Source of the DNA: Solibacteraceae bacterium | GTDB taxonomy: Bacteria > Acidobacteriota > Terriglobia > Bryobacterales > Bryobacteraceae | Assembly (NCBI GenBank): GCA_026984795.1 | Contig: JALSRK010000050.1 | Location: forward strand, 1 to 64,000 | Direction: 5' to 3' | Length of the DNA stretch: 64,000 bases | Part shown: piece after piece, positions 1 through 64,000 of the stretch | Position numbering within the stretch: position 1 is the stretch's first letter | Layout of the letters: every line of letters starts with the position of its first letter | Notes under the pieces: model-generated | Told to the model about the DNA's origin: nothing | Database searches by the model: none | The model's input: only the letters and a program-made list of their open reading frames with translations | Position numbers and translations under genes: made by a program

Positions 1-1
1 C

Positions 2-169
2 TTCGAAGAGATCCGCCGCACCGGCTCCCGCAACTATCCGATGCGCTGGCGGATGAAGCCCGTCGGCAAGCCGGGCCGCGAGACGGTGCTCGTCTACCGC
101 GAAGTGGTCTTCGACCGGCCGATCCCGGACCGGATCTTCACCCTCCAGAACCTGAAACGGCGAATCTGA
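2..169 (+). CDS. LolA-like outer-membrane lipoprotein-sorting protein, C-terminal fragment
   Basis: Only the last 55 codons are in the window; the gene starts upstream. The reading frame is open from base 2 to the TGA at 167-169. The tail (RWRMKPVGKPGRETVL, then DRPIPDRIFTLQNL) resembles the C-terminus of periplasmic LolA-like 'outer membrane lipoprotein-sorting' proteins, where two beta strands are followed by a P-D-x-(I/V)-F-(T/S)-L-x-N-L ending. Such proteins carry lipids or lipoproteins across the periplasm and often lie beside an ABC or RND exporter. The ABC permease begins 37 bp downstream on the same strand, which fits that context. The family call rests on a short fragment, so the function is tentative. 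Confidence 0.6.
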   Translation, partial: FEEIRRTGSRNYPMRWRMKPVGKPGRETVLVYREVVFDRPIPDRIFTLQNLKRRI

Positions 170-206
170 TGCGAATCCGGCGTGCAGTGAGACGGGAGGC
201 GAACCG

Positions 207-1436
207 ATGAGGCTGTTCCTCGCCATGGCCTGGCGGAACGTCTGGCGCCACCGCCGCCGGTCGGTGCTGACGGTGATGACGATCGCCCTGGGGCTGGCCT
301 TCAACATCTTCATGCGCGCCTTGGGCGACGGCTTCCACGAGCAGATGGTGGACAACTCGGTCCGCGCCCACATCGGCCACATCCAGATCCACCGGGCCGG
401 CTACCACGACGATCCGGCCATCACCAAGACGTTGCCGCAGCCGGACAGGATCCGCTCGGCGATCGAATCGTTGCCCGGCGTCCGCGGCGCCTCGTTCCGG
501 GTTCTGGGCGACGGGCTGGCCTCGAGCGCGGAGAATTCCGCCGGGGTCAGCGTCGTGGGCGTCGATCCGGACGAAGAGCCTACGGTGACGACGATCCACC
601 GTGCCGTCATCCGGGGCCGGTATCTCGAGCGCGGGCAGCACAAGCCCTGCCTGATCGGCGAGCGCCTGGCCAAGACCCTGCAGGTGGACGTGGGCGACAG
701 CCTCGTTCTGCTGGCGCAGGCCGCCGACGGCAGCATGGCCGGCGAGAAGTACCGCGTGGAGGGCGTCTTCCGTTCCGGCGCTCCGGAGCTGGACCGCGGC
801 GTCGTCTATCTCGTTGCCGAAGACGCCCAGGAACTCTTCGTCTTGCCGGGGCGGTTCAGCGAGGCGGTGATCCTGCTGGATTCCTCGCGCGCCGTGGACG
901 AAACGGCCCGGCGTCTCGAGGCCGAGCTGGCCGGTCTCGAAGTGGAAGTGTTGCCGTGGTACGTGGTGGAGCCCTACATCCAGCAGTTCATCGAGCTCGA
1001 CGATGCGTTCTTCTACGTCATCGTCCTGATCCTGTTCATCGTCATCTCGGTCGGCATCCTGAACACGATCCTGATGTCGGTCTTCGAGCGGGTGCGCGAG
1101 TTCGGCGTGATGATGTCGCTGGGGATGAAGCCCCGCCAGGTGGTGCGTCTGGTGGTGCTGGAGGCGTTCCTGCTGGGAGTGGTGGGGGTGGTCTTCGGCG
1201 GCCTGCTGGGCAGCGCGTTCACTCTCTATTACGAGGCCGCCGGCATGGACTTCGGCGCCTGGGCCGAAGGCGCCGCGGCGCTCGGGCTCACCACCACGAT
1301 TACCTATCCCAAGCTCACGGCGGCCAACCTGTTCTGGTCGAACACCTCGGTGCTGCTCGTCGTCGTGCTGGTGGCCTTCTACCCGGCCTGGCACGCGGCG
1401 CGTCTCGAACCGGTGGAGGCGATGCGGCATGTCTGA
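207..1436 (+). CDS. ABC transporter permease, FtsX/MacB (LolC/E-like) family
   Basis: This 409-residue inner-membrane protein has the FtsX-type layout. One transmembrane helix lies near residues 18-38 after a basic N-terminus (MAWRNVWRHRRRS). A large periplasmic MacB-like domain follows (about 40-265), then three C-terminal helices at roughly 270-292, 312-340 and 380-400. The linker FERVREFGVMMSLGMKP matches the conserved cytoplasmic loop of LolC/LolE/MacB permeases. A GGGAGG-like ribosome site (gggagg) lies just upstream of the ATG. The ATPase gene overlaps it by 8 bp, so the two are translationally coupled. The LolA-like gene before it and the barrel gene after it suggest transport of lipid, lipoprotein or a hydrophobic compound toward the outer membrane. 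The substrate is unknown. Confidence 0.85.
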   Translation: MRLFLAMAWRNVWRHRRRSVLTVMTIALGLAFNIFMRALGDGFHEQMVDNSVRAHIGHIQIHRAGYHDDPAITKTLPQPDRIRSAIESLPGVRGASFRVLGDGLASSAENSAGVSVVGVDPDEEPTVTTIHRAVIRGRYLERGQHKPCLIGERLAKTLQVDVGDSLVLLAQAADGSMAGEKYRVEGVFRSGAPELDRGVVYLVAEDAQELFVLPGRFSEAVILLDSSRAVDETARRLEAELAGLEVEVLPWYVVEPYIQQFIELDDAFFYVIVLILFIVISVGILNTILMSVFERVREFGVMMSLGMKPRQVVRLVVLEAFLLGVVGVVFGGLLGSAFTLYYEAAGMDFGAWAEGAAALGLTTTITYPKLTAANLFWSNTSVLLVVVLVAFYPAWHAARLEPVEAMRHV

Positions 1437-2112
1437 GAAGCGGCCGGCGGCGCTGGTGGAGGTGCGCGGCGTATCGAAGACCTACCGCGACCACGTGGCC
1501 GTCCACGCGCTGCGCGACGTTTCTTTCAGTCTGGCGAAGGGAGAGTTCGCCGCGGTGGTGGGGCCTTCCGGCTCGGGCAAGACCACGCTGCTGAACCTGG
1601 TGGGCGCTCTGGACGTGTCCGACTCGGGCCTCATCCGGATCGCCGGCCACGAGTTGACGGCCACCCCCCGCGAGGAGCTGGCGGACTTCCGCTTGCGGCA
1701 CCTCGGGTTCGTGTTCCAGGCCTACAATCTCTTCCCGGTCTTGACCGTTCTGGAGAATCTGGAGTTCGTCGCCGTGCTGCAGGGCATGGCAGCCGCCGAG
1801 CGCCGCCGCCGGGCGCGTGAGTTGCTCGCCGCCGTCGGCCTGGCGGGGCTGGCGGAGAAACGGCCCCCGGAGCTCAGCGGCGGCGAGCAGCAGCGGGTGG
1901 CGGTGCTGCGGGCGATCATGACCGAGCCGGATCTGGTGCTGGCCGACGAGCCGACGGCGAACCTGGATTCGGAAAACGCCGGGATCCTGCTGGACATGAT
2001 GGAACGAATGAACCGCGAGAAGGGCATCACGTTCCTGTTCTCCACCCACGATCCGCGGGTGATGGAGCGGGCGCGAAAGCTCATCCGCCTCCGGGACGGC
2101 CGGATCGAATGA
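1429..2112 (+). CDS. ABC transporter ATP-binding protein, LolD/MacB type
   Basis: A 227-residue ATPase that would power the FtsX-type permease encoded just before it. It contains the Walker A motif GPSGSGKTT, a Q-loop (FVFQAYNLFPVLTVLENL), the signature LSGGEQQRVAVLRAI, Walker B LVLADEPT followed by ANLDSENA, and the switch histidine in FSTHDPRVM. The length and the 'AYNLFPVLTVLEN' Q-loop are typical of the LolD/MacB/YvrO group. The start overlaps the permease gene by 8 bp and the stop overlaps the next start as ATGA (2109-2112), so three genes are coupled in translation. Confidence 0.92.
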   Translation: MSEKRPAALVEVRGVSKTYRDHVAVHALRDVSFSLAKGEFAAVVGPSGSGKTTLLNLVGALDVSDSGLIRIAGHELTATPREELADFRLRHLGFVFQAYNLFPVLTVLENLEFVAVLQGMAAAERRRRARELLAAVGLAGLAEKRPPELSGGEQQRVAVLRAIMTEPDLVLADEPTANLDSENAGILLDMMERMNREKGITFLFSTHDPRVMERARKLIRLRDGRIE

Positions 2113-3254
2113 AGCTCGCCGCCGCCATGCTGCTTCTCGCCGCCCCCCTGGCGGCCCAGACGGCCGGCTCCTGGGAGCATCTCTTCGGCGGCTACTGGAA
2201 GAATCTGCTCGGCGCCTCCCGCACCGTAGTGAACCGTGAGCCCTTCGCCGACCTGCTGGCGCGGCTGCGGCTCACTTACGACGGCCGCTACCAGGACTGG
2301 TTCCAGGTGCAGGTGGCCTACGACAACGAGGCCCATTTCGGCAATTTGATCCGGCAGCCGGAGTTCGCCCTGGTGCGGGACCGCCAGGCGGCGGCGTGGT
2401 TCGATCTGCACGCCGTCCCGCTTGACGAGAAGCACGTCTACTGGGACACGTCGCTCTACCGGGCTTCGGTGAGTTTCCGCAAGGGCGGGCTGTCGCTCAC
2501 GCTCGGCCGCCAGCGGATCGGCTGGGGAACGGCCCGTTTCTGGAGCCCGGCGGACGCCTTCAACCCGCTGAGTCCGCTTCAGTTGGAGCCGGAAGAGCGC
2601 CAAGGAGTGGACGGCGCCTACCTCGAGTGGAACTTTTCCGGGAACTGGATCTGCGCCGCCGCCGTGCTCCCGCAGAAGAGGTTCTCCGACGGCGCCGTCG
2701 CGGCGCGTCTGGCCACCACCGCCGGCGGCTGGGACATCGCCGGCTTCCTCGGACGCTTCGAGAGGGACTGGATGGGGGGAGTGGAAGCCGCCGGGCAGTG
2801 GGGCGGCGCAGGGCTGCGGGCGGAGGCGACCTACCGGAAGCGGGATCCACGCCGGCCGGAGAACGACGCGTTCCGCTTCACCGCCGGGGCCGACTACGCC
2901 TTCGCCAACACGCTCTACATCGTAGGAGAGTACTTCTACAATCAGGGCCAGCCGGCGCTCGGTCCCGGCTTCAGCCCGGCGGCGCTGCTGCGCTTCACCA
3001 CCGAGATCTTCACCTTGAACCGGCACTTCCTTTCCGGCGGCGCCGGCTACGACGTGACGCCGTTGTTCCGGGTGGAAGCCTACGCCGTCGTCGATCTGGC
3101 CGGCGCCGGGGTGTTCTTCCAGCCCCAGGCGCTCTACAACCTGACGCCGAACACCGACCTCAGGGCGGGAGCGCAACTGTTCGCTTCGCGGCCCGGCGGG
3201 GACTTCGCTCCGCTGTCGAACCTCGTCTTCGCCGAGCTGGTGGTGCACTTCTGA
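2109..3254 (+). CDS. Predicted outer-membrane beta-barrel protein coupled to an ABC exporter
   Basis: This 381-residue protein starts with a clear signal peptide (MKLAAAMLLLAAPLAAQ, cleavage probably after AQ). The rest alternates short aromatic and polar strands and ends in VFAELVVHF, with the C-terminal phenylalanine recognised by the Bam machinery. The segment GRQRIGWGTARFWSPADAF-N-P resembles the G-R-Q-x-x-x-W-G and N-P segments of DUF1302-type barrels. The ATGA overlap with the ATPase gene ties it to the exporter. I infer an outer-membrane partner or receptor for whatever the ABC/LolA-like set moves. No catalytic motif is visible, and an exact family cannot be given from sequence reading alone. 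Confidence 0.65.
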   Translation: MKLAAAMLLLAAPLAAQTAGSWEHLFGGYWKNLLGASRTVVNREPFADLLARLRLTYDGRYQDWFQVQVAYDNEAHFGNLIRQPEFALVRDRQAAAWFDLHAVPLDEKHVYWDTSLYRASVSFRKGGLSLTLGRQRIGWGTARFWSPADAFNPLSPLQLEPEERQGVDGAYLEWNFSGNWICAAAVLPQKRFSDGAVAARLATTAGGWDIAGFLGRFERDWMGGVEAAGQWGGAGLRAEATYRKRDPRRPENDAFRFTAGADYAFANTLYIVGEYFYNQGQPALGPGFSPAALLRFTTEIFTLNRHFLSGGAGYDVTPLFRVEAYAVVDLAGAGVFFQPQALYNLTPNTDLRAGAQLFASRPGGDFAPLSNLVFAELVVHF

Positions 3255-3297
3255 ACTCCGGTTGACGTGAGAAGTATAGTTCTGGCCCTGATTGCCT

Positions 3298-3303
3298 TAT
3301 GAT
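3298..3303 (+). promoter_or_regulatory. Candidate -10 box before the ligase/uptake operon
   Basis: TATGAT lies in the only AT-rich stretch of the gap between the barrel gene and the ligase gene. It sits 11 bp before the 18-bp palindrome, so a transcript from it would start just ahead of the palindrome. No good -35 box is visible. Confidence 0.35.
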
Positions 3304-3314
3304 GTTCTCTTGTC

Positions 3315-3332
3315 GTACGTTTGCAAACGTAC
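3315..3332. promoter_or_regulatory. 18-bp perfect palindrome, candidate repressor operator
   Basis: GTACGTTTGCAAACGTAC is a perfect inverted repeat with no spacer, in the non-coding gap before the acyl-CoA ligase operon. An 18-bp perfect palindrome of this composition is very unlikely by chance in a high-G+C gap. Its position just downstream of a TATGAT hexamer fits a roadblock operator for a dimeric regulator (TetR, LacI or GntR class). The cognate regulator is not in the window. Confidence 0.6.
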
Positions 3333-3380
3333 ACTGTTTGTTTTCGGCGGTTCGGGCTGCCGGCGGTTCTGATCGCACAG

Positions 3381-4991
3381 GTGTTCCAGTTGAATAAGGC
3401 AGCATCTCTCGGCTCGGCGCTGCGGGAATACTGGGAGCTCTCCCTTGGGCTGCGCGCATACCTCCGCGGACCCGGGCCGGGTGCTCAGGCGCCGCAAATG
3501 ATTCGAGAGCAGCTTCAGCAGCGCGAGGAGCGGTGGCTGGAGCTGGTCCGGCGCACCGTCTTTGCCGCACCCGGCCACCCTTACCGGCGGCTCTTCGAAC
3601 GGGCCGGCTGTGAGTTCGGCGACCTGCGGAACGCCGTCCGGGCCAAGGGGCTAGAGGACGCTCTCGAGGATCTGTACGATGCCGGCGTCTATCTGAGCAT
3701 CGAGGAGTTCAAGGGACGAGCCAAGATACGGCGTTCCGGGCTGGAGATCGAGTCGCGCCCGACGCTGTTCCGGAATCCGTTCGCCAGCCGGGGGCTGGTT
3801 CAACGCACCAGCGGGAGCACCGGCGCTCCGGCCGTTGCCGTCTCGGCAGCCGCCCGAGACCGGCACCTGGACGCCTACCGTTTCGTCGAAGCTCGGGAGC
3901 TCGAACTGGACCGCCGTGCCCGGCTGCTGGTGCGCCCCATCCTGCCTTCGATCATCGGTCTGCTGATCTCCATGTCCCTGGCGCGCATGGGGATGCCCGC
4001 TCACGGGTGGTTCGCCTATGGCGGCAGTGTGCGCCGGGCGTGGCACTACCGGATCTTGACCCGCTATCTGGTGGCGCTGGCGCGCCTGCACGGTGTCGGT
4101 GTGCCGGCGCCCGAATACCTGCCGGAGGACGACTTCACGCCGATCGTCCGCTGGCTCGAACGGCGGCTCCGGCGGGGCGAAAGGTGCCACGTCTGCTGCT
4201 TCGTCACCCCGGCCGTGCGGATTGCCGCCGCGGCTGCCGAGAGGGGGATCGATCTGGCGGGAGTGAGGTTCGTCGCCGGCGGCGAGGAGCTGACGCCGGC
4301 CCGCCGACGGGTGATCGAGCGCAGCGGCGCCGAGGCCTATTCGCGGTACTGGGTCGGCGAGGTCGGGCCGGTGGGATTGCCGTGCCGCCATTTCCGCCGA
4401 ACCGGGCGGCTCCACCTCCTGTCCGACTCGGTTGCGGTGATTACCAGGCCGAGGAAGGTGCCGGGCGTCAGGGAACCCGTGCCGGCGCTGCTGTTTACCA
4501 CCCTTCTCCCGATGTCCCCTTTCGTTCTGATCAATGCGGAGATGGGCGACACCGGGCGGATCTCCCCGTCGCACTGCGACTGTGGTTTTGCCCGGCTGGG
4601 GTTGCCGTGGGAGATATCCGGCATCCGCAGTTACAGCAAGCTCACCGGCCAGGGGATGACCGTTTTCGTCCCGGACGTCTTGCGGATTCTCGAGGAGGTT
4701 CTACCGCAGCGTTTCGGCGGCGTGGCGGGCGACTACCAGTTGATCGAGTCTCCCGACCGAGGCGCCACCCTGGAGCTGCGGGTCCGGTCGGGGGTTGCCT
4801 CGGCCCCCGCGAAGGTCATATCGGAGTGTTTTCTCGGCGAGCTGCGGGGCTGCTACGGCGGAGCTCTGTCCACCGAGGTGTGGCGGCATTCCCGGGCGCT
4901 CCGGGTGGTGTTCGACGACCCGGTGGCCGGCCCGACGGGAAAGGTCCTGCCGCTTCATCTGTTGGGTGGTTTCACCCGGGGGACGCAATGA
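3381..4991 (+). CDS. PaaK-like (phenylacetate-CoA ligase / F390 synthetase type) adenylate-forming enzyme
   Basis: An adenylate-forming enzyme that would activate a carboxylic acid to its adenylate or CoA thioester. The nucleotide-binding P-loop is RTSGSTGAPAV, about 130-140 residues from the start, as in PaaK/CapK proteins, followed by a region ending GDTGRISPSHCDCG. This C-x-C-containing G-D-x-G segment is the usual late motif of PaaK-like enzymes. About 536 residues if GTG 3381 is used; TTG 3390 is equally possible. Starts further upstream fall inside the palindromic operator and are unlikely. The stop overlaps the next start (ATGA at 4988-4991), so it is coupled to the periplasmic binding protein, suggesting activation of the imported compound. 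The substrate cannot be read from the sequence. Confidence 0.7.
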   Translation: MFQLNKAASLGSALREYWELSLGLRAYLRGPGPGAQAPQMIREQLQQREERWLELVRRTVFAAPGHPYRRLFERAGCEFGDLRNAVRAKGLEDALEDLYDAGVYLSIEEFKGRAKIRRSGLEIESRPTLFRNPFASRGLVQRTSGSTGAPAVAVSAAARDRHLDAYRFVEARELELDRRARLLVRPILPSIIGLLISMSLARMGMPAHGWFAYGGSVRRAWHYRILTRYLVALARLHGVGVPAPEYLPEDDFTPIVRWLERRLRRGERCHVCCFVTPAVRIAAAAAERGIDLAGVRFVAGGEELTPARRRVIERSGAEAYSRYWVGEVGPVGLPCRHFRRTGRLHLLSDSVAVITRPRKVPGVREPVPALLFTTLLPMSPFVLINAEMGDTGRISPSHCDCGFARLGLPWEISGIRSYSKLTGQGMTVFVPDVLRILEEVLPQRFGGVAGDYQLIESPDRGATLELRVRSGVASAPAKVISECFLGELRGCYGGALSTEVWRHSRALRVVFDDPVAGPTGKVLPLHLLGGFTRGTQ

Positions 4992-6013
4992 CTCGACGAG
5001 AGGCGCTACAGGGGATCACGGCCGGCGGCCCCGGGCTCTTGCTGGGATGCTCCCGCCGCAGCCGCGACCAGAAACTCTTGCGAGTCTCCAGCGTGCCATA
5101 CCTCACGATGAGCCCGCTCTACCTGGCGCGGGATCTCGGCCATTTCGCCGAGCTGGGGCTGGAGGTCGAGATCGTTCAGAACACGGAGATCTCCCAGCGC
5201 CTTCCCCTGCTCATCGGCGGGGAACTCGATGCGGCGCTGCTTTCGTTGTTCCCGGCGATCCCTGTGGCCGTGCTCAAAGGCGCCCCGCTGCGGATTGTCG
5301 CCGGCCGGGACCGCACCTCGACGGAGTGCGCCACCACCGGGGCCATCTACGGACGCAAGGACTCTTTCCCCGGCGGCCTCGCGGATCTCGGCTGCCTGCG
5401 GGGGAAACGGATCGCCGTCGGCGCCCGCACGGGCATCGGCGAGTTCTTCGTGGACATGATCATTGAGTCGGCCGGATTGAGTTATCAGGACGTGGAACCA
5501 GTCTATCTGCCGGAAACCGAGGCGGTGGCGGCATTGGTCGCCGGTAGCGTGGACGCCATGATCGGCACCCGCGCCGAGAGGGACTACCGGACGCTCTCGA
5601 TCGACGTGGTCAAAGGGCCCTCGTTCAACACGATGTTTCCGGACTTCCAGTACGCGTTCATCCTGTTCGGTCCGACTTTGCTCGACGGCGGCCGCGAGAC
5701 AGGCGTCACCTTTCTGGTCGGATATTTCCGCGGTGTGAAATCTTTTCTGGAAGGCAAGACCCCCCGCTTCTTCGAAGATATGGCCCGCCGCTTGGGGCGC
5801 GATCCCGAAGCGGCCCGGGTGGCTTGCCGGGTCTCTTTCGCCCAGCACGGGCGGCCGGATTTGAAGAGTATCGACCTGTTCACCCGCTGGGCGGTCAAGA
5901 AAGGTTACTGCCCGGAATTCGTTCCGGCGGAACGGTTTGTGGACTCCTCGTTCATCGACGCGGCCTGGAGAGAGCTCCAGCGCCGCTACGGCGCGTGGGA
6001 GGTTCCAGGTTAG
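4988..6013 (+). CDS. ABC transporter substrate-binding lipoprotein, SsuA/NMT1 type
   Basis: A 341-residue periplasmic binding protein of the nitrate/sulfonate/taurine/thiamine-precursor class. The N-terminus carries a twin-arginine-like TRREAL and then a lipobox LLLGC near residue 19, so the mature protein is probably a lipoprotein. The phrase SPLYLARDLGHFAELGLEVEIV is the hallmark start of the NMT1/SsuA fold, followed by the hinge region GGELDAALLSL and a second lobe with GTRAERDYR. It overlaps the ligase gene by 4 bp. The matching permease and ATPase are encoded 3.2 kb away on the opposite strand (9209-10770), with the TonB-dependent receptor gene in between. The ligand is unknown. Confidence 0.82.
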   Translation: MTRREALQGITAGGPGLLLGCSRRSRDQKLLRVSSVPYLTMSPLYLARDLGHFAELGLEVEIVQNTEISQRLPLLIGGELDAALLSLFPAIPVAVLKGAPLRIVAGRDRTSTECATTGAIYGRKDSFPGGLADLGCLRGKRIAVGARTGIGEFFVDMIIESAGLSYQDVEPVYLPETEAVAALVAGSVDAMIGTRAERDYRTLSIDVVKGPSFNTMFPDFQYAFILFGPTLLDGGRETGVTFLVGYFRGVKSFLEGKTPRFFEDMARRLGRDPEAARVACRVSFAQHGRPDLKSIDLFTRWAVKKGYCPEFVPAERFVDSSFIDAAWRELQRRYGAWEVPG

Positions 6014-6061
6014 GGGGCGCTGGAGGGCTCGAACAGAAGATCGGGTCGTGGAGGTTTGCGG

Positions 6062-9000
6062 ATGAGACGATGGCAATGGTTCCTGTTCTTGATACTCCCG
6101 ATCTGCTTCAGCGAGGCGGACGCGCAGATTACCGGATCCATCGAGGGATTCGTGCGGGGGCCCGATCGCCTGCCGCTGGCCGGTGTGCGCGTGGAAGTCC
6201 GCCGCCGGGAGACCGGCGAGAGCCGCACGGTTCTTACGGACGGCCGGGGGTTCTTCGCCGCCCTGCAGCTCCCTCCGGGAGAGTACAGCCTCCAGGCGCG
6301 GCTTGCGGGCTTCCGGACACTGGTCCGCGAACCTATCGCGGTGGCCGCCGGCCGGGCTCTTCGGGTGGATCTCCAGATGGAGATCGGTCCCCGTTCGGAC
6401 GAGATCACCGTCGAGGCTCCCGCGCCCCGGGTGAGCGCCAGCGTAGCCGACTGGGGCGGACAGATCTCCCGCGAGGATCTGAGCGATCTTCCCGTCAACG
6501 GGCGTGACTTGTTCGAGCTGGCGGCTCTGAAGACCGGCGTTTCGCCGGCGGGAACCGCCCGGCGCACCACCGAGCTCGGCCTCGGCCTGCACCTCGCCGT
6601 CAAGGGCGCCCGCCCGCGCCAGAACAGTTTTCGGATCGACGGCGTCTACGTGAACGACGTTTCGTCATCGGCGCCCGCCGGCGCTGCGGGCGTGCTCCTG
6701 GGTCTGGAGAGCGTTGCGGAAATCAACATCGTCAGCGACCCGTACTCGGCGCAGTTCGGGCGCACTGCGGGTGCGGTCTTCACCGCCGTGACCAAAACCG
6801 GCTCCAATGAGGTCCACGGCAGCGTCTACGAATATCTCCGCAACGACGTCCTCGACGCTCGAAACTTCTTCGATGCCCCGAGCGAACCGATTCCGCCGCT
6901 GCGGCGCAACCAGTTCGGGGGACTGATCTCCGGTCCGCTGCAGCGCAACGCTCTGTTCTTCATGGGCAACTACGAGGCGATCCGCCAGCGGCGCGGCCGC
7001 ACCCATCGGCTGGTCGTCCCGAACGCCCAGGCGCGCGACGGCATCCTGCCGGACACGGCCGGCGGCGCCCGCTTCGTGCCCGTAGCTGAAGAGATCCGGC
7101 CCTACCTCGACCTGTATCCGCTGCCGAACGGCGCCGACTTCGGCGACGGGACCGGCGAGTTTGTCGCTCAGACCAGGCCGAAGCTTTCCGAAGACTTCCT
7201 CAACAGCCGCATCGACTGGCTTGTCTCGCCCGCGCTTCGGTTCGGGGGGCGTTACAGCTTCAGCGCCGCCTCCAGCGATGATCCCGATCCTCTCGATGTC
7301 TTCTTTTTCGATCTCACCTCGCAGCATCACTTTGCCGGCCTCGATATGCAGTGGGTTCGTTCTCCTCAGACCGTGGCCAACTTCCGCGCCGCCTTCAGCC
7401 GTATCCGGACCGACCAGGGCATCGCCACCGGCCCCAAGGTGACGCCCGAGATGTCCTTCGTACCCGGACAGCTCATGGGCTCCATCGAGGTAACCGGCCT
7501 GGCGCCCCTCGGCGGCTATCAGGCGCGCCTGCGGCCCCGCTTCTATGTCACGAACGATTCTCAGCTCTCGGCCGATTTCGTCCGTGTCTCCGGACGCCAC
7601 ACCTGGAAGGCCGGGGCCGGCTTCGACCGTGTCCAACTGAACCTGAATTCCCCGCTCAGCCTGGGAGGGGGCTACAATTTCACCTCGCTGGAAGACTTCC
7701 TCCGGGCCCGCCCCCGCACCGGCAACGTCATGGCGCCGGGTTCGGACGCGGTGCGAGGCTGGCGCCTGAATCAGTTCTCCTGGTTCGTCCAGGATGAGAT
7801 CCGGTTGAGCTCGAACCTCAGTCTCGGACTGGGCGTGCGCTATGAGTTCGCCGGCGTGCCGGACGAGGTGAACGGAAAGATCTCCACGTTGCGGGAACCC
7901 CGGATCGACACGGAGGTGACCCTCGGCGGGCCGCTCTACCGGAACCCGTCGAAACGGAACTTCGCCCCGCGGGTTTCGCTGGCCTGGTCGCCGGGCGGCG
8001 GCGGCAAGACGGTGATCCGGGCCGGCGCCGGGATTTTCTACGACCTGTTGGGAACGCAGGACCTCGTCATCGGAGGAGTCCGGACGCCGCCGTATTTCGT
8101 GCGGTTGTTCCAGTTCCGTCCCACCTTCCCGGACATCATCGAGGCGGTGAGCGGTTCGCGGCCGTCCCGTTCCGTCGATGGCATCGAGTGGGCCGTCGAG
8201 CAGCCCTACGTGGTCCGGTGGCAGGCCGGGATCGAGCGCGAAATCAGCCCTGCGCTGGCGCTTCGCGCCGGCTACTCGGGGATGCGCGGCATCCATCTCA
8301 TGGGCCAGCTCGGCAACGACAACCCCACCCGTCCCGAGCGGCTCCCTGACGGCCGCCTCTATTTTCCGCCGGACGCGCCGCGCGTGAATCCGGCTTTCGC
8401 CCGGGTCGGCGTGCGGCGGTCCCAGTTCAATTCCTTCTACCACGGCTTCACGCTCGGTCTGGAAGGGCGCTGGGGAGCAGGCCTGCGGTTCCAGTCGAGC
8501 TACACCTTCAGCCACTCCATCGACGAGATTTCTCACAGCGTCTTCGGCGACTTCCTGAATGCGGACCTGATGCCGACGATGTTCGACTACCGGCAGAACC
8601 GTGGGAACTCCAACTTCGACCTGCGCCACGTCTGGATCGCCGCCGCCTCCTACCGCCTGCCGGGACCGCGAAACGGGTGGGGCAGGGTTCTGGCGGCCGG
8701 CTGGCAGTTGCACGCCCTGGCGCGGGTGCAGTCCGGCCCGTGGTTCGCTCCTACGGTGGGCTTTGACCGGACCCGGCTGCTGCCCTCGTTCGGGGATCTC
8801 GGGCAGCGCCCCGACTACATAGGGGTTCCGGGCCGGAAGCTGATCCTCGGGGATCCGCGGCAGTGGTTCGATCCGGCGGCTTTCGCGCTGCCGGGAGCGG
8901 GCTTTTACGGGAATCTCGGGCGAGGGACGCTGCGGGGACCGGGGCTGGCGTCTCTCGATCTGGCCGTCCACAAACTGCTTTGGGGCAACGAGCGCCACCG

Positions 9001-9172
9001 GGTCCGGTTCCGGGCCGAGGTGTTCAACGTGACGAACCACCCGAACTTCCAAATCCCCTCGGCGCGCGCTTTGTTCAACCGGGACGGTTCCCGGGTGGGC
9101 AGCGCCGGCCGGATCACCGAGACGGCGACTACATCGAGGCAAATCCAGTTGGCTGTCCGTTGGGAGTTCTGA
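6062..9172 (+). CDS. TonB-dependent receptor with carboxypeptidase-regulatory-like N-terminal domain
   Basis: This 1036-residue outer-membrane receptor imports a ligand using TonB energy. ATG 6062 is preferred over TTG 6056. A signal peptide (about 1-22, ending SEADAQ) is followed by a CarboxypepD_reg-like domain at 25-115 (GSIEGFVRGPDRLPLAGVRV, TDGRGFFAALQLPPGEYSL). The plug domain (115-270) includes the phrases RQNSFRIDGVYVND and YSAQFGRTAGAVFTAVTKTG. The rest is a beta barrel ending in QLAVRWEF with a terminal phenylalanine. This is the OAR/SusC-like acidobacterial type. It sits between the binding-protein gene and the convergent permease/ATPase genes, so it is probably the outer-membrane part of the same uptake path. 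Confidence 0.9.
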   Translation: MRRWQWFLFLILPICFSEADAQITGSIEGFVRGPDRLPLAGVRVEVRRRETGESRTVLTDGRGFFAALQLPPGEYSLQARLAGFRTLVREPIAVAAGRALRVDLQMEIGPRSDEITVEAPAPRVSASVADWGGQISREDLSDLPVNGRDLFELAALKTGVSPAGTARRTTELGLGLHLAVKGARPRQNSFRIDGVYVNDVSSSAPAGAAGVLLGLESVAEINIVSDPYSAQFGRTAGAVFTAVTKTGSNEVHGSVYEYLRNDVLDARNFFDAPSEPIPPLRRNQFGGLISGPLQRNALFFMGNYEAIRQRRGRTHRLVVPNAQARDGILPDTAGGARFVPVAEEIRPYLDLYPLPNGADFGDGTGEFVAQTRPKLSEDFLNSRIDWLVSPALRFGGRYSFSAASSDDPDPLDVFFFDLTSQHHFAGLDMQWVRSPQTVANFRAAFSRIRTDQGIATGPKVTPEMSFVPGQLMGSIEVTGLAPLGGYQARLRPRFYVTNDSQLSADFVRVSGRHTWKAGAGFDRVQLNLNSPLSLGGGYNFTSLEDFLRARPRTGNVMAPGSDAVRGWRLNQFSWFVQDEIRLSSNLSLGLGVRYEFAGVPDEVNGKISTLREPRIDTEVTLGGPLYRNPSKRNFAPRVSLAWSPGGGGKTVIRAGAGIFYDLLGTQDLVIGGVRTPPYFVRLFQFRPTFPDIIEAVSGSRPSRSVDGIEWAVEQPYVVRWQAGIEREISPALALRAGYSGMRGIHLMGQLGNDNPTRPERLPDGRLYFPPDAPRVNPAFARVGVRRSQFNSFYHGFTLGLEGRWGAGLRFQSSYTFSHSIDEISHSVFGDFLNADLMPTMFDYRQNRGNSNFDLRHVWIAAASYRLPGPRNGWGRVLAAGWQLHALARVQSGPWFAPTVGFDRTRLLPSFGDLGQRPDYIGVPGRKLILGDPRQWFDPAAFALPGAGFYGNLGRGTLRGPGLASLDLAVHKLLWGNERHRVRFRAEVFNVTNHPNFQIPSARALFNRDGSRVGSAGRITETATTSRQIQLAVRWEF

Positions 9173-9208
9173 GGCGCGGCGCGGCTCGGATCCGGGGCTG
9201 TTCGGGCG

Positions 9209-10012
9209 CTAGAGGATTCCTTCGGCGTGCGGTTCGTGCCAGGGGGCGAGCTTACGCTCCAGGCGTCTGAGCCCCACCAGCGACGCGATGCCGAGGGCGG
9301 CGGCGGCGAAAACGCCGATGTAGAGTTGCTCTGTGGAAAACGTTTGCCACGCCGTCCAGATCATGTTTCCCAGACCACTGTCGCTGCTGACGATCTCCAC
9401 CGAGATCGTCAGCACGAGAGCCTGGCCGAACGCCAGGCGGATTCCGGTGAAAACCTGGGGGACGGCCGCAGGCAGGTAAACGCGGCGCAGCCGCATCAGC
9501 CGCGTCAGTCCATAGTTCTTCGCCAGCTCGACGTAGTCTTTCTGGATCGACCGGACCGCGTCGAATCCGTGGATCGCCAGCAGCAGGAAGCAACTCAACG
9601 CCGGCACGGCCACACGGGCCGCCTCGTTCACCCCTAAGATCAGCATGAGGATCGGCAAGAGAGTGAGCTTCGGGGTGGCGTAGACGGCGGCGATCAACGG
9701 TTCCAGCGCCTCGTGAAGCCACCGGAAACCGCCCATGACAATGCCGCACGCCAGGCCGGCCAGCGAACCGGCGAGGAACGCGGCCACGGTCCGGTGCAAA
9801 GTCGCGCCGATCTGCGCGCCCAGCTCGCCGCTTGCCGCCATGCGCACCGCTTCCAGGGCCAGCCGCGAAGGGGGAGGAAAGAAGAGCGGGTTGACGTAGT
9901 CCGCCAACGCCAGCGCTTCCCACGCGGCGAGGAGCACGGCGGGGGCGGAAACGAACCGGAGCCACCGGCCGGCGCGCGTCTTCAACCTTTCATGATTTCG
10001 GCGGTTCGGCAT
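9209..10012 (-). CDS. ABC transporter permease, SsuC/TauC type
   Basis: A 267-residue inner-membrane permease. The start chosen is the ATG at 10012 (MPNRRNHERLKTRAGRW); a TTG about 12 codons later, overlapping the ATPase stop, is possible. The BPD_transp_1 fold shows helices near residues 20-40, 80-105, 110-135, 140-165, 200-220 and 235-255. The ATPase-coupling loop reads YGLTRLMRLRRVYLPAAVPQ, followed by VFTGIRLAFGQALVLTISVE, which is close to SsuC/TauC proteins. The gene overlaps the ATPase gene by 31 bp on the same strand and converges on the TonB receptor gene. The nearby SsuA/NMT1-type lipoprotein is its likely partner. Confidence 0.88.
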   Translation of the reverse strand: MPNRRNHERLKTRAGRWLRFVSAPAVLLAAWEALALADYVNPLFFPPPSRLALEAVRMAASGELGAQIGATLHRTVAAFLAGSLAGLACGIVMGGFRWLHEALEPLIAAVYATPKLTLLPILMLILGVNEAARVAVPALSCFLLLAIHGFDAVRSIQKDYVELAKNYGLTRLMRLRRVYLPAAVPQVFTGIRLAFGQALVLTISVEIVSSDSGLGNMIWTAWQTFSTEQLYIGVFAAAALGIASLVGLRRLERKLAPWHEPHAEGIL

Positions 10013-10770
10013 GTTTGCGATCCTTCGAAACCCAGTTGCGCATAGAGGGCGCTCTTCAGCGAGGTAAAAGCCTGCGAGAGCATCATCCCCGCCTCTCTCG
10101 GGCGGGGCAAGCCGACGGAGTATTCGCCGGTCACCGTGCCCGGAGCGGCGCTCAGGACGATGATGCGGTCGCTCAGCAGGATCGCCTCGTCCACGTCGTG
10201 GGTGACGAACACCACGTTGCACCGCCGTTCCTGCCACAGCGCCAAGAGCTCGTGCTGCAGTTTCAAGCGTGTCTGGGCGTCAAGGGCAGCGAACGGTTCG
10301 TCCATCAGCAGCACGTCCGGAGCGCACAGAAAGCTGCGGGCGACGGCCACCCGCTGCTTCATTCCGAGGGAAAGCTGATGCGGGTAGGCCCGCTCACGGC
10401 CGCCGAGTCCCAGCCGCGCCAGAAGGCGGCGGGCGCGCTCTTCTCTGGCCCGTTTCGGCACCCCCTGCGCTTCCAAGCCCAACGCGGCGTTCTCGAGCAC
10501 CGTGAGCCACGGCAGCACGCCGTGTTCTTGGAAAACCATCAGGATCCGGGGCGGGCGGTCACCGCCCCCACACTCGTACGAGACTTTTCCCGAATGGACC
10601 CGCTCGAGGCCGGCCAGGCAGCGCAGCAGAGTGGTCTTGCCGCATCCGCTCGGCCCGATGACGGCGACGAATTCGCCTTCGCCGACCGTGAAGGAGACGT
10701 TCCGCAGCGCGGGAATCGGGCAATTGCGACGGCCGAAGGAGACGGACAGATTCGAGCACGTCAGCCGCAT
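9982..10770 (-). CDS. ABC transporter ATP-binding protein, SsuB/TauB type
   Basis: A 262-residue ATPase starting at ATG 10770 (MRLTCSNLSVSFG) with GGAAG upstream as ribosome site. It has Walker A GPSGCGKTT, Q-loop MVFQEHGVLPWLTVLEN, signature LSLGMKQRVAVARSF, Walker B VLLMDEPFAALDAQTR and the switch His in VTHDVDEA. The variant signature LSLGM and the E-H-G-V-L-P-W Q-loop are typical of the nitrate/sulfonate/taurine ATPases. It is the first gene of a two-gene minus-strand operon with the overlapping permease gene. Confidence 0.92.
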   Translation of the reverse strand: MRLTCSNLSVSFGRRNCPIPALRNVSFTVGEGEFVAVIGPSGCGKTTLLRCLAGLERVHSGKVSYECGGGDRPPRILMVFQEHGVLPWLTVLENAALGLEAQGVPKRAREERARRLLARLGLGGRERAYPHQLSLGMKQRVAVARSFLCAPDVLLMDEPFAALDAQTRLKLQHELLALWQERRCNVVFVTHDVDEAILLSDRIIVLSAAPGTVTGEYSVGLPRPREAGMMLSQAFTSLKSALYAQLGFEGSQTCRTAEIMKG

Positions 10771-10977
10771 GGAGCTTCCGGTGTCAGTCGATCGGCAAGG
10801 CGGCGGACCGGCGCCCGCCCACAGCGCCCTGCACGAGTATACAGGCCCGTTCTCGAGTCCGCAAACAGTCGGCCGCTTGGCCGCCCACACGCTCGAGAGC
10901 CGCTCGTTGAGGCTCCCGATGCCCGCGGCGCCGAGGGGCTGGCCCGCGCCGGCAACCCTGAGCGGAATGGGCCGGGT

Positions 10978-10986
10978 TGCTATAAT
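10978..10986 (+). promoter_or_regulatory. Extended -10 promoter of the ispH-hopanoid operon
   Basis: TGCTATAAT is a perfect extended -10 element. It ends 8 nt before the ATG at 10995, so the transcript would begin at or within two or three bases of the start codon (leaderless). No ribosome-binding site precedes that ATG, which agrees. The gap from 10771 to 10977 otherwise shows no gene. Confidence 0.6.
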
Positions 10987-10994
10987 CTAATTCT

Positions 10995-11990
10995 ATGAAT
11001 CACTTACGCTCCGGGTGTGAGGGGGGCCCGGGCAAGAGGGTGATCCTGTTGAACCCGCGGGGCTTCTGCGCCGGTGTGGTGAGGGCGATCGACATCGTCC
11101 GGATTGCCCTGGAGATGTTCGGCCCCCCGATCTACGTTCGCAAGGAAATCGTCCACAACCGCTACGTAGTGGACGAGCTGCGTGCGGCGGGCGCCGTGTT
11201 CATCGATGAGCTTTCCCAGGTTCCCGAAGGCGCCCGGCTCATCTTCAGCGCCCACGGGGTCTCCCCGGCGGTGCGCGAAGAGGCGCGGGAACGCAAGCTC
11301 CGGGTGATCGACGCCACTTGTCCCCTGGTCACCAAGGTACACCTGGAGGCGGTGCGGTTCGCCAGGAACGGATACACGATCGTCCTCATCGGCCACCGGG
11401 AGCACGACGAGGTGGTCGGGACTCTAGGCGAAGCGCCCGAATCCACGGTCGTGGTTTCGAACGAGGAAGACGTGCGGCGCCTGGAGGTTCCGGACCCGGA
11501 GAAGATCGGCTACCTCACGCAAACGACGCTGAGTCTGGACGAAACGGCGGGCATCATCCGCGAGTTGCGGCGTCGCTTCCCCGCCATCGAAGGTCCGCCG
11601 GCCTCCGATATTTGTTACGCCACGCAGAACCGGCAGGAAGCAGTGAAAGAGGTGGCTCCGGAGTGTGATCTTCTGCTCGTGGTGGGTTCCCGCAACAGCT
11701 CGAACTCGCGGCGACTGGTGGAAGTTGCCCGAAACGCCGGCGCCCGGTCCTCGTACCTGATCGACGACGCCAGCGAGATTCAGGCCCGCTGGCTGGAGGA
11801 TTGCCGGGTGGTGGGCGTTACCGCGGGCGCTTCAGCTCCCGAGCACCTGGTGGAAGAAGTGCTCACCGCGCTGGCCGAGCGCGGCTTCATCGATACCGAG
11901 ACCCGCACCGTGCGGGAGGAGGACGTTCACTTTGCCCTGCCTCCCGAGCTTGCGAGCGATGAGAAAGCCGTAACGATCAGCCGCACATGA
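10995..11990 (+). CDS. ispH: 4-hydroxy-3-methylbut-2-enyl diphosphate reductase (IspH/LytB)
   Basis: The last enzyme of the MEP isoprenoid pathway, an iron-sulfur reductase that makes IPP and DMAPP from HMBPP. The three cluster cysteines are at C25 (NPRGFCAGV), C109 (DATCPLV) and C207 (DICYATQNRQ). The motif SRNSSNSRRL and the C-terminal GVTAGASAPEHLV are also family hallmarks. At 331 residues it has about 15 extra N-terminal residues compared with E. coli IspH; GTG 11040 would give the shorter form. Its stop overlaps the start of the squalene-hopene cyclase gene, so C5 precursor supply is coupled to hopanoid synthesis in one operon. Confidence 0.96.
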   Translation: MNHLRSGCEGGPGKRVILLNPRGFCAGVVRAIDIVRIALEMFGPPIYVRKEIVHNRYVVDELRAAGAVFIDELSQVPEGARLIFSAHGVSPAVREEARERKLRVIDATCPLVTKVHLEAVRFARNGYTIVLIGHREHDEVVGTLGEAPESTVVVSNEEDVRRLEVPDPEKIGYLTQTTLSLDETAGIIRELRRRFPAIEGPPASDICYATQNRQEAVKEVAPECDLLLVVGSRNSSNSRRLVEVARNAGARSSYLIDDASEIQARWLEDCRVVGVTAGASAPEHLVEEVLTALAERGFIDTETRTVREEDVHFALPPELASDEKAVTISRT

Positions 11991-13903
11991 GTGTTCCAGT
12001 TCCAGTTACCGGCTCTCCGGCGATTGAAGTCGAACGGGCGATCGAGCGGGCCGCCCACTCTCTGGTCGCTCAGCGGCACACCGACGGGCACTGGTGCGCC
12101 GAGCTGACCTCCGATTCGACGCTCGAGTCTGATTTCATCCTGCTCGAACTGTGGCAGCACCCGCCGGCGGGCGGCCGGTGGAACCATCCGGCGCCGGACC
12201 TCATCCGGAAGGCTGCTTCGGCGATTCTCGACCGGCAGCTCCCGGACGGGGGCTTCTGGATCTATCCCGGCGGACCCGCTGACGTGAGCGCCACGGTGAA
12301 GGCCTACTTCGCACTGAAGCTTGCCGGGCTGTCGCCGGATGATGCGCGGATGCGAGCCGCCCGCGAGCGAATTCTGGAACTGGGCGGCCTGCAGGCCGCG
12401 AACAGCTACGTCAAGATCAATCTGAGTTTGTTCGGTCTCTACCCGCGCGAGCACGTCCCTTCGGTGCCCCCGGAGATGATGCTCATGCCCGGGGAGTTCA
12501 TCTACCAGATGTCGTCTTGGACGCGGACCATCGTCATCCCCCTGGCCATCGTCCAGGCCTTGACCGAGCGGCGCCCGGTTCCGGAGGGCTTCACCTTGCA
12601 AGAGCTGTTTCACCCGGACCGGAGTGTGCGGCTGGCCCGGGGTGGTGAAACGGGGTGGAAACGCTTCTGGCTCTTCGGCGACCGGCTGTTGAAGCGCTGG
12701 GAGCGCCGCGCGCCGGCCGCCTTCCGGCGGGTGGCGCTGCGCCGGGCCGAGCAGTGGCTCTTGGAGCATTTGGAAGACTCCGACGGCCTCGGGGCCATCT
12801 ACCCAGCCATGATGTACGCCGTCATGGCCCTGGATGCTCTCGGCTACCGGCGTGAGGATCCGGTGCGGGCCGAGGCCGAGCGCCAGTTCTACCGGCTCAT
12901 GGTGAACGACGGCGAGCGGTTCTTCTTTCAGCCGTGCTTCTCGCCCGTCTGGGACACGGCCATCGCCGCGTTCGCCATCGCCCAGGCCGACCCGGTTCGG
13001 GCCGGGAGCCTGCGGGCGACGGCCGACTGGCTGCTGAGCAAGGAGGTGCGCCGGCGGGGCGACTGGGCGGTGAAGCGCCCCAAGGCAGAGCCTGGCGGCT
13101 GGTACTTCGAGTTCGCCAACGAGTTCTACCCCGATATCGACGACACGGCGATGGTGCTGCTGGCGTTGCGCCGGCTCGAGGCCTCCGATCCGGCCCGCAA
13201 ACAGGCGGCGGTGGACCGGGCCATCGCCTGGCTGCTGGCGATGCAGTCGAAAGACGGCGGCTGGGCGGCCTTCGACGCCGACAACAACTGGCGGCCGCTG
13301 GCCGAGGTGCCCTTCGCCGACCACAACGCCATGCTCGACCCCACCTGCCCGGACATCACCGGCCGGGTCATCGAAGCCCTGTGCGCTTGGGGATTGCGCG
13401 ATCACCCGGCGGTCGGGCGGGGCGTCGAGTATCTGCTCGCCGCCCAGCGGCTCGACGGAAGCTGGTACGGCCGCTGGGGGGTGAACCACATCTACGGGAC
13501 GTTCCTGGCCCTGCGCGGCCTGCGGGCGGCCGGCGTGGATCCGAACGAAGCTTCGGTCCTGCGGGCCGCCGAGTGGCTCCGCTCGGTCCAGAACGCCGAC
13601 GGCGGCTGGGGTGAGAGCTGCGCCAGCTACGACGAGGGCGAGTTCGTCCCGGCCCCGAGCACCGCGTCCCAGACGGCCTGGGCGGTGCTCGGGCTGCTGG
13701 CGGCGGGGGACTTGCGCAGCGAGAGTGCGCACAACGGCGTTCGGTATCTGCTCGAGACGCAGAACGCCACGGGTGCCTGGGACGAAGACCTGGCCACGGG
13801 GACCGGGTTCCCGCGGGTCTTCTACCTGACCTATCACCTTTACCGTCACTACTTCCCGCTGCTGGCGCTCGCCGAGTACCGGCGGACGAACGGGGAAACC
13901 TGA
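11987..13903 (+). CDS. shc: Squalene-hopene cyclase
   Basis: A 638-residue peripheral membrane triterpene cyclase that folds squalene into hopene and hopanol. The catalytic proton-donor motif is D383-I-D-D386, and QW repeats are seen at several sites (for example QSKDGGWAAFD and QNADGGWGES). The length matches bacterial cyclases, such as the Alicyclobacillus enzyme with its motif near residue 374-377. The substrate-channel segment GSWYGRWGVNHIYGT is typical. The ATG overlaps the ispH stop by 4 bp and the next gene follows after 12 bp, so it lies inside the hopanoid operon. Confidence 0.96.
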   Translation: MSVPVPVTGSPAIEVERAIERAAHSLVAQRHTDGHWCAELTSDSTLESDFILLELWQHPPAGGRWNHPAPDLIRKAASAILDRQLPDGGFWIYPGGPADVSATVKAYFALKLAGLSPDDARMRAARERILELGGLQAANSYVKINLSLFGLYPREHVPSVPPEMMLMPGEFIYQMSSWTRTIVIPLAIVQALTERRPVPEGFTLQELFHPDRSVRLARGGETGWKRFWLFGDRLLKRWERRAPAAFRRVALRRAEQWLLEHLEDSDGLGAIYPAMMYAVMALDALGYRREDPVRAEAERQFYRLMVNDGERFFFQPCFSPVWDTAIAAFAIAQADPVRAGSLRATADWLLSKEVRRRGDWAVKRPKAEPGGWYFEFANEFYPDIDDTAMVLLALRRLEASDPARKQAAVDRAIAWLLAMQSKDGGWAAFDADNNWRPLAEVPFADHNAMLDPTCPDITGRVIEALCAWGLRDHPAVGRGVEYLLAAQRLDGSWYGRWGVNHIYGTFLALRGLRAAGVDPNEASVLRAAEWLRSVQNADGGWGESCASYDEGEFVPAPSTASQTAWAVLGLLAAGDLRSESAHNGVRYLLETQNATGAWDEDLATGTGFPRVFYLTYHLYRHYFPLLALAEYRRTNGET

Positions 13904-13915
13904 GAGGAGGGCGCA

Positions 13916-15028
13916 ATGAGGTTCCCACTGTCGATGACCCTGGGCATGGCGGTCTACATCGCCCGCAACCGGCTCCGGCCGCGCCGCGAGTGGCAGCTCG
14001 ACCGGGCCGAGTCCACCAACGGGGACAACCCGTTCCACATCCTCCCGGCCACGGCTTCGAACAACGGCAAACGGAAGCCGCACCCGTTGCTCCACAAACG
14101 CTTCCCGCTCGTACTGATGCTCGAGCCGCTGCACGCGTGCAATCTGACGTGCACCGGGTGCGGCCGCATCCGCGAATACGAAGACACGATCACCGAGCGG
14201 CTCAGCGTAGAGCAGTGCCTCCACGCCGTCGAGGAATGCGGCGCCCCCATCGTCTCGATCTGCGGCGGCGAGCCGCTGCTTCATCCCGACATGGGCCGCA
14301 TCTGCGCGGGGATCCTGGAGCGCGGCCGGCACATCTACCTGTGCACCAACGGGATGTTCATCGAGAGGAAGCTCTCCGAGTACCGGCCGGACCCGAAGTT
14401 CTTCTTCAACGTGCACCTCGACGGCCTGGAGGAGACGCACGATCGCGCCGTCGAAAAGGAAGGCGTCTTCCGCGAGGCCGTGGCCGGCATCAAAGCGGCC
14501 AAGGCGGCGGGTTTCAAAGTCACCACCAACACTACGGTCTACAAGGAGACCGACATGGCCGAGATCGCCGAGCTGTTCGAGTACCTCAAACAGTTCGGCG
14601 TGGACGGCCACATGCTTTCGCCCGCCTACGGCTATTCGGCGGTGAACGACCGGGAGATCTTCATGACGCGCGAGGACGTCTACGAGAAGTTTCGGGTCAT
14701 CCACGAGCTGGCGCGGAGGTACCCGGTGAACACCACGCCCGTCTACCAGGACTTCCTCAAGGGCGAGCGCGAGCTGCCCTGCACGGCCTGGGGCAACCCG
14801 ACGTACAACGTCCGGGGCTGGAAGGCCCCCTGCTACCTGATCACCGACGCGCATTACGAAACTTTCGAGGAGCTGATGACGAAGACCCCGTGGGAGAACT
14901 ACGGCCCGGGTAACGACGTCCGCTGCGAACATTGCATGGTTCACTGCGGCTATGAACCTTCGGCCGCGCTAGGGATCAATGCCAAGCCGACTGACGGATT
15001 CCGATTGCTGAGTTGGGCGCTGAGGTGA
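13916..15028 (+). CDS. hpnH: Adenosylhopane synthase, radical SAM protein HpnH
   Basis: HpnH starts the C35 side chain by joining the 5'-deoxyadenosyl radical of SAM to diploptene, giving adenosylhopane. The radical SAM cluster motif C75-x3-C79-x2-C82 (HACNLTCTGCGR) is intact, followed by SICGGEPLLHPD. The N-terminus MRFPLSMTLGMAVYIARNR is the family's usual amphipathic start, and the C-terminus carries further cysteines (CEHCMVHCGYEPSA). The length of 370 residues fits the family. A GAGAGGAGGG ribosome site lies just before the ATG. It lies between shc and hpnA. Confidence 0.95.
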   Translation: MRFPLSMTLGMAVYIARNRLRPRREWQLDRAESTNGDNPFHILPATASNNGKRKPHPLLHKRFPLVLMLEPLHACNLTCTGCGRIREYEDTITERLSVEQCLHAVEECGAPIVSICGGEPLLHPDMGRICAGILERGRHIYLCTNGMFIERKLSEYRPDPKFFFNVHLDGLEETHDRAVEKEGVFREAVAGIKAAKAAGFKVTTNTTVYKETDMAEIAELFEYLKQFGVDGHMLSPAYGYSAVNDREIFMTREDVYEKFRVIHELARRYPVNTTPVYQDFLKGERELPCTAWGNPTYNVRGWKAPCYLITDAHYETFEELMTKTPWENYGPGNDVRCEHCMVHCGYEPSAALGINAKPTDGFRLLSWALR

Positions 15029-15038
15029 CCAGCGAGCT

Positions 15039-16016
15039 GTGAAACCCATTCTGGTGACAGGCGCTACCGGCTTTGTGGGCTGGCACGTGGCGCGTAAGCT
15101 GCTGGATCGCGGGGCTCGCGTACGCATCCTGGTCCGCGACCCCGGCCGGGTCCGGGAACTCGAGGGGGCCGAGGTCGTCCAGGGGGATCTGCGGGAACCC
15201 GAGAGCCTCGCTCCGGCCGTGGCCGGCTGTGAAGCGGTTTACCACGTCGCTGCCGACTACCGGCTCTGGGTTCGCGATGCGCGCGAGATGTTCGCCTCCA
15301 ACGTCGCGGGCACGCGGAACATCCTGGACGCCGCGCGGCGGGCGGGGGCCGAACGCGTCGTCTATACCAGCACCGTGGGCTGTATCGGCATCCCGCCGGG
15401 CGGCGTCGGAGACGAGCGGACTCCGGTGAGCGAACGAGACATGACGGGCGCCTACAAGTTGTCGAAGTTCCGCGCCGAGCGGGTCGCGCTGGAATTCGCC
15501 GAGACAGGCTTCCCGGTGGTGATCGTCAACCCCACCGCGCCGGTGGGCGACCACGACTTCAAGCCGACGCCTACCGGCAAGATCATCGTCGACTACCTTC
15601 GGGGCGCCATGCCGGCCTATCTGGACACCGGGCTGAACCTGGTGGACGTCGCCGATGTGGCCGAGGGGCATCTGCTTGCCTGCGAGCGGGGCAGGGCTGG
15701 TGACCGTTATATCCTCGGATGCCGGAACATGACTCTGGCGCAGATCTTCCAGACGCTCGAGCGGCTCAGCGGCATCGCGGCGCCCCGGCGGCGCGTCCCT
15801 TACGCGTTGGCGTATGCCGCCGGAGCGGTGACGACGGCTGCGGCCCGGCTGACCGGCGGCGAGCCGCGCGCGCCGCTCGATGCGGTGCGCATGGCGCGGA
15901 AAAAGATGTTCGTTTCCCACGAGAAGGCCACGCGTGAGTTGGGCTATTCTCCGGGTCCGGTCGAAGACGCCCTCAGGCGCGCCGTGGAGTGGTTTCGCAG
16001 GAACGGGTATTGCTGA
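15039..16016 (+). CDS. hpnA: Hopanoid-associated sugar epimerase/reductase HpnA
   Basis: A 325-residue short-chain extended dehydrogenase of the HpnA family, found in hopanoid clusters; its exact reaction has not been firmly assigned. The Rossmann motif TGATGFVGWHVA is at the N-terminus, and the catalytic pair is Y139-x3-K143 (YKLSK). The substrate loop VIVNPTAPVGDHDFKPTPTG is characteristic of HpnA. The start is GTG 15039, directly after the hpnH stop; no better start exists in this frame. The gene is followed immediately (TGA then GTG) by hpnG. Confidence 0.9.
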   Translation: MKPILVTGATGFVGWHVARKLLDRGARVRILVRDPGRVRELEGAEVVQGDLREPESLAPAVAGCEAVYHVAADYRLWVRDAREMFASNVAGTRNILDAARRAGAERVVYTSTVGCIGIPPGGVGDERTPVSERDMTGAYKLSKFRAERVALEFAETGFPVVIVNPTAPVGDHDFKPTPTGKIIVDYLRGAMPAYLDTGLNLVDVADVAEGHLLACERGRAGDRYILGCRNMTLAQIFQTLERLSGIAAPRRRVPYALAYAAGAVTTAAARLTGGEPRAPLDAVRMARKKMFVSHEKATRELGYSPGPVEDALRRAVEWFRRNGYC

Positions 16017-16724
16017 GTGCCGCAGAGGACCGTATTGTTCGTGGCGGCCCAGGAAAGGGAATTCCGGGGGCTGCTGCGCCGCTCGGATCCGCCCGAAGCC
16101 TTACAATGGCCAGTGGACTACAGCGTCCGCCTCCGGCGGCCCGGAGCCGACTGGTTCCTGGTGGCCAACGGCGCCGGGCGGGGCCGGGCGGCCGAGGCTC
16201 TTCGCGCGGCGCTGGCCCGGGAACGCTGCGACGCCATTGTCAGCACCGGTTTCTGCGGCGGACTCGACCCGGCGTTGGAGCCGGGAGCGATTGTCGCCGC
16301 CACCTGGATCCATTTGGAGAGCGGCGAGGCCGTCGCTCACGCCGAGCGGCCGCCGGCGCGATGCCGGATCGCCGCCGGGCCGCTGGTGACCGTGGATCGC
16401 GTGGCGCTGACGGCGCTCGAAAAGGAGCGGCTGCGAAAACGCGGGTTTCTGGCCGCCGACATGGAGGCGGCCGGTGTCGCGGCAGGCCTTCCTCCGGGAA
16501 GCCGCCTCTATTGCATCCGGGCGGTTACCGACACGGCTGAAGAGACATTGCGAATCGATCTGAACGAGGCCCGGGACGCTGTGGGGCGCATCGACGACGC
16601 CTTGGTGGTGCGCTGCGCGCTGCGGCGCCCGTTTCGAGGCATTCCCGAGCTCTGGAGGCTGTTCCGCCGGAGCCGGCTGGCGGCCCGGCGTCTCGGCGAG
16701 TTCTTTGCCGAATGTGAGTTCTGA
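16017..16724 (+). CDS. hpnG: Hopanoid-associated phosphorylase/nucleosidase HpnG
   Basis: HpnG removes adenine from adenosylhopane to give ribosylhopane (or its phosphate). This 235-residue protein has the purine-nucleoside phosphorylase/MTA nucleosidase fold: FVAAQEREF at the N-terminus, the glycine-rich GAGRGRAAEALR, STGFCGGLDP, and the substrate-binding FLAADMEAAGVAA, which corresponds to the (V/A)-x-x-M-E-x-x-(A/G) motif of the family. The GTG start directly abuts the hpnA stop. Divergence from nucleosidases acting on soluble nucleosides is expected, and the operon position makes HpnG the best reading. Confidence 0.85.
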   Translation: MPQRTVLFVAAQEREFRGLLRRSDPPEALQWPVDYSVRLRRPGADWFLVANGAGRGRAAEALRAALARERCDAIVSTGFCGGLDPALEPGAIVAATWIHLESGEAVAHAERPPARCRIAAGPLVTVDRVALTALEKERLRKRGFLAADMEAAGVAAGLPPGSRLYCIRAVTDTAEETLRIDLNEARDAVGRIDDALVVRCALRRPFRGIPELWRLFRRSRLAARRLGEFFAECEF

Positions 16725-16727
16725 GTC

Positions 16728-17804
16728 ATGAAGGCGGTTGGCGGTGAGATGAGAGCGGCGGTCTACCGGGGGCAGGGAACCCTGTGCATCGAGAATGTAC
16801 CGGCGCCCCGGGCAGGTCCCGGGGAGCTCATCGTCCGGGTCGAGAGCTGCGGGATCTGCCACACCGACCTGAAGAAGATCCAGCACGATTTGCTTCCGCC
16901 GCCCCGCATCTACGGCCACGAGACCGCCGGCGTGGTCGCTGGTGTGGGGGAAGGGGTGACGCGCTTCCGGCCAGGCGACCGGGTGGTCGTCTTTCACCAC
17001 ATTCCTTGTCTAAAATGTTTTTATTGCGCCCGGAAGCTCTATGCCCAGTGTGATACCTACAGGCGGGTCGGCGTGACGGCCGGCTTCGAGCCGGCGGGCG
17101 GCGGCTTCGCCCAATATGTGAGGGTGATGGACTGGATCGTCGAGCGCGGAGTGGAACGGATTCCGGAAGGGGTTTCCTTCGAGCGGGCCTCCCTGGTCGA
17201 GCCGGTGAATACCTGTTTGAAGGCCGTCGTCCAGGCGGACCCGCAGCCGGGGGATCTGGTGGCGGTTCTGGGCCAAGGTCCCATAGGATTGTTGTTTACG
17301 ATGTTAGTAGTGCGGCGGGAGGCGACGGTCGTGGCAACGGACACGATCCCCAGGCGGCGGGCGTTGGCCCGGCGCTTCGGCGCCGCGGAGGCGTGGGATC
17401 CGGCTGCGACGGACATCAGCGGCCGCGTGAAGGCCATGAGCGGCGGCCGGGGGGCCGATCTCGTCATCGTCGCCGCGTCGGCTCCGGGGATCGTCGAACA
17501 GGCGCTGGAGTGTTCGCGTCCCGGGGCGCGCATCCTGTTGTTCGCCCAGACTTCCGACAGAGAGCGCATCGAGCTTTCCGGCGCCGGAATCTGTAAAGAG
17601 GAGCGAACTCTGTTCGGTTCCTACAGCGCTTCGGTGGACTTGCAAAAGGAATCCGCCGATCTAATCTTTAGTGGAGAATTGCCGGTGGAGGAGCTGATCA
17701 CTCACCGGCTGCCGCTGGACCAGATCCGTACCGGGATCGACCTGGCGTTGCATCCGGACGGAGAATCGTTGAAAATTATCGTTTTACCCCAGAGGACTTC
17801 ATAA
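16728..17804 (+). CDS. Zinc-dependent MDR alcohol dehydrogenase in the hopanoid operon (first of two)
   Basis: A 358-residue medium-chain dehydrogenase/reductase. The catalytic zinc ligands appear as C44 (CGICHTD) with H64-E65 (GHETAG), and the structural zinc site as C94-x2-C97-x2-C100-x7-C108. The cofactor-binding segment VLGQGPIGLLFTMLVV is a G-x-G-x-x-G Rossmann loop. It follows hpnG by 3 bp and is followed directly by a second, clearly different MDR gene. A second in-frame ATG at 16749 would remove seven residues. Neither member is part of the classical hpn set. From position I infer a redox step on the hopanoid side chain, such as reduction of the open-chain aldehyde of ribosylhopane, but this is not shown by the sequence. 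Confidence 0.85.
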   Translation: MKAVGGEMRAAVYRGQGTLCIENVPAPRAGPGELIVRVESCGICHTDLKKIQHDLLPPPRIYGHETAGVVAGVGEGVTRFRPGDRVVVFHHIPCLKCFYCARKLYAQCDTYRRVGVTAGFEPAGGGFAQYVRVMDWIVERGVERIPEGVSFERASLVEPVNTCLKAVVQADPQPGDLVAVLGQGPIGLLFTMLVVRREATVVATDTIPRRRALARRFGAAEAWDPAATDISGRVKAMSGGRGADLVIVAASAPGIVEQALECSRPGARILLFAQTSDRERIELSGAGICKEERTLFGSYSASVDLQKESADLIFSGELPVEELITHRLPLDQIRTGIDLALHPDGESLKIIVLPQRTS

Positions 17805-18845
17805 GTGACAAGACAGATGATGGCCGCCGTGCTCTACGGCCGTGAGCACCTTCGCATCGAGCCGGTGGCTGTTCCTGAGATTGACGAAGGCGACATTCTC
17901 GTGCGAGTGCGGGCCGCGTTGACCTGCGGCACCGACGTGAAGGTCTTCCGGCGGGGTTACCACGCGCGGATGATCGTCCCGCCGGCGCTGTTCGGCCATG
18001 AACTCGCCGGCGACGTGGTGCGCGTCGGCAGCCGGGTGCAGAAGTTTCGGTTGGGCCAGCGGGTGGTGGCGGCGAACTCGGCCCCCTGCGGCGAGTGTTA
18101 CTACTGCCGCCGGGGGCGCGAGAATCTCTGCGAGGATCTGCTCTTCAACAACGGCGCTTATGCCGAGTACATCCGTATTCCGGCGAGAATCGTCGAGAAG
18201 AACACTTACCAGATCCCGGAACATGTCACTTACCAGGACGCCGCACTGGTGGAACCCCTGGCGTGCGTGTTGCGGGGTGTGGAAGAGACCGGGCTCGAGC
18301 CGGGCGACACAGTCGTGGTGATCGGGCTGGGTCCCATCGGTTTGATGTTCGTTCGACTGGCCCACGTGGCCGGGGCCCGGGTGATCGCCATCGGCCGCCG
18401 GAAGACCCAGATCGACCGGGCCGCCCGCATGGGGGCTTCCGAGTCGCTCATCAGCGATGGCCGGACGGACCTGGCGAAGTCCGTGCGGGATCTCACCGAC
18501 GGCCGGGGCGCCGACATCGTCATCGAAGCCGTCGGCTTGCCCGAGGCCTGGGAAACAGCCGTCAAGCTGGTCCGCCGTGGCGGAACGGTGAACTTCTTCG
18601 GCGGGTGCCCGGCCGGCAGCCAGATTGCCCTGGACACTTCGTTGCTGCACTACTCTGAGATCACCTGCAAGGCGAGTTTCCACCACACGCCGGCCCACAT
18701 CCGCCGGGCCCTGGAGGTCGTCTCGCGCGGCGACATCACCGCGCGGGACTTCGTCAACGGGGTGGAGCCGCTGGCGAACCTGCTCGAGGTGATGCGGCAC
18801 CTCATGAGCCACAACGGGCACATGAAGACAGCCATTGTTCCCTGA
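17805..18845 (+). CDS. Zinc-dependent MDR alcohol dehydrogenase in the hopanoid operon (second of two)
   Basis: A 346-residue zinc MDR protein of the sorbitol/threonine dehydrogenase type. Catalytic zinc ligands are C41 (LTCGTDVK) and H65-E66 (GHELAG); the structural site is C95-x2-C98-x2-C101-x7-C109. The cofactor loop is VIGLGPIGLMFVRLA. The GTG start directly follows the preceding TAA. Key differences from its neighbour (TCGTD in place of GICHTD) argue that it is not a recent duplicate and that the pair may act on different substrates or form a heteromer. It is followed by hpnC after 17 bp, so both dehydrogenases are embedded in the operon, not next to it. Confidence 0.85.
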   Translation: MTRQMMAAVLYGREHLRIEPVAVPEIDEGDILVRVRAALTCGTDVKVFRRGYHARMIVPPALFGHELAGDVVRVGSRVQKFRLGQRVVAANSAPCGECYYCRRGRENLCEDLLFNNGAYAEYIRIPARIVEKNTYQIPEHVTYQDAALVEPLACVLRGVEETGLEPGDTVVVIGLGPIGLMFVRLAHVAGARVIAIGRRKTQIDRAARMGASESLISDGRTDLAKSVRDLTDGRGADIVIEAVGLPEAWETAVKLVRRGGTVNFFGGCPAGSQIALDTSLLHYSEITCKASFHHTPAHIRRALEVVSRGDITARDFVNGVEPLANLLEVMRHLMSHNGHMKTAIVP

Positions 18846-18862
18846 GACGTTCGGGGTGAAGG

Positions 18863-19786
18863 TTGGACGCTGCGTTCCTGCTGCCGAAGGATTTCGTCGA
18901 AGCACCGGAAGCGCTTGAACGGTCCTGGGCCGCCGGCGAAGCCCGCGCTTACACCCGGTGGCTGGCCCGCATCCATTACGAGAACTTCCACGTCGTCTCG
19001 CTGCTGCTGCCGCGGCGGCTGCACCAGGACTTTTACAACGTATACGCGTTTTGCCGGTGGGCCGACGATCTGGGCGACGAGATCGGCGATCCGGTGCGCA
19101 GCCTGGAACTGCTCGACTGGTGGCGGGAGCAGCTCGTCCGGATGTACGCCGGCGAGGCCCGCCATCCCGTCTTCCTCGCCTTGCGTGAAACCGTGCGGCG
19201 CCACGGCTTGCCCGAGCAGCCGTTCGCCGACTTGATCCGGGCCTTCGTCCAGGACCAGAAAGTCACCCGCTACGCCACCGTGGCCCAACTGTTGGACTAC
19301 TGCCGCTACTCGGCCAATCCGGTCGGGCGCTTGGTGCTTCACCTGTGCGGCTACTCCGACCCGGAGCGGCAGCGGCTCTCCGACGCCACCTGCACGGGGC
19401 TCCAGTTGGCCAATTTCTGGCAGGACGTCACCGTCGATTGGGACAAGGGGCGGCTCTACATGCCGCTCGAAGTACTGCAGCGTCATAGCGTCTCCATCGA
19501 GGACATCGCCCGCCGCCGGATGAGCTCGGCCTTCCGCGCCGCGATGGAAGAGCTGGTCGGGCTGGCGCGACGTTTCTTGGAGGAGGGGCTGCCGCTTTCC
19601 CGCATGGTGGACCGCCGGCTGGCGGTCGATCTGGAGCTGTTCAGCCGGGGCGGTCTGAAAGTCCTCGAGAAGATCGAGAAGCAAGGCTACGACGTCCTCC
19701 GGCGGCGTCCGGCCGTCTCCCGTCTGGAGAGGGTGTCGCTGCTGGTGGGTACCTTGGCCCGGGTGGCCGCACGGCGGGCGGCATGA
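18863..19786 (+). CDS. hpnC: Hydroxysqualene synthase HpnC
   Basis: HpnC converts presqualene diphosphate to hydroxysqualene in the bacterial HpnCDE route. This 307-residue trans-isoprenyl transferase has the first acidic motif in FCRWADDLGDE and the second in WQDVTVDWDKGRLYMP, both with the spacing of squalene/phytoene synthases. The early phrase NFHVVSLLLPRRLHQDFYNVYAFCR is typical of HpnC. The start is TTG 18863; no ATG is available before the conserved region. It overlaps hpnD by 4 bp. Confidence 0.92.
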   Translation: MDAAFLLPKDFVEAPEALERSWAAGEARAYTRWLARIHYENFHVVSLLLPRRLHQDFYNVYAFCRWADDLGDEIGDPVRSLELLDWWREQLVRMYAGEARHPVFLALRETVRRHGLPEQPFADLIRAFVQDQKVTRYATVAQLLDYCRYSANPVGRLVLHLCGYSDPERQRLSDATCTGLQLANFWQDVTVDWDKGRLYMPLEVLQRHSVSIEDIARRRMSSAFRAAMEELVGLARRFLEEGLPLSRMVDRRLAVDLELFSRGGLKVLEKIEKQGYDVLRRRPAVSRLERVSLLVGTLARVAARRAA

Positions 19787-20652
19787 GTGTCACGCTGGAA
19801 GAGTCCTATGCCTATTGCCGCCGGCTGGCCCGGCGGCGCGCCCGCAACTTTTACTATTCGTTCTTGTTGCTCGACGCCGAGCGCCGCGGCGCCATGTGCG
19901 CGCTCTATGCGTTCAACCGCGTCTGTGACGACATCAGCGACGAACCCGCGCGTTACGGCTATGACTCGCCGGCCCGGGCGATCGCCGACTGGGAGCGGCA
20001 GTTGGACGCGGCCCTGGCCCGCGGCTGCGACGCCCATCCCATCTGGCCCGCCTTCCGCGACGCGGTCCGCCGCTACCGCATCCCCCCGGGCTATTTTCAC
20101 GACATGATCGCGGGAGTCCGCTCGGACCTCGAGCCGCGGCGCTTCGAGACCTTCGACGAGCTGTACCGGTACTGTTACCAGGTCGCCTCGGCGGTCGGGC
20201 TGTCGATCCTCTACGTCTTCGGCTTCGCTTCGCCGGAGGCGCTTCCCCTGGCCGAGAAGTGCGGGCTGGCGTTCCAGTTGACGAACATCCTCCGCGACGT
20301 GCGCGAGGACGCCTGTATGGGGCGCATTTACTTGCCCGCCGAGGACCTGCGCCGCTTCGGGGTCGATCCGGAGCTGTTGCGGGACGGCGCCGCCACGGAG
20401 GCTTTCCGCAGCCTGATGCGTTTCGAGGCGGGCCGGGCGCGGCGCTATTACGAGGAGTCGGCGCCGCTGGTGACCCTGGTCCATCCCGGCAGCCGGGCCG
20501 CGCTCTGGGCCCTGATCCGGATCTACCGCCGTCTGCTGGACCGGATCGAGACCTCCGGCTACGACGTGCTCCGCCGCCGGGTGGGCGTGCCCGCTTGGGA
20601 GAAAGGCTGGGTTGTCGTGCAGGGTATCGCGAGGAAGATTCGGAACCGCTGA
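19783..20652 (+). CDS. hpnD: Presqualene diphosphate synthase HpnD
   Basis: HpnD joins two farnesyl diphosphates to presqualene diphosphate. It has 289 residues with acidic motifs FNRVCDDISDE and LRDVREDACMGRIYLP, and the early phrase NFYYSFLLLDAERRGAMCALYAFNR. The ATGA overlap with hpnC couples their translation. It is the last gene of the operon; the next gene (accC) is convergent 25 bp away. The third gene of the usual trio, the flavin-dependent hydroxysqualene reductase hpnE, is not here. Confidence 0.93.
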   Translation: MSVTLEESYAYCRRLARRRARNFYYSFLLLDAERRGAMCALYAFNRVCDDISDEPARYGYDSPARAIADWERQLDAALARGCDAHPIWPAFRDAVRRYRIPPGYFHDMIAGVRSDLEPRRFETFDELYRYCYQVASAVGLSILYVFGFASPEALPLAEKCGLAFQLTNILRDVREDACMGRIYLPAEDLRRFGVDPELLRDGAATEAFRSLMRFEAGRARRYYEESAPLVTLVHPGSRAALWALIRIYRRLLDRIETSGYDVLRRRVGVPAWEKGWVVVQGIARKIRNR

Positions 20653-20654
20653 GG

Positions 20655-20672
20655 GGCGGTCCGGCAACCGCC
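20655..20672. terminator. Small stem-loop in the hpnD/accC convergent gap
   Basis: GGCGGT and ACCGCC form a 6-bp stem around a 6-nt loop between two convergent stop codons. There is no T-tract on either side, so a role as a bidirectional terminator is only a suggestion. Confidence 0.25.
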
Positions 20673-20677
20673 GCCGG

Positions 20678-22036
20678 TCATTGCGCCGTGCGGGTGGCGG
20701 CCTCCAGCCGTTCCAGGAAGTGCGTATCCAGCCTGCCGGCCAGGAAATCCGGGTGGGCCAGGATCCTCTGGTGTAGAGGGATACTCGTGCGGACCCCTTC
20801 GATGATGAACATCTCGAGCGCGCGGTTCATCCGGCTGACCGCTTCGGCCCGGTCCCGGCCATGGGTGATGAGCTTCGCGACCAATGAGTCGTAGTAAGGC
20901 GGAATCACCCCTTCCTGGTAGGCCGCAGTGTCCACGCGGACGCCGATGAAGCCCGGCACGTGGAAGCCGGTGATCCGGCCCGGCGACGGCATCAGCGTGT
21001 CTGGATCTTCCGCGTTGATCCGGCACTCGAGCGCGTGGCCCCGGATCTCCACCGGCCCGTCGAGAATCTCGCTCAGCTTCATCCCGGCGGCCACCTGGAT
21101 CTGCGCCTTGACCAGGTCCGCGCCGGTGATCAGCTCGGTGACCGGATGCTCCACCTGGATGCGGGCGTTCACCTCGATGAAATACAGACGCCCGGTCTCG
21201 TCCATCAAGAACTCAACGGTCCCCGCGTTCACGTAACCCACCTCGTGCAAAGCCCGGCGCAGGCGTTCCGAGATCTGCCGGCGCAGCTCCGGCGTCACGG
21301 CCGGGGACGGGGCCTCTTCGATGAGCTTCTGGTGGCGGCGCTGGATCGAGCATTCCCGTTCGCCGAAGACCTCGACGTGGCCGTGGGAGTCGGCCAGAAC
21401 CTGGAACTCGATGTGCCGCGGCGCAGTGATGAACTTCTCGAGATAGAGGTCGGGACGGGAGAAGGCGGCTTCGGCTTCCTGCTGGGCCTGGCTGAAGGCC
21501 CCTTCCATTTCCGAAGCTTCCCGGACGATCCGCATCCCGCGTCCGCCGCCGCCCGCCGCCGCCTTCAGGATCACCGGGTAGCCGATCCCGGCGGCGGTCT
21601 CCCTGGCCTCTCCGGCGTTCTTCAGAATGCCGCCGGATCCGGGCAGGATCGGGACGCCGGCCTTCTGCATCGCTTCGCGGGCGTGCTGCTTGAATCCCAT
21701 CAGCCGTGTAACGTCCGGCGGCGGCCCGATGAACTGGATGCCCGAGGCCTGGCAGACCTCGGAGAACTCGGCGTTCTCGCTCAGGAAGCCATAGCCGGGG
21801 TGGATCGCGTCGGCGTTGGTGAGCTCGGCGGCGCTGATGATGGCCGGGAAGTCCAGGTAGCTCCGGCTGCTCTTGGCCGGGCCGATGCAGACGGCCTCAT
21901 CGGCGAACCTCACGTGCAAGCTGTTGCGGTCGGCTTCGGAGTAGACGGCGACCGTGGGGATCCCCAGCTCCTTGCAGGCGCAGATGACGCGGAGCGCAAT
22001 CTCGCCCCGATTGGCAATGAGCACTTTGCGAAACAT
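20678..22036 (-). CDS. accC: Acetyl-CoA carboxylase, biotin carboxylase subunit
   Basis: Carboxylates the biotin on AccB using ATP and bicarbonate, the first half-reaction of fatty acid synthesis. The 452-residue protein begins [20 protein letters not shown], has the ATP-grasp glycine loop [26 protein letters not shown], and the catalytic [16 protein letters not shown]. All are standard for AccC, and the length is normal. It lies 30 bp after accB on the minus strand. Confidence 0.97.
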
Positions 22037-22066
22037 AGGGATGTGAAAGGCCGGCGAGTCCGCTCC

Positions 22067-22558
22067 TTAGTCCGGGCGCACCGAGAACAACGCCTGTCCG
22101 TACTCGACCGGCTTTCCGTTCTCCACCAGTCTGGCGACGATCGTGCCCGAGACCTCGGCCTCGATCTCGTTCATGAGTTTCATCGATTCGATGATGCAGA
22201 GCACCTGGCCGGGGCTGATGTGATCACCTACCTGCACGAACGGTTCGGCATCGGGCGCGGGCGCTTCGTAAAAGGTGCCGACGATCGGGGATTTGACGAA
22301 GTGGAGATTCTCTTCTTGCCTGGGCTTCTCTGCCTCCGGCGATTGCGCCGGAGCGGCCGGCGGCCCCGGGTTGGGAGCCGGAGCGGCGGCCGGCTGGCCC
22401 GCCACCGCGAACGGTTGGGCCGGTATCACGATCTCTTGACGCGGCGCCTCGGCCTGGCGGCGGATCCGCACCTTGCTGTCGCCGCGCGTGACTTCCAGCT
22501 CGGCGACGCCGCTGTCGATCACCACCTGAACGAGTTCCTTTATCTCTTTTAAGTCCAT
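22067..22558 (-). CDS. accB: Acetyl-CoA carboxylase, biotin carboxyl carrier protein
   Basis: A 163-residue biotin carrier. The N-terminal segment (MDLKEIKELVQVVIDSG) and the Pro/Ala-rich linker at about 50-80 are typical. The biotinyl domain ends the protein, with the biotinylated lysine at K127 in ESMKLMNE, a common variant of EAMKMMN. The 'thumb' region FYEAPAPDAEPFVQVGD precedes it. It is flanked by a Xaa-Pro peptidase gene upstream and accC downstream, a common bacterial order, here without the efp gene that often sits between. Confidence 0.95.
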   Translation of the reverse strand: MDLKEIKELVQVVIDSGVAELEVTRGDSKVRIRRQAEAPRQEIVIPAQPFAVAGQPAAAPAPNPGPPAAPAQSPEAEKPRQEENLHFVKSPIVGTFYEAPAPDAEPFVQVGDHISPGQVLCIIESMKLMNEIEAEVSGTIVARLVENGKPVEYGQALFSVRPD

Positions 22559-22600
22559 AGATTCATCCGCCAGCCGCCGGACGCCGGTGGGCGCGGCGGC

Positions 22601-23683
22601 TCAGAGTTCGATCAGCTCCTTCGGTATTCGCGTCAGGTTCTCGGAGCCCGTTCTCGTCACCACTACCGTGTCTTCGATGCGAATCCCGCCGAACCTCTCC
22701 ATGTATACACCAGGCTCGATAGTGATTACCATCCCCGCTTCCAGCCGCCGGCGCTCCCCTCTGCCGAGCCGCGGCGTTTCATGAATCTCCAATCCCAGAC
22801 CATGGCCGGTAGAGTGGGTGAAGTAGCCATCCAGCCCGTGTGCCCGCAGGACTTGTCTCGCCCGGCGGTCCACGGCCGCCGCGCTCCTGCCCGCCCGGAC
22901 GTGATCGAGGGCCGCCAACTGCGCTTCGAGCACCGCGCGGTGCAGGCGGGCTGCTTTGCGGCTGATTCTCCCCAACCAGGCCACGCGGGTCATGTCGCTC
23001 GCGTAGCCGTCCCGCTGGGCGCCCATATCGACCAGGAGCAGTTCCTTCGCTTTCAGGGTCCTGGTGGATGGCGCGGCGTGGGGCAGCGCGCTGCGGGGGC
23101 CCGAGGCGACAATGGTGTCGAAGGCGGGCCGCTCAGCGCCTCGCTTGCGCATCTGATAGTCGAGTTCGGCCGCTATTTCGAATTCCGTCACCCCAGGTCT
23201 GGCCCGCCGGATCGCTTCCGAGAAGGCCGCCTGGCACGTCTCCATCGAGGCGCGGATCTTGCCGATCTCCGCGGCAGATTTGACGGCCCGCAGTTCCTCC
23301 ACCAGCCCTTCCTGGGGCCGCAGCCGGATCTGCGCCGGCACCGAGGCCGCCAGCGCGCGGTAGGCGGCGTATCGCACGTGGGCGCTCTCGAAACCCAGGC
23401 GCCGTGCCTGGAGACGCCCCAACAGAGCTTGAAGGGCTTTGAGCAACGGTCCCCGGGCCACTTTGACGCGGCAATCGGTCTGTTCGGCCGCCTGCATCTC
23501 GTAACGCGGGTCGGTGATCAGGATCGCTTCGGCGCCATGGGCGAGGAGCAGGCCGTTCGACCCGGTGAAACCGCTCAGGTAGCGGATGTTCGCCGGAGAG
23601 AAGACGATCAGCGCGTCAAGCCCGACTTCCTCCAGCAGGTGTTGCAACCGCGCACGCCGCTCTTTGTGCTCCAGTTCGCTCAT
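22601..23683 (-). CDS. Xaa-Pro peptidase, M24 family
   Basis: A cytoplasmic metallopeptidase that cleaves N-terminal X-Pro bonds. It has 360 residues from ATG 23683 (MSELEHKERRARLQHLLEE); the longer open frame upstream runs through the divergent promoter region and is not coding. The N-terminal creatinase-like domain shows ANIRYLSGFTGSNG. The pita-bread metal ligands are in LLVDMGAQRDGYASDMTR (two Asp), HSTGHGLGLEIHETP (His), IEPGVY (Glu) and IRIEDTVVV (Glu). It is the first gene of the peptidase-accB-accC operon. Confidence 0.92.
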   Translation of the reverse strand: MSELEHKERRARLQHLLEEVGLDALIVFSPANIRYLSGFTGSNGLLLAHGAEAILITDPRYEMQAAEQTDCRVKVARGPLLKALQALLGRLQARRLGFESAHVRYAAYRALAASVPAQIRLRPQEGLVEELRAVKSAAEIGKIRASMETCQAAFSEAIRRARPGVTEFEIAAELDYQMRKRGAERPAFDTIVASGPRSALPHAAPSTRTLKAKELLLVDMGAQRDGYASDMTRVAWLGRISRKAARLHRAVLEAQLAALDHVRAGRSAAAVDRRARQVLRAHGLDGYFTHSTGHGLGLEIHETPRLGRGERRRLEAGMVITIEPGVYMERFGGIRIEDTVVVTRTGSENLTRIPKELIEL

Positions 23684-23795
23684 GGAATCGGTGCGGGCCA
23701 CCGGGACGGTGAAGCTAAACCCAATTGTAACACTCGTTTCTCGCTCCGGCCCGTCTATTACAATACAAGCGGCGCGTATCGCTCCGGACCAGACC
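23684..23795. promoter_or_regulatory. Divergent promoter region with two TACAAT boxes
   Basis: This 112-bp gap separates the minus-strand peptidase operon from the plus-strand methyltransferase gene. It holds TACAAT on the plus strand at 23759-23764 and the same hexamer on the minus strand at 23729-23724. No convincing -35 boxes were found. Confidence 0.35.
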
Positions 23796-24494
23796 ATGGC
23801 AACCAACGCACAGATCGGGGCTGTTCCCGGCTTCAGCGCCCGGCGTTTGTCGCCGGAGCTGCTGGCTGGCGCCGAGCGGGGGGACCGCCAGGCCAATCTG
23901 CGGGATCTGGCGCGGATCAACCGGTGGTTCGGCGGCCATCGGCTGGCCAGGACTCTGGTGCGGGAGGTGGCCCGGTCCACCGAAGAAATCCGGGTCCTGG
24001 ACGCCGGCGCCGCCTCAGGGGACATGGGCCGGGCGATCCGGCGTGAACTCCCGCGCGCCACGGTGGTTTCCCTGGACCGGAGCCGTTCCCATCTCGACGG
24101 GGCCGGCGAGCGGAGCGTGGCCGCCGATCTGTTCCACCCCCCCTTCCGTCCTCGGTCGTTCGATATCGTCTTCTGCTCGTTGTTGTTACATGAACACTCC
24201 GACGCCGAGGCCGAGAGGCTGCTGCGGGGGCTGTTCAGGCTGGCCCGGCGGGCGCTCATTGTTCTCGACCTCTATCGCCACCGGTTCGCCTACTACTTCC
24301 TTCCCGCTACCCGGCTGCTGTTCCAGTGGCACTGGATAACGTTGCACGACGGGCCGGTGTCGGTAGCCGCTGCGTTCCGCCCCGGTGAGCTGCTCGAGTT
24401 GGCGCGCGGCGCCGGCCTCGAAAACGCACGTGTGCGGCTGCATCGGCCCTGGTTCCGGGTATCATTGTTGGCGCAGCGGGAGCCTGATGCCTGA
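23796..24494 (+). CDS. Class I SAM-dependent methyltransferase
   Basis: A 232-residue methyltransferase starting at ATG 23796 (MATNAQIGAVPGFSARRLS). Motif I is VLDAGAASGDMG, the acidic residue after it is in VVSLDRSRSHLDG, and motif IV is FDIVFCSLLLHEHSD, typical of Methyltransf_11/25 proteins. It overlaps the following flavoprotein gene by 8 bp. Methyltransferase plus flavoprotein pairs like this usually accompany a type III polyketide synthase, but none lies here. The substrate is unknown. Confidence 0.8.
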   Translation: MATNAQIGAVPGFSARRLSPELLAGAERGDRQANLRDLARINRWFGGHRLARTLVREVARSTEEIRVLDAGAASGDMGRAIRRELPRATVVSLDRSRSHLDGAGERSVAADLFHPPFRPRSFDIVFCSLLLHEHSDAEAERLLRGLFRLARRALIVLDLYRHRFAYYFLPATRLLFQWHWITLHDGPVSVAAAFRPGELLELARGAGLENARVRLHRPWFRVSLLAQREPDA

Positions 24495-25470
24495 AGTCAC
24501 TGTGATTGGCGACGGCCCGGCAGGGAGCGCGGCGGCGCTGGCCGCCCTGGACGCGGGTTCTCCGGTCACGTTGCATTCGCGATCCATTCGGCCGCGGCAC
24601 CGCGTCTGCGGCGAGTTCCTCTCGCCGGAGTTCGCCCGGGTGGCGGAAGCGCTGGGCGTGTGGGAGCGCCTGGCGGCCGCCGGCCCCGCGCCGATCCGCC
24701 GCATGCGAATGCGGCTCGGCAGCCGGGAGCTGCAGTGCTCGTTGCCCCCGGGCGTTTATGGACTGAGCCGATTCTGTCTCGACGCACTCCTGTCCCAGGC
24801 GGCTGTGGAACGCGGGGCGCGGCTGGTCCACTCCAGCCCGGTGCGGAATTCCTTTCCCACGGTGGTGGCGACGGGGCGGAAACACGCTTCCCGGGCGCCG
24901 AAGGCCGAGCGCCTGTTTGCTTTCAAGGCCCATTTCTATGGGCCGGCCGATGACGCCGTGGAACTGCATTTCTTCCCCGGGGGCTATGCCGGTGTCAGCC
25001 CGGTGGAGAACGGGCTGACGAACGTTTGCGGCATCGCTCGCCTGGGCAGGATCCAAGAGTTCGCCTTCGATTTCGACGCCCTGCTCGCGGCCGTCCCGTC
25101 GCTGCGGGAGCGGCTGGCGCCCCTGGCGCGCTGCTGGGAGTGGATCAGCGCCGGCCCCATCTGCCCCGTGGGCCTCCCCGCCGGGCTCCCGGTAGGGCGC
25201 TACCTGGCCGGCGACGCCCTGGCGTTCGCCGATCCGTTCACCGGTTCGGGATTGACCAGCGCATTGATTACCGGCCGCTTGGCGGGTCTGGCGGCTGCTG
25301 CCGCAGAGCCCGTGGATTCTTACCTAGCCGCCTGCCGGAGGGCGATCGGGCCCGTGCTCCGAAACTCCGCCTGGTTCCGGCGGGCGCTGGTTTCGGAATG
25401 GGCCGGCGTGTTGGTCGGCCTCATACCGCCTTCGTGGCTGTTCCGGCTCACCCGCCCGCGGGTGGGGTGA
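24487..25470 (+). CDS. Compact FAD-dependent oxidoreductase, geranylgeranyl-reductase/monooxygenase type
   Basis: A 327-residue flavoprotein from ATG 24487 (MPEVTVIGDGPAGSAAALAAL), giving the N-terminal G-x-G-x-x-G FAD motif. The phrase HRVCGEFLSPEFARV is characteristic of flavoproteins paired with type III polyketide synthases and of geranylgeranyl-reductase-like enzymes. The second FAD motif is LAGDALAFADPFTGSGLTSAL. It is about 50 residues shorter than usual: the middle strand that normally ends in a G-A-D-G motif is reduced to FPTVVATGRKHAS. It could oxidise or reduce a lipid or polyketide. Confidence 0.75.
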   Translation: MPEVTVIGDGPAGSAAALAALDAGSPVTLHSRSIRPRHRVCGEFLSPEFARVAEALGVWERLAAAGPAPIRRMRMRLGSRELQCSLPPGVYGLSRFCLDALLSQAAVERGARLVHSSPVRNSFPTVVATGRKHASRAPKAERLFAFKAHFYGPADDAVELHFFPGGYAGVSPVENGLTNVCGIARLGRIQEFAFDFDALLAAVPSLRERLAPLARCWEWISAGPICPVGLPAGLPVGRYLAGDALAFADPFTGSGLTSALITGRLAGLAAAAAEPVDSYLAACRRAIGPVLRNSAWFRRALVSEWAGVLVGLIPPSWLFRLTRPRVG

Positions 25471-25530
25471 ATGGACCCGGGCACTGCGCCTGGCGGCCGG
25501 AAGTTCTGCGCAGCCGGCTCGGAATTGGGT

Positions 25531-25536
25531 TAGGAT
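25531..25536 (+). promoter_or_regulatory. Candidate -10 box of the DUF1080 gene
   Basis: TAGGAT lies 9 nt before the ATG at 25546, leaving no room for a normal leader or ribosome site. It fits the leaderless pattern seen elsewhere in the window, but it lacks the TGn extension. Confidence 0.3.
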
Positions 25537-25545
25537 GGGACCGCT

Positions 25546-26784
25546 ATGGCTATCCGGACGCTTCTCTTCACGCTGTGCTTCGCCCTCCTGGCCGCCTGTG
25601 GCAACCGGGCGCTCCAGCCTCCCGAAGAGGGCATGGTTCCGCTCTTCGACGGCAAGTCACTGGACAACTTCGAGATCAAGAACGGGTACGCCACTTACCG
25701 GGTGCAGGACGGCATGATCGTCGGCGCCACCGCCGAGGGCAGCCCGAACAGCTTCCTGTGCACGAAGCGCCCTTACGGCGACTTCATCCTGGAGTTCGAC
25801 GTGCTCGTGGACCCGAAACTCAACTCCGGAGTTCAGATCCGCAGCCACCAGTACGCCGAAGACACGACGGTCGTCACTGTGGGCAATCGCGGTCCGCACA
25901 AACGGACCCATAAGGCCGGCCGCGTCCACGGCCTGCAGGTCGAGATCTCGAACGAAGCCGCGGGCACCTCCGGCGGCATCTACGATGAAGCCCGGCGCGG
26001 CTGGGTGGCCAACATCAAGGACGACCCTGTGGCCAGCAAGGCCTTCAAAGACAACCAGTGGAACCACTACCGGATCGAGGCCGTCGGCGACCGCATCCGC
26101 ACCTGGGTCAACGGCGTGCCCTGCGCCGACCTGGTGGATTCCATGGACCTCACCGGCTTCATCGGCTTCCAGGTCCATGCCTACAAGGGCGACAAGCCCG
26201 CCCAGGTCCGCTGGAAGAACATCTGGATCAAAGATCTCGGCGAGCACCGTTGGAGGCCGATCTGGGACGGCAAGACCTTCGACGGCTGGACGCCCACCGG
26301 CGGCGGCAAGTGGGAGATCGTCGATGGGGCGATCAAGGGTACGAACACTCGTTCGGGTAAGGGCGGTCTGCTGATGTCGGTGGGCGATTTCGACGACTTC
26401 ACCATCCGCCTGAAGTTCAAGGCCGTCAAAGGCAACAGCGGTTTCTTCTTCCGCACTGTTGAAGAAAACGGCAAACTACAAGCGCTCGAAGCGGAGATCG
26501 ATGAAAAAGACTACATCGGCGGCTACTACGAGGTCGGTGGGAGGAAATACGTTGTCAAGCCCGAAGCCGAGGAGGTCGCCCGGTTCTTCAAGCCCGGCGA
26601 CTGGAACGAACTGACCGTCTCGGCGCACGGCCACCGTCTGGTCTTCCACGTCAACGGATACAAGACGGTCGACCTGCCCAGTGATCCCGGCCGGCTCACA
26701 GGGAAACTCGGCCTGCAGGTGCACGGCGGCCAGGACATGGAGGTGTGGTTCAAAGATATCGAGGTTCTCGAGAAGGCCGACTAG
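25546..26784 (+). CDS. Lipoprotein with two DUF1080 (3-keto-disaccharide hydrolase-like) domains
   Basis: This 412-residue secreted lipoprotein has the lipobox LLAAC at about residues 14-18. Two copies of the concanavalin-like DUF1080 fold follow: the first at about 28-230 (FDGKSLDNFEIKNG, then GGIYDEARRGWV, KDNQWNHYRIEAVGDRI, NG) and the second at about 237-410 (WDGKTFDGWTPTGGGKWEIV, KPGDWNELTVSAHGHRL, NGYKTVDL). Members have been linked to hydrolysis of 3-keto-glycosides and to sugar binding. The tandem domain form and the sulfatase and PHP genes downstream suggest polysaccharide or glycoside breakdown at the cell surface. Confidence 0.88.
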   Translation: MAIRTLLFTLCFALLAACGNRALQPPEEGMVPLFDGKSLDNFEIKNGYATYRVQDGMIVGATAEGSPNSFLCTKRPYGDFILEFDVLVDPKLNSGVQIRSHQYAEDTTVVTVGNRGPHKRTHKAGRVHGLQVEISNEAAGTSGGIYDEARRGWVANIKDDPVASKAFKDNQWNHYRIEAVGDRIRTWVNGVPCADLVDSMDLTGFIGFQVHAYKGDKPAQVRWKNIWIKDLGEHRWRPIWDGKTFDGWTPTGGGKWEIVDGAIKGTNTRSGKGGLLMSVGDFDDFTIRLKFKAVKGNSGFFFRTVEENGKLQALEAEIDEKDYIGGYYEVGGRKYVVKPEAEEVARFFKPGDWNELTVSAHGHRLVFHVNGYKTVDLPSDPGRLTGKLGLQVHGGQDMEVWFKDIEVLEKAD

Positions 26785-27105
26785 GAGTCCGCGACCAGCC
26801 GGCGAACAGGACGGGTCGGACGGCCGCGGGTCTGGCAAGCGGCGTGCACATCGAATAGCGCCGTGGCCAAGATCAGGATCGTGCAGGCCCCCGCGAAAGC
26901 CGGCAAGAAAAACCGGAAAATGCCGCGAAGGGCGCGGCCTTGCCCCCTTCGCCGGCCCGACGGGCGTTGCTGCGGTGCTTGCCCCCCTCGATGAGCGCTG
27001 GGTGATCTGCCCCGACGCCGTTTCCCACCGTGGGTCTCCTTCCCCACTGCTGAGTCGCCTTTTCGCGCCAGCCCCTGATCTGAAGTAGAATCGACCCGAA
27101 CGCCG
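26785..27105. other. 321-bp intergenic region, no supported gene
   Basis: No plus-strand gene is visible here. An 88-codon minus-strand frame (26781-27047) encodes one hydrophobic stretch, but it has an Arg-rich, low-complexity N-terminus and no ribosome site, so it is not called. The right end carries the promoter candidate of the sulfatase gene. Confidence 0.5.
27086..27091 (+). promoter_or_regulatory. Candidate -10 box of the sulfatase gene
   Basis: TAGAAT lies 14 nt before the ATG at 27106. A transcript from it would have a leader of under ten bases. No -35 box is clear. Confidence 0.35.
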
Positions 27106-28476
27106 ATGTCCTCTCCTCAAACCCTCCGGCAGGTTTTGTCCCGGCGCCGGTTCCTGGCCACGGCCGCGCTGGCCGCTCCTCTAGGCTGCTCCACGGGGCC
27201 GTCGAGGCGACGGCCGAGTGTCATACTGATCATGGCCGACGACCTGGGCGTCGAGTGCCTGGGCTGCTACGGCGGCTCCTCCTACCGCACGCCGAATCTG
27301 GACCGCCTCGCCGCCGGCGGCGTCCGCTTCACCCACGCTTACTCGATGCCACTGTGCACCCCTACGCGCGTACAGCTCATGACCGGCAAGTACAACTTCC
27401 GCAACTGGCGCGCCTTCGGCATCCTGGACCCCAACGCCCGCACCTTCGGCCACCTGATGCGCGAGGCCGGCTACCGGACGGTGATCTCCGGCAAGTGGCA
27501 GCTCTACAGCTACAATCCGCCGGACTTCATGCCCGAATGGCGGGGCAAGGGAATGCGGCCGGAGCAGTCCGGCTTCGAGGAATACCACCTCTGGCACGCC
27601 GGGCATACCGAGGAGAAGGGCTCCCGTTACGCCGATCCCACGATCCTCGTCAACGGGCGGCTGCGGACGGACACGAAAGGCAAGTACGGTCCGGACCTCT
27701 ACACGGACTATCTGCTCGACTTCTTCGAGCGCCACGCCTCCGAGCCGGTCTTCGCCTACTACCCCATGGCGCTGACCCATGGGCCCTTCAATCCCACGCC
27801 CCACAGCCCGGTGTGGCGGACGGGCGACCGCCTGGAGAACGATCCGAAGTATTTCAAAGACATGGTCGAGTACATGGATCACCTGGTCGGCCGCATCGTC
27901 GCCCGGCTCGAGGCGCTTGGCCTGCGCGAGCGCACCTTGCTGCTGTTCTACTCCGACAACGGCACGCCCAACCAGGTCACGTCCGAGTTCCAGGGCCGGC
28001 CTTTCCGGGGCGGCAAGGGCGAGATGACCGACGCCGGCACCCACGTTCCCCTCATCGCCAACTGGCCGGGGACCATACCGGCCGGCCGCGTCCTCGACGA
28101 TCTGGTCGATTCCACCGACTTCTACCCCACTCTCGCCGAGCTGGGCGGGGCGGCGCTGGGCAAGGAGGGACCCATAGACGGCCGCAGCTTCCTGCCCCAA
28201 CTGCGCGGCGAGCCGGGCCATCCCCGCGCCTGGGTCTACTGCGACCACAACCCCCACCCCGGCTGGTCGAAGGAGCGCTTCACCCAGCAGCGCTGGGCCC
28301 GGGACCGCCGCTACAAGCTCTACGACGACGGGCGGCTCTTCGACGTCCCACAGGATCCGGCCGAGGAACGCCCCCTGCCGCCCGAGGCCCTGCCGGAGGT
28401 TCGCGCCAGGCTCCAGGCGGTGCTGGACCGCTACCCGCCCATCCCCACGAAACCGGACACGTTGCCGCCGGAGTGA
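27106..28476 (+). CDS. Secreted sulfatase (formylglycine type)
   Basis: A 456-residue alkaline-phosphatase-fold sulfatase that hydrolyses sulfate esters. The N-terminus has a Tat signal (SRRRFLATAALAAPLGC), with a possible lipobox at PLGC. The metal-binding MADDLG follows at about 43-48. The catalytic cysteine is C84 in PLCTPTRVQLMTGK, the C-x-P-x-R sequence converted to formylglycine; GKWQLY and YSDNGTPNQ are further active-site motifs. A formylglycine-generating enzyme must be encoded elsewhere. Substrate specificity cannot be read, but the neighbours suggest a sulfated glycan or glycoside. Confidence 0.93.
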   Translation: MSSPQTLRQVLSRRRFLATAALAAPLGCSTGPSRRRPSVILIMADDLGVECLGCYGGSSYRTPNLDRLAAGGVRFTHAYSMPLCTPTRVQLMTGKYNFRNWRAFGILDPNARTFGHLMREAGYRTVISGKWQLYSYNPPDFMPEWRGKGMRPEQSGFEEYHLWHAGHTEEKGSRYADPTILVNGRLRTDTKGKYGPDLYTDYLLDFFERHASEPVFAYYPMALTHGPFNPTPHSPVWRTGDRLENDPKYFKDMVEYMDHLVGRIVARLEALGLRERTLLLFYSDNGTPNQVTSEFQGRPFRGGKGEMTDAGTHVPLIANWPGTIPAGRVLDDLVDSTDFYPTLAELGGAALGKEGPIDGRSFLPQLRGEPGHPRAWVYCDHNPHPGWSKERFTQQRWARDRRYKLYDDGRLFDVPQDPAEERPLPPEALPEVRARLQAVLDRYPPIPTKPDTLPPE

Positions 28477-28574
28477 CGGGCCGGGGCGCGGCCCCAGGCC
28501 GGATTCCCCTTGCGCCGCAGGCGCGTTGCGGATAGCCTGGAACCGGATCGGAGTCCGGTCCGGGAGGCGCCCTC

Positions 28575-30143
28575 ATGTTTCCTAGAGCGATCGCCGCTGC
28601 CCCATTCGCGCTGGCACTGTTGTTCGCCGCCTGGCAAGCCCAGGACGGCGCGTTGAAGGTCTCTATCGTCGATGCCGCCACCGGGCGGCCCACGCCGGCG
28701 CGCGTCCGCCTGCTCGATGAAGACGGGAGACGGCCGGACAAGGCCCCGGAAGGGGCGGTGGGCGTCCTCTGGGGGCGCAACGACCGCGCCGAGGGGTATT
28801 ACTTTGCCTCCGGCGATGCCTTCTACGCCGGCGGCTCGTTCCGGGCGCCGCTTCACCCGGGCCGGTGGCGGCTCACCGTCAGCAAGGGCTTCGAGTACTT
28901 GCCGGTGAGCGAGACGCTCGAGATGACCCCGGGCGCCGCTCTGGACCGCGAGGTCCGCCTCGAGCGCTGGATCGACATGCCCGCGCGCGGCTGGTACTCC
29001 GCCGACGACCACATCCACCTGCAGCGCTCGCCCCGCGACGACCCGGCCATCCTCCGCTGGATCGCCGGCGAGGACATCCACGTCGGCAACCTTCTCGAGA
29101 TGGGCGACTTCTGGGCGACCTACTTCACCCAGTACGCCTTCGGGGCGGAGGGCCGGTATAGCGAAGCGGGCCGCATCCTCTCGCCGGGCCAGGAAGAGCC
29201 CCGCACGCCGGAGATCGGCCACACGATCTCCCTCGGCGCGGCGCAACTCGTCCGCTTCCGGAACGACTACTACAACTACGCCCGCTACTTCGACCGCGTT
29301 CACGAGCTCGGCGGCATCAGCGGCTTCGCCCATCAGGCCGTCAGCTTCCACGGCTACCGGGGCATGGTCCTGACGGCGCTCGCCGGCAAGGTCGATTTTC
29401 TCGAGCTGGCCCAGTTTTGCGTCGATGAGGGTCCGCTGGCGACGCGCTTCTACTATCAGTTCCTCGACCTGGGCATCCCGCTTACCGCCCTGGCCGGCAG
29501 CGACTACCCGTGGTGCGGCCGGGGCAAGCGCTATGGCCTGGATGAGAACTGGGCCCAGATCGGCAACGCCCGCTTCTACACCTACGTGGACGGCGAGCTG
29601 ACCTTCGAGAAGTGGTTCGAGGCCGTCAAGGCCGGCCGCACCTTCGTCACCACCGGGCCGATGCTCGAGTTCACCGTGAACGGGAAGCTGCCCGGGGAGA
29701 GGATCGACGTGGAGCCGAAGGCGCGCCTGCGGATCCGGGCCGCGGCTTACGGCCACCGGGATCTGGTCCCGTTGAAACGATTGGAGGTCGTCGCCCATGG
29801 TAACGTGATCGCCCACGCCGATGGCTCCCCCGAGAAACTGGAGATCGATCTCGAACTGCCGGTCGATCACGGCCTCTGGATCGCCGCCCGGGCCGAAGCG
29901 GGACGGGGCCAGCTCGCCCATACGACTCCGGTCTACGTTACGGTGAACGGGGGCGGCTTCCACAACCCCGAGACGCTCTCCCGCAACCTGCAGGCCGCCG
30001 GGGAGTATCTGGACGAAATCGAACGGGAGCTGGAATCGCCCGGCAAGGGTCTCGACCGCCAAGCCGCCCGCCACGAAGCCCGGCTGCGCGAAGCCATCGC
30101 CGCCGCCCGCCGGCGCCTGGAAGTCCTGGCTGAGCTGCAATAA
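28575..30143 (+). CDS. Secreted CehA/McbA-type PHP-domain metallohydrolase
   Basis: A 522-residue exported protein. A signal peptide (about 1-20) is followed by a carboxypeptidase-regulatory-like Ig domain at 22-125 (LKVSIVDAATGRPTPARVRL). A PHP-type metal-binding domain comes next: YSADDHIHLQR (His pair), SGFAHQAVSFHG and LAGSDYPWCG (Asp), as in CehA/McbA proteins. The CehA and McbA carbamate hydrolases gave the family its name, but most members have unknown substrates. The end (about 485-520) is a charged helix. A GGGAGG ribosome site lies before the ATG. Confidence 0.78.
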   Translation: MFPRAIAAAPFALALLFAAWQAQDGALKVSIVDAATGRPTPARVRLLDEDGRRPDKAPEGAVGVLWGRNDRAEGYYFASGDAFYAGGSFRAPLHPGRWRLTVSKGFEYLPVSETLEMTPGAALDREVRLERWIDMPARGWYSADDHIHLQRSPRDDPAILRWIAGEDIHVGNLLEMGDFWATYFTQYAFGAEGRYSEAGRILSPGQEEPRTPEIGHTISLGAAQLVRFRNDYYNYARYFDRVHELGGISGFAHQAVSFHGYRGMVLTALAGKVDFLELAQFCVDEGPLATRFYYQFLDLGIPLTALAGSDYPWCGRGKRYGLDENWAQIGNARFYTYVDGELTFEKWFEAVKAGRTFVTTGPMLEFTVNGKLPGERIDVEPKARLRIRAAAYGHRDLVPLKRLEVVAHGNVIAHADGSPEKLEIDLELPVDHGLWIAARAEAGRGQLAHTTPVYVTVNGGGFHNPETLSRNLQAAGEYLDEIERELESPGKGLDRQAARHEARLREAIAAARRRLEVLAELQ

Positions 30144-30230
30144 GCGCGTCTCGAGCGCCGTTTCGCCGTCGGCCCGAGCCTTCTCACCAGCGTGCTGCGC
30201 GGCTTCCGGCGCGCCTCTTCCGGCGTCGGG

Positions 30231-30236
30231 GATAAT
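30231..30236 (+). promoter_or_regulatory. Candidate -10 box of the phosphoglycerate mutase gene
   Basis: GATAAT overlaps an upstream in-frame ATG (30235). Transcription from it would begin near 30243, so the real start should be the ATG at 30265, which is preceded by a purine-rich GAGGAGAAAAGGAAG. Confidence 0.4.
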
Positions 30237-30264
30237 GGGTGAGGAGAAAAGGAAGACAACGACG

Positions 30265-31473
30265 ATGCCCTACGAATACTTGCGCGACCTGTTGAACCAA
30301 TCGAAGACGAAGATCGTCCTGCTGGTGATGGACGGCCTCGGCGGCCTGCCGGTGGAACCCAACGGCCCCACGGAACTGGAGGCCGCCCGCACCCCGAACA
30401 TGGACCGCCTGGCCGCCGAAGGAACCCTCGGCCAGATCATTCCCATCCGCAACGGCGTCACCCCGGGCTCCGGCCCGGCCCACCTGGCCTTGTTCGGCTA
30501 CGACCCGCTCCGCTACGAGATCGGCCGGGGCGTCCTGGAGAGTTTCGGCATCAATCTGCCGGTCCACCGGGGCGACGTCGCCGCCCGCGGCAACTTCTGC
30601 ACCCTGGGCCCGGACGGCACTATCACCGACCGGCGCGCCGGCCGCATCCCCACCGACGAGGCAATCCCCGTCGTCCAGAAGCTCAAGGCGATCGAACTGC
30701 CGGGCGTCGAGATCGACGTCGAGCACGTCAAGGAGCACCGCTTCGCCGTCGTCATGCGCGGCGAGGGGCTGAACGACCAGATCGACGACACCGATCCCCA
30801 GCGCACCGGCGTGCCCCCGCTGCCCGCCAAGGCCCGCGTGCCGGAGGCCGAAAAGACGGCGGAGCTTTTCAATGCCTGGATCGCCAAGGCGCTCGAGCTG
30901 CTCAAGAATGAACCGAAGGCCAACGGCCTCACCCTGCGCGGCTTCTCCACCGATCCCGGCCTGCCGAAGTTCGCCGACGCCTACGGGCTGAAAGCCGCCT
31001 GCGTGGCCGTCTACCCGATGTACCGCGGCGTCTCCAAGCTCGTCGGCATGGACGTGATCGAGTTCTCCGGCGAGAGCCCCTCGGACGAGTTCGCCGCCGT
31101 GGCGCGCATCTGGAACGACTACGACTTCGTCTTCATCCACATCAAGAAGACCGACAGCAAGGGCGAAGACGGCGACTTCCAGGGCAAGGCGAAGATCATC
31201 GAGGGCGTAGACGAGGCGCTGCCGAAACTGTTGGATCTGAAGCCGGACGTCTTGATGATCACCGGCGACCACTCCACCCCGAGCCGTCTCAAGACCCACT
31301 CCTGGCACCCGGTGCCGTTCCTCCTCTGGGCGCCCGCCACGGTCCGCCCGGACGATCAGGCCGCCTTCGGCGAGACCGCCTGCGCCCGCGGCGGCTTCGG
31401 CACGTTTCCGGCGCTGGACATCATGTCGCTGGCGCTGGCGCACGCCGGCCGGATGAACAAGTTCGGCGCCTGA
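30265..31473 (+). CDS. apgM: 2,3-bisphosphoglycerate-independent phosphoglycerate mutase, archaeal (ApgM) type
   Basis: Interconverts 3- and 2-phosphoglycerate in glycolysis and gluconeogenesis. The 402-residue size and motifs match the archaeal-type enzyme, not the ~510-residue GpmI: VLLVMDGLGGLP at the N-terminus, TPNMDRLAAEGT, GVTPGSGPAHLALFGYDP with the probable catalytic serine, HIKKTDSKGEDGDF, and the metal site ITGDHSTPSRLKTHSWHPVP. Start ATG 30265 is chosen for its GGAGAAAAGGA ribosome site; ATG 30235 would add ten non-conserved residues and overlaps a -10 box. Confidence 0.93.
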   Translation: MPYEYLRDLLNQSKTKIVLLVMDGLGGLPVEPNGPTELEAARTPNMDRLAAEGTLGQIIPIRNGVTPGSGPAHLALFGYDPLRYEIGRGVLESFGINLPVHRGDVAARGNFCTLGPDGTITDRRAGRIPTDEAIPVVQKLKAIELPGVEIDVEHVKEHRFAVVMRGEGLNDQIDDTDPQRTGVPPLPAKARVPEAEKTAELFNAWIAKALELLKNEPKANGLTLRGFSTDPGLPKFADAYGLKAACVAVYPMYRGVSKLVGMDVIEFSGESPSDEFAAVARIWNDYDFVFIHIKKTDSKGEDGDFQGKAKIIEGVDEALPKLLDLKPDVLMITGDHSTPSRLKTHSWHPVPFLLWAPATVRPDDQAAFGETACARGGFGTFPALDIMSLALAHAGRMNKFGA

Positions 31474-31503
31474 CCGGCGAGATCCAGCCGGGGAGGTGGC
31501 TCT

Positions 31504-31956
31504 TCAGGCGTCCCCCAGCACTGGCAAGACCACCCGGCGCGGGGCCGGCGGTTTTTCGAAGACCGTCCAGGCGCCCGCGCCCGGGCTGTCCCTCAAGCCC
31601 GCTGCCCGGAACAGGTCCGGATCCGTGAGACCGGCCAGGTACGCCTTCCCTTCGCCGGCCAGCACCCGCGCCGTCTCTTGCGCCACCCGGGCGGCGTCCC
31701 TCCAGCGGCATTCCGCGTCGATCACCTTGGTGAAGAAGCCGTCGCGGAAGGGGATGTCTTCGGGCGGGCCCGGGTGCAGCATCACGTTTACCAGGTCGCG
31801 TACCGCCGGCCGCGCCTCGTAGACCTCGTCGCGGGACCCGAGCGCCACCACGCCGCCCCGCTCGAGCCGCGCGGCCGCCTGCCGGAGAACCTCGGCCGGC
31901 GGGAGCCAGAGCAGCAGCACCCGGTCGTCCGGCGCCAGCTCCAGGTCTTCGAGCAT
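31504..31956 (-). CDS. Small methyltransferase-like protein
   Basis: A 150-residue protein from ATG 31956, 32 bp after the thiC stop on the same strand. It resembles the C-terminal part of a class I methyltransferase: DDRVLLLWLPPAEVLRQAA, LERGGVVALGS, IPFRDGFFTKVIDA (motif IV region) and VAQETARVLAGEGKAYLAGL. The SAM-binding glycine loop (motif I) is not obvious, so it may be a degenerate or single-lobe member with another role. No function can be assigned. Co-transcription with thiC is likely. Confidence 0.6.
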   Translation of the reverse strand: MLEDLELAPDDRVLLLWLPPAEVLRQAAARLERGGVVALGSRDEVYEARPAVRDLVNVMLHPGPPEDIPFRDGFFTKVIDAECRWRDAARVAQETARVLAGEGKAYLAGLTDPDLFRAAGLRDSPGAGAWTVFEKPPAPRRVVLPVLGDA

Positions 31957-31988
31957 TCGTGGGCTGTTCGGGAAGCGCCTGCCGGCGG

Positions 31989-33407
<1,419 letters not shown>

Positions 33408-33450
33408 TCAGCCCTCCTGTGCGCTCTCCGCGCCCCCTTTACCTTCGAGT

Positions 33451-34587
33451 CTACAACGTCTCCACCCGGGCCGCCGAAAGCCGGTAACGGCGGCCCCTCC
33501 ACTCGATCACGTTCGACGTTGCCGAAAGCAGCAACCCGGCCATCCAGACCCAGGTCGCCGGCGGCACCAGCGCCACGTGGACCCAGCCGTACCGCCGCCA
33601 CCAAGGGCGCTCCTCCGGCAGCTCCAGCATCATCACCCGAAGCCGCTGCCAGCCCTTCCAGAGGCCGGGAGCAAGCTGTGCAATCAAAGTATACACTCCA
33701 GTCAAGTTTCCTGTGAAGGCCCACCAGGCCGACACCGCCATCGCCGTGCAGTAGATCAGATGCCCGGCCAGCGCCCCGGCCCAAAGCGGCGGCCGGTAGA
33801 CCCGGGTCAGTACGAGCTGGCGGCGGATCCAGACGAGGAGTTCCCACGCTGAGGTGTGGTCGCGGCTGACGACGGCCGCGCCCGGTGCGTAGGCGACTTC
33901 CAGGCCGGCTTCCCGGACGGCAGCGGCCAGCGCGTAGTCGTCGCTCACCGTGTTCCGCCACCGCTCAGGTACCCCCGCTGCCTCGAACGTCTCCCGCCGC
34001 ATCGCCATTGCGCCCCCCCAGGCGAGCGGCGCCGGGTCCGGCCCGAGCGTCCCGGCGATCACTCCGTTCCAGACGCTGCGCAGCAGGGAAGGGAAATCGG
34101 CTGGCTCCGGCAGGTAGTGGCGGTAACCGGTGGCCGCCCCGGCCCGGGGCCTCTCCAGCGCCGCCACCAGCGCTTTCAGCCAACCCGGACGGACGCGGCC
34201 GTCGGAATCGGCGAAGGCCAGCACCTGGCTCGACGACCGGGCCGCCCGCACCGCCGCCGTCAGGTTGTGGACCTTCTCTCCCATCCCCGGCGGAGACTCT
34301 CCCGCAAGCACGACGCGCGCCTTCTCGGGTAGGACGCCTTCGGGGATGTCTTCGGCCGCCCGGGCGGCGACGATCAGCTCGTAGTCCGGGTAGTCGAGCG
34401 AAGCCAGCGCGGCCAGGTTCTCGCGCAGTTCCTCGTCCTCACCCTTCACGGGCACGATCACCGTAGCCGGCGGCAGCCGGTGCGGCCTCTCGCCGAGCTT
34501 CTCCCTGATGAACCGCAACCGCGCCCGCTGCCCCCGCAGGCCCAGCAGCCCCATCGCAATCGCCAGCGCGACCAGCCCCTCGAGCAT
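33451..34587 (-). CDS. Membrane glycosyltransferase, GT2/GT21 (ceramide glucosyltransferase/HpnI-like)
   Basis: A 378-residue inner-membrane glycosyltransferase from ATG 34587. A helix lies at about 2-18. The GT-A domain shows VPVKGEDEELRENL, GMGEKVHNLTAAVRAAR, the D-x-D-like FADSDGRVRPGWL, AWGGAMAMRRETFEA and the acidic TVSDDYALA. Three or more C-terminal helices follow at about 270-365. The pattern fits GT21-type ceramide glucosyltransferases and HpnI, which adds a sugar to bacteriohopanetetrol. An HpnI role is possible given the hopanoid operon 13 kb away, but other lipid acceptors are equally possible. Confidence 0.72.
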   Translation of the reverse strand: MLEGLVALAIAMGLLGLRGQRARLRFIREKLGERPHRLPPATVIVPVKGEDEELRENLAALASLDYPDYELIVAARAAEDIPEGVLPEKARVVLAGESPPGMGEKVHNLTAAVRAARSSSQVLAFADSDGRVRPGWLKALVAALERPRAGAATGYRHYLPEPADFPSLLRSVWNGVIAGTLGPDPAPLAWGGAMAMRRETFEAAGVPERWRNTVSDDYALAAAVREAGLEVAYAPGAAVVSRDHTSAWELLVWIRRQLVLTRVYRPPLWAGALAGHLIYCTAMAVSAWWAFTGNLTGVYTLIAQLAPGLWKGWQRLRVMMLELPEERPWWRRYGWVHVALVPPATWVWMAGLLLSATSNVIEWRGRRYRLSAARVETL

Positions 34588-34663
34588 CCCTACATTGTCG
34601 CCGGGCCGCCGGGACGGCTCCAAGCGTTGGCGCCGGAAGCCGTGCGGCGGCCCGCGGCCCGGC

Positions 34664-34672
34664 TGTTACCAT
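34664..34672 (+). promoter_or_regulatory. Extended -10 promoter of the hydroxyacyl-CoA dehydrogenase gene
   Basis: TGTTACCAT ends 8 nt before the ATG at 34681 and shares the TGnTAnnnT form with the ispH, LytTR, TPR-lipoprotein and S10-peptidase genes. This suggests a leaderless transcript. Confidence 0.45.
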
Positions 34673-34680
34673 GAACGGTT

Positions 34681-35628
34681 ATGAGCGCCGATGCAAACAG
34701 ATTTCAGCGGGCCGTGGTCATCGGCACCGGCATGATGGGACCGGGAATCGCCGTCACGCTGGCCGCCGGCGGACTGCGGGTCACGCTATTGAGCCGGAAG
34801 CAGGAGACGGCCCGGACGGGACTCGAGAAGGCCCTCGGCCAACTGGACTTGCTGGCCGCCAATGGACTCGTTTCCGAAGAGGCGGCTGAGGGGGCGCGGG
34901 CCTCGCTTTCCGCCTCGGCGGACTTCGATCCCTCGATCCGCGAAGCCGACCTGGTCATCGAATCCGCCCCCGAGGACATGGAATTCAAGAAGCAGCTCTT
35001 CGCCCGGATGGACGCGCTCGCCGCGCCGGAGGCGGTCCTGGCCAGCAACACCTCGGGCCTCAGCATCACCGAGATCGCTTCCGCCTGCACGCGCCCCGAA
35101 CGGGTGCTCACCACGCATTTCTGGAACCCGCCGCACTTGATGCCGCTGGTCGAGGTCGTCAAGGGCGAAAAGACCGATCCGGGGGTGGCCATCGCCGTCG
35201 TCGATCTGCTGCGGCGCTGCGGCAAGACGCCGGTCCTGGTCAAGAAGGACACCCCGGGCCAGCTCGGCAACCGGCTGCAGATGGCCCTCGTCCGCGAAGC
35301 GATCCACATCGTCGAGAGCGGCATCGCCGACCCCGAGGACGTGGATCTCGCCGCCAAGACCGGCTTCGGCCTCCGGCTGCCCGTCTATGGCATTCTCGAA
35401 CATCAGGACATGGTGGGCTTGGATCTGGGCTCGCGGGTGCTCGACTATGTCTCCCGCGACTTGAGCAACGTGCGCGGGCTGCCCCGGCTCGTCCGGGAGA
35501 AGCTCGAGAACGGCGAGCTCGGCGTCAAGACCGGCAAGGGCTTCTACGACTGGTCGAAGAAGGACGCCGAGGCCGTCAAGCAGCGCCGCGACCGCTTCGT
35601 GCTCGAGTTCCTCAAAAGCCGCTACTGA
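34681..35628 (+). CDS. 3-hydroxyacyl-CoA dehydrogenase (3-hydroxybutyryl-CoA dehydrogenase family)
   Basis: An NAD-dependent enzyme oxidising 3-hydroxyacyl-CoA to 3-ketoacyl-CoA, or the reverse. It has 315 residues with the NAD motif VIGTGMMGPGIAVTLAAGG, ESAPEDMEFK, the catalytic TTHFWNPPHLMPLVEVVKG (His and Asn), and GNRLQMALVREAIHIVESG. The C-terminal GELGVKTGKGFYDW is the standard family ending. It is a single-domain form, distinct from the FadN-type fusion at 60549. The gene stands alone with its own promoter candidate. Confidence 0.93.
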   Translation: MSADANRFQRAVVIGTGMMGPGIAVTLAAGGLRVTLLSRKQETARTGLEKALGQLDLLAANGLVSEEAAEGARASLSASADFDPSIREADLVIESAPEDMEFKKQLFARMDALAAPEAVLASNTSGLSITEIASACTRPERVLTTHFWNPPHLMPLVEVVKGEKTDPGVAIAVVDLLRRCGKTPVLVKKDTPGQLGNRLQMALVREAIHIVESGIADPEDVDLAAKTGFGLRLPVYGILEHQDMVGLDLGSRVLDYVSRDLSNVRGLPRLVREKLENGELGVKTGKGFYDWSKKDAEAVKQRRDRFVLEFLKSRY

Positions 35629-35696
35629 GCCGGGGCCGCCGGCGGCTCCGGCCTCCCCGGTCTCGGGATGGTCCTTTCGCGGCTCCCGGGCGTCTA

Positions 35697-37604
35697 TTGG
35701 ATTTGAGGCGCTGTTTCGTTCTATTGCTGGCGCTCGCCGGCTGGGCGCACCCGGGCACGGCGCAGGAGATCACCGTCGTCTCGGCCGCCAGCTATTTGCC
35801 TACCATCGCGCCGGACTCCTGGGCATCGGCCTTCGGCTCCGGCCTGGCCGCCCGGACTACCGTGGCCGAGTTGGACGCCGACGGCCAATTCCCCCTCGAA
35901 GTGGACGGTGTTACGGTCGAGGTTGCCGGCCGGCCCGCCCGCATCCACTTTGTCTCCCCGAGCCAGGTGAACTTCCTCGTGCCCTCGTCGATTTCTCCGG
36001 GCCTGGTCACCGTGGTGCTCCGGAGCGCCGGTATGGGCCGTGTCTTCAGCGGGCAGGTCCAGCTCCTGACGGCCGCGCCGGCGCTGTTCTCCCAAGACTC
36101 GAGCGGCGCCGGCCCTGGAGCGATTCTCAATGCGGTGACGTTCGAGGCCGGCCCTTTCCAAGTGGAGACGCCCGAGCAGACCGGCGACGACAAGCGCACC
36201 CGCCTGGCCCTGTTCGGCACCGGCTTCCGCTTCGCCTCCGAACTGCGGGCGATCGTCACCATCGAAGACGGCCGGCAGTTTTTCCTGCCCCTGGAATACT
36301 TCGGCCCCGCTCCGGGTTTCTTCGGACTCGACCAGGCCAACCTGGCGCTGCCCGCCGAGCTGGATTGCGCCGGCACGGTTCAGGTGGCCGTCGCCACCCC
36401 GGAGTTCCGCTCCAACGACGTAGCCTTCGAGGTGACGCCCCTCGACCCTTCCCAGATCCGGCTGGCGGAGCTGCGGCTCGACGCCAACCGCGTCATCGGC
36501 GGCAACCCGGTCACCGGCCGGGTGCGGACCAATGGCTGCGCCCCGGCGGACGGCTTCTCCGTGGCCCTCCGCGCGGACCACCCGGTCGCGCGGCCTCCGG
36601 AGAACGTCGTCATCCCCGCCGGCCGGGTGGAGCAAGACTTCCTCATCGAAACCAGCGTGCCCGTCGAGCAGCGCAGCGTCGAGATCGAGGCCGAGGCCGG
36701 CGGCATTGTGCGCACGGTCACTCTGGTGGTGGAGGCCCAGTCGCCGGTAGAGGTTTCGAGCGTGCTCATTACCCCGGAGGTCGTCCTCGGGGGCAAGAGC
36801 GCCACCGGAACCGTCCGGCTGCGGGAAGCCCCCGCGAGCCAGGTGACCGTGACGCTGGATTCCAGCGCCCCGCAGATCGCCGCCGTTCCGGAAAGCGTCG
36901 GTCTCCTCGCCGGGCAGGCCGAGGCCGAGTTCCCGGTCACGACTACGGAAGTCACCGGGCCCGTCCAGGTCTCGATCATCGCTTCGGCGCCGCCCAGCTC
37001 GGCCCAGGGAACTCTCGAGGTGCGCCCGGCGGTGACGCTTGCCGCGCGTCCCGAGGAGGTGCTCGGCGGCGATCCCATTACTCTCGAGGTGGAACTCGCC
37101 GAGCCGGCGCCGGTGGGCGGGGCGAACGTGGCGCTCCAAAGCGACAGCCTGGCGGTCGTCGTCCCGGCCTTCATCACCGTGCCCCTGGGCCGGCGCGTGG
37201 CCACGGAGTTCGTCCAGACGCAGCCGGTGGCCCAGGATGAGGAGGTTCACATCACCGCCCGCTATCAGGGCGTCGAAGCCGCCGCTGCCGTGATGCTCCG
37301 TTCGCCCGGTTCGGCCACGCTGCAGTCGCTCGAACTCAACCCGACGACGATTTCGAGCGGCGGCGTCTCCACCGCGACCGTCCGCCTTACCGCCCCTGCC
37401 CCGGCGGGCGGCTTGCAAGTCTTCCTGAGCCAGCAGCCGCCGGCCTCGGTCCAAATGCCGACGTTCGTTCTGGTCCCGGCCGGCCAGCAGACGGCCTTCT
37501 TCACTATCCAGGCCCCGGCGGTGGTGGTCTCCGCCAGGACAGTCACTATAGAGGCCCGGCTGGGCCAGGTGAAGAAGACCGCGGACCTTACCTTGCAGCC
37601 CTGA
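35697..37604 (+). CDS. Secreted protein with TIGR03437 domain and four Ig-like repeats
   Basis: A 635-residue exported protein. A signal peptide ends at about residue 22 (GTAQ). Residues 24-250 match the TIGR03437 domain that is expanded in Solibacter (VVSAASYLPTIAPDSWASAFG, RIHFVSPSQVNFLVPSSI, GPGAILN). Four Ig-like repeats of about 90 residues follow (near 257, 350, 445 and 540), each with a G-G-x-x-x-x-G-x-V opening, a beta core with P-A-G before a final strand (VIPAGRVEQDF, GLLAGQAEAEF, TVPLGRRVATEF, LVPAGQQTAFF). The start is TTG 35697, with no ATG nearby. Probably an extracellular or surface adhesion/structural protein. Confidence 0.75.
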   Translation: MDLRRCFVLLLALAGWAHPGTAQEITVVSAASYLPTIAPDSWASAFGSGLAARTTVAELDADGQFPLEVDGVTVEVAGRPARIHFVSPSQVNFLVPSSISPGLVTVVLRSAGMGRVFSGQVQLLTAAPALFSQDSSGAGPGAILNAVTFEAGPFQVETPEQTGDDKRTRLALFGTGFRFASELRAIVTIEDGRQFFLPLEYFGPAPGFFGLDQANLALPAELDCAGTVQVAVATPEFRSNDVAFEVTPLDPSQIRLAELRLDANRVIGGNPVTGRVRTNGCAPADGFSVALRADHPVARPPENVVIPAGRVEQDFLIETSVPVEQRSVEIEAEAGGIVRTVTLVVEAQSPVEVSSVLITPEVVLGGKSATGTVRLREAPASQVTVTLDSSAPQIAAVPESVGLLAGQAEAEFPVTTTEVTGPVQVSIIASAPPSSAQGTLEVRPAVTLAARPEEVLGGDPITLEVELAEPAPVGGANVALQSDSLAVVVPAFITVPLGRRVATEFVQTQPVAQDEEVHITARYQGVEAAAAVMLRSPGSATLQSLELNPTTISSGGVSTATVRLTAPAPAGGLQVFLSQQPPASVQMPTFVLVPAGQQTAFFTIQAPAVVVSARTVTIEARLGQVKKTADLTLQP

Positions 37605-37619
37605 GCCGGCTGCCGCCGC

Positions 37620-39095
37620 TCACTCTTTCCGCCAGTCCAGCGCCACCCGGGCCAGGGTGCGCACCGCGACGCCGGTGGGTCCTTTGGCCATCTCCGGCTT
37701 GTCCTTGTCGAGCCACGCCGTGCCGGCGATGTCCAGGTGCACCCAGGGCTTGGGATCGGCGAACTCCTTGAGGAAGTAGGCGGCCGTCACCGCGCCGCCC
37801 CATCGGGAGCCGATGTTCGGCAGATCGGCGAACGGCGACTTGAGTTCGTCCTTGTATTCTTCGTCCAGCGGCATGGGCCACATCTTCTCGCCTTCAGTCT
37901 TGGCTGCCGCCAGCACCCGCGACTGGAGCTTCTCGTCGTTCGTGAAAACCCCCGTGTTTACGTGGCCCAAGGCGACGACGATGGAGCCGGTCAGCGTGGC
38001 GGCATCGATCAAATGTGTGCAGCCGAGCCGCTGGGCGTAGGTGAGGGTATCGCAGAGGATGAGCCGGCCCTCGGCGTCGGTGTTCAACACCTCCACCGTC
38101 TTGCCGGAAAGCGTCTTGACGATGTCGCCCGGCCGCTGCGCCTTAGGTCCCGGCATGTTCTCCACCGCCGGGACGAGCACGGTCACCGGCACGGGCGGCT
38201 TCAGCCGGGCGATGGCGCGGATCGCTCCGAGCGCCGCCGCGCCGCCGGACATGTCGTACTTCATCTCGTCCATGTTCTGAGAGGGTTTGATCGAGATGCC
38301 GCCGGTGTCGAAGGTGACGCCTTTGCCCACCAGCCCCAGGTGCACGTCCGGGAGGGCCTCTCCTCGAGGCCGGTACCGGATGACGATCAGCGCCGGGGCC
38401 TCGGCGCTGCCCTGGGCCACGCCGAGAAGCGCTCCCATGCCGAGCTGTTGCATCCGTTCCCGGTCCAGGACGTCGCACTCCAGCCCTTCTTGCTGGGCGA
38501 GCGCCTGGGCCCGCCGGGCCAGTTCCATCGGTGTCAGCACGTTGCCGGGCTCGTAGCCGAGGTCCCGGGCGTGGTTCTGCGCCTCGGCCAGGATCCGCCC
38601 CTGTTCATGCCCCCGGTCCAGGTCCGCCGGCGCTGCGGGAGCGGCGATGGAGAAAGTCTCGATGTGCTTGTCGTTCTTTTTCTCGTCGGTCTTGTACCGG
38701 TCTGGATCGTAGTCACCGAGCAACGCCCCTTCCACTGCGGCACTCGCCATGGGCGCCGTTTGCAGCTTCCCCTCCAAGTGGAGAGCCACGCGCCTGACAG
38801 CCTTCGAGCGGTGCTTGCGGATCGCCGCCCCGGCCACGCGCCGGAGCACTGCTTCGTCGAACTCCTCGCGTTTGCCGCAGCCGGCGAGAACGAGCCGCCT
38901 GGCGTTCAACCCTTCGGGATGGCGCAGCAGCCCGAAGCTCGATTTCTCGCCGGTGAATTCCCCGGAGTCGTAGAACTCCTTGATTGCCTCGTCCGCCGCT
39001 ACGCCCAGTGGCGGCGGTTCCTTTTCGAACGCCGGCACGATGATTGCGTCGGCGATCACTTCGCTCAGTGGTCTGCGGTTGATTCCAGTCTCCAT
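37620..39095 (-). CDS. pepA: Leucyl aminopeptidase (M17, PepA)
   Basis: A cytosolic hexameric di-metal aminopeptidase, 491 residues. Active-site motifs are LVGKGVTFDTGGISIKPS, MKYDMSGGAA and the signature NTDAEGRLIL. C-terminal phrases RVLAAAKTEGEKMWPMPL and NIGSRWGGAVTAAYFLKEF are typical. The ribosome site AGGAG precedes the ATG, and the gene follows smpB by 21 bp, so they form an operon. Confidence 0.96.
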   Translation of the reverse strand: METGINRRPLSEVIADAIIVPAFEKEPPPLGVAADEAIKEFYDSGEFTGEKSSFGLLRHPEGLNARRLVLAGCGKREEFDEAVLRRVAGAAIRKHRSKAVRRVALHLEGKLQTAPMASAAVEGALLGDYDPDRYKTDEKKNDKHIETFSIAAPAAPADLDRGHEQGRILAEAQNHARDLGYEPGNVLTPMELARRAQALAQQEGLECDVLDRERMQQLGMGALLGVAQGSAEAPALIVIRYRPRGEALPDVHLGLVGKGVTFDTGGISIKPSQNMDEMKYDMSGGAAALGAIRAIARLKPPVPVTVLVPAVENMPGPKAQRPGDIVKTLSGKTVEVLNTDAEGRLILCDTLTYAQRLGCTHLIDAATLTGSIVVALGHVNTGVFTNDEKLQSRVLAAAKTEGEKMWPMPLDEEYKDELKSPFADLPNIGSRWGGAVTAAYFLKEFADPKPWVHLDIAGTAWLDKDKPEMAKGPTGVAVRTLARVALDWRKE

Positions 39096-39116
39096 CGGAT
39101 CTCCTCTAAGGTCGTC

Positions 39117-39593
39117 TCACCTGCGGGCGTGGCGCCGCATCGCCGCCCGGGCCTCGGCTTCCATCTCCCGGGCGCGGATCGCCTCCCGCTTGTCGTGGAG
39201 CTTCTTGCCCCGCGCGACGGCGATCTCGCATTTGATCTTCCCGTTCTTCACGTAAACCTTCGTGGGAACGAGCGTGAGGCCCTTCTCCCGGCTCTTCCAC
39301 ATCAGTTTGTCGATCTCCGCCCGGTGCAGCAGCAGCTTCCGCCGGCGTTCGGGATCGTGGTTGAAGGCCGAACCGTGCGAGTACTGCGCAATGTGCACGT
39401 TCACCAGCCAGGCCTCGTTGCCGGCGATTTCGGCGTATCCATCACGTAGTTGAATCTTCCCCGCCCGGGCCGACTTTACCTCGGTCCCGGTGAGAACCAG
39501 CCCGGCTTCGTAGCGCTCCAGCAGATGGTAGTCGTGCCGGGCGCGGCGGTTCTCGGCCAGGACCTTCACGCGGTCTGTACCCGTTTTCGTCAA
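39117..39593 (-). CDS. smpB: SsrA-binding protein (SmpB)
   Basis: Binds tmRNA and brings it to stalled ribosomes for trans-translation. The 158-residue protein has [60 protein letters not shown] and the basic tail [15 protein letters not shown]. The start is TTG 39593 with GGAG ten bases upstream; GTG eight codons later is an alternative. The tmRNA gene (ssrA) is not in this window. Confidence 0.96.
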
Positions 39594-39732
39594 GCCGAGG
39601 GATCTCCGTCAACAGTCGCGGACGCGCCGGCGCTTTTTCTTCTCCACGCCCGGCCGCTGCCCATCGTCAGGCATTAGTAGGCGGGAGAGCCGTGCGAATT
39701 CTCATCTTAACATAGACTCCGGAAGCCTTAAC

Positions 39733-42126
39733 ATGAAGCGCATCAATCAGTTAGGGGTGATTCTAGCGGTTGTGGGGCTGATCCTCTCCGGCGCCGCCGA
39801 GACGGAAGCCCGGACGAAGAAAGGCGACAAGTACTTCCGTGAGGGCCGCCGCTACCAGCTCGAAGAGAAGTGGGACATGGCGCTGGAGGCTTACGAGAAG
39901 GCGCTCGGCGAAGATCCAGCCGACGCCGCCTACCAGATGGCCGTCCGCCGCACCCGCTTCCAGGCCGGCCAGATGCATGTCAAGGCCGGTAAGAAACTCC
40001 GGGACCAGGGCAAACTCGATGAAGCCCTGGCCGAGTTCCAGAAAGCTTACGCCATCGATCCCAGTTCCACCATCGCCGAACAGGAACTCCGCACTACCTA
40101 CCGCATGATCCGCCGGCGCGAAAAGAAGAAGAAAGGGGCGGAAAAAGGCCCGGAAGCGAAGGTGCTCACCCCGGTCGAGGAGATCCTCGAGGAAACCCGG
40201 AAGCGGCTGGCGGCGCTCCAGCCCCCGCCCCGCCTGAAGCCGATTTCCCGCCAGCTCAACACGCTGAAGATCAGCAACCAGCCGGTGAAGGTGCTCTACG
40301 AGACCGTCGGCAAAGTCGCCGGCATCAACGTGGTTTTCGACCCCGAGTTCCAGGACCCCGGCAAGCGGCTCTCGGTGGATCTCTCCAACACGACTCTGGA
40401 AGAGGCCCTGCGCTACCTGGCCGTCCTCACCAAGACCTACTGGAAGCCCCTCTCCGAGAACACCATCTTCGTCACCAACGACAATGTGACCAAGCGCCGC
40501 GACTACGAGGAGCAGGTGGTGAAGGTCTTCTACCTGAAGAACATTACCAAGGTCCAGGAGCTGCAGGAGATCGCCACCGCCGTCCGCTCGGTCACCGACA
40601 TCCGCCGTCTGTTCACCTACAATTCGCAGAACGCCATCCTGGTCCGGGGCGAGGCCGACAAGGTGGCCCTGGCCGAGAAGCTCATCCACGATCTGGACAA
40701 GCCCCTCGCCGAGGTGGTCGTGGACGTCATCGTTATGGAAGCCAACCGCACGCGGACCCGCGATCTGGCCGCCAGCATCATTTCCGGCGGCAAGCCCGGC
40801 CTGTCGCTACCGATCAGCTTCGCACCGGGTGGGGCGGTGCCGCTGCCCAGCGGCGACGGAGGTGGCGGCGGTGACGGCAGCGGTGGCGGAGGAGGCGGCG
40901 GCACTTCCATCCCTCTCGGCCAAATCGGCAAACTGGACTTCAGCGACTGGAACGTGACGCTCCCCGGCATGCTTCTGCAGGCGCTGATGACGGACCGCAC
41001 CACCCGGATCCTGCAGCGGCCGCAGGTTCGCGCCGCCGACGGCCAGAAGGCCTCCCTGCGCCTGGGCGACCGCATTCCGTTCGCTACCGGGAGCTTTCAG
41101 CCCGGCGTCGGAGCCGTGGGCGTAAGTCCCTTGGTGAGCACGCAGTTCCAGTATGCCGACGTCGGCGTCAACGTGGACCTTACCCCCAAGATCCACGGCG
41201 AGGACGAGGTCTCCCTCCACATCGAGATCGAGATCTCTGCCGTGCGCGAGCGGATCGACGTCGGCGGCATTCAGCAGCCGATCATCGGCCAGCGGAAAAT
41301 TACAGAAGATATCCGCGTCAAGGACGGCGAGGTGACGCTGCTCGGCGGACTGACTCAAGACCAACGCACCCGGACCAAGAACGGCGTGCCCGGGCTGAGT
41401 GACATCCCGATCATCAAGTGGCTCGGATTCACCAGCGAAGGCAAAGAGCGCAACGAAGGAGAACTCTTGATCGCCCTGATTCCTCATATCGTCCGGCGTC
41501 CTGAGATCTCGGCGATCGACTTGAAGGCGGTGGCCGCGGGAAGCGACCAGGTAGTGCGGGTGCGTTACGCGCCCCTCGAGGAAGAGGGTGGAGAAGAGCA
41601 GGAAGAGGCTCCGGGACCCGCTGCGGCGCCCCCGGCCGCCGAACAGCCTGGCCCGCCCAAGCCGCCGGCGCCGGAACCGTCGGAGGCGAAACCCGCCCTT
41701 CCCGAGGCCGGCGCCGCCATCGGCTTCGTTCCCGCCGCCGTCGAAGTCAAGCGGGGCGGCACGTTCAGCGTCTCGCTGGTGATCCGGAACGCCACCGACG
41801 TCTACAACGCCCCGATGAGGTTCCGGTTCGATCCAAAGTTTCTCCGAATGACCGAAATCGCCCAGGGCAACCTGTTGAGCGGCGACGGCCAGCAAGTGAT
41901 CTTCACCCGGAACATCCTCAACGACGCCGGCACGGCGTCCATCGTCTTGAATCGTCTGCCCGGCGCCGGCGGCGTCAGCGGCACCGGCACGCTGGTGACG
42001 CTCACCTTCCAGGCTCTTGCGGCCGGGCGGACGGAAGTCACCGTGCCGGAGTTCACGATCCGGGATTCGCAAATGCGCACGCTGGCGGTGGCCGCGCCGA
42101 AACTGCCGGTTTCGATTCAGGAATGA
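39733..42126 (+). CDS. GspD/PilQ-type secretin with N-terminal TPRs and C-terminal cohesin domain
   Basis: A 797-residue outer-membrane secretin. After a signal peptide (about 1-27) come TPR repeats (30-135), a Lys-rich linker, an STN/N0-like domain (about 175-255, SNQPVKVLYETVGKVAGINV) and an N1-like domain. The secretin domain follows (about 335-600), with VTLLGGLTQDQ and the signature VPGLSDIPIIKWLF-like VPGLSDIPIIKWLG. A Gly-rich stretch lies at about 375-392. After a Pro/Glu-rich linker (about 615-660) the last 135 residues form a cohesin-like fold (VEVKRGGTFSVSLVIRNA). Two pseudopilin genes follow within a few bases, indicating a type II secretion-like system. Confidence 0.88.
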   Translation: MKRINQLGVILAVVGLILSGAAETEARTKKGDKYFREGRRYQLEEKWDMALEAYEKALGEDPADAAYQMAVRRTRFQAGQMHVKAGKKLRDQGKLDEALAEFQKAYAIDPSSTIAEQELRTTYRMIRRREKKKKGAEKGPEAKVLTPVEEILEETRKRLAALQPPPRLKPISRQLNTLKISNQPVKVLYETVGKVAGINVVFDPEFQDPGKRLSVDLSNTTLEEALRYLAVLTKTYWKPLSENTIFVTNDNVTKRRDYEEQVVKVFYLKNITKVQELQEIATAVRSVTDIRRLFTYNSQNAILVRGEADKVALAEKLIHDLDKPLAEVVVDVIVMEANRTRTRDLAASIISGGKPGLSLPISFAPGGAVPLPSGDGGGGGDGSGGGGGGGTSIPLGQIGKLDFSDWNVTLPGMLLQALMTDRTTRILQRPQVRAADGQKASLRLGDRIPFATGSFQPGVGAVGVSPLVSTQFQYADVGVNVDLTPKIHGEDEVSLHIEIEISAVRERIDVGGIQQPIIGQRKITEDIRVKDGEVTLLGGLTQDQRTRTKNGVPGLSDIPIIKWLGFTSEGKERNEGELLIALIPHIVRRPEISAIDLKAVAAGSDQVVRVRYAPLEEEGGEEQEEAPGPAAAPPAAEQPGPPKPPAPEPSEAKPALPEAGAAIGFVPAAVEVKRGGTFSVSLVIRNATDVYNAPMRFRFDPKFLRMTEIAQGNLLSGDGQQVIFTRNILNDAGTASIVLNRLPGAGGVSGTGTLVTLTFQALAAGRTEVTVPEFTIRDSQMRTLAVAAPKLPVSIQE

Positions 42127-42132
42127 GGCGCT

Positions 42133-42603
42133 ATGAGGATGAGGAGAAGACGGCAACGCGGTCTCACGCTCGTTGAACTGATCGTCGCCTTCACCATCAT
42201 GCTCCTGCTCACCACGATGGCGGTCCCGCTGGCCCGGTATAAGGTGCGGCGGGACAAGGAAAGGGAGTTGCGCTACGCTTTGCGCGAAATCCGTACCGCC
42301 ATCGACAAGTACAAGGATGCGGCCGACATGGGCCTGCTCGGGCCGCAGGAGATCGGCACCGAAGGTTATCCGCCTACGCTCGAAGTGCTCGTCGAAGGAG
42401 TGAAAGCGGCCGGCTCGGTGGACAAGAAGTACAAGTTCCTCCGGCGGATACCCGTGGATCCCATGACCGGCACCACCGACTGGGGTTTGCGTTGCGTCCA
42501 GGACGACCCCGATTCTACGGCCTGGTGCGGGCGGAACGTCTTCGATGTCTATACCAAGTCAACGGAACGGGCTCCCGACGGAACCCTCTATTCGGAGTGG
42601 TGA
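42133..42603 (+). CDS. GspG-like type II secretion pseudopilin (larger paralog)
   Basis: A 156-residue prepilin-like protein with the processing site RG-LTLVELIVAF (cleavage after Gly; Glu at +5; Leu rather than Phe at +1). One transmembrane helix (about 13-33) is followed by a GspG-like globular domain with RRIPVDPMTGTTDW and a final DGTLYSEW. A cysteine pair (LRC and WCG) could form a disulfide. It starts 6 bp after the secretin stop and shares its C-terminal motif with the next gene. Confidence 0.85.
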   Translation: MRMRRRRQRGLTLVELIVAFTIMLLLTTMAVPLARYKVRRDKERELRYALREIRTAIDKYKDAADMGLLGPQEIGTEGYPPTLEVLVEGVKAAGSVDKKYKFLRRIPVDPMTGTTDWGLRCVQDDPDSTAWCGRNVFDVYTKSTERAPDGTLYSEW

Positions 42604-42607
42604 CGCC

Positions 42608-43000
42608 ATGAGACGCTCGCAGCGCGGTTTCACCCTGATCGAGATCCTGATCGTCATGACGATCGTCTCGATCCTGGTCTCCATCGCCGTTCCCCTCTAC
42701 CAGCGGGCGATTGTCCGGGCCAAAGAAAGCGTGCTCAAGAACAACCTGTTCACCCTGCGGACCGTGATCGACGAGTACACCTACGACAAGAAACAGGCCC
42801 CCCAATCGCTCGAAGACCTGGTCAATGAGGGCTACCTTCGCCAGATCCCCATCGATCCCATTACCGGGAGCAACCAGACCTGGGTGGTCATCACCGAGGA
42901 CGCCTTGACGGCGGTGGACCAGAACGAGCCGGGAATCTTCGACGTGCGCAGCGGCGCCGAAGGGGTCGCCCTCGACGGCACGCCGTACTCGGAGTGGTGA
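42608..43000 (+). CDS. GspG-like type II secretion pseudopilin (shorter paralog)
   Basis: A 130-residue pseudopilin with the canonical processing site RG-FTLIEILIVMTIV (Glu at +5). The globular part is that of major pseudopilin GspG: RTVIDEYTYDKKQAPQSLED, GYLRQIPIDPITGS and the end DGTPYSEW. It starts at ATG 42608, 4 bp after the preceding gene, and is probably the major pseudopilin. It ends 15 bp before the convergent dnaB gene. Confidence 0.9.
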   Translation: MRRSQRGFTLIEILIVMTIVSILVSIAVPLYQRAIVRAKESVLKNNLFTLRTVIDEYTYDKKQAPQSLEDLVNEGYLRQIPIDPITGSNQTWVVITEDALTAVDQNEPGIFDVRSGAEGVALDGTPYSEW

Positions 43001-43015
43001 GCCTCAGGCCCCCGG

Positions 43016-44413
43016 CTAGATCTCGTCGTCCAGGGGCGGCGCCGGCGGAGTCTCGTCTTCGCCCACGTCGGCGATCAGGTTCTCGAACCTGGTGAACTCG
43101 CGCAGGAACGCCAGCTTCACCCGCCCGATGGGGCCGTTGCGCTGCTTGCCGATGATCAGCTCGGCGAGCCCCCGCAGCTCCTCCCGGTCCGGCTTGTAGT
43201 ACTCCTCGCGGAAGATGAACCAGACCATGTCGGCGTCCTGCTCGATGGAGCCGGACTCCCGGAGGTCGCTCAACTGCGGCCGGTGGTCGCCCTGACGCTG
43301 CTCCGGGGCGCGGCTGAGCTGGGAAAGCACCAAGAAAGGCACGTTCATCTCCTTGGCCAGCAGTTTCAGCCCCCGCGAAAGATGGCTGACTTCCTCGTTG
43401 CGATTCGAGAACCGGCCCCGAGCGCTCATCAACTGCAGGTAGTCGATCACCACCAGGTCCAGCCCGTGCTCGGCCCGCAGGCGGCGCAGTTTGGCGTGGA
43501 TGTCCATCAGGTTGATGCCGGCCGAATCGTCGATGAACAGCGGGGCCTCCACCAGGTCCGCCGCCGCTTGCTGCAGCCGCCGCCGTTCTTCCTTGTTCAG
43601 ATACCCGGCGCGGAACTTCTGCTGGTCCACCCTGGCCGCGGCGCATACAAGGCGCGTAAGCAGCGATTCCTTCGACATCTCGAGCGAAAACAGCGCCACC
43701 GTCTTGCGCAGTTTCGGATGACAGGCTACGTGTTGCGCGATGTTGAGCGCCAGCGCCGTCTTGCCCATCGATGGCCGCGCCGCCAGGATGATCAGCTCGC
43801 CAGGGTGCAACCCGCCGGTCATCTCGTCCAGCTTCACGAAGCCGGTGCTCAGCCCGCGGATCCGCTTGCTGGGATCGAGGAACGCGTTGACCCCGCCTTC
43901 GAAGTCCTCGATGATCTGCTGGGGGTTGGCCAGGGTGTCGCGAGTGTCCTGGTCGTTGAGCTGCAGCAGCATCTCTTCGGCCGAAGAGAGGATCTCTTCC
44001 GGATTCTCCTGACCCAGCAGGCAGCGGTCGATCACGCTCTGAGAGGCGAAGATCAGCCGCCGCAGCGTCGCCTTGTCCTTGACGATCTTGACGTAGCCGT
44101 CGAGGTTGTAAATCTCCGGCAAGCCGTCGTCGAGCGAGACGATGTAACTAAACCCGTCCACTGACTCGAGCTGCCCCTTCTTGATCAGCTCATTGGACAG
44201 CGTGATGCGGTCGATCCTTTCGCCCCGCTCGTGCAAGTCGAGCATCCGGGCGAAGATCCGGCGGTGCTTTTCCAGGCTGAAGTCGTCGGGTTCCAGGATC
44301 CCGGCCACCTGCAGGAAGGCGGATTCGTCGGTCAATATGGCGCCCAGGATCAGCCGTTCGGCGTCGACGTTGGCCGGCAACCCTTTCTCGAGAGCCAGGT
44401 CCCTCGTAGCCAT
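43016..44413 (-). CDS. dnaB: Replicative DNA helicase DnaB
   Basis: The hexameric helicase of the replication fork, 465 residues from ATG 44413 (MATRDLALEKGLPANVDAE). The N-terminal domain (AERLILGAILTDESAF) is followed by the RecA-like domain with Walker A ARPSMGKTALALN, Walker B LDLVVIDYLQLM, SLEMSKESLLTR, and DLRESGSIEQDADMV. The length is normal and no intein is present. Confidence 0.97.
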   Translation of the reverse strand: MATRDLALEKGLPANVDAERLILGAILTDESAFLQVAGILEPDDFSLEKHRRIFARMLDLHERGERIDRITLSNELIKKGQLESVDGFSYIVSLDDGLPEIYNLDGYVKIVKDKATLRRLIFASQSVIDRCLLGQENPEEILSSAEEMLLQLNDQDTRDTLANPQQIIEDFEGGVNAFLDPSKRIRGLSTGFVKLDEMTGGLHPGELIILAARPSMGKTALALNIAQHVACHPKLRKTVALFSLEMSKESLLTRLVCAAARVDQQKFRAGYLNKEERRRLQQAAADLVEAPLFIDDSAGINLMDIHAKLRRLRAEHGLDLVVIDYLQLMSARGRFSNRNEEVSHLSRGLKLLAKEMNVPFLVLSQLSRAPEQRQGDHRPQLSDLRESGSIEQDADMVWFIFREEYYKPDREELRGLAELIIGKQRNGPIGRVKLAFLREFTRFENLIADVGEDETPPAPPLDDEI

Positions 44414-44728
44414 GGTCTTAAGCACAGTACCCGCCCGCCGCCCCGGGTGCAAGCGCCTGATAACTTAGGCGGTTCCTATGAGTTAGCTTTTCGAAAAGGC
44501 CGGTGGAAACCCGGGCCGCGATGTGAATCGCAACTCTTACGAAACACAGGACCGCGGAGCGCTGCCACCCCCGTTTTCCACAGTTGCGGCAAGACATATC
44601 ACCGCCCGAATGTGCGCCTGCAGCGCCGGACGCCGAAAAAAAGTGTCGCCGGAACATTTCTCTGCTCGAATGTACTACTATTATGCCCCAGCCGGGGCGG
44701 GTGGGGACCCTCTGTCTTCGCCCTTTTT
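44414..44728. other. Intergenic region upstream of dnaB with a 12-bp palindrome
   Basis: About 315 bp between the dnaB start and the end of the hybrid kinase gene, with no credible gene. It holds CTTTTCGAAAAG, a perfect palindrome at 44487-44498, and a minus-strand TACTGT hexamer at 44429-44424, 10 nt before the dnaB ATG. A single TTTTCCACA (44574-44582) resembles a DnaA box. No strong terminator was seen. Confidence 0.45.
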
Positions 44729-47700
44729 TCACCTGTGCGGCTGCCGGGACGCCGCCCCGCTCACCGGCGGCGTCTGGCAATGGAGGACGTTCCGGATGGC
44801 GTCCAGAAGCTGGGCCGGACGGAAAGGTTTGGTCAGGCAGTAGTCGGCGCCCGCTTTCAGGCAGCGCTCCACGTCCCCGATCAGTGCGCTGGCCGTCACC
44901 ACGATGATACGGGGACGTGACCGGAATTCGGCTTGGCGGCGGAACTCTTCGAGGACGGCGTATCCGTCCACTTCGGGCATCTGGATGTCGAGCAGCAGCA
45001 GATCGACGGGCTCCCGTCTCAAGATCTCGAGGGCTTCGGCTCCGTTGGCCGCCTCGATGACGCGAAGTCCCGCCTTCTCGAGCAGCCGCACGGCCAGCTT
45101 CCTGTTTACCGGATTGTCCTCGGCGACAAGGATTCTGAGGCCCGGCTCCAGCGGTTCGGGCTCCTCGTGCGCCTCTTGTCCAAGGGCCGGTTCGGGCGTC
45201 CGGTCCCGGCCGGCTTGGATTGTGAAGGAAAAGGTGCTGCCTTTGCCCGGGACGCTGTCCACCCAGATCCGGCCGCCCATCATTCTCACCAGGCGGGCGC
45301 AGATGCTCAGGCCAAGACCGGAGCCGCCGTAACGCCGCGTCGTCGAGCCGTCCAGCTGGCGGAATACGTCGAAGATGGTCTCCCGGTGTTCGGGCGGAAC
45401 GCCGATGCCGGTGTCGGTGACTTGGAACAGCAGCGTAACGGCGTCTTCCGTCGTATCCGCCGCCTGGACCGACAACCGCACGGAGCCACGCTGCGTGAAC
45501 TTCACGGCGTTGTTCAGCAGGTTCAGGATCACCTGGCGCAGGCGGAGGGCGTCGCCGACCAGCCGGTCGGGCGCCCGGTCGGCGACTTCGAGAGACAGCT
45601 CCAGCCCTTTCGCTCCCGCCAGGGGCGCCATCGTGTCGAGACAGGTGCACAAAGTTTCCCGCAGCGCGAAAGGCGACTGTTCGAGCTCCATATGGTTGGA
45701 CTCGATGCGCGAGAGATCGAGTACGTCACTGAGGAGGGACAGCAGGCTTTCCCCCGATTCCTGGATCGTTTGCAGGTATTCCCGCAGTTCCGCGGTCGGC
45801 CGGCTGTCCAGCGCCAGGGCTGTCATTCCCAGGATCCCGTTGAGCGGCGTTCGGATCTCGTGGCTGATGTTGGCCAGGAACTGGGTCTTCAACCGGTTCG
45901 CCTCCCGGGCCTGCTGAAGCGCCGCGTTCGCCCGGTCGCGCTCAGCCTCGAGTTCCCGGGTGCGGGCGGCCACCTGGGCCTCGAGTTCCGCCCGGCGGCG
46001 GCGCAGCCATCGCGTGCGCCAGCTCCATAGGCCGGCGGCCAGGCCGATGGCCAGCAGGCCGAGACTGAGGCGGAACCACCATGTCTGCCACCACGGCGTC
46101 AGGATGCGGAATCGCAAGCGCGCCGGAACGCGTGACCAGTCACTGAGCGGCGTCCGCGCCTGCACTTCCAGCTCGTAAGAACCCGCCTCGAGCTCCGACA
46201 GCACGATCTGATTCAGGTCCGAGCGCTGCCAGGGGTCTGCCGGGCGTAGCCGGTAGCGGAACCGGATATCTCCTTCGTGACGGAATGACAACGCCGCCAG
46301 TTGCAGCCCAATCGTCCTCCGGCTGTACGGCAGCGAGGCGCCGTCCTGCAAGTCCATCCCCCAGCCGTGGACCCGGACCCCGCTGATGACGACCGGCGGC
46401 GGCGGTTCGGTAAAGGGATCCCGCAACGGCAAGTAGCGCGAGAGGCCCCGGCTCGTGCCGATCCAGACCGAGCCGTCCGGGGCGGCGAAGAAAGCGTCGA
46501 GCACGCAGCCGTGCCAGATCAGCCCGTCACTCTCGCCGAGGTGGCGCCACCGGCTGCCGTCGAACACATCCACGCCGTCATCGGTACCGATCCACGTCCA
46601 GCCCCGAGCGTCCATCCCAATGAAGCGGATCTCTTCGGAGGCCAAGGCTTCGCTGCTGGTAAGGGTCTCCACTTGGATCGCCCCTTCCCGCTCCCGGATG
46701 CGCGAGACCCCGATCAGCTCGTGGAATCCGGCCCAGACGTCGCCGCCAGACTGCTGCGCAAGAAAGACGACCCTCTCTGACGGCAGCCCGTCCCGGCGTG
46801 TGAAACGGCGCCACTTCCCGTTGCGCAGCAGCAGGAGCCCGTGATCGCCGGCGAACCAGTAGGCGCCCTGGGCGGTGGCGAGCACCCGGTAGATCGTCTC
46901 ATCGGGGCGGAAAAAGTCCGGACGGTAGCGCTCGAACCGGATGGGCCGGGCTGCCAGCCGGGTCCGGAAGACGCCGTCGCCGGTGCAAAGCCACAAGAAG
47001 CCCTTCCCATCCTCGAGGAACGTGAGTAGCGACCGGCTCGTAAGACCCTCTGCCGGCCCTATCCAGGAAAACCGGCCTGTCGCCGGGTCACGCACTGCCA
47101 AAGCCCGCCGGAACGCCACCCACAAGCGGCCGTCACGGCTGACATGGAGGGAGCGCACCGGAGCCGGGGGCAGGGAATCGACCGGGTGGAAGCGGCCCGG
47201 CGGCCCCAGGCGGTTGAGCCCGCGCCGCGTACCGACCCAAATGGTTCCTTCGCCACCGGGCGCGACGGCCGTGACAACGTCGCAACTCAACCCCTCGGCG
47301 TAGGTCCAGCTCTCCCACTCCCGGTATCCCAACCACCGCACCAGCCCCACGTCGCTCAACGCGAGCCACACGTTGCCCTCCCGGTCCTGGAAGAAATACC
47401 GCACCCGGTTGGCCGGCAACCCATGCCTGCGGTTCACCGCCGTCCAGCGGCCCTTCTCATGGAGCAGCACGCCTGCCGGCCCGGTCGCCACCACACTGCC
47501 CTGCATATCGGTGGTGAGCTGGGGGTCGGGGTAGTCGTCTCCGCCGGTCCGCCGCGAGAGCACGAACGTCCGCTCATCGCCGGCCATCGCGTAAATCGCC
47601 GTCCGGCTCCGCACCCAGAGCCTTCCGTCACCGTCTTCGAGGATCGCCCGGTAGGGGGTCTCCGGGAGCCCGGCCCGGCGCCCGTAGGTCTCCACTGTCC

Positions 47701-48343
47701 CCTGGGACGCCCGGCAGAGCTTGCCGCCGCAGCCGTACCACAGTCTGCCGTTGCGGTCCAGGTAGACGCTGTAGACCTGCCGGTCCCGAACCCCGGGTGG
47801 AGGCGGGCGCAGTTCGAAGCGATAGCTGACGTAGGCGCCCGTCCGCCGCACCGGCTCCCCGACCACCAGTCCCGCGCGTGTCGCCAGGTACAGGCGCCCC
47901 GTGATGTCTGAGGTGATCGACTGGGAACCCGACAGCGTGGCTCCCGCCGGCAGAGCCACAGTATGGAACCGTTCGCCCGACAAGTACGCCAGCCCCCGGG
48001 AGGTGCCCACCCAGAGCGTGTCCGCGGTGGTCTCATGGAGGGCGATGATCTTCTCGTCCGGCAGCCCGTCCCGGGGGCGGTAAGCCCGAAACCAGGAACC
48101 GTCAAACCGGAACAGCCCGCGCTCCGTGCCGACCCACAAGAAGCCAAACGTGTCCTGGGCGATGAGGCGGACTTCCGAAGAGGCCAGACCGTCGGCGGGA
48201 CCGTAGATCCGGAAAGGGTAGCGCTGAGCCGGCAAGCTCGCCGCTCCCATGAGCGCGGCCGCCACGACCAGGCACACTGCGGATCGCCGGGGAGCCCGTT
48301 GGATGGCCCTGGTGAACACGCGCGCCCTCACTTCGGCGATCAC
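44729..48343 (-). CDS. Hybrid two-component sensor kinase with periplasmic beta-propeller and receiver domain
   Basis: A 1204-residue hybrid sensor. A signal sequence is followed by Reg_prop propeller repeats (about 45-640, with recurring GLASSEV/GLPDEKI and W-V-G-T phrases), then a Y_Y_Y domain (about 660-755), one transmembrane helix (about 758-778) and a coiled coil. The kinase core has H828 in ISHEIRTPLNG, an HATPase domain (DTGIGVPPEH, GSGLGLSI), and a C-terminal receiver with D1119 (LLLLDIQMPE). Unlike Bacteroides HTCS proteins it has no AraC domain. The start is GTG 48343; GTG 48331 is possible. Such propellers often sense glycans. Phosphate would pass to an external or internal partner. 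Confidence 0.9.
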   Translation of the reverse strand: MIAEVRARVFTRAIQRAPRRSAVCLVVAAALMGAASLPAQRYPFRIYGPADGLASSEVRLIAQDTFGFLWVGTERGLFRFDGSWFRAYRPRDGLPDEKIIALHETTADTLWVGTSRGLAYLSGERFHTVALPAGATLSGSQSITSDITGRLYLATRAGLVVGEPVRRTGAYVSYRFELRPPPPGVRDRQVYSVYLDRNGRLWYGCGGKLCRASQGTVETYGRRAGLPETPYRAILEDGDGRLWVRSRTAIYAMAGDERTFVLSRRTGGDDYPDPQLTTDMQGSVVATGPAGVLLHEKGRWTAVNRRHGLPANRVRYFFQDREGNVWLALSDVGLVRWLGYREWESWTYAEGLSCDVVTAVAPGGEGTIWVGTRRGLNRLGPPGRFHPVDSLPPAPVRSLHVSRDGRLWVAFRRALAVRDPATGRFSWIGPAEGLTSRSLLTFLEDGKGFLWLCTGDGVFRTRLAARPIRFERYRPDFFRPDETIYRVLATAQGAYWFAGDHGLLLLRNGKWRRFTRRDGLPSERVVFLAQQSGGDVWAGFHELIGVSRIREREGAIQVETLTSSEALASEEIRFIGMDARGWTWIGTDDGVDVFDGSRWRHLGESDGLIWHGCVLDAFFAAPDGSVWIGTSRGLSRYLPLRDPFTEPPPPVVISGVRVHGWGMDLQDGASLPYSRRTIGLQLAALSFRHEGDIRFRYRLRPADPWQRSDLNQIVLSELEAGSYELEVQARTPLSDWSRVPARLRFRILTPWWQTWWFRLSLGLLAIGLAAGLWSWRTRWLRRRRAELEAQVAARTRELEAERDRANAALQQAREANRLKTQFLANISHEIRTPLNGILGMTALALDSRPTAELREYLQTIQESGESLLSLLSDVLDLSRIESNHMELEQSPFALRETLCTCLDTMAPLAGAKGLELSLEVADRAPDRLVGDALRLRQVILNLLNNAVKFTQRGSVRLSVQAADTTEDAVTLLFQVTDTGIGVPPEHRETIFDVFRQLDGSTTRRYGGSGLGLSICARLVRMMGGRIWVDSVPGKGSTFSFTIQAGRDRTPEPALGQEAHEEPEPLEPGLRILVAEDNPVNRKLAVRLLEKAGLRVIEAANGAEALEILRREPVDLLLLDIQMPEVDGYAVLEEFRRQAEFRSRPRIIVVTASALIGDVERCLKAGADYCLTKPFRPAQLLDAIRNVLHCQTPPVSGAASRQPHR

Positions 48344-48484
48344 TGTACTACTCTCTCACATCGGCGGTAAGGGGACTTCTGTGTAGGCGCCCGGCCGCCT
48401 TCCAGCGCCGGAAGGGATTTGGTAAGATTCGATCAGCCCGGCGATCCTTTCGCTCTGGATGTCGCCGGAAGGGAGTTCAGTGCC

Positions 48485-49324
48485 ATGAGGCGTATCGTAC
48501 TGACTGTCATTGTCCTCACCGCCGTCGCCGCCGGTGTCTTGTACGGGGCGAACTTCTGGGAGAAGAAGGACTTCAAAACGTGGAGCGAAAAAGAGGTCCA
48601 GAAGATCCTTTTCAACTCCCCTTGGGCCAAGAGCCTCAGCGTTCCCATCGGTCCTCCGATGGCCGCCATGCCCGGAGGTGGGCGCCATAGAGGCGGCGGC
48701 ATGGGCGGAGGTGCGGGGATACCCGCCGGCGGCGGCGGTGGAATCGAGGGCGGCGGCGGTGGCGGCGGAGGCATGCCCGGCGCCGGCCGCAGAGGCGGCG
48801 GCATGGGGCCCGGCATGGCGATGGAGCAGACCGTCAAGGTGCTCTTCCGTTGGATCAGCGCCCTGCCGGTCCGCCAGGCGATCGCCCGCAGCCGCTTCGG
48901 CGACGAGCTCGATACCGAAGAGGCGGGCAAGATCCTGAATCTCCAGGACAACCGTTACATTCTCGCCGTCTCGGGGCTCCCCCGAGGAATGGCCTTCGGC
49001 GGGCCGCACCGGAAGGGCCGGGGCGGAGCTGAGGGGGCGGCCCAGGATCCGGAAGCGCAGCGCAACGCCGCCATCGAGCAACTCAAGCAGCGCGCCTCGC
49101 TCCGGGTCAAAGGCAAGGACCCCGTGCATCCGAACCATGTCCAACTGAATGTCCAGCAGGCGGCCGCCGACATCTACTTCTTCTTCCCCAAAGGCGAAGA
49201 CGGCGGTTTGGACATCTCCCTCGACGACAAAGAGGTCGAATTCCGGCTGGAGACGCGCCAGCGGACCTTGAAACGCAAGTTCAAGCTGAAGGACATGGTC
49301 TACAAGGGGAAGCTGGAGATCTGA
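48485..49324 (+). CDS. Exported protein of unknown function with Gly/Met/Arg-rich low-complexity region
   Basis: A 279-residue protein from ATG 48485, with AAGGGAG upstream as ribosome site. An N-terminal signal or anchor helix (about 3-22) is followed by DFKTWSEKEVQKILFNSPWAK (about 31-51; first and last residues of a conserved-looking block). Residues 60-118 are very rich in Gly, with Met, Pro, His and Arg. The C-terminal half (about 120-279) is a folded-looking domain (RWISALPVRQAIARS, RYILAVSGLP, RLETRQRTLKRKFKLKD). I recognise the W-S-E-K-E-V...S-P-W-A-K block as recurrent in acidobacterial proteins of unknown function but cannot name a domain. Confidence 0.7.
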   Translation: MRRIVLTVIVLTAVAAGVLYGANFWEKKDFKTWSEKEVQKILFNSPWAKSLSVPIGPPMAAMPGGGRHRGGGMGGGAGIPAGGGGGIEGGGGGGGGMPGAGRRGGGMGPGMAMEQTVKVLFRWISALPVRQAIARSRFGDELDTEEAGKILNLQDNRYILAVSGLPRGMAFGGPHRKGRGGAEGAAQDPEAQRNAAIEQLKQRASLRVKGKDPVHPNHVQLNVQQAAADIYFFFPKGEDGGLDISLDDKEVEFRLETRQRTLKRKFKLKDMVYKGKLEI

Positions 49325-49391
49325 CGGGGGTCTGGGGAGAGAGCGCTGAAACGGGAGAGCGACCCTGAAGGGCGCCGGGACGCGTCCTTCT

Positions 49392-50165
49392 CTAAAGCTT
49401 CAGGAGGCTCCGCAACCGCTTCGTTTGAAAACGGCTCACCGGGATCTCCGTCTGCCGCTTGTCGTCCATACGGAGCTGATAGCTGGACTTGAACCAGGGG
49501 ATCACTTCCTTGATCCGGTTGATGTTCACCAGATAGGAGCGGTGCACGCGCCAGAAAACCTCCGGATCCAGGTTCGATTGCAGCTCTTCGATCGTCCGGT
49601 AATTCGATTGGCCCTCGATGTTCGTGGCCACGATCGTAATCAGGCCGTCCTGGATGGTGGCGTAGATCATGTCGCTGGCGTCGATGATGAAGTTGCGGTT
49701 GTGGCTCTTCACCAGCAGTTTGGTGCGGTGCGGCCGCGGCACGGCCGGTTCCGGCTGCGGCGCCGGTTTCGCCCCTTCCAGGATCGCCCTCCGCGCCCGG
49801 TCTACGGTCAGCCGCAGCCGCTCCTTGTCGATGGGCTTGAGCAGGTAGTCCATCGCCTCGAAACGGAAAGCGTCCACGGCGTAGTGGTCATAGGCGGTGG
49901 CGAGAACGAAATGGGGCAGCGCGACTCCCTTTTCCTGCAATTTGCGGATCACCCCCAGGCCGTTCAGGCCGGGCATCTGCACGTCGAGAAAGACCAGGTC
50001 CGGCCGCTCCTCCTCGATCGCCCTGACCGCATCCAGACCGTTGTGAACCGCGCCGATGACCTCGATCTCAGGGAAGTCATTCAGTAGGTAACTGAGTTCA
50101 TCGCAGGCGAGACGCTCGTCGTCCACCAGGAGCGTCCTGATGGGTCGGCTTTCCCGTCTGACCAT
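49392..50165 (-). CDS. LytTR-family response regulator
   Basis: A 257-residue DNA-binding regulator from ATG 50165. The receiver domain (about 9-125) has LLVDDERLACDE and phosphoacceptor D61 (LVFLDVQMPGLNG), with YLLKPI late in the domain. The LytTR DNA-binding domain (about 150-255) shows DMIYATIQDGLITIVAT, EVFWRVHRSYLVNINRIKEV and IPVSRFQTKRLRSLL. No sensor of the LytS class lies beside it; the nearest kinase is the hybrid sensor at 44729-48343. A TGTTATACT promoter box sits directly upstream. Confidence 0.93.
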   Translation of the reverse strand: MVRRESRPIRTLLVDDERLACDELSYLLNDFPEIEVIGAVHNGLDAVRAIEEERPDLVFLDVQMPGLNGLGVIRKLQEKGVALPHFVLATAYDHYAVDAFRFEAMDYLLKPIDKERLRLTVDRARRAILEGAKPAPQPEPAVPRPHRTKLLVKSHNRNFIIDASDMIYATIQDGLITIVATNIEGQSNYRTIEELQSNLDPEVFWRVHRSYLVNINRIKEVIPWFKSSYQLRMDDKRQTEIPVSRFQTKRLRSLLKL

Positions 50166-50174
50166 GAGAATGCT

Positions 50175-50183
50175 AGTATAACA
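50175..50183 (-). promoter_or_regulatory. Extended -10 promoter of the LytTR regulator gene
   Basis: On the minus strand TGTTATACT ends 9 nt before the ATG at 50165. A transcript would begin within a few bases of the start codon, as for ispH. Confidence 0.5.
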
Positions 50184-50393
50184 TCTGGCACTCACCCGGC
50201 TTGGGAGAAGCCACCTGTGTGCTTGGCCGGGCCGGAAATGCGGGCGCCGGTTTCCAGTCAGCGATTCAGCCATGTCTCGGCGGCCCGATCTCCCCAAGCG
50301 TGATGAGAGCGGCGCCGGCAGCGGCCACGCTTCCGCGAGCGGGGCTTGCCGGCGGAGTTGACGTTTACGAGTTCAAGTGAAGGAGTTCGCACA

Positions 50394-51713
50394 GTGGCTA
50401 AGACGCAACCAGTGAAAATCAAGGCTCCACGGGGCAAACTCGGTGTATTGATCCCTGGGATGGGAGCGGTGGGAACCACGTTTATCGCCGGAGTGGAGGC
50501 GATCCGCCGCGGGCTCGGCAAGCCCTTCGGCTCTCTTACCCAGATGGCGACCATCCGACTCGGCAAGCGGACCGAAAACCGGACGCCCCTGATCAAAGAC
50601 TTTGTCCCGCTGGCGAAACTCGACGATATCGTTTTCGGCGGGTGGGATATTTTCCCGGCCAACGCTTACGAATCGGCCCTGCAGGCCGGTGTCCTCGACA
50701 AGACTCTCCTGGACCAGTTGAAAAAGCCCCTGGCCGCGGTCAAGCCGATGAAGGCGGTGTTCGACCCTGCTTATCTGCACAACATCTCGGGCCCGAACAT
50801 CAAGAAAAAGGGTTCGAAGATGGACAAGGCGCAGGCCTTGATGGACGATATCAAACAGTTTAAGAAAAAGACCGGCGCCAGCCGTCTGGTGATGCTCTGG
50901 TGCGGGTCCACCGAGGTCTATCACCAGCCCGCGTCCTGTCACCAGTCCCTCAAGGCTTTCGAGAAGGGACTCCGTGAGGACGATCCCAACATCGCCCCCA
51001 GCCAGATCTATGCGTACGCGGCGCTGAAGCTCGGCATCCCCTTCGGCAACGGGGCGCCGAACCTCACCAACGACGTGCCCGCCTTGGACGAACTGGCGCG
51101 GAACCGCGGCGTCCCTCACGCCGGCAAGGACTTCAAGACCGGCCAGACGCTGATGAAGACCATCGTCTCTCCCGGTCTCAAAGCCCGCATGCTCGGCGTT
51201 ACGGGCTGGTTCTCCACCAACATCCTGGGCAACCGCGACGGCGAAGTCCTCGACGATCCCGGTTCCTTCAAGACGAAAGAGCAAACCAAGCTCAGCGTGC
51301 TGGACTACATACTCCAGCCGAACCTCTACCCGGAGCTGTACAAGGACATCGTTCATGTGGTCCGCATCAACTACTACCCGCCCCGCGGGGACGCCAAAGA
51401 AGGCTGGGACAACGTCGACATCTTCGGGTGGCTGGGCTACCCGATGCAGATCAAGATCAACTTCCTCTGCCGGGACTCGATCCTGGCCGCTCCCATCGTC
51501 CTCGACCTGGTGCTGTTTCTCGACCTGGCCCAGCGCGCGGGCATGAAGGGCATCCAGGAGTGGCTTTCGTTCTACTTCAAGGCGCCTCTCACGGCGCCGG
51601 GGCTCTATCCCGAGCATGACCTGTTCATCCAGTTGATGAAGCTGAAGAACACCCTGCGCTGGATGCGCGGCGAAGAGCTGATCACGCACCTCGGGCTCGA
51701 GTACTACGACTGA
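50394..51713 (+). CDS. Inositol-3-phosphate synthase
   Basis: Converts glucose-6-phosphate to myo-inositol-1-phosphate with NAD, for inositol lipids or solutes. The start is GTG 50394 with AAGGAG eight bases upstream, giving 439 residues. The NAD loop is VLIPGMGAVGTTFIAG; further family segments are LVMLWCGSTEVYHQP, YAYAALKLGIPFGNGAPNL, DFKTGQTLMKTIVSPGLKAR and WFSTNILGNRDGEVL. The gene stands between the LytTR gene and an epimerase gene. Confidence 0.93.
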   Translation: MAKTQPVKIKAPRGKLGVLIPGMGAVGTTFIAGVEAIRRGLGKPFGSLTQMATIRLGKRTENRTPLIKDFVPLAKLDDIVFGGWDIFPANAYESALQAGVLDKTLLDQLKKPLAAVKPMKAVFDPAYLHNISGPNIKKKGSKMDKAQALMDDIKQFKKKTGASRLVMLWCGSTEVYHQPASCHQSLKAFEKGLREDDPNIAPSQIYAYAALKLGIPFGNGAPNLTNDVPALDELARNRGVPHAGKDFKTGQTLMKTIVSPGLKARMLGVTGWFSTNILGNRDGEVLDDPGSFKTKEQTKLSVLDYILQPNLYPELYKDIVHVVRINYYPPRGDAKEGWDNVDIFGWLGYPMQIKINFLCRDSILAAPIVLDLVLFLDLAQRAGMKGIQEWLSFYFKAPLTAPGLYPEHDLFIQLMKLKNTLRWMRGEELITHLGLEYYD

Positions 51714-51791
51714 GGCCGGAGCGCGCGCCGGTCGAAGCGGGGTTGGACGGCCGTCCCCGTTCTACCGGGGCGCCTCTTGCGGAGTGGTGAA

Positions 51792-52787
51792 GTGAGAGCG
51801 CTGGTCATCGGCGGCACCCTCTTCATCGGGAGGCGCTTGGTGCGTCTGCTGTTGGCCGAGGGCCACGAAGTCGCGGTGATGCATCGCCGCGCCCGCCACG
51901 ATCTGGGCCCGGAGGTGGAGAACCTGGTCGCCGACCGCAACGATCCGGAAGCCGTCCGGCGGGTGCTCAGAGGACGCCGCTTCGACTGGGTCTTCGACAA
52001 CGTCTACGACTGGGAGCGGGGCACCACCGCCGCCCAGGTAGAGGCCACCGCTCGCGCCTGCGGCGGCGTCGCCCGCTATGTCTTCATGTCCAGCGTCGCC
52101 GCCTACGGCGAGGGGCTCGACCGGGCCGAGGACGATCCTCTCGCCCCGCCCAGCCACCCTGAGCCGTACGCCGCCAACAAGGCCGCCAGCGAGCGCGCCC
52201 TGTTCCGCCTGCACCGCGAGCACGGATTCCCCGCTGTCACCCTCCGCCCCCCTTATGTTTACGGCCCTGGCAATCCTTTCTATCGCGAGGCCTTCTTCTG
52301 GGACCGTTTCGCCGACCGCCGGCCGGTGATCGTTCCCGGCGACGGAAGCCGCCTGATGCACTTTGTCTATGTCTGCGACCTGGCCGAGGCCTGCCTTCTC
52401 GCCGCCAAGATGCCCCGGGCGGCCGGCGAGGCCTTCAACATCGCCCACGAGCGCCCGGTGACGCAGGAGGAGCTGGTGTATGCCTTCGCCCGCGCTGCCG
52501 GGGTGGAGCCCGAGATCGTTCCCGTCCCCCGCGAGATCATCCAGGCCGAGGGCGGCAGCGTCTTCGGCCCCGGCAACCTCTATTTCGGCGTCTACTTCGA
52601 CATGCCTCCCATCACCGAGAAGATCGGCAAGGCGAAACGTCTCCTGGGTTTCCGCCCGTCGGACTTCGACGCCACGCTCCGGGAAACCTACGAGTGGTAT
52701 CGGAGGCACCACCGCCGTCCGTCCATCGACTACCGTTTCGAAGACCGGCTCATCGAACTCGCTCGCCGCCGGTACGCCCCGAGCTGA
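51792..52787 (+). CDS. NAD-dependent epimerase/dehydratase (extended SDR)
   Basis: A 331-residue extended short-chain dehydrogenase starting at GTG 51792 (VRALVIGGTLFIGRRLVRLLL), with GGAGTGG upstream. The cofactor motif is G-G-T-x-F-I-G-R-x-L, and the catalytic tetrad includes SSVAAYGEGL and YAANKAASERAL (Y-x3-K). The GGTLFIGR variant and the LRPPYVYGPGNPFYREAFFWDR segment resemble the NAD-dependent epimerases of the RNA-binding/CSP41-like group. The substrate is probably a nucleotide sugar, but which one is unknown. Confidence 0.82.
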   Translation: MRALVIGGTLFIGRRLVRLLLAEGHEVAVMHRRARHDLGPEVENLVADRNDPEAVRRVLRGRRFDWVFDNVYDWERGTTAAQVEATARACGGVARYVFMSSVAAYGEGLDRAEDDPLAPPSHPEPYAANKAASERALFRLHREHGFPAVTLRPPYVYGPGNPFYREAFFWDRFADRRPVIVPGDGSRLMHFVYVCDLAEACLLAAKMPRAAGEAFNIAHERPVTQEELVYAFARAAGVEPEIVPVPREIIQAEGGSVFGPGNLYFGVYFDMPPITEKIGKAKRLLGFRPSDFDATLRETYEWYRRHHRRPSIDYRFEDRLIELARRRYAPS

Positions 52788-52883
52788 GGCGCGCCGCCTG
52801 TCCCTTCCCCGCGTTTCCGGGCTGGACTCCGGCCGGCGGCGGACTCCGGGGCCTCCGCCGCTTGGGAGCGTCCCGTCCGGCGG

Positions 52884-52892
52884 TGTTATTCT
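52884..52892 (+). promoter_or_regulatory. Extended -10 promoter of the TPR lipoprotein gene
   Basis: TGTTATTCT ends 9 nt before the ATG at 52902, the same form and spacing as the ispH promoter. The gap 52788-52883 shows no other feature. Confidence 0.5.
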
Positions 52893-52901
52893 GTAGCGAG
52901 C

Positions 52902-55241
52902 ATGGTGGCGCTGGGGAATCGCCTCTGCGGGCGAGGGTGCATGGCGCGGCTCACCGTCGTGTTCCTCGCTGCGCTTCTCGTTTCTTGCCTCACCAGTCCG
53001 GAGAAGGCCAAACAAACTCTGCTCGCGAGCGGCGACCGGTACTTCAAACAAGGCAATTACCGGGAAGCCGCCATCATGTACCGCCGGGCCATTCAGTATG
53101 ACCGCCTCTTCGGCGAAGCCTATTTCCGGCTGGCGAAAGCCGAGTTCCGCGCCGGCCGTATCGTCCAGGCCGCCGGCGCCTTGCACCGCGCCGTGGATCT
53201 GCAGCCGGAAAACGCCGAGGCCTTCGCGATGCTCTGCGAGATCTACCTCAGCGCGCAGCGCTACGACCCTGCTCGGAAGGACCGCTACCTCCGCGAGGTG
53301 GAGGATCTCGTTGAACACGCCGAACGCGCCGGCACGAGCGCCTTCCAGACCGCCCGGGTTCGGGGCCTGCTCGAGATGGCCAGAGGGCAGTGGGATGCCG
53401 CCGCCGAGCACTTCCGCCGGGCCCACCGCATGCAGCCGGACGATGCGCGCGTGCTGCTGGCCTTCGTCCGGGCCTTGCTCGCCGCCGGCCGCCTCGACGA
53501 AGCCGAGAAGCTCGCCCGCAGCGAGATCCGTCGCGATCCCGCCAACGAGGCGATGTATGACCGGCTTTATCTGATCTACCTGAAGGAAGGCCGTGAAGGG
53601 GCGGCTGAGCGCCTGATCGAGGAGAAGTGCCGGCGCAACCCGGACTCCCGCGGCTGCCGGTTGCAACTCGCCGCCCACTATCACCGTGTCGGTAAGTTCG
53701 ACCGGCGGGACGCTGTGCTGCGCGAACTGGAGTCGATGCCGGGCTCCGGCCTTCGGACGGCGGTGAATGTCGCCGAATTCTACGAGCGGATCGGCGATTT
53801 CGACCGGGCGATTCGCGTCTACCGCAAGGCGATCGAAGACCACCCGGACCGCCGGCGGTGGCTGAAGCTCCGCGTCGCCGAGGCGATGACCATGGCCGGC
53901 CGCGGAGCCGACGCTCTCAGCCTCGTCGAGGAGGTTCTGGCCGAGGATCCCGATTATCCCCAGGCCCTGGCCCTGCGCGGCGCCCTGCGCCTGTTCGGCG
54001 GCGATCCCGAGAGCACTCAGGCGGCGATCGCCGACATGTCGGCCGTCCTCGCCGAAATGCCCCGCAACGGGGTCCTCCGGTACCACTTGGGGCTCGCGTA
54101 TCTGGCCGCGGGCGATGTGGACAAGGCGATGGTCCAGTTCCAGGAGGCCATCGAGTTGATGCCTGCCTACGAGGCGCCGCGCTATTATCTCGGGCGCATC
54201 TACCTCAGCCGCCGGCAGCCGGCCATGGCCGCCCAGCTCGCCGACGAAATCCTCAAGATCCATCCGGCGAGTGAGCGCGGCAAGCTTCTGCGCGCTGATG
54301 CCTCCATCCGCATGGGCGAGCAGAACCGCGCCCGGGCCCTCCTCGATGAACTTCTCGAGGCCCGTCCCGGCAACCGCGACGCCCAGTTCCTCCTGGCGGC
54401 CCTGAACGTCGCCCAGCGCCGCTACCAGGAAGCCGAGAAGGCCCTAGAGCGGCTCTACCGCACCGCCCCCCAGGACTCCCGCGGCATCCGGGGCTTGGTG
54501 GCTCTCTATCTGGCTGAAGGCAGGTCGGAAAAAGCCCAGAAACTGCTCGATGCCGAACTCGCCAAACATCCCGAGTCCCGCCAACTGCGCCTGGTCTCCG
54601 CCCAGGTGGCGATCGCCGCCGACGATTACCAGCGGGCCATCGCCGACTACAATGCCATGCTCGCCGCCGATCCGAACCAGGCCTCGGTGCAGATCTCCCT
54701 CGGGGTCGCCTACTACAAGATCCGCGACCTGAAACGCGCCGAGGAGCACTTCGCCGAGGCTGTGCGGATCCAGCCGAAGAACATCCTGGCCAATCTCCGC
54801 CTCTCGATGCTCTACGGGGAGCTGGGGCGCTTCGACGAGGCGCAGCGGATTCTCAAGACGGTGCTGCAGTTGGCGCCGGACAACGCGGTGGCGCTGAACA
54901 ACATGGCTTACATCCTTTCGGAGTCCCCTTCCAGCCTCGATACAGCCATGACCTTGGCCCAGCGGGCCCGCACCCTGGCGCCACAAAACGCCCATGTCGC
55001 CGAAACGCTGGCTTGGATCTACGTGAAGAAGCACCAGACCGACGAGGCCATCAAACTCTATCGCGATCTCGTCGCCCGCTACCCCACCCGCGCCACCTGG
55101 CGCTACCGCTATGCCATGGCCCTGCTCCAGAAAGGCGACAAACCCCGGGCCCGCCGGGAATTGCAGGCGGCTCTCGCCCACGCCGCCACCCGGGAGGAAG
55201 AACGCCGCATCAAGAGGCTGCTTGCCCAGGCCGGGGCGTGA
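52902..55241 (+). CDS. TPR-repeat lipoprotein
   Basis: A 779-residue envelope protein. An N-terminal hydrophobic segment ends in a lipobox LLVSC (about residues 25-29), so it is likely lipid-anchored. The rest is almost entirely TPR repeats, about 18-20 by eye, such as GDRYFKQGNYREAAIMYRRA, AYFRLAKAEFRAGRIVQAAG and LGVAYYKIRDLKRAEEHFAEA. Start 52902 matches the -10 box; ATG 52941 (MARLTVVFLAALLVSC) gives a shorter signal peptide and has GAGGG before it, so either is possible. Long TPR lipoproteins of this form act in assembly of exopolysaccharide or protein-sorting systems. Partners are not shown here. Confidence 0.85.
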   Translation: MVALGNRLCGRGCMARLTVVFLAALLVSCLTSPEKAKQTLLASGDRYFKQGNYREAAIMYRRAIQYDRLFGEAYFRLAKAEFRAGRIVQAAGALHRAVDLQPENAEAFAMLCEIYLSAQRYDPARKDRYLREVEDLVEHAERAGTSAFQTARVRGLLEMARGQWDAAAEHFRRAHRMQPDDARVLLAFVRALLAAGRLDEAEKLARSEIRRDPANEAMYDRLYLIYLKEGREGAAERLIEEKCRRNPDSRGCRLQLAAHYHRVGKFDRRDAVLRELESMPGSGLRTAVNVAEFYERIGDFDRAIRVYRKAIEDHPDRRRWLKLRVAEAMTMAGRGADALSLVEEVLAEDPDYPQALALRGALRLFGGDPESTQAAIADMSAVLAEMPRNGVLRYHLGLAYLAAGDVDKAMVQFQEAIELMPAYEAPRYYLGRIYLSRRQPAMAAQLADEILKIHPASERGKLLRADASIRMGEQNRARALLDELLEARPGNRDAQFLLAALNVAQRRYQEAEKALERLYRTAPQDSRGIRGLVALYLAEGRSEKAQKLLDAELAKHPESRQLRLVSAQVAIAADDYQRAIADYNAMLAADPNQASVQISLGVAYYKIRDLKRAEEHFAEAVRIQPKNILANLRLSMLYGELGRFDEAQRILKTVLQLAPDNAVALNNMAYILSESPSSLDTAMTLAQRARTLAPQNAHVAETLAWIYVKKHQTDEAIKLYRDLVARYPTRATWRYRYAMALLQKGDKPRARRELQAALAHAATREEERRIKRLLAQAGA

Positions 55242-55253
55242 TGACGCACTCGC

Positions 55254-56438
55254 TTACTTCGGCTCCGGAATTTCCGTGTGCCGCAGGGACGTCGCCGTCT
55301 CGATGTGGCGGGTCTGGGGGAACAGGTCGATCAGCCTCATCCGTTCGATCGAATAGCCTCCCGCCGACAGGGCCGCCAGGTCCCGCGCCAGCGTCGAGGG
55401 TTCGCAGGAAACGATGGTCAGGCGTGGCGGCTTCAAACGCACCAGCTCCGCCGTCACCCTCTTGCCGAGTCCCGCGCGCGGCGGATCCGCCATTACAAAA
55501 TCGGGCGCGCTGCCGAGGCTCTGCAGGTAGTTCTGCGCCGTGTCCCGCTGGATTTCGACCGCCACGCCCGCCCGTCCGGCGTTGACCTCGAGATCCCGGA
55601 CCGCTCCGCGGCCCGTCTCGACCGCGGTCACCCGGCTGAATCGGCGGGCTAGAGAGATGGAGAACAGGCCCACGCCGGCGTAGAGATCCAGCGCCCACTC
55701 GCCCCCTTCTTCCGGGATCGCCGCTTGCACCAGCGCGTCGATCAAGAACCGGTTGACCTGGAAGAACGACCGGTGCCCCACCCGGAAGGTCTCCCCCGCC
55801 GCCGGGTACTCCAGCGTCGGACGGTCGGCCCCCGGCAGAAACTTCGCGCACCATTCGAAGAAGCCCCGGGCCAGCCGCTTTCCCCCCGCCTCCAGCACGT
55901 TCATCTGGATCTCGCTTCCGTTGGTAAACAGCTCGAACGATCGCAGGAACTCCGGGAAGCGCGGCTGGTGCGCCAGCCGGCGCAGGCGTGGGATTGCGTC
56001 GTTGATCAGCGGCGCTGCGACAGGGCACCGCATCACCGGCTGCAGATCGTGCGTGCCGGCCCGGAAGAAGCCGATCCGGCGCTCGCGGACGTGAAGCTGC
56101 ACCCGGTTCCGGTACTCGAGCGGCGGGCCGGTCACTGTCTCGATCTCCGGGACTTCGATCCGTCCGATCCGGTCCAGCGTCTCGGCGAGGATCGACCGCT
56201 TCCACTCCACCTGCCGCTCGTAAGCGGTATGTTGGAGCTGGCAGCCGCCGCAGCGCCCGAAGTACTCGCACGGCGGATCCCGGCGCTCGGCGGCGGGCCC
56301 GAGAACCTCGACGAGTCGGGCCCGGACCAGGTCCTTCGTCTCCGACACCGTCTCGGCACGGACCACCTCTCCCGGCAGCACGAAGGGTACCAGCACCACC
56401 TTGCCGTCGAGCCGTCCCAGGCCCTCGCCGCCGTGCAC
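55254..56438 (-). CDS. 23S rRNA (uracil-C5)-methyltransferase, RlmD/RumA (TrmA) family
   Basis: Transfers a methyl group from SAM to C5 of a uracil in 23S rRNA. At least 394 residues, with the [4Fe-4S] cysteines in CEYFGRCGGCQLQH plus MRCPVA, SAM motif ALDLYAGVGLFSISLA, and catalytic cysteine motif VSCEPSTLARDL preceded by ADPPRAGLG. The GTG at 56438 (codon for V of LVHGGEGLGRL) is the first usual start, but the preceding in-frame codons read IEITIEKL, a conserved TRAM-domain strand. The true start may therefore be an unusual codon slightly upstream, in the 50-bp gap to trpS. Confidence 0.88.
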   Translation of the reverse strand: MHGGEGLGRLDGKVVLVPFVLPGEVVRAETVSETKDLVRARLVEVLGPAAERRDPPCEYFGRCGGCQLQHTAYERQVEWKRSILAETLDRIGRIEVPEIETVTGPPLEYRNRVQLHVRERRIGFFRAGTHDLQPVMRCPVAAPLINDAIPRLRRLAHQPRFPEFLRSFELFTNGSEIQMNVLEAGGKRLARGFFEWCAKFLPGADRPTLEYPAAGETFRVGHRSFFQVNRFLIDALVQAAIPEEGGEWALDLYAGVGLFSISLARRFSRVTAVETGRGAVRDLEVNAGRAGVAVEIQRDTAQNYLQSLGSAPDFVMADPPRAGLGKRVTAELVRLKPPRLTIVSCEPSTLARDLAALSAGGYSIERMRLIDLFPQTRHIETATSLRHTEIPEPK

Positions 56439-56489
56439 GAGTTTCTCGATGGTGATTTCGATTACGATAGTAGCTTGCCCCCTACCAGC

Positions 56490-57479
56490 ATGAAACCACG
56501 TGTGTTTTCAGGAGTCCAACCATCCGGCAGCCTCCATATCGGCAACTACTTGGGAGCTCTCAAGAACTGGGTGACGATCCAGGACGACTACGAATGCATT
56601 TACTGCATCGTGGATCTGCACGCCATCACCGTCTACCAGGATCCGGCTGAGCTCCGCGCCGGCATCGAGAGGTTGGCCGCCCTGTTCCTGGCCGTCGGCA
56701 TCGATCCCGCCAAGTCTTCCATTATGGTGCAGTCGTCGGTGTCCGGACACGCGGAGCTGGCCTGGATGCTCACCTGCGTCACCCCGGTCGGCTGGCTCGA
56801 GCGCATGACCCAGTACAAGGACAAGGCCGCCAGACAGAAGACCGTCGGCGACGGCCTGCTGCAGTATCCCGTGCTCATGGCCGCCGACATCCTGCTCTAC
56901 CAGGCCCAGATCGTTCCCGTGGGCGAAGATCAGGTACAGCACCTCGAGCTGACGCGGGACATCGCTCAGCGCTTCAACTCTCTCTACGGCGAGACCTTTG
57001 TCGTGCCCGAAACCAAGCTCCCCACCGTCGGCGCCCGCATCATGGGTCTGGACGATCCCGAGACCAAGATGAGCAAGTCGGCCACCGGCGCCTACCACGC
57101 CATCTATCTGCTCGATCCCCCGGAGATGATCCGCAAGAAGATCATGCGGGCCAAGACCGACACCCAGCCGGCGGTGGACTTCGACCACCTCGGCCCCGGC
57201 GTGGCCAACCTGCTTACCATCTTCCAGGCCTTCACCGAGTGGCCGGACGAAAAGGTCCGCCGGCACTTCGCCGGCAAGCGCTACGGCGAAACCAAAAAGG
57301 AAGTCGCCGAAGCGGTCATCGCCGGCTTGGAGCCGATCCAGCAGCGCTACCGCAAGATCTCGGCGGACCGCGCCTACGTGGCCGACGTCCTGGACCGGTG
57401 CGCCGCCCGGATCCGCCCCATCGCCGAAGAAACGGTCCAACTCGTCAAGAAGCGCATGGGCCTTTACACCCGGGCCTGA
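56490..57479 (+). CDS. trpS: Tryptophanyl-tRNA synthetase
   Basis: Charges tRNA-Trp. It has 329 residues from ATG 56490 (MKPRVFSGVQPSGSLHIGNY). The class I HIGH motif is H16-I-G-N19, and the KMSKS loop is K193-M-S-K-S197. YCIVDLHAIT and GEDQVQHLELTRDIAQRFN are family segments. It is divergent from the RlmD-like gene. Confidence 0.97.
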   Translation: MKPRVFSGVQPSGSLHIGNYLGALKNWVTIQDDYECIYCIVDLHAITVYQDPAELRAGIERLAALFLAVGIDPAKSSIMVQSSVSGHAELAWMLTCVTPVGWLERMTQYKDKAARQKTVGDGLLQYPVLMAADILLYQAQIVPVGEDQVQHLELTRDIAQRFNSLYGETFVVPETKLPTVGARIMGLDDPETKMSKSATGAYHAIYLLDPPEMIRKKIMRAKTDTQPAVDFDHLGPGVANLLTIFQAFTEWPDEKVRRHFAGKRYGETKKEVAEAVIAGLEPIQQRYRKISADRAYVADVLDRCAARIRPIAEETVQLVKKRMGLYTRA

Positions 57480-57530
57480 GGCTGCCCCGGGGTTGCACCG
57501 AAACGGAGGCAAGAGGCCGCGAGCCGAGTC

Positions 57531-58886
57531 ATGGACGACAGCGGAGAACAACGAAGCGTGAGTGCGGCGCGCGGCTCCCGCGGCCCCGTCTCCCTCACCG
57601 CTTACCGCCTGTTGCTCCAGCAGAACCGCAACTTCCGCCTCCTTTGGCTGGCCCAGATGGTCAGCGAGATCGGCGACTGGCTCTACTCGGTCGCCATCTA
57701 CAGCCTGCTACTGGACCTCACCGGCAGCGCCAAGGCCGTCGGCATCGCCGTTGTCCTCCAGGTGCTCCCCCAGTTCTTCATCGCTCCCTTGGCCGGCGTA
57801 ATCAACGACCGCGTCAGCCGCAAGAAGGTCATGATCTTCGCCGACATCGCCCGGGCCGCGGTCGTCCTGGGCATGCTGGCCGCCAGCCGGTTCGCAACCG
57901 TCTGGCCGATCTATCTCCTGCTCGTGCTCGAGAGTTTCATGTGGGGTTTCTTCGAGCCCGGCCGGAGCGCCATCATCCCCGTGATCACGCGCGACCGCGA
58001 GGAGACTCTCGTCGCCAACGCCCTGGCCTCCACCACTTGGAGTTTCAATCTGGCCCTCGGATCCTTCGTCGGCGGCCTCGTGGCGGTGGCCTTCGGCCGC
58101 GACACGGTCTTCGCCGTCAACTCCTGCACCTTTCTCGTCTCGGCCCTCTTCCTGCGGGCAATGGATTTCGCCGAGCCCCACCTGGAACACTCCCGCCCTT
58201 TGCAGCTCAGGGACCTGGCGGATTTCTCTCCGGTCATCGAAGGCTTCCGCTATGTGGCCAGCGATGCCCGGCTGTTCGCCACCTTGCTCGTCAAGGCCGG
58301 GCTCGGGTTCCTGGGAGCCCACTGGGTGATCCTGCCGGTGTTCGGCGAACGGATCTTTCCCGTGGACCTCGGCCGGCTCGACCCCTCGCGCGCCGGGATG
58401 CTCGGGATGAGCCTGCTGATGGGCTCCCGCGGCATCGGCGCTCTCCTCGGCCCCCTCATCGGCGGACGCTGGGCGGGAAGCCGAACCTCCCGCCTGGGAA
58501 CCGGCATCACCGTCGGCTTCGTCTGCGTCACTCTCGGCTATTCGGCCCTGAGCCTCGCCCCGGACATCTTCACCGCCGTGCTCGCCGTCATCCTCGCCCA
58601 CGCCGGCGGCTCCGTCGTCTGGGTCTTCTCCACCACGCTGCTCCACTACCAGGCCGAGGACCGCTTCCGTGGCCGCGTCTTCTCCGCCGACTTCGCCTTC
58701 CTTGTCCTCACCATGGCCACCGTTTCCTACGCCTCGGGCACGGCGGTGGACTTGGGCATCTCCGTGCGGGCGATCGCCCTGCTTACCGGGTTGCTTGCCA
58801 TCGCGCCCGCCCTCTTGTGGAGCTGGCTCGGTCTCCAGGCCTGGCGCCGCGCCGAGAGCTCAAGCGCGGACCACATGAACGGCTGA
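57531..58886 (+). CDS. MFS transporter (EntS/MFS_3-like)
   Basis: A 451-residue inner-membrane transporter with about 12 helices. The N-terminal WLAQMVSEIGDWLYSVAIYSL and the loop GVINDRVSRKKVMIFADIAR (an A-like motif between helices 2 and 3) are typical of the MFS_3/EntS group of drug or siderophore exporters. Two halves are linked at about residue 215-235. The substrate cannot be deduced. The 3' end overlaps the convergent kinase gene by 27 bp. Confidence 0.85.
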   Translation: MDDSGEQRSVSAARGSRGPVSLTAYRLLLQQNRNFRLLWLAQMVSEIGDWLYSVAIYSLLLDLTGSAKAVGIAVVLQVLPQFFIAPLAGVINDRVSRKKVMIFADIARAAVVLGMLAASRFATVWPIYLLLVLESFMWGFFEPGRSAIIPVITRDREETLVANALASTTWSFNLALGSFVGGLVAVAFGRDTVFAVNSCTFLVSALFLRAMDFAEPHLEHSRPLQLRDLADFSPVIEGFRYVASDARLFATLLVKAGLGFLGAHWVILPVFGERIFPVDLGRLDPSRAGMLGMSLLMGSRGIGALLGPLIGGRWAGSRTSRLGTGITVGFVCVTLGYSALSLAPDIFTAVLAVILAHAGGSVVWVFSTTLLHYQAEDRFRGRVFSADFAFLVLTMATVSYASGTAVDLGISVRAIALLTGLLAIAPALLWSWLGLQAWRRAESSSADHMNG

Positions 58887-59330
58887 GAATCCCTCCTCCA
58901 GGGTCGGCGGCACCAGCTTCTTCGCCATCGCCTCGATCACGTCGTCCGGCACCACGCGCCTCCGCCTGCGGTTGCGCTGCTTGCAGAGCTCCACCGGCAC
59001 GTCGAAGAAGATCGCCTCCACGTCGCAGCCGTAGCGCTCGCCGATGTAGAGATACGGCCGCCGCTCGGCGGGCGTCAGGTGGGTGGCGTCGATATAAGTC
59101 ACCGGGCGGCCGATGCGGATCCGCTGCCGCAGCAGGTAGCGCAGCGTGGCGAAGACCGGCCCGTGGATGGTCTGGTCGTTCACGTCGTCGGCCAGCAACA
59201 GCCGCATCAGGTCCGACGACAGCGCCGGCACTCCAAGCTTGCGGAAGTAGGTCGTCTTCCCCGAACCGGGCAGCCCTACGGCGATCACGATCCGCTGCCG
59301 CCGCAGGGGCGGTCCTGGCCTGCTCTCCAT
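58860..59330 (-). CDS. P-loop kinase of the polynucleotide-kinase/AAA_33 type
   Basis: A 156-residue P-loop protein with Walker [38 protein letters not shown] and an Arg-rich lid (RNRRRRRVV). This matches the T4 polynucleotide kinase-like/zeta-toxin-like AAA_33 kinases, whose substrates are RNA ends or small molecules. It is the last gene of the fadN-fadA run, 6 bp after fadA, and its stop codon region overlaps the convergent MFS gene. Confidence 0.78.
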
Positions 59331-59336
59331 CGCCCG

Positions 59337-60530
59337 TTACATCAGTTCGAAAATGCCCGCCGCGCCTTGTCCGCCCCCGACGCACATGGTCACCATCCCA
59401 TACCGCACCTGCCGCCGCTTCATCTCGTGCAGCAGCGTCGCCGTCAGCTTCGCCCCCGTGCAGCCCAGCGGATGTCCCAGGGCGATGGCCCCGCCGTTCA
59501 CATTCAGCTTTTCCGTGTCCAGGCCCGTCTTGCGGATCACCGCCAGCGCCTGCACAGCGAACGCCTCGTTCAGCTCGACCAGCCCGATGTCGTCCAGGCG
59601 GAGGCCGGCCAGCGTCAGCGCTTTCGGGATCGCCACCACCGGGCCGATGCCCATGATCTCCGGCGGAACCCCCGCCACGGCGTAGCAGACGAAACGCGCC
59701 ATCGGCTCCAGGCCCAGCTCCCGCGCCCGCCGCGCCGACATCACCAGCGCCGCCGCCGCTCCGTCGCTCATCTGCGAGGAGTTGCCCGCCGTCACGGTCC
59801 CTTGGGCGTGAAAGACCGGCCGCAACCTGGCCAGCGCCTCCATCGACGTGTCCGGCCGTGGCCCCTCGTCCTTCATTACCACCGTGTAACGGTTCTGCGG
59901 GCGCCCGTCTTCGAGCGCCGTCACCGACGCCGTCACCGGCACGATCTCGTCGTCGAAGCGCCCCTCGCCCTGTGCCTCGAGCGCCTTCTGGTGGCTGCGC
60001 AGCGCAAAAGCGTCTTGCTCTTCGCGACTGATGGAGAACCGCCGCTGCAGGTTCTCCGCCGTCAGGCCCATGCTGAGGTACAGGCCCGGGCGCTCCTCCA
60101 CCAGGCGCGGATTCGGCGAGAAGTTGTACCCGAACATCGGCAGCAGACTCATCGACTCGGTCCCCCCGGCGATCAGGATCCTCCCGCTGCCCGCCAGGAT
60201 CCGCTCGGCCGCCATGGCGATTGCCTGCAGGCCGGAGGCGCAGAAGCGGTTGATCGTGATTCCCGGCACGATGTCCGGCAGTCCGGCCCGCAGCGCCGCC
60301 ACCCGCGCCACGTTGTAGCCCGCTTCCGCCTCCGGCATCGAGCAGCCCAGGATCACGTCGTCGATCTCTTCCACCGGCACCTGCGGATACCGGCCCACGA
60401 GCGCCTCGATCACCGCCGCGGCCAGCTCGTCCGGCCTTTCGCGCCGGAGCTTGCCCCGCGGTGCGCGGCCCACCGGCGTGCGCAGGCAATCGATGATCAC
60501 GGCTTCGCTAACGGCGCCTCTCACAGTCAT
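59337..60530 (-). CDS. fadA: Acetyl-CoA acyltransferase (thiolase)
   Basis: Cleaves 3-ketoacyl-CoA in the last step of beta-oxidation. It has 397 residues; the nucleophile is C97 in [11 protein letters not shown], with [19 protein letters not shown] and [14 protein letters not shown] holding the catalytic His and second Cys. It starts 18 bp after the FadN-type gene in the same operon. Confidence 0.95.
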
Positions 60531-60548
60531 GGCCTTCCCATCCTCACT

Positions 60549-62879
60549 CTAGTTCCGCAGCGGCTTGCCGGTCCGCAGCATGTGCTCGATCCGCTCCTGG
60601 GCGGCCTTCATGCCGCACAGGCTCAGGAACGCTTCCCGCTCCAACTCGAGCAGGTATTCCTCCGGCACGGCCTGCTTGCCGGTGAGCCGCCCGCCGCTCA
60701 CCACATACGCCAGTTTCTCGGCGATCGCCAGGTCGAAGTCGGTGATCCGGCCGGCCTCATGCGCCAGCCAAGCCTGTAGCTTCAATTTCGCATAGCCGGC
60801 CTCGCCCTCCACCTCCAGGATTTCGCTTGGCGCCCGCGGCGCGTAGTCCTCGGCCAGCAGCGCCGCCAGCCGCTTGGCGTCGGCCACCAGGCGCTCGGGG
60901 TTCATCGTGATGCGGCTGCACGGACCCAGCAGCCCCAGCTCCTTGGCATGGGCGGCCGAGCCGGACATCACGGCCCGGCTGATCAGTTTGAAGGCCGCCT
61001 CGGCGTCGCCGAGATTCGCCAGCAACTCCTTCGTCCCGCCGCCGGCCGGAATCAGCCCCACGTTCCCCTCCACCAGTCCCATCGACAGCTCTGCCCCCGC
61101 CTGCACCGCTGCCGCGTGGAGCACGACTTCGCAGCCGCCGCCCAGCGTGTAGCCGAACGGCGCGGCCACCACCGGCACGGCGGCGTATTTCAGCGCCAGA
61201 TTCAGTTCCTGAAAGCGCTTCAGAAACTCCTCGACGCGGTCGAACTCTCCATTCCGCGCCGCCGACAGGAAGAACGACAGGTCCGCCCCGGCGCTGAAGT
61301 GCTGCCCCTGGTTGGCGATCACCAGCGCCCGGAAGTTCCGCTCGGCCTCCTCCAGTCCCCGCCGCAGCATCTCGAACGAGCCTTCGTTGAGGACGTTCAT
61401 CTTCGAGTGGAACTCCACACAGAGAACGCCGTCGCCCAGGTCCACCAGCGAGGCCGCTTCGCTCTCCGCAACCGCCCCTCCGGCGCGCTTCAGCGCGTCC
61501 AGCTCGAGGATCCCCGCCCGGTCCTCTAGTTCGGCGTACCGCCCCGCGGCCAGGTCGAAGTACTCCCGGCGCAGCGAGCCGTCTTTGCCCGTCTCGCGGT
61601 AGAAGGACGTGGCCCCCTCGGCCAGCATCCGCTCCACGTTCTCCGGGAGCTGGCGGCCCTCGGCCTGCATGCGCCGCGCCGTCTGCTCGAAGCCCAGCGC
61701 ATCCCACGTCTCGAACGGGCCCAGCGTGAAGGCGTACCCCCAGCGCATCGCCCGGTCGATCTCTACGATGCGGTCCGAGATCTCCGGTACGCGCTCGGCC
61801 GAGTAGGCGAAGACGTCGGCCAGCAGTTTCCAGAGAAACTTCCCGGCCCGGTCTTCAGCGGCCACCAGATGCCGCAGCCGCGCCGGCAAGTCCGCGATGC
61901 CGTCGGCCTCCTTCACTGATTCGAACCCCGGCTCGTGCCGCTCCCGGTACTCGAAGGTCTTCAGATCGATGACCTCGATCACCCGCTTGCCGTCCCGCTC
62001 CACCCGCCGGTAGAAGCCCTGGCCGGTCTTCTCGCCCAGCCAGCCGCGCTCGAGCATCTCGGCGAGGAACCCCGGCAGGGCGAACCGCTCCCGCCACGGG
62101 TCGATCTCGTTCGCCGCCAGGTTCTCCAACACCGCCCTCCAGACGTCCAGGCCGATGATGTCCAGCAGCCGGAAACTGGCGCTCTTCGGCAGCCCGATCA
62201 GCGGGCCGGTCAGCAGGTCCGCTTCCTCCACCGTGAGGTCTTCTTCGGCCACCAACTTGTGGACCGTGGCTCCGAAGAAGCCCCCGATCCGGTTGGCGAT
62301 GAAGTTCGGCGTGTCCTTGGCCGGCACCACGCCCTTGCCCAGCCGCCGGTCGCAGAAGGCCGCCGTGGCCAGCAGCACGTCCTCGGCCGTCTCCGGCCCC
62401 GGCACCAGCTCCACCAGGTGCAAGTAGCGCGGCGGGTTGAAGAAGTGTGTCCCCAGGAAGCGCCGGCAGAACTCGGCCGGGAAACCCTGGCAAATAGAAC
62501 GGATCGGGATGCCGCTGGTGTTTGTCGACAGTACCGCCGCCTTGCCGGCGTGGGGCTCCACCTTCTCCCAAAGGGCGCGCTTGGCTTCCAGGTTCTCGAC
62601 GATGGCCTCGATCACCCAATCACACTCGGCGATCCGGGCCAGGTCGTCGTCGAAGTTGCCCAGCGTGATCAGCCTTTTGGCCGAGTCGGAGAAGAAGGCT
62701 GGGGGTTTCTGCTTCGCCGCCGCCTCCAGACCCCGGCGCGCGGCGGCGTTGCGGTCGCCTTCAGTTGGCGTGGCCAGATCCAGCAGCAGCGCCGGAACGC
62801 CGGCGTTGGCGAAATGCGCGGCGATCCGGGCGCCCATCGTCCCAGCTCCGAGGACGGCGACACGGCGGATTCTCTTCAT
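60549..62879 (-). CDS. fadN: Bifunctional 3-hydroxyacyl-CoA dehydrogenase/enoyl-CoA hydratase (FadN type)
   Basis: A 776-residue beta-oxidation enzyme. The NAD-dependent dehydrogenase is N-terminal (RRVAVLGAGTMGARIAAHFA, THFFNPPRYLHLVELV) and the hydratase is C-terminal (HFSAGADLSFFL oxyanion region; GLVEGNVGLIPAGGGTKELL with the catalytic Glu). This order is that of Bacillus FadN, opposite to E. coli FadB. It is followed by the thiolase gene after 18 bp, as in fadN-fadA operons. Confidence 0.93.
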   Translation of the reverse strand: MKRIRRVAVLGAGTMGARIAAHFANAGVPALLLDLATPTEGDRNAAARRGLEAAAKQKPPAFFSDSAKRLITLGNFDDDLARIAECDWVIEAIVENLEAKRALWEKVEPHAGKAAVLSTNTSGIPIRSICQGFPAEFCRRFLGTHFFNPPRYLHLVELVPGPETAEDVLLATAAFCDRRLGKGVVPAKDTPNFIANRIGGFFGATVHKLVAEEDLTVEEADLLTGPLIGLPKSASFRLLDIIGLDVWRAVLENLAANEIDPWRERFALPGFLAEMLERGWLGEKTGQGFYRRVERDGKRVIEVIDLKTFEYRERHEPGFESVKEADGIADLPARLRHLVAAEDRAGKFLWKLLADVFAYSAERVPEISDRIVEIDRAMRWGYAFTLGPFETWDALGFEQTARRMQAEGRQLPENVERMLAEGATSFYRETGKDGSLRREYFDLAAGRYAELEDRAGILELDALKRAGGAVAESEAASLVDLGDGVLCVEFHSKMNVLNEGSFEMLRRGLEEAERNFRALVIANQGQHFSAGADLSFFLSAARNGEFDRVEEFLKRFQELNLALKYAAVPVVAAPFGYTLGGGCEVVLHAAAVQAGAELSMGLVEGNVGLIPAGGGTKELLANLGDAEAAFKLISRAVMSGSAAHAKELGLLGPCSRITMNPERLVADAKRLAALLAEDYAPRAPSEILEVEGEAGYAKLKLQAWLAHEAGRITDFDLAIAEKLAYVVSGGRLTGKQAVPEEYLLELEREAFLSLCGMKAAQERIEHMLRTGKPLRN

Positions 62880-62995
62880 GGCTTCTCGTTCCCAACTGGA
62901 GTTTAGCGAAAAAGCGAGGGCCTACGCTTTCTCCACCGGCCTGCCAGCCCTCCCCGTAAATCCGCCTTTGGAGGGCACGGTTTCGAGGCCGTGAT

Positions 62996-63004
62996 TGTTA
63001 TGCT
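62996..63004 (+). promoter_or_regulatory. Extended -10 promoter of the S10 peptidase gene
   Basis: TGTTATGCT ends 7 nt before the ATG at 63012. It overlaps an earlier in-frame ATG (63000), which makes 63012 the likely start. Confidence 0.5.
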
Positions 63005-63011
63005 GGACACG

Positions 63012-64000
63012 ATGACACGAAGGTGGTTCTTGACGGCGGTGGCGGCCCCCGCGTTAGCCCAGGAAAACAAGCGTGAGGAAGAATCTTGCGAAGCCGGCGA
63101 CAGGGAACCGCGGAAGAAGAAAAAGAAGCCGAAGCTTGAAGACAGAAGCTCTGTCACCAAAGGCGCGGTGACCATTGAGGGCCGCAAGATCTCTTACACG
63201 GCGACGGCCGGCGCCCTGGTGCTCAGGGAAGAAGACGGTACGCCCCGGGCCAGCGTGTTTTACATAGCTTACGTCCGTGAAGGGACCCAGAACCCGGCGA
63301 AGCGGCCGATCACGTTCACCTTCAACGGCGGGCCGGGTTCGTCTTCGGTCTGGCTGCACATGGGCGCTTTCGGGCCCCGCCGGGTGAAGACCGATCCCCA
63401 AGGGTATCCGCCTCCACCCCCGTTTCAACTCGTGAACAACGGCTACTCGATTCTCGATTTGACAGATCTGGTTTTCATTGATCCGGTGACCACCGGCTTC
63501 AGCCGAGCGGCTGAGGGTGTCGATCCGAAAGAGTTCCACGGGGTTGAGGAGGACATCCACAGCGTCGGCGAGTTCATCCGCCTCTACACTAGCCGTAACG
63601 GGCGGTGGGCCTCACCCAAGTACCTGGCCGGGGAGAGCTACGGGACGACACGGGCCGCGGGCCTCGCCGGCTATCTGCAATCCCGCTACGGCATGTACCT
63701 GAACGGCGTGACGCTCATCTCCGCGATCCTGAACTTCCAGACCGCCCGCTTCGACCGCGGCAACGACCTCCCGTTCATCCTGTTCCTGCCTACCTACACG
63801 GCCACCGCCTGGTACCACAAGAAGCTGCCCCGGGATCTGCAATCCCGGCCGCTCGCCGAGGTGGTCGAGAAGGCGAGGCAGTTCGCGCGCAAGGACTACA
63901 CGCTGGCGCTGATGCAAGGCGACGCCTTGGACGCAGGCGCCCGGGGGCGCATCACGAAGCAGTTGGCACGGTTCACGGGGCTCTCGCCGGTCTATGTGGA
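63012..64000 (+). CDS. Secreted serine carboxypeptidase-like protein, S10 family (5' part)
   Basis: The frame is open from ATG 63012 to the window edge (329 codons seen), so the gene continues outside. The signal peptide is MTRRWFLTAVAAPALAQ (Tat-like RR). A Lys-rich stretch (RKKKKKPKLEDR) follows at about 35-46. The S10 features are TFNGGPGSSSVWLHMGAFGP (oxyanion loop) and the nucleophile serine in LAGESYGTTRAAG. The remaining catalytic Asp and His would lie beyond the edge. These peptidases remove C-terminal residues from peptides in the envelope or outside the cell. Confidence 0.9.
   Translation, partial: MTRRWFLTAVAAPALAQENKREEESCEAGDREPRKKKKKPKLEDRSSVTKGAVTIEGRKISYTATAGALVLREEDGTPRASVFYIAYVREGTQNPAKRPITFTFNGGPGSSSVWLHMGAFGPRRVKTDPQGYPPPPPFQLVNNGYSILDLTDLVFIDPVTTGFSRAAEGVDPKEFHGVEEDIHSVGEFIRLYTSRNGRWASPKYLAGESYGTTRAAGLAGYLQSRYGMYLNGVTLISAILNFQTARFDRGNDLPFILFLPTYTATAWYHKKLPRDLQSRPLAEVVEKARQFARKDYTLALMQGDALDAGARGRITKQLARFTGLSPVYV

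Follow-up and report, generated by a model that had tools for sequence, protein, structure and literature searches.

Introduction

Which enzyme turns ribosylhopane into bacteriohopanetetrol (BHT)? The question is raised here by two zinc MDR dehydrogenase genes, MDR1 and MDR2, that stand in an operon for hopanoids, membrane lipids resembling sterols, in a Solibacteraceae bacterium (contig JALSRK010000050.1; the 64,000-nucleotide stretch analysed is called the window below). In the established pathway, HpnH attaches 5'-deoxyadenosine to hopene, and loss of adenine through HpnG then leaves ribosylhopane, a 5-deoxy-5-alkyl-ribose. The step from there to BHT counts as an enzyme gap in this widely used pathway of bacterial membrane lipids and biomarkers. 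A sequence-only reading of the window had called this reduction an open step, and a 2025 paper agrees, in its accessible part, that the responsible enzyme is still not established; the same part refers to a cell-free study on Methylobacterium organophilum and reports that both 34R and 34S isomers of BHT are found in nature (PMC12583986). In the open-licence literature, as far as its accessible text goes, our search found no MDR enzyme assigned to the step, and the accessible parts of two further papers name no enzyme for it (PMC8537080, PMC10301674).

For Acidobacteria, the accessible parts of a 2017 survey (Sinninghe Damste et al., 2017; PMC5462960) report that Rohmer degradation of subdivision 1 and 3 cultures gave a C32 hopanol, which the authors derived from tetrafunctionalised BHPs. 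The survey places a gene ug1 after hpnA-hpnG and a gene ug2, in many cases annotated as a Zn-binding alcohol dehydrogenase (about 350 aa), before hpnC; these parts give no function for either gene and are inconsistent on the presence of ug2 in subdivision 3 (PMC5462960). MDR1 and MDR2 match ug1 and ug2 by position, both in the window and in the genomes of family group f2 that we opened, and the Bryobacterales loci studied here have MDR2 before hpnC, but the accessible text neither pairs the two genes nor calls ug1 a dehydrogenase. For the conversion of ribosylhopane to BHT, the same authors suspected HpnA (PMC5462960), which thus resembles the MDR pair in its operon and in the step proposed for it but differs in being an SDR enzyme whose gene occurs with and without the pair. 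New here are the pairing of MDR1 with MDR2, their trio with hpnG, the coenzyme split and the kin outside hopanoid synthesis. We know of no biochemistry of MDR1 or MDR2; the pair offers two definite test genes, in lineages with cultured strains.

Gene organization in the window

The two genes belong to a tight run of nine plus-strand genes at 10995-20652, ispH-shc-hpnH-hpnA-hpnG-MDR1-MDR2-hpnC-hpnD, with intergenic spacings of -4 to 17 bp (Table 1). The sequence-only reading had put two MDR genes between hpnG and hpnC of a hopanoid operon, 3 and 0 bp from their upstream neighbours. Both reading frames lie where it had put them, on the plus strand, the distances came out the same when measured again (hpnG/MDR1 3 bp, MDR1/MDR2 0 bp, and MDR2/hpnC 17 bp), and the neighbours were matched to NCBIfam profiles, hpnG and hpnD under the cut-offs. 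Because in-frame ATGs at 17817 and 17820 follow the GTG of MDR2 at 17805, its start is provisional.

Table 1. Genes of the hopanoid run in the window
Gene	Product	Position	Strand	Evidence
ispH	HMBPP reductase	10995..11990	+	TIGR00216 336 bits, above cut-off
shc/hpnF	squalene-hopene cyclase	11987..13903	+	TIGR01507 644 bits, above cut-off
hpnH	adenosyl-hopene transferase (radical SAM)	13916..15028	+	TIGR03470 430 bits, above cut-off
hpnA	hopanoid-associated sugar epimerase (SDR)	15039..16016	+	TIGR03466 462 bits, above cut-off
hpnG	HpnG-like nucleosidase/phosphorylase, 235 aa	16017..16724	+	best NCBIfam model HpnG, 107 bits, cut-off 187 missed
MDR1	zinc MDR dehydrogenase, 358 aa	16728..17804	+	NAD-type motif Asp205; AF2 pLDDT 88.8
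MDR2	zinc MDR dehydrogenase, 346 aa	17805..18845 (GTG start)	+	NADP-type motif Gly197-Arg198-Arg199; AF2 pLDDT 90.1
hpnC		18863..19786	+	TIGR03464 355 bits, above cut-off
hpnD		19783..20652	+	best model HpnD, TIGR03465 263 bits, just under cut-off 278.6

Zinc sites, family and coenzyme motifs

By domains, catalytic ligands and a four-cysteine site, both proteins belong to the zinc-dependent MDR superfamily. Each carries the Pfam domains ADH_N and ADH_zinc_N above the curated gathering cut-offs. The positions that we take, from family knowledge, to be the catalytic-zinc ligands are conserved in all 97 hopanoid-linked MDR1 proteins (C41/H64/E65/E158) and all 105 hopanoid-linked MDR2 proteins (C41/H65/E66/E150, with C41 in 104 and one gap), and the structural four-cysteine site is whole in 105 of 105 MDR2 and 96 of 97 MDR1, the exception being one C94R. 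The intact zinc sites described earlier are therefore near-universal among these homologs. Because MDR1 and MDR2 share 31% identity over 353 columns, the accompanying statement that they are not recent duplicates is likewise borne out.

No specific NCBIfam family could be assigned from the models scanned. The best model for both proteins is IolM (NF041097), but its scores of 161.3 bits for MDR1 and 186.1 bits for MDR2 are far under the cut-off of 450 and identity as a scyllo-inosose 3-dehydrogenase was rejected; by best model, no inositol enzyme appeared among the remaining seven proteins of the operon, all scanned. L-threonine 3-dehydrogenase was rejected too (TIGR00692, 147.5 bits for MDR1 and 179.6 bits for MDR2 vs a cut-off of 458.35), as were the remaining families, every match being under its cut-off (for MDR2, among the best 25 of 26 matches). 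The PDB matches listed, 50 per protein, are all MDR dehydrogenases of alcohols, polyols, threonine and the like, with identities of 20-31%, and the nearest solved relatives include NADP(H) ketose reductase and sorbitol, threonine and butanediol dehydrogenases. The second-best PDB profile match of MDR2, the NADP(H)-dependent ketose reductase 1e3j (TM-score 0.89, 28% identity), shares with it a non-acidic coenzyme motif but is a whitefly enzyme acting on soluble sugars, and its identity to MDR2 is low.

By the usual MDR rule, Asp marks an NAD(H) enzyme, and a small residue together with Arg marks an NADP(H) enzyme. Where the second Rossmann strand ends, the position of Asp205 in MDR1 is Asp in 96 of 97 proteins and Glu in one. 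In MDR2, position 197 is Gly (78), Val (19), Ala (6) or Asp (2), position 198 is Arg or Lys in 102 of the 105 proteins, and the 197-199 region aligns with a non-acidic, Arg-bearing stretch of 1e3j. These motifs predict a split coenzyme preference, NAD-type for MDR1 and NADP-type for MDR2; what they forecast is preference, not reaction direction. The conversion of ribosylhopane to BHT reportedly needed NADPH in the cell-free study of Methylobacterium organophilum.

Distribution in Acidobacteriota

We surveyed 396 genomes of one phylum, presumably Acidobacteriota, counting hpnH at E <= 1e-60 and MDR2 at E <= 1e-110. MDR1 matches fell into two bands separated by a gap from E 1.7e-100 to 7.1e-69, of which the upper was counted; lower bands were excluded from the counts, including one of MDR2-like proteins (about 1e-80 to 1e-95), and seven genomes with such lower-band proteins carry hpnH (G051, G063, G096, G123, G165, G267 and G346). 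Among 14 control genomes, TIGR03470 matched none at E <= 1e-60 and one, under the cut-off, at E <= 1e-20, while TIGR01507 matched one and TIGR03466 two, all under the cut-offs. The HpnG model TIGR03468 matched 10 of the 14, all under the cut-off, and its cut-off was passed by none of 13 genomes tested, the window's own among them. This model being poorly selective, hpnG labels stand on best-model rank and context.

Within the phylum, co-occurrence with hpnH, which had been suggested as a check on the proposed role, was found. Of the 63 genomes with a close MDR1, 57 have hpnH, as do 58 of the 66 with a close MDR2, against 96 hpnH-positive genomes in all; six genomes have MDR1 only, 39 hpnH only and 294 neither, and the corresponding counts for MDR2 are eight, 38 and 292. 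The Fisher p values of about 1e-35 ignore the kinship of the genomes, and four family groups (f1, f2, f29 and f51) account for 59 of the 63 genomes with MDR1. MDR1 and MDR2 occur together in 62 of the 67 genomes having either; the two genes lie less than 400 bp apart in 34 of these and at least 400 bp apart or on separate contigs in 28; in G385, scored as MDR1 only, a more distant MDR2-like protein (46%) lies beside MDR1. Three of the six MDR1 genomes without hpnH (G113, G211 and G282; 84-93% complete) have MDR1 within hpn-type clusters, with shc found in one and hpnG in two. Profile searches of the other three (G221, G341 and G385) found no hpnH, shc or hpnG.

The pair is not present wherever BHT would be made, as judged by hpnH, which is a proxy only: 39 of the 96 hpnH-positive genomes have no close MDR1. 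Of these 39, we opened 16 from families in which MDR1 does not occur. In ten of the 16, shc adjoins hpnH, and in nine of the ten (L136-L144; hpnH of L142 and L144 placed from profile-match coordinates) the run includes hpnA and hpnG as well but neither MDR1 nor MDR2; in L139, a different MDR (29% to MDR2) stands between hpnH and hpnA. In the other six (L129-L134), shc was not recognised near hpnH. In two hpnH-positive f2 genomes without MDR1 (G007 and G273), the hpnH cluster lies on a short contig, so absence is unsure there. Because pair-free hpnH-positive genomes and runs are common, we rejected the pair as a general ribosylhopane reductase of all BHT makers; it is at most a lineage-specific answer to this step.

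Locus neighbours and separated clusters

Neighbours of MDR1 were counted at 102 loci as same-strand genes within 400 bp, using ORFs of more than 300 aa. The loci, collected through MDR matches, do not form a random sample. L126 was removed, as were loci sharing an identical stretch of 300 bases; near-copies such as L120-L122 and five non-hopanoid loci were retained. Upstream of MDR1 stood hpnG at 81 loci, hpnA at 10, an unlabelled ORF at six, a proline-dehydrogenase-like gene at two and nothing at three; downstream stood MDR2 at 93, an unlabelled ORF at one and nothing at eight. Gene ends were mostly close or overlapping, with overlaps overstated by the use of longest-ORF starts. The hpnG labels beyond the window come from BLAST and a loose HMM. 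Eight were checked with NCBIfam, those of L114, L115, L116, L120, L125, L038 (a copy of L126), L168 and L036, and for each HpnG was the best model, under the cut-off. Apparently broken MDR1 genes in other genomes were dismissed, the stops sitting at the ORF end in the four checked (L031, L033, L157 and L163).

A scan of genome contigs with MDR2 gave at least 573 relatives (at least 586 matching stretches), of which the best 80 were fetched. Since the simple ORF picker missed genes (MDR2 in L012, hpnH in L142, L144 and L149), these 80 MDR2 loci were re-counted by tblastn, including loci broken by contig ends: MDR1 was found at 73, HpnC at 69, HpnD at 67, HpnA at 61, HpnG at 60, IspH at 53, SHC at 52 and HpnH at 29. 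Their titles are those of Acidobacteria groups (Bryobacterales, Bryobacteraceae, Solibacter, Terriglobia, Acidobacteriaceae, Acidobacteria without further rank, and some others), with the exception of L058, titled Acidimicrobiia, which nests with Bryobacterales in the MDR1 tree. Every one of these best 80 of at least 573 loci has at least one hpn-labelled gene, so that close homologs do not lie mostly outside hopanoid clusters, the finding that would have spoken against the earlier proposal; at the trio loci described next, the label is hpnG alone and weakly specific.

Eight of the best 80 loci (L114-L116, L120-L122, L125 and L126) hold a lone hpnG-MDR1-MDR2 trio, and tblastn found no SHC, HpnH, HpnA, HpnC or HpnD in the fetched stretch; L120-L122 are near-copies with DNA 95-100% identical. 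Seven of the eight genomes have hpnH elsewhere, and all eight have an hpnA-like gene, six above the cut-off; in the remaining one (G400), hpnH was not found and shc matched only under the cut-off. Ten genes flanking trio loci were scanned, of which six had Pfam matches (permease, SDR and glnE, two each) and none a hopanoid Pfam match. In the MDR1 tree, trio rows sit inside the hopanoid-linked rows at three places, which indicates that separation from the cluster arose more than once. One of the three is L168, where only hpnG and MDR1 stay together and MDR2 is about 11 kb away. The neighbours kept together through cluster separation are thus hpnG and MDR1.

Clusters are split in other ways as well. 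Of 19 genomes in which shc adjoins hpnA with no hpnH at the locus, 18 have hpnH elsewhere, and in G407 it was not found elsewhere; L061, tested with these loci, has hpnH in place and is outside the 19. In the split clusters of the f2 genomes opened, MDR1 follows hpnG (L041, L047, L159, L161, L163 and L166) and MDR2 precedes hpnC-hpnD-hpnE (L042, L147, L160 and L162). Family group f2 is Acidobacteriaceae-like: locus L126, titled Acidobacteriaceae, and the f2 genome G210 share identical MDR genes and an identical hpnH match.

Relatives outside hopanoid synthesis

Six genomes carry members of the pair while hpnH, shc and hpnG were not found in them, so the enzymes can serve other substrates. MDR1-MDR2 lies near a proline-dehydrogenase-like gene in G066, G221 and G341, in the last case 1.6 kb downstream of it with an opposite-strand gene between; the one such gene scored reached 257 bits and missed the cut-off of 500, and a separate contig of G066 carries hpnH, shc and hpnA. 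Among the genomes opened, MDR2 stands with no close MDR1 in G132, G377 and G389, the copy of G389 being beside ispH. In G132 (L015), MDR2 is divergent from mtnB-mtnD-mtnC, of which mtnB and mtnC are above the NCBIfam cut-offs and mtnD, without an NCBIfam match, was called by eye. Since mtnA is kept in 13 of 13 genomes tested, MDR2 as a replacement of MtnA in methionine salvage was rejected. Loci L018-L025 hold more distant MDR2-like genes paired with a second MDR, with no hpn genes beside them, and in L023 hpnH is about 15 kb from such a pair. In a plasmid collection, the top-ranked match of MDR2 (46.7%) was a Rhodococcus opacus protein in a cluster of FGGY kinase, DeoR regulator, dehydrogenase and class II aldolase genes; MDR1 reached 33.6-36.7% among the 12 matches listed of 2551. 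The pair is therefore neither universal among hpnH carriers nor confined to hopanoids.

Proposed role and alternatives

The linkage of the pair to hopanoid side-chain synthesis is well supported by co-occurrence with hpnH, adjacency to hpnG and the surviving trio, and a role of the pair in making the side chain is probable. The two proteins are good candidates for the enzyme that turns the hopanoid sugar into its polyalcohol tail. Of the proposal in the sequence-only reading that one or both reduce the open-chain aldehyde, the tie to the side chain has stood; for the exact reaction we infer either a ribosylhopane reductase or a remodelling redox pair, and the 39 hpnH-positive genomes without a close MDR1 count against the proposal. 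In the reading that we prefer, HpnH and then HpnG would supply ribosylhopane, and MDR1 and MDR2 would act directly after HpnG as partner side-chain enzymes: MDR2, with its NADPH-type pocket, would convert the open-chain aldehyde form to the polyol BHT, and MDR1, with its NAD-type pocket, would act on that sugar-derived chain in a further redox reaction, either by oxidising a hydroxyl or by performing the reduction of MDR2 with a different coenzyme. In favour of this reading are the place of the genes in the operon, their co-inheritance and adjacency to hpnG, the intact zinc sites and the coenzyme split. Against it count the pair-free hpnH carriers, the six genomes with pair members and no hpnH, shc or hpnG found, G400 and G407, in which hpnH was not found, the weakly specific hpnG labels, and the split clusters in which MDR2 is at hpnC rather than hpnG; moreover, aldose reduction is often performed by other enzyme families. 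We regard the whole reading, with its redox roles, as slightly less likely than not. MDR2 is the likelier reductase of the two; that it reduces ribosylhopane is a tentative assignment with the balance somewhat against it, and the same assignment would be unlikely for MDR1.

Absence of the pair from many hpnH carriers is accounted for if ribosylhopane is reduced by another enzyme and the pair inverts or moves a side-chain group. MDR1 would then oxidise a secondary hydroxyl, such as that at C-34, with NAD, and MDR2 would re-reduce it from the other face with NADPH to give a BHT stereoisomer. The split motifs in two co-inherited enzymes, the secondary-alcohol and polyol enzymes among the nearest solved relatives and the natural 34R/34S isomers (PMC12583986) agree with this, but the accessible literature yielded no stereochemical data for these bacteria and the motifs leave direction aside; we consider it rather unlikely. 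If the pair does set stereochemistry, this would bear on the reading of BHT isomers as biomarkers. The contexts outside hopanoid synthesis argue instead for a soluble deoxy-pentose or deoxy-pentitol substrate, such as 5-deoxyribose or methylthioribose, with the pair only travelling with hopanoid genes. The mtn neighbours in G132, the aldolase-kinase cluster of R. opacus and the proline-dehydrogenase-linked pairs of three genomes fit such a substrate. It is nevertheless improbable, as it does not account for genomes that have hpnH and hold hpnG-MDR1-MDR2 as a lone trio, hpn genes are present at all of the best 80 of at least 573 MDR2 loci, and the mtn context occurs in one of the three MDR2-only genomes opened.

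Two further readings concern one enzyme each. Some MDR enzymes are aldose 1-dehydrogenases, among them the D-arabinose 1-dehydrogenase 2h6e matched by MDR2, and one of the pair might accordingly oxidise ribosylhopane at C-35 to a lactone or acid; the 2h6e match is weak, however, and our open-licence search found no paper on ribonylhopane, which makes this very unlikely. An association of MDR2 with the squalene genes hpnC-hpnD-hpnE was noted by the 2017 authors in the accessible text (PMC5462960). MDR2 does adjoin hpnC in the window and in the split-cluster f2 genomes G195, G217, G225 and G273. Yet squalene synthesis by HpnCDE is complete without MDR2, in the lone trio MDR2 stands with hpnG while hpnC is absent, and MDR2 is co-inherited with MDR1, so that a place in squalene synthesis is more improbable still.

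The non-hopanoid contexts suggest an origin in deoxy-sugar or polyol chemistry and recruitment into hopanoid synthesis. A bolder and doubtful extension of the preferred reading would make HpnG-MDR1-MDR2 a self-contained module recruited from deoxy-pentose metabolism, in which HpnG frees the ribose and the coenzyme-split pair reduces and then remodels the open-chain sugar, oxidation and re-reduction yielding a lineage-specific side-chain stereoisomer or a keto-polyol hopanoid. The trees place the proline-dehydrogenase-linked pairs variously, and none of the three supports given here is starred. A first MDR1 tree has them outside the hopanoid group (support 91); in a second they are not outside, yet the AU test does not reject one common hopanoid clade (p-AU 0.18). 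The larger MDR2 tree nests them among the hopanoid rows (support 88), and the smaller one sets them apart (support 82).

Two types of HpnH in Bryobacterales

In Bryobacterales, HpnH falls into two types that are distinguished by the bit score against the TIGR03470 profile and by gene location, one encoded inside the hopanoid operon and the other, in genomes whose operon lacks hpnH, at another site. The higher-scoring type is, by profile score, also that of the Acidobacteriaceae-like, MDR1-bearing genomes of family group f2. The higher-scoring hpnH at another site, set against the lack of hpnH in the operon of those genomes, looks like a case of displacement.

HpnH types in Bryobacterales, by profile score
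Type	Location or source	Score (bits)
In operon, lower-scoring	Window, 13916-15028	428.6
In operon, lower-scoring	Also loci L050, L058, L061	~400-437 (range of type)
Elsewhere, higher-scoring	Genomes G404-G406, G408-G419, G421, G422	512-554 (range of type)

The record of L058 is titled Acidimicrobiia, yet an MDR1 tree and an MDR2 tree each place this locus within Bryobacterales, and its source is probably a mislabelled or mixed MAG.

At loci L129-L134, from genomes of groups f33, f71 and f78, hpnH matched the profile far above the cut-off, and neither shc, hpnA nor hpnG was recognised nearby.

Other MDR genes and the position of hpnE

A third MDR gene, 33-34% identical to MDR2, directly follows hpnH within the shc-hpnH run at four hpnH loci (L149, L150, L151 and L153) of genomes in which hpnG-MDR1-MDR2 stands apart from other hopanoid genes; it is absent after hpnH at a fifth such locus, L152. 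At L149 and L151, agmatine-deiminase-like and amidase-like genes, recognised by eye, come next. At L139, from a genome without the MDR1-MDR2 pair, hpnH and hpnA have a different MDR gene between them (29% to MDR2). MDR2-like proteins (43-46%) recurrently paired with a second MDR are encoded at L018-L025, where no hpn genes adjoin; by eye, some of these pairs lie near alpha/beta hydrolase and cupin genes.

No hpnE directly follows hpnD in the window (from 20652 on) or at L029 and L030; at L036, L045 and L160, hpnD is followed by hpnE.
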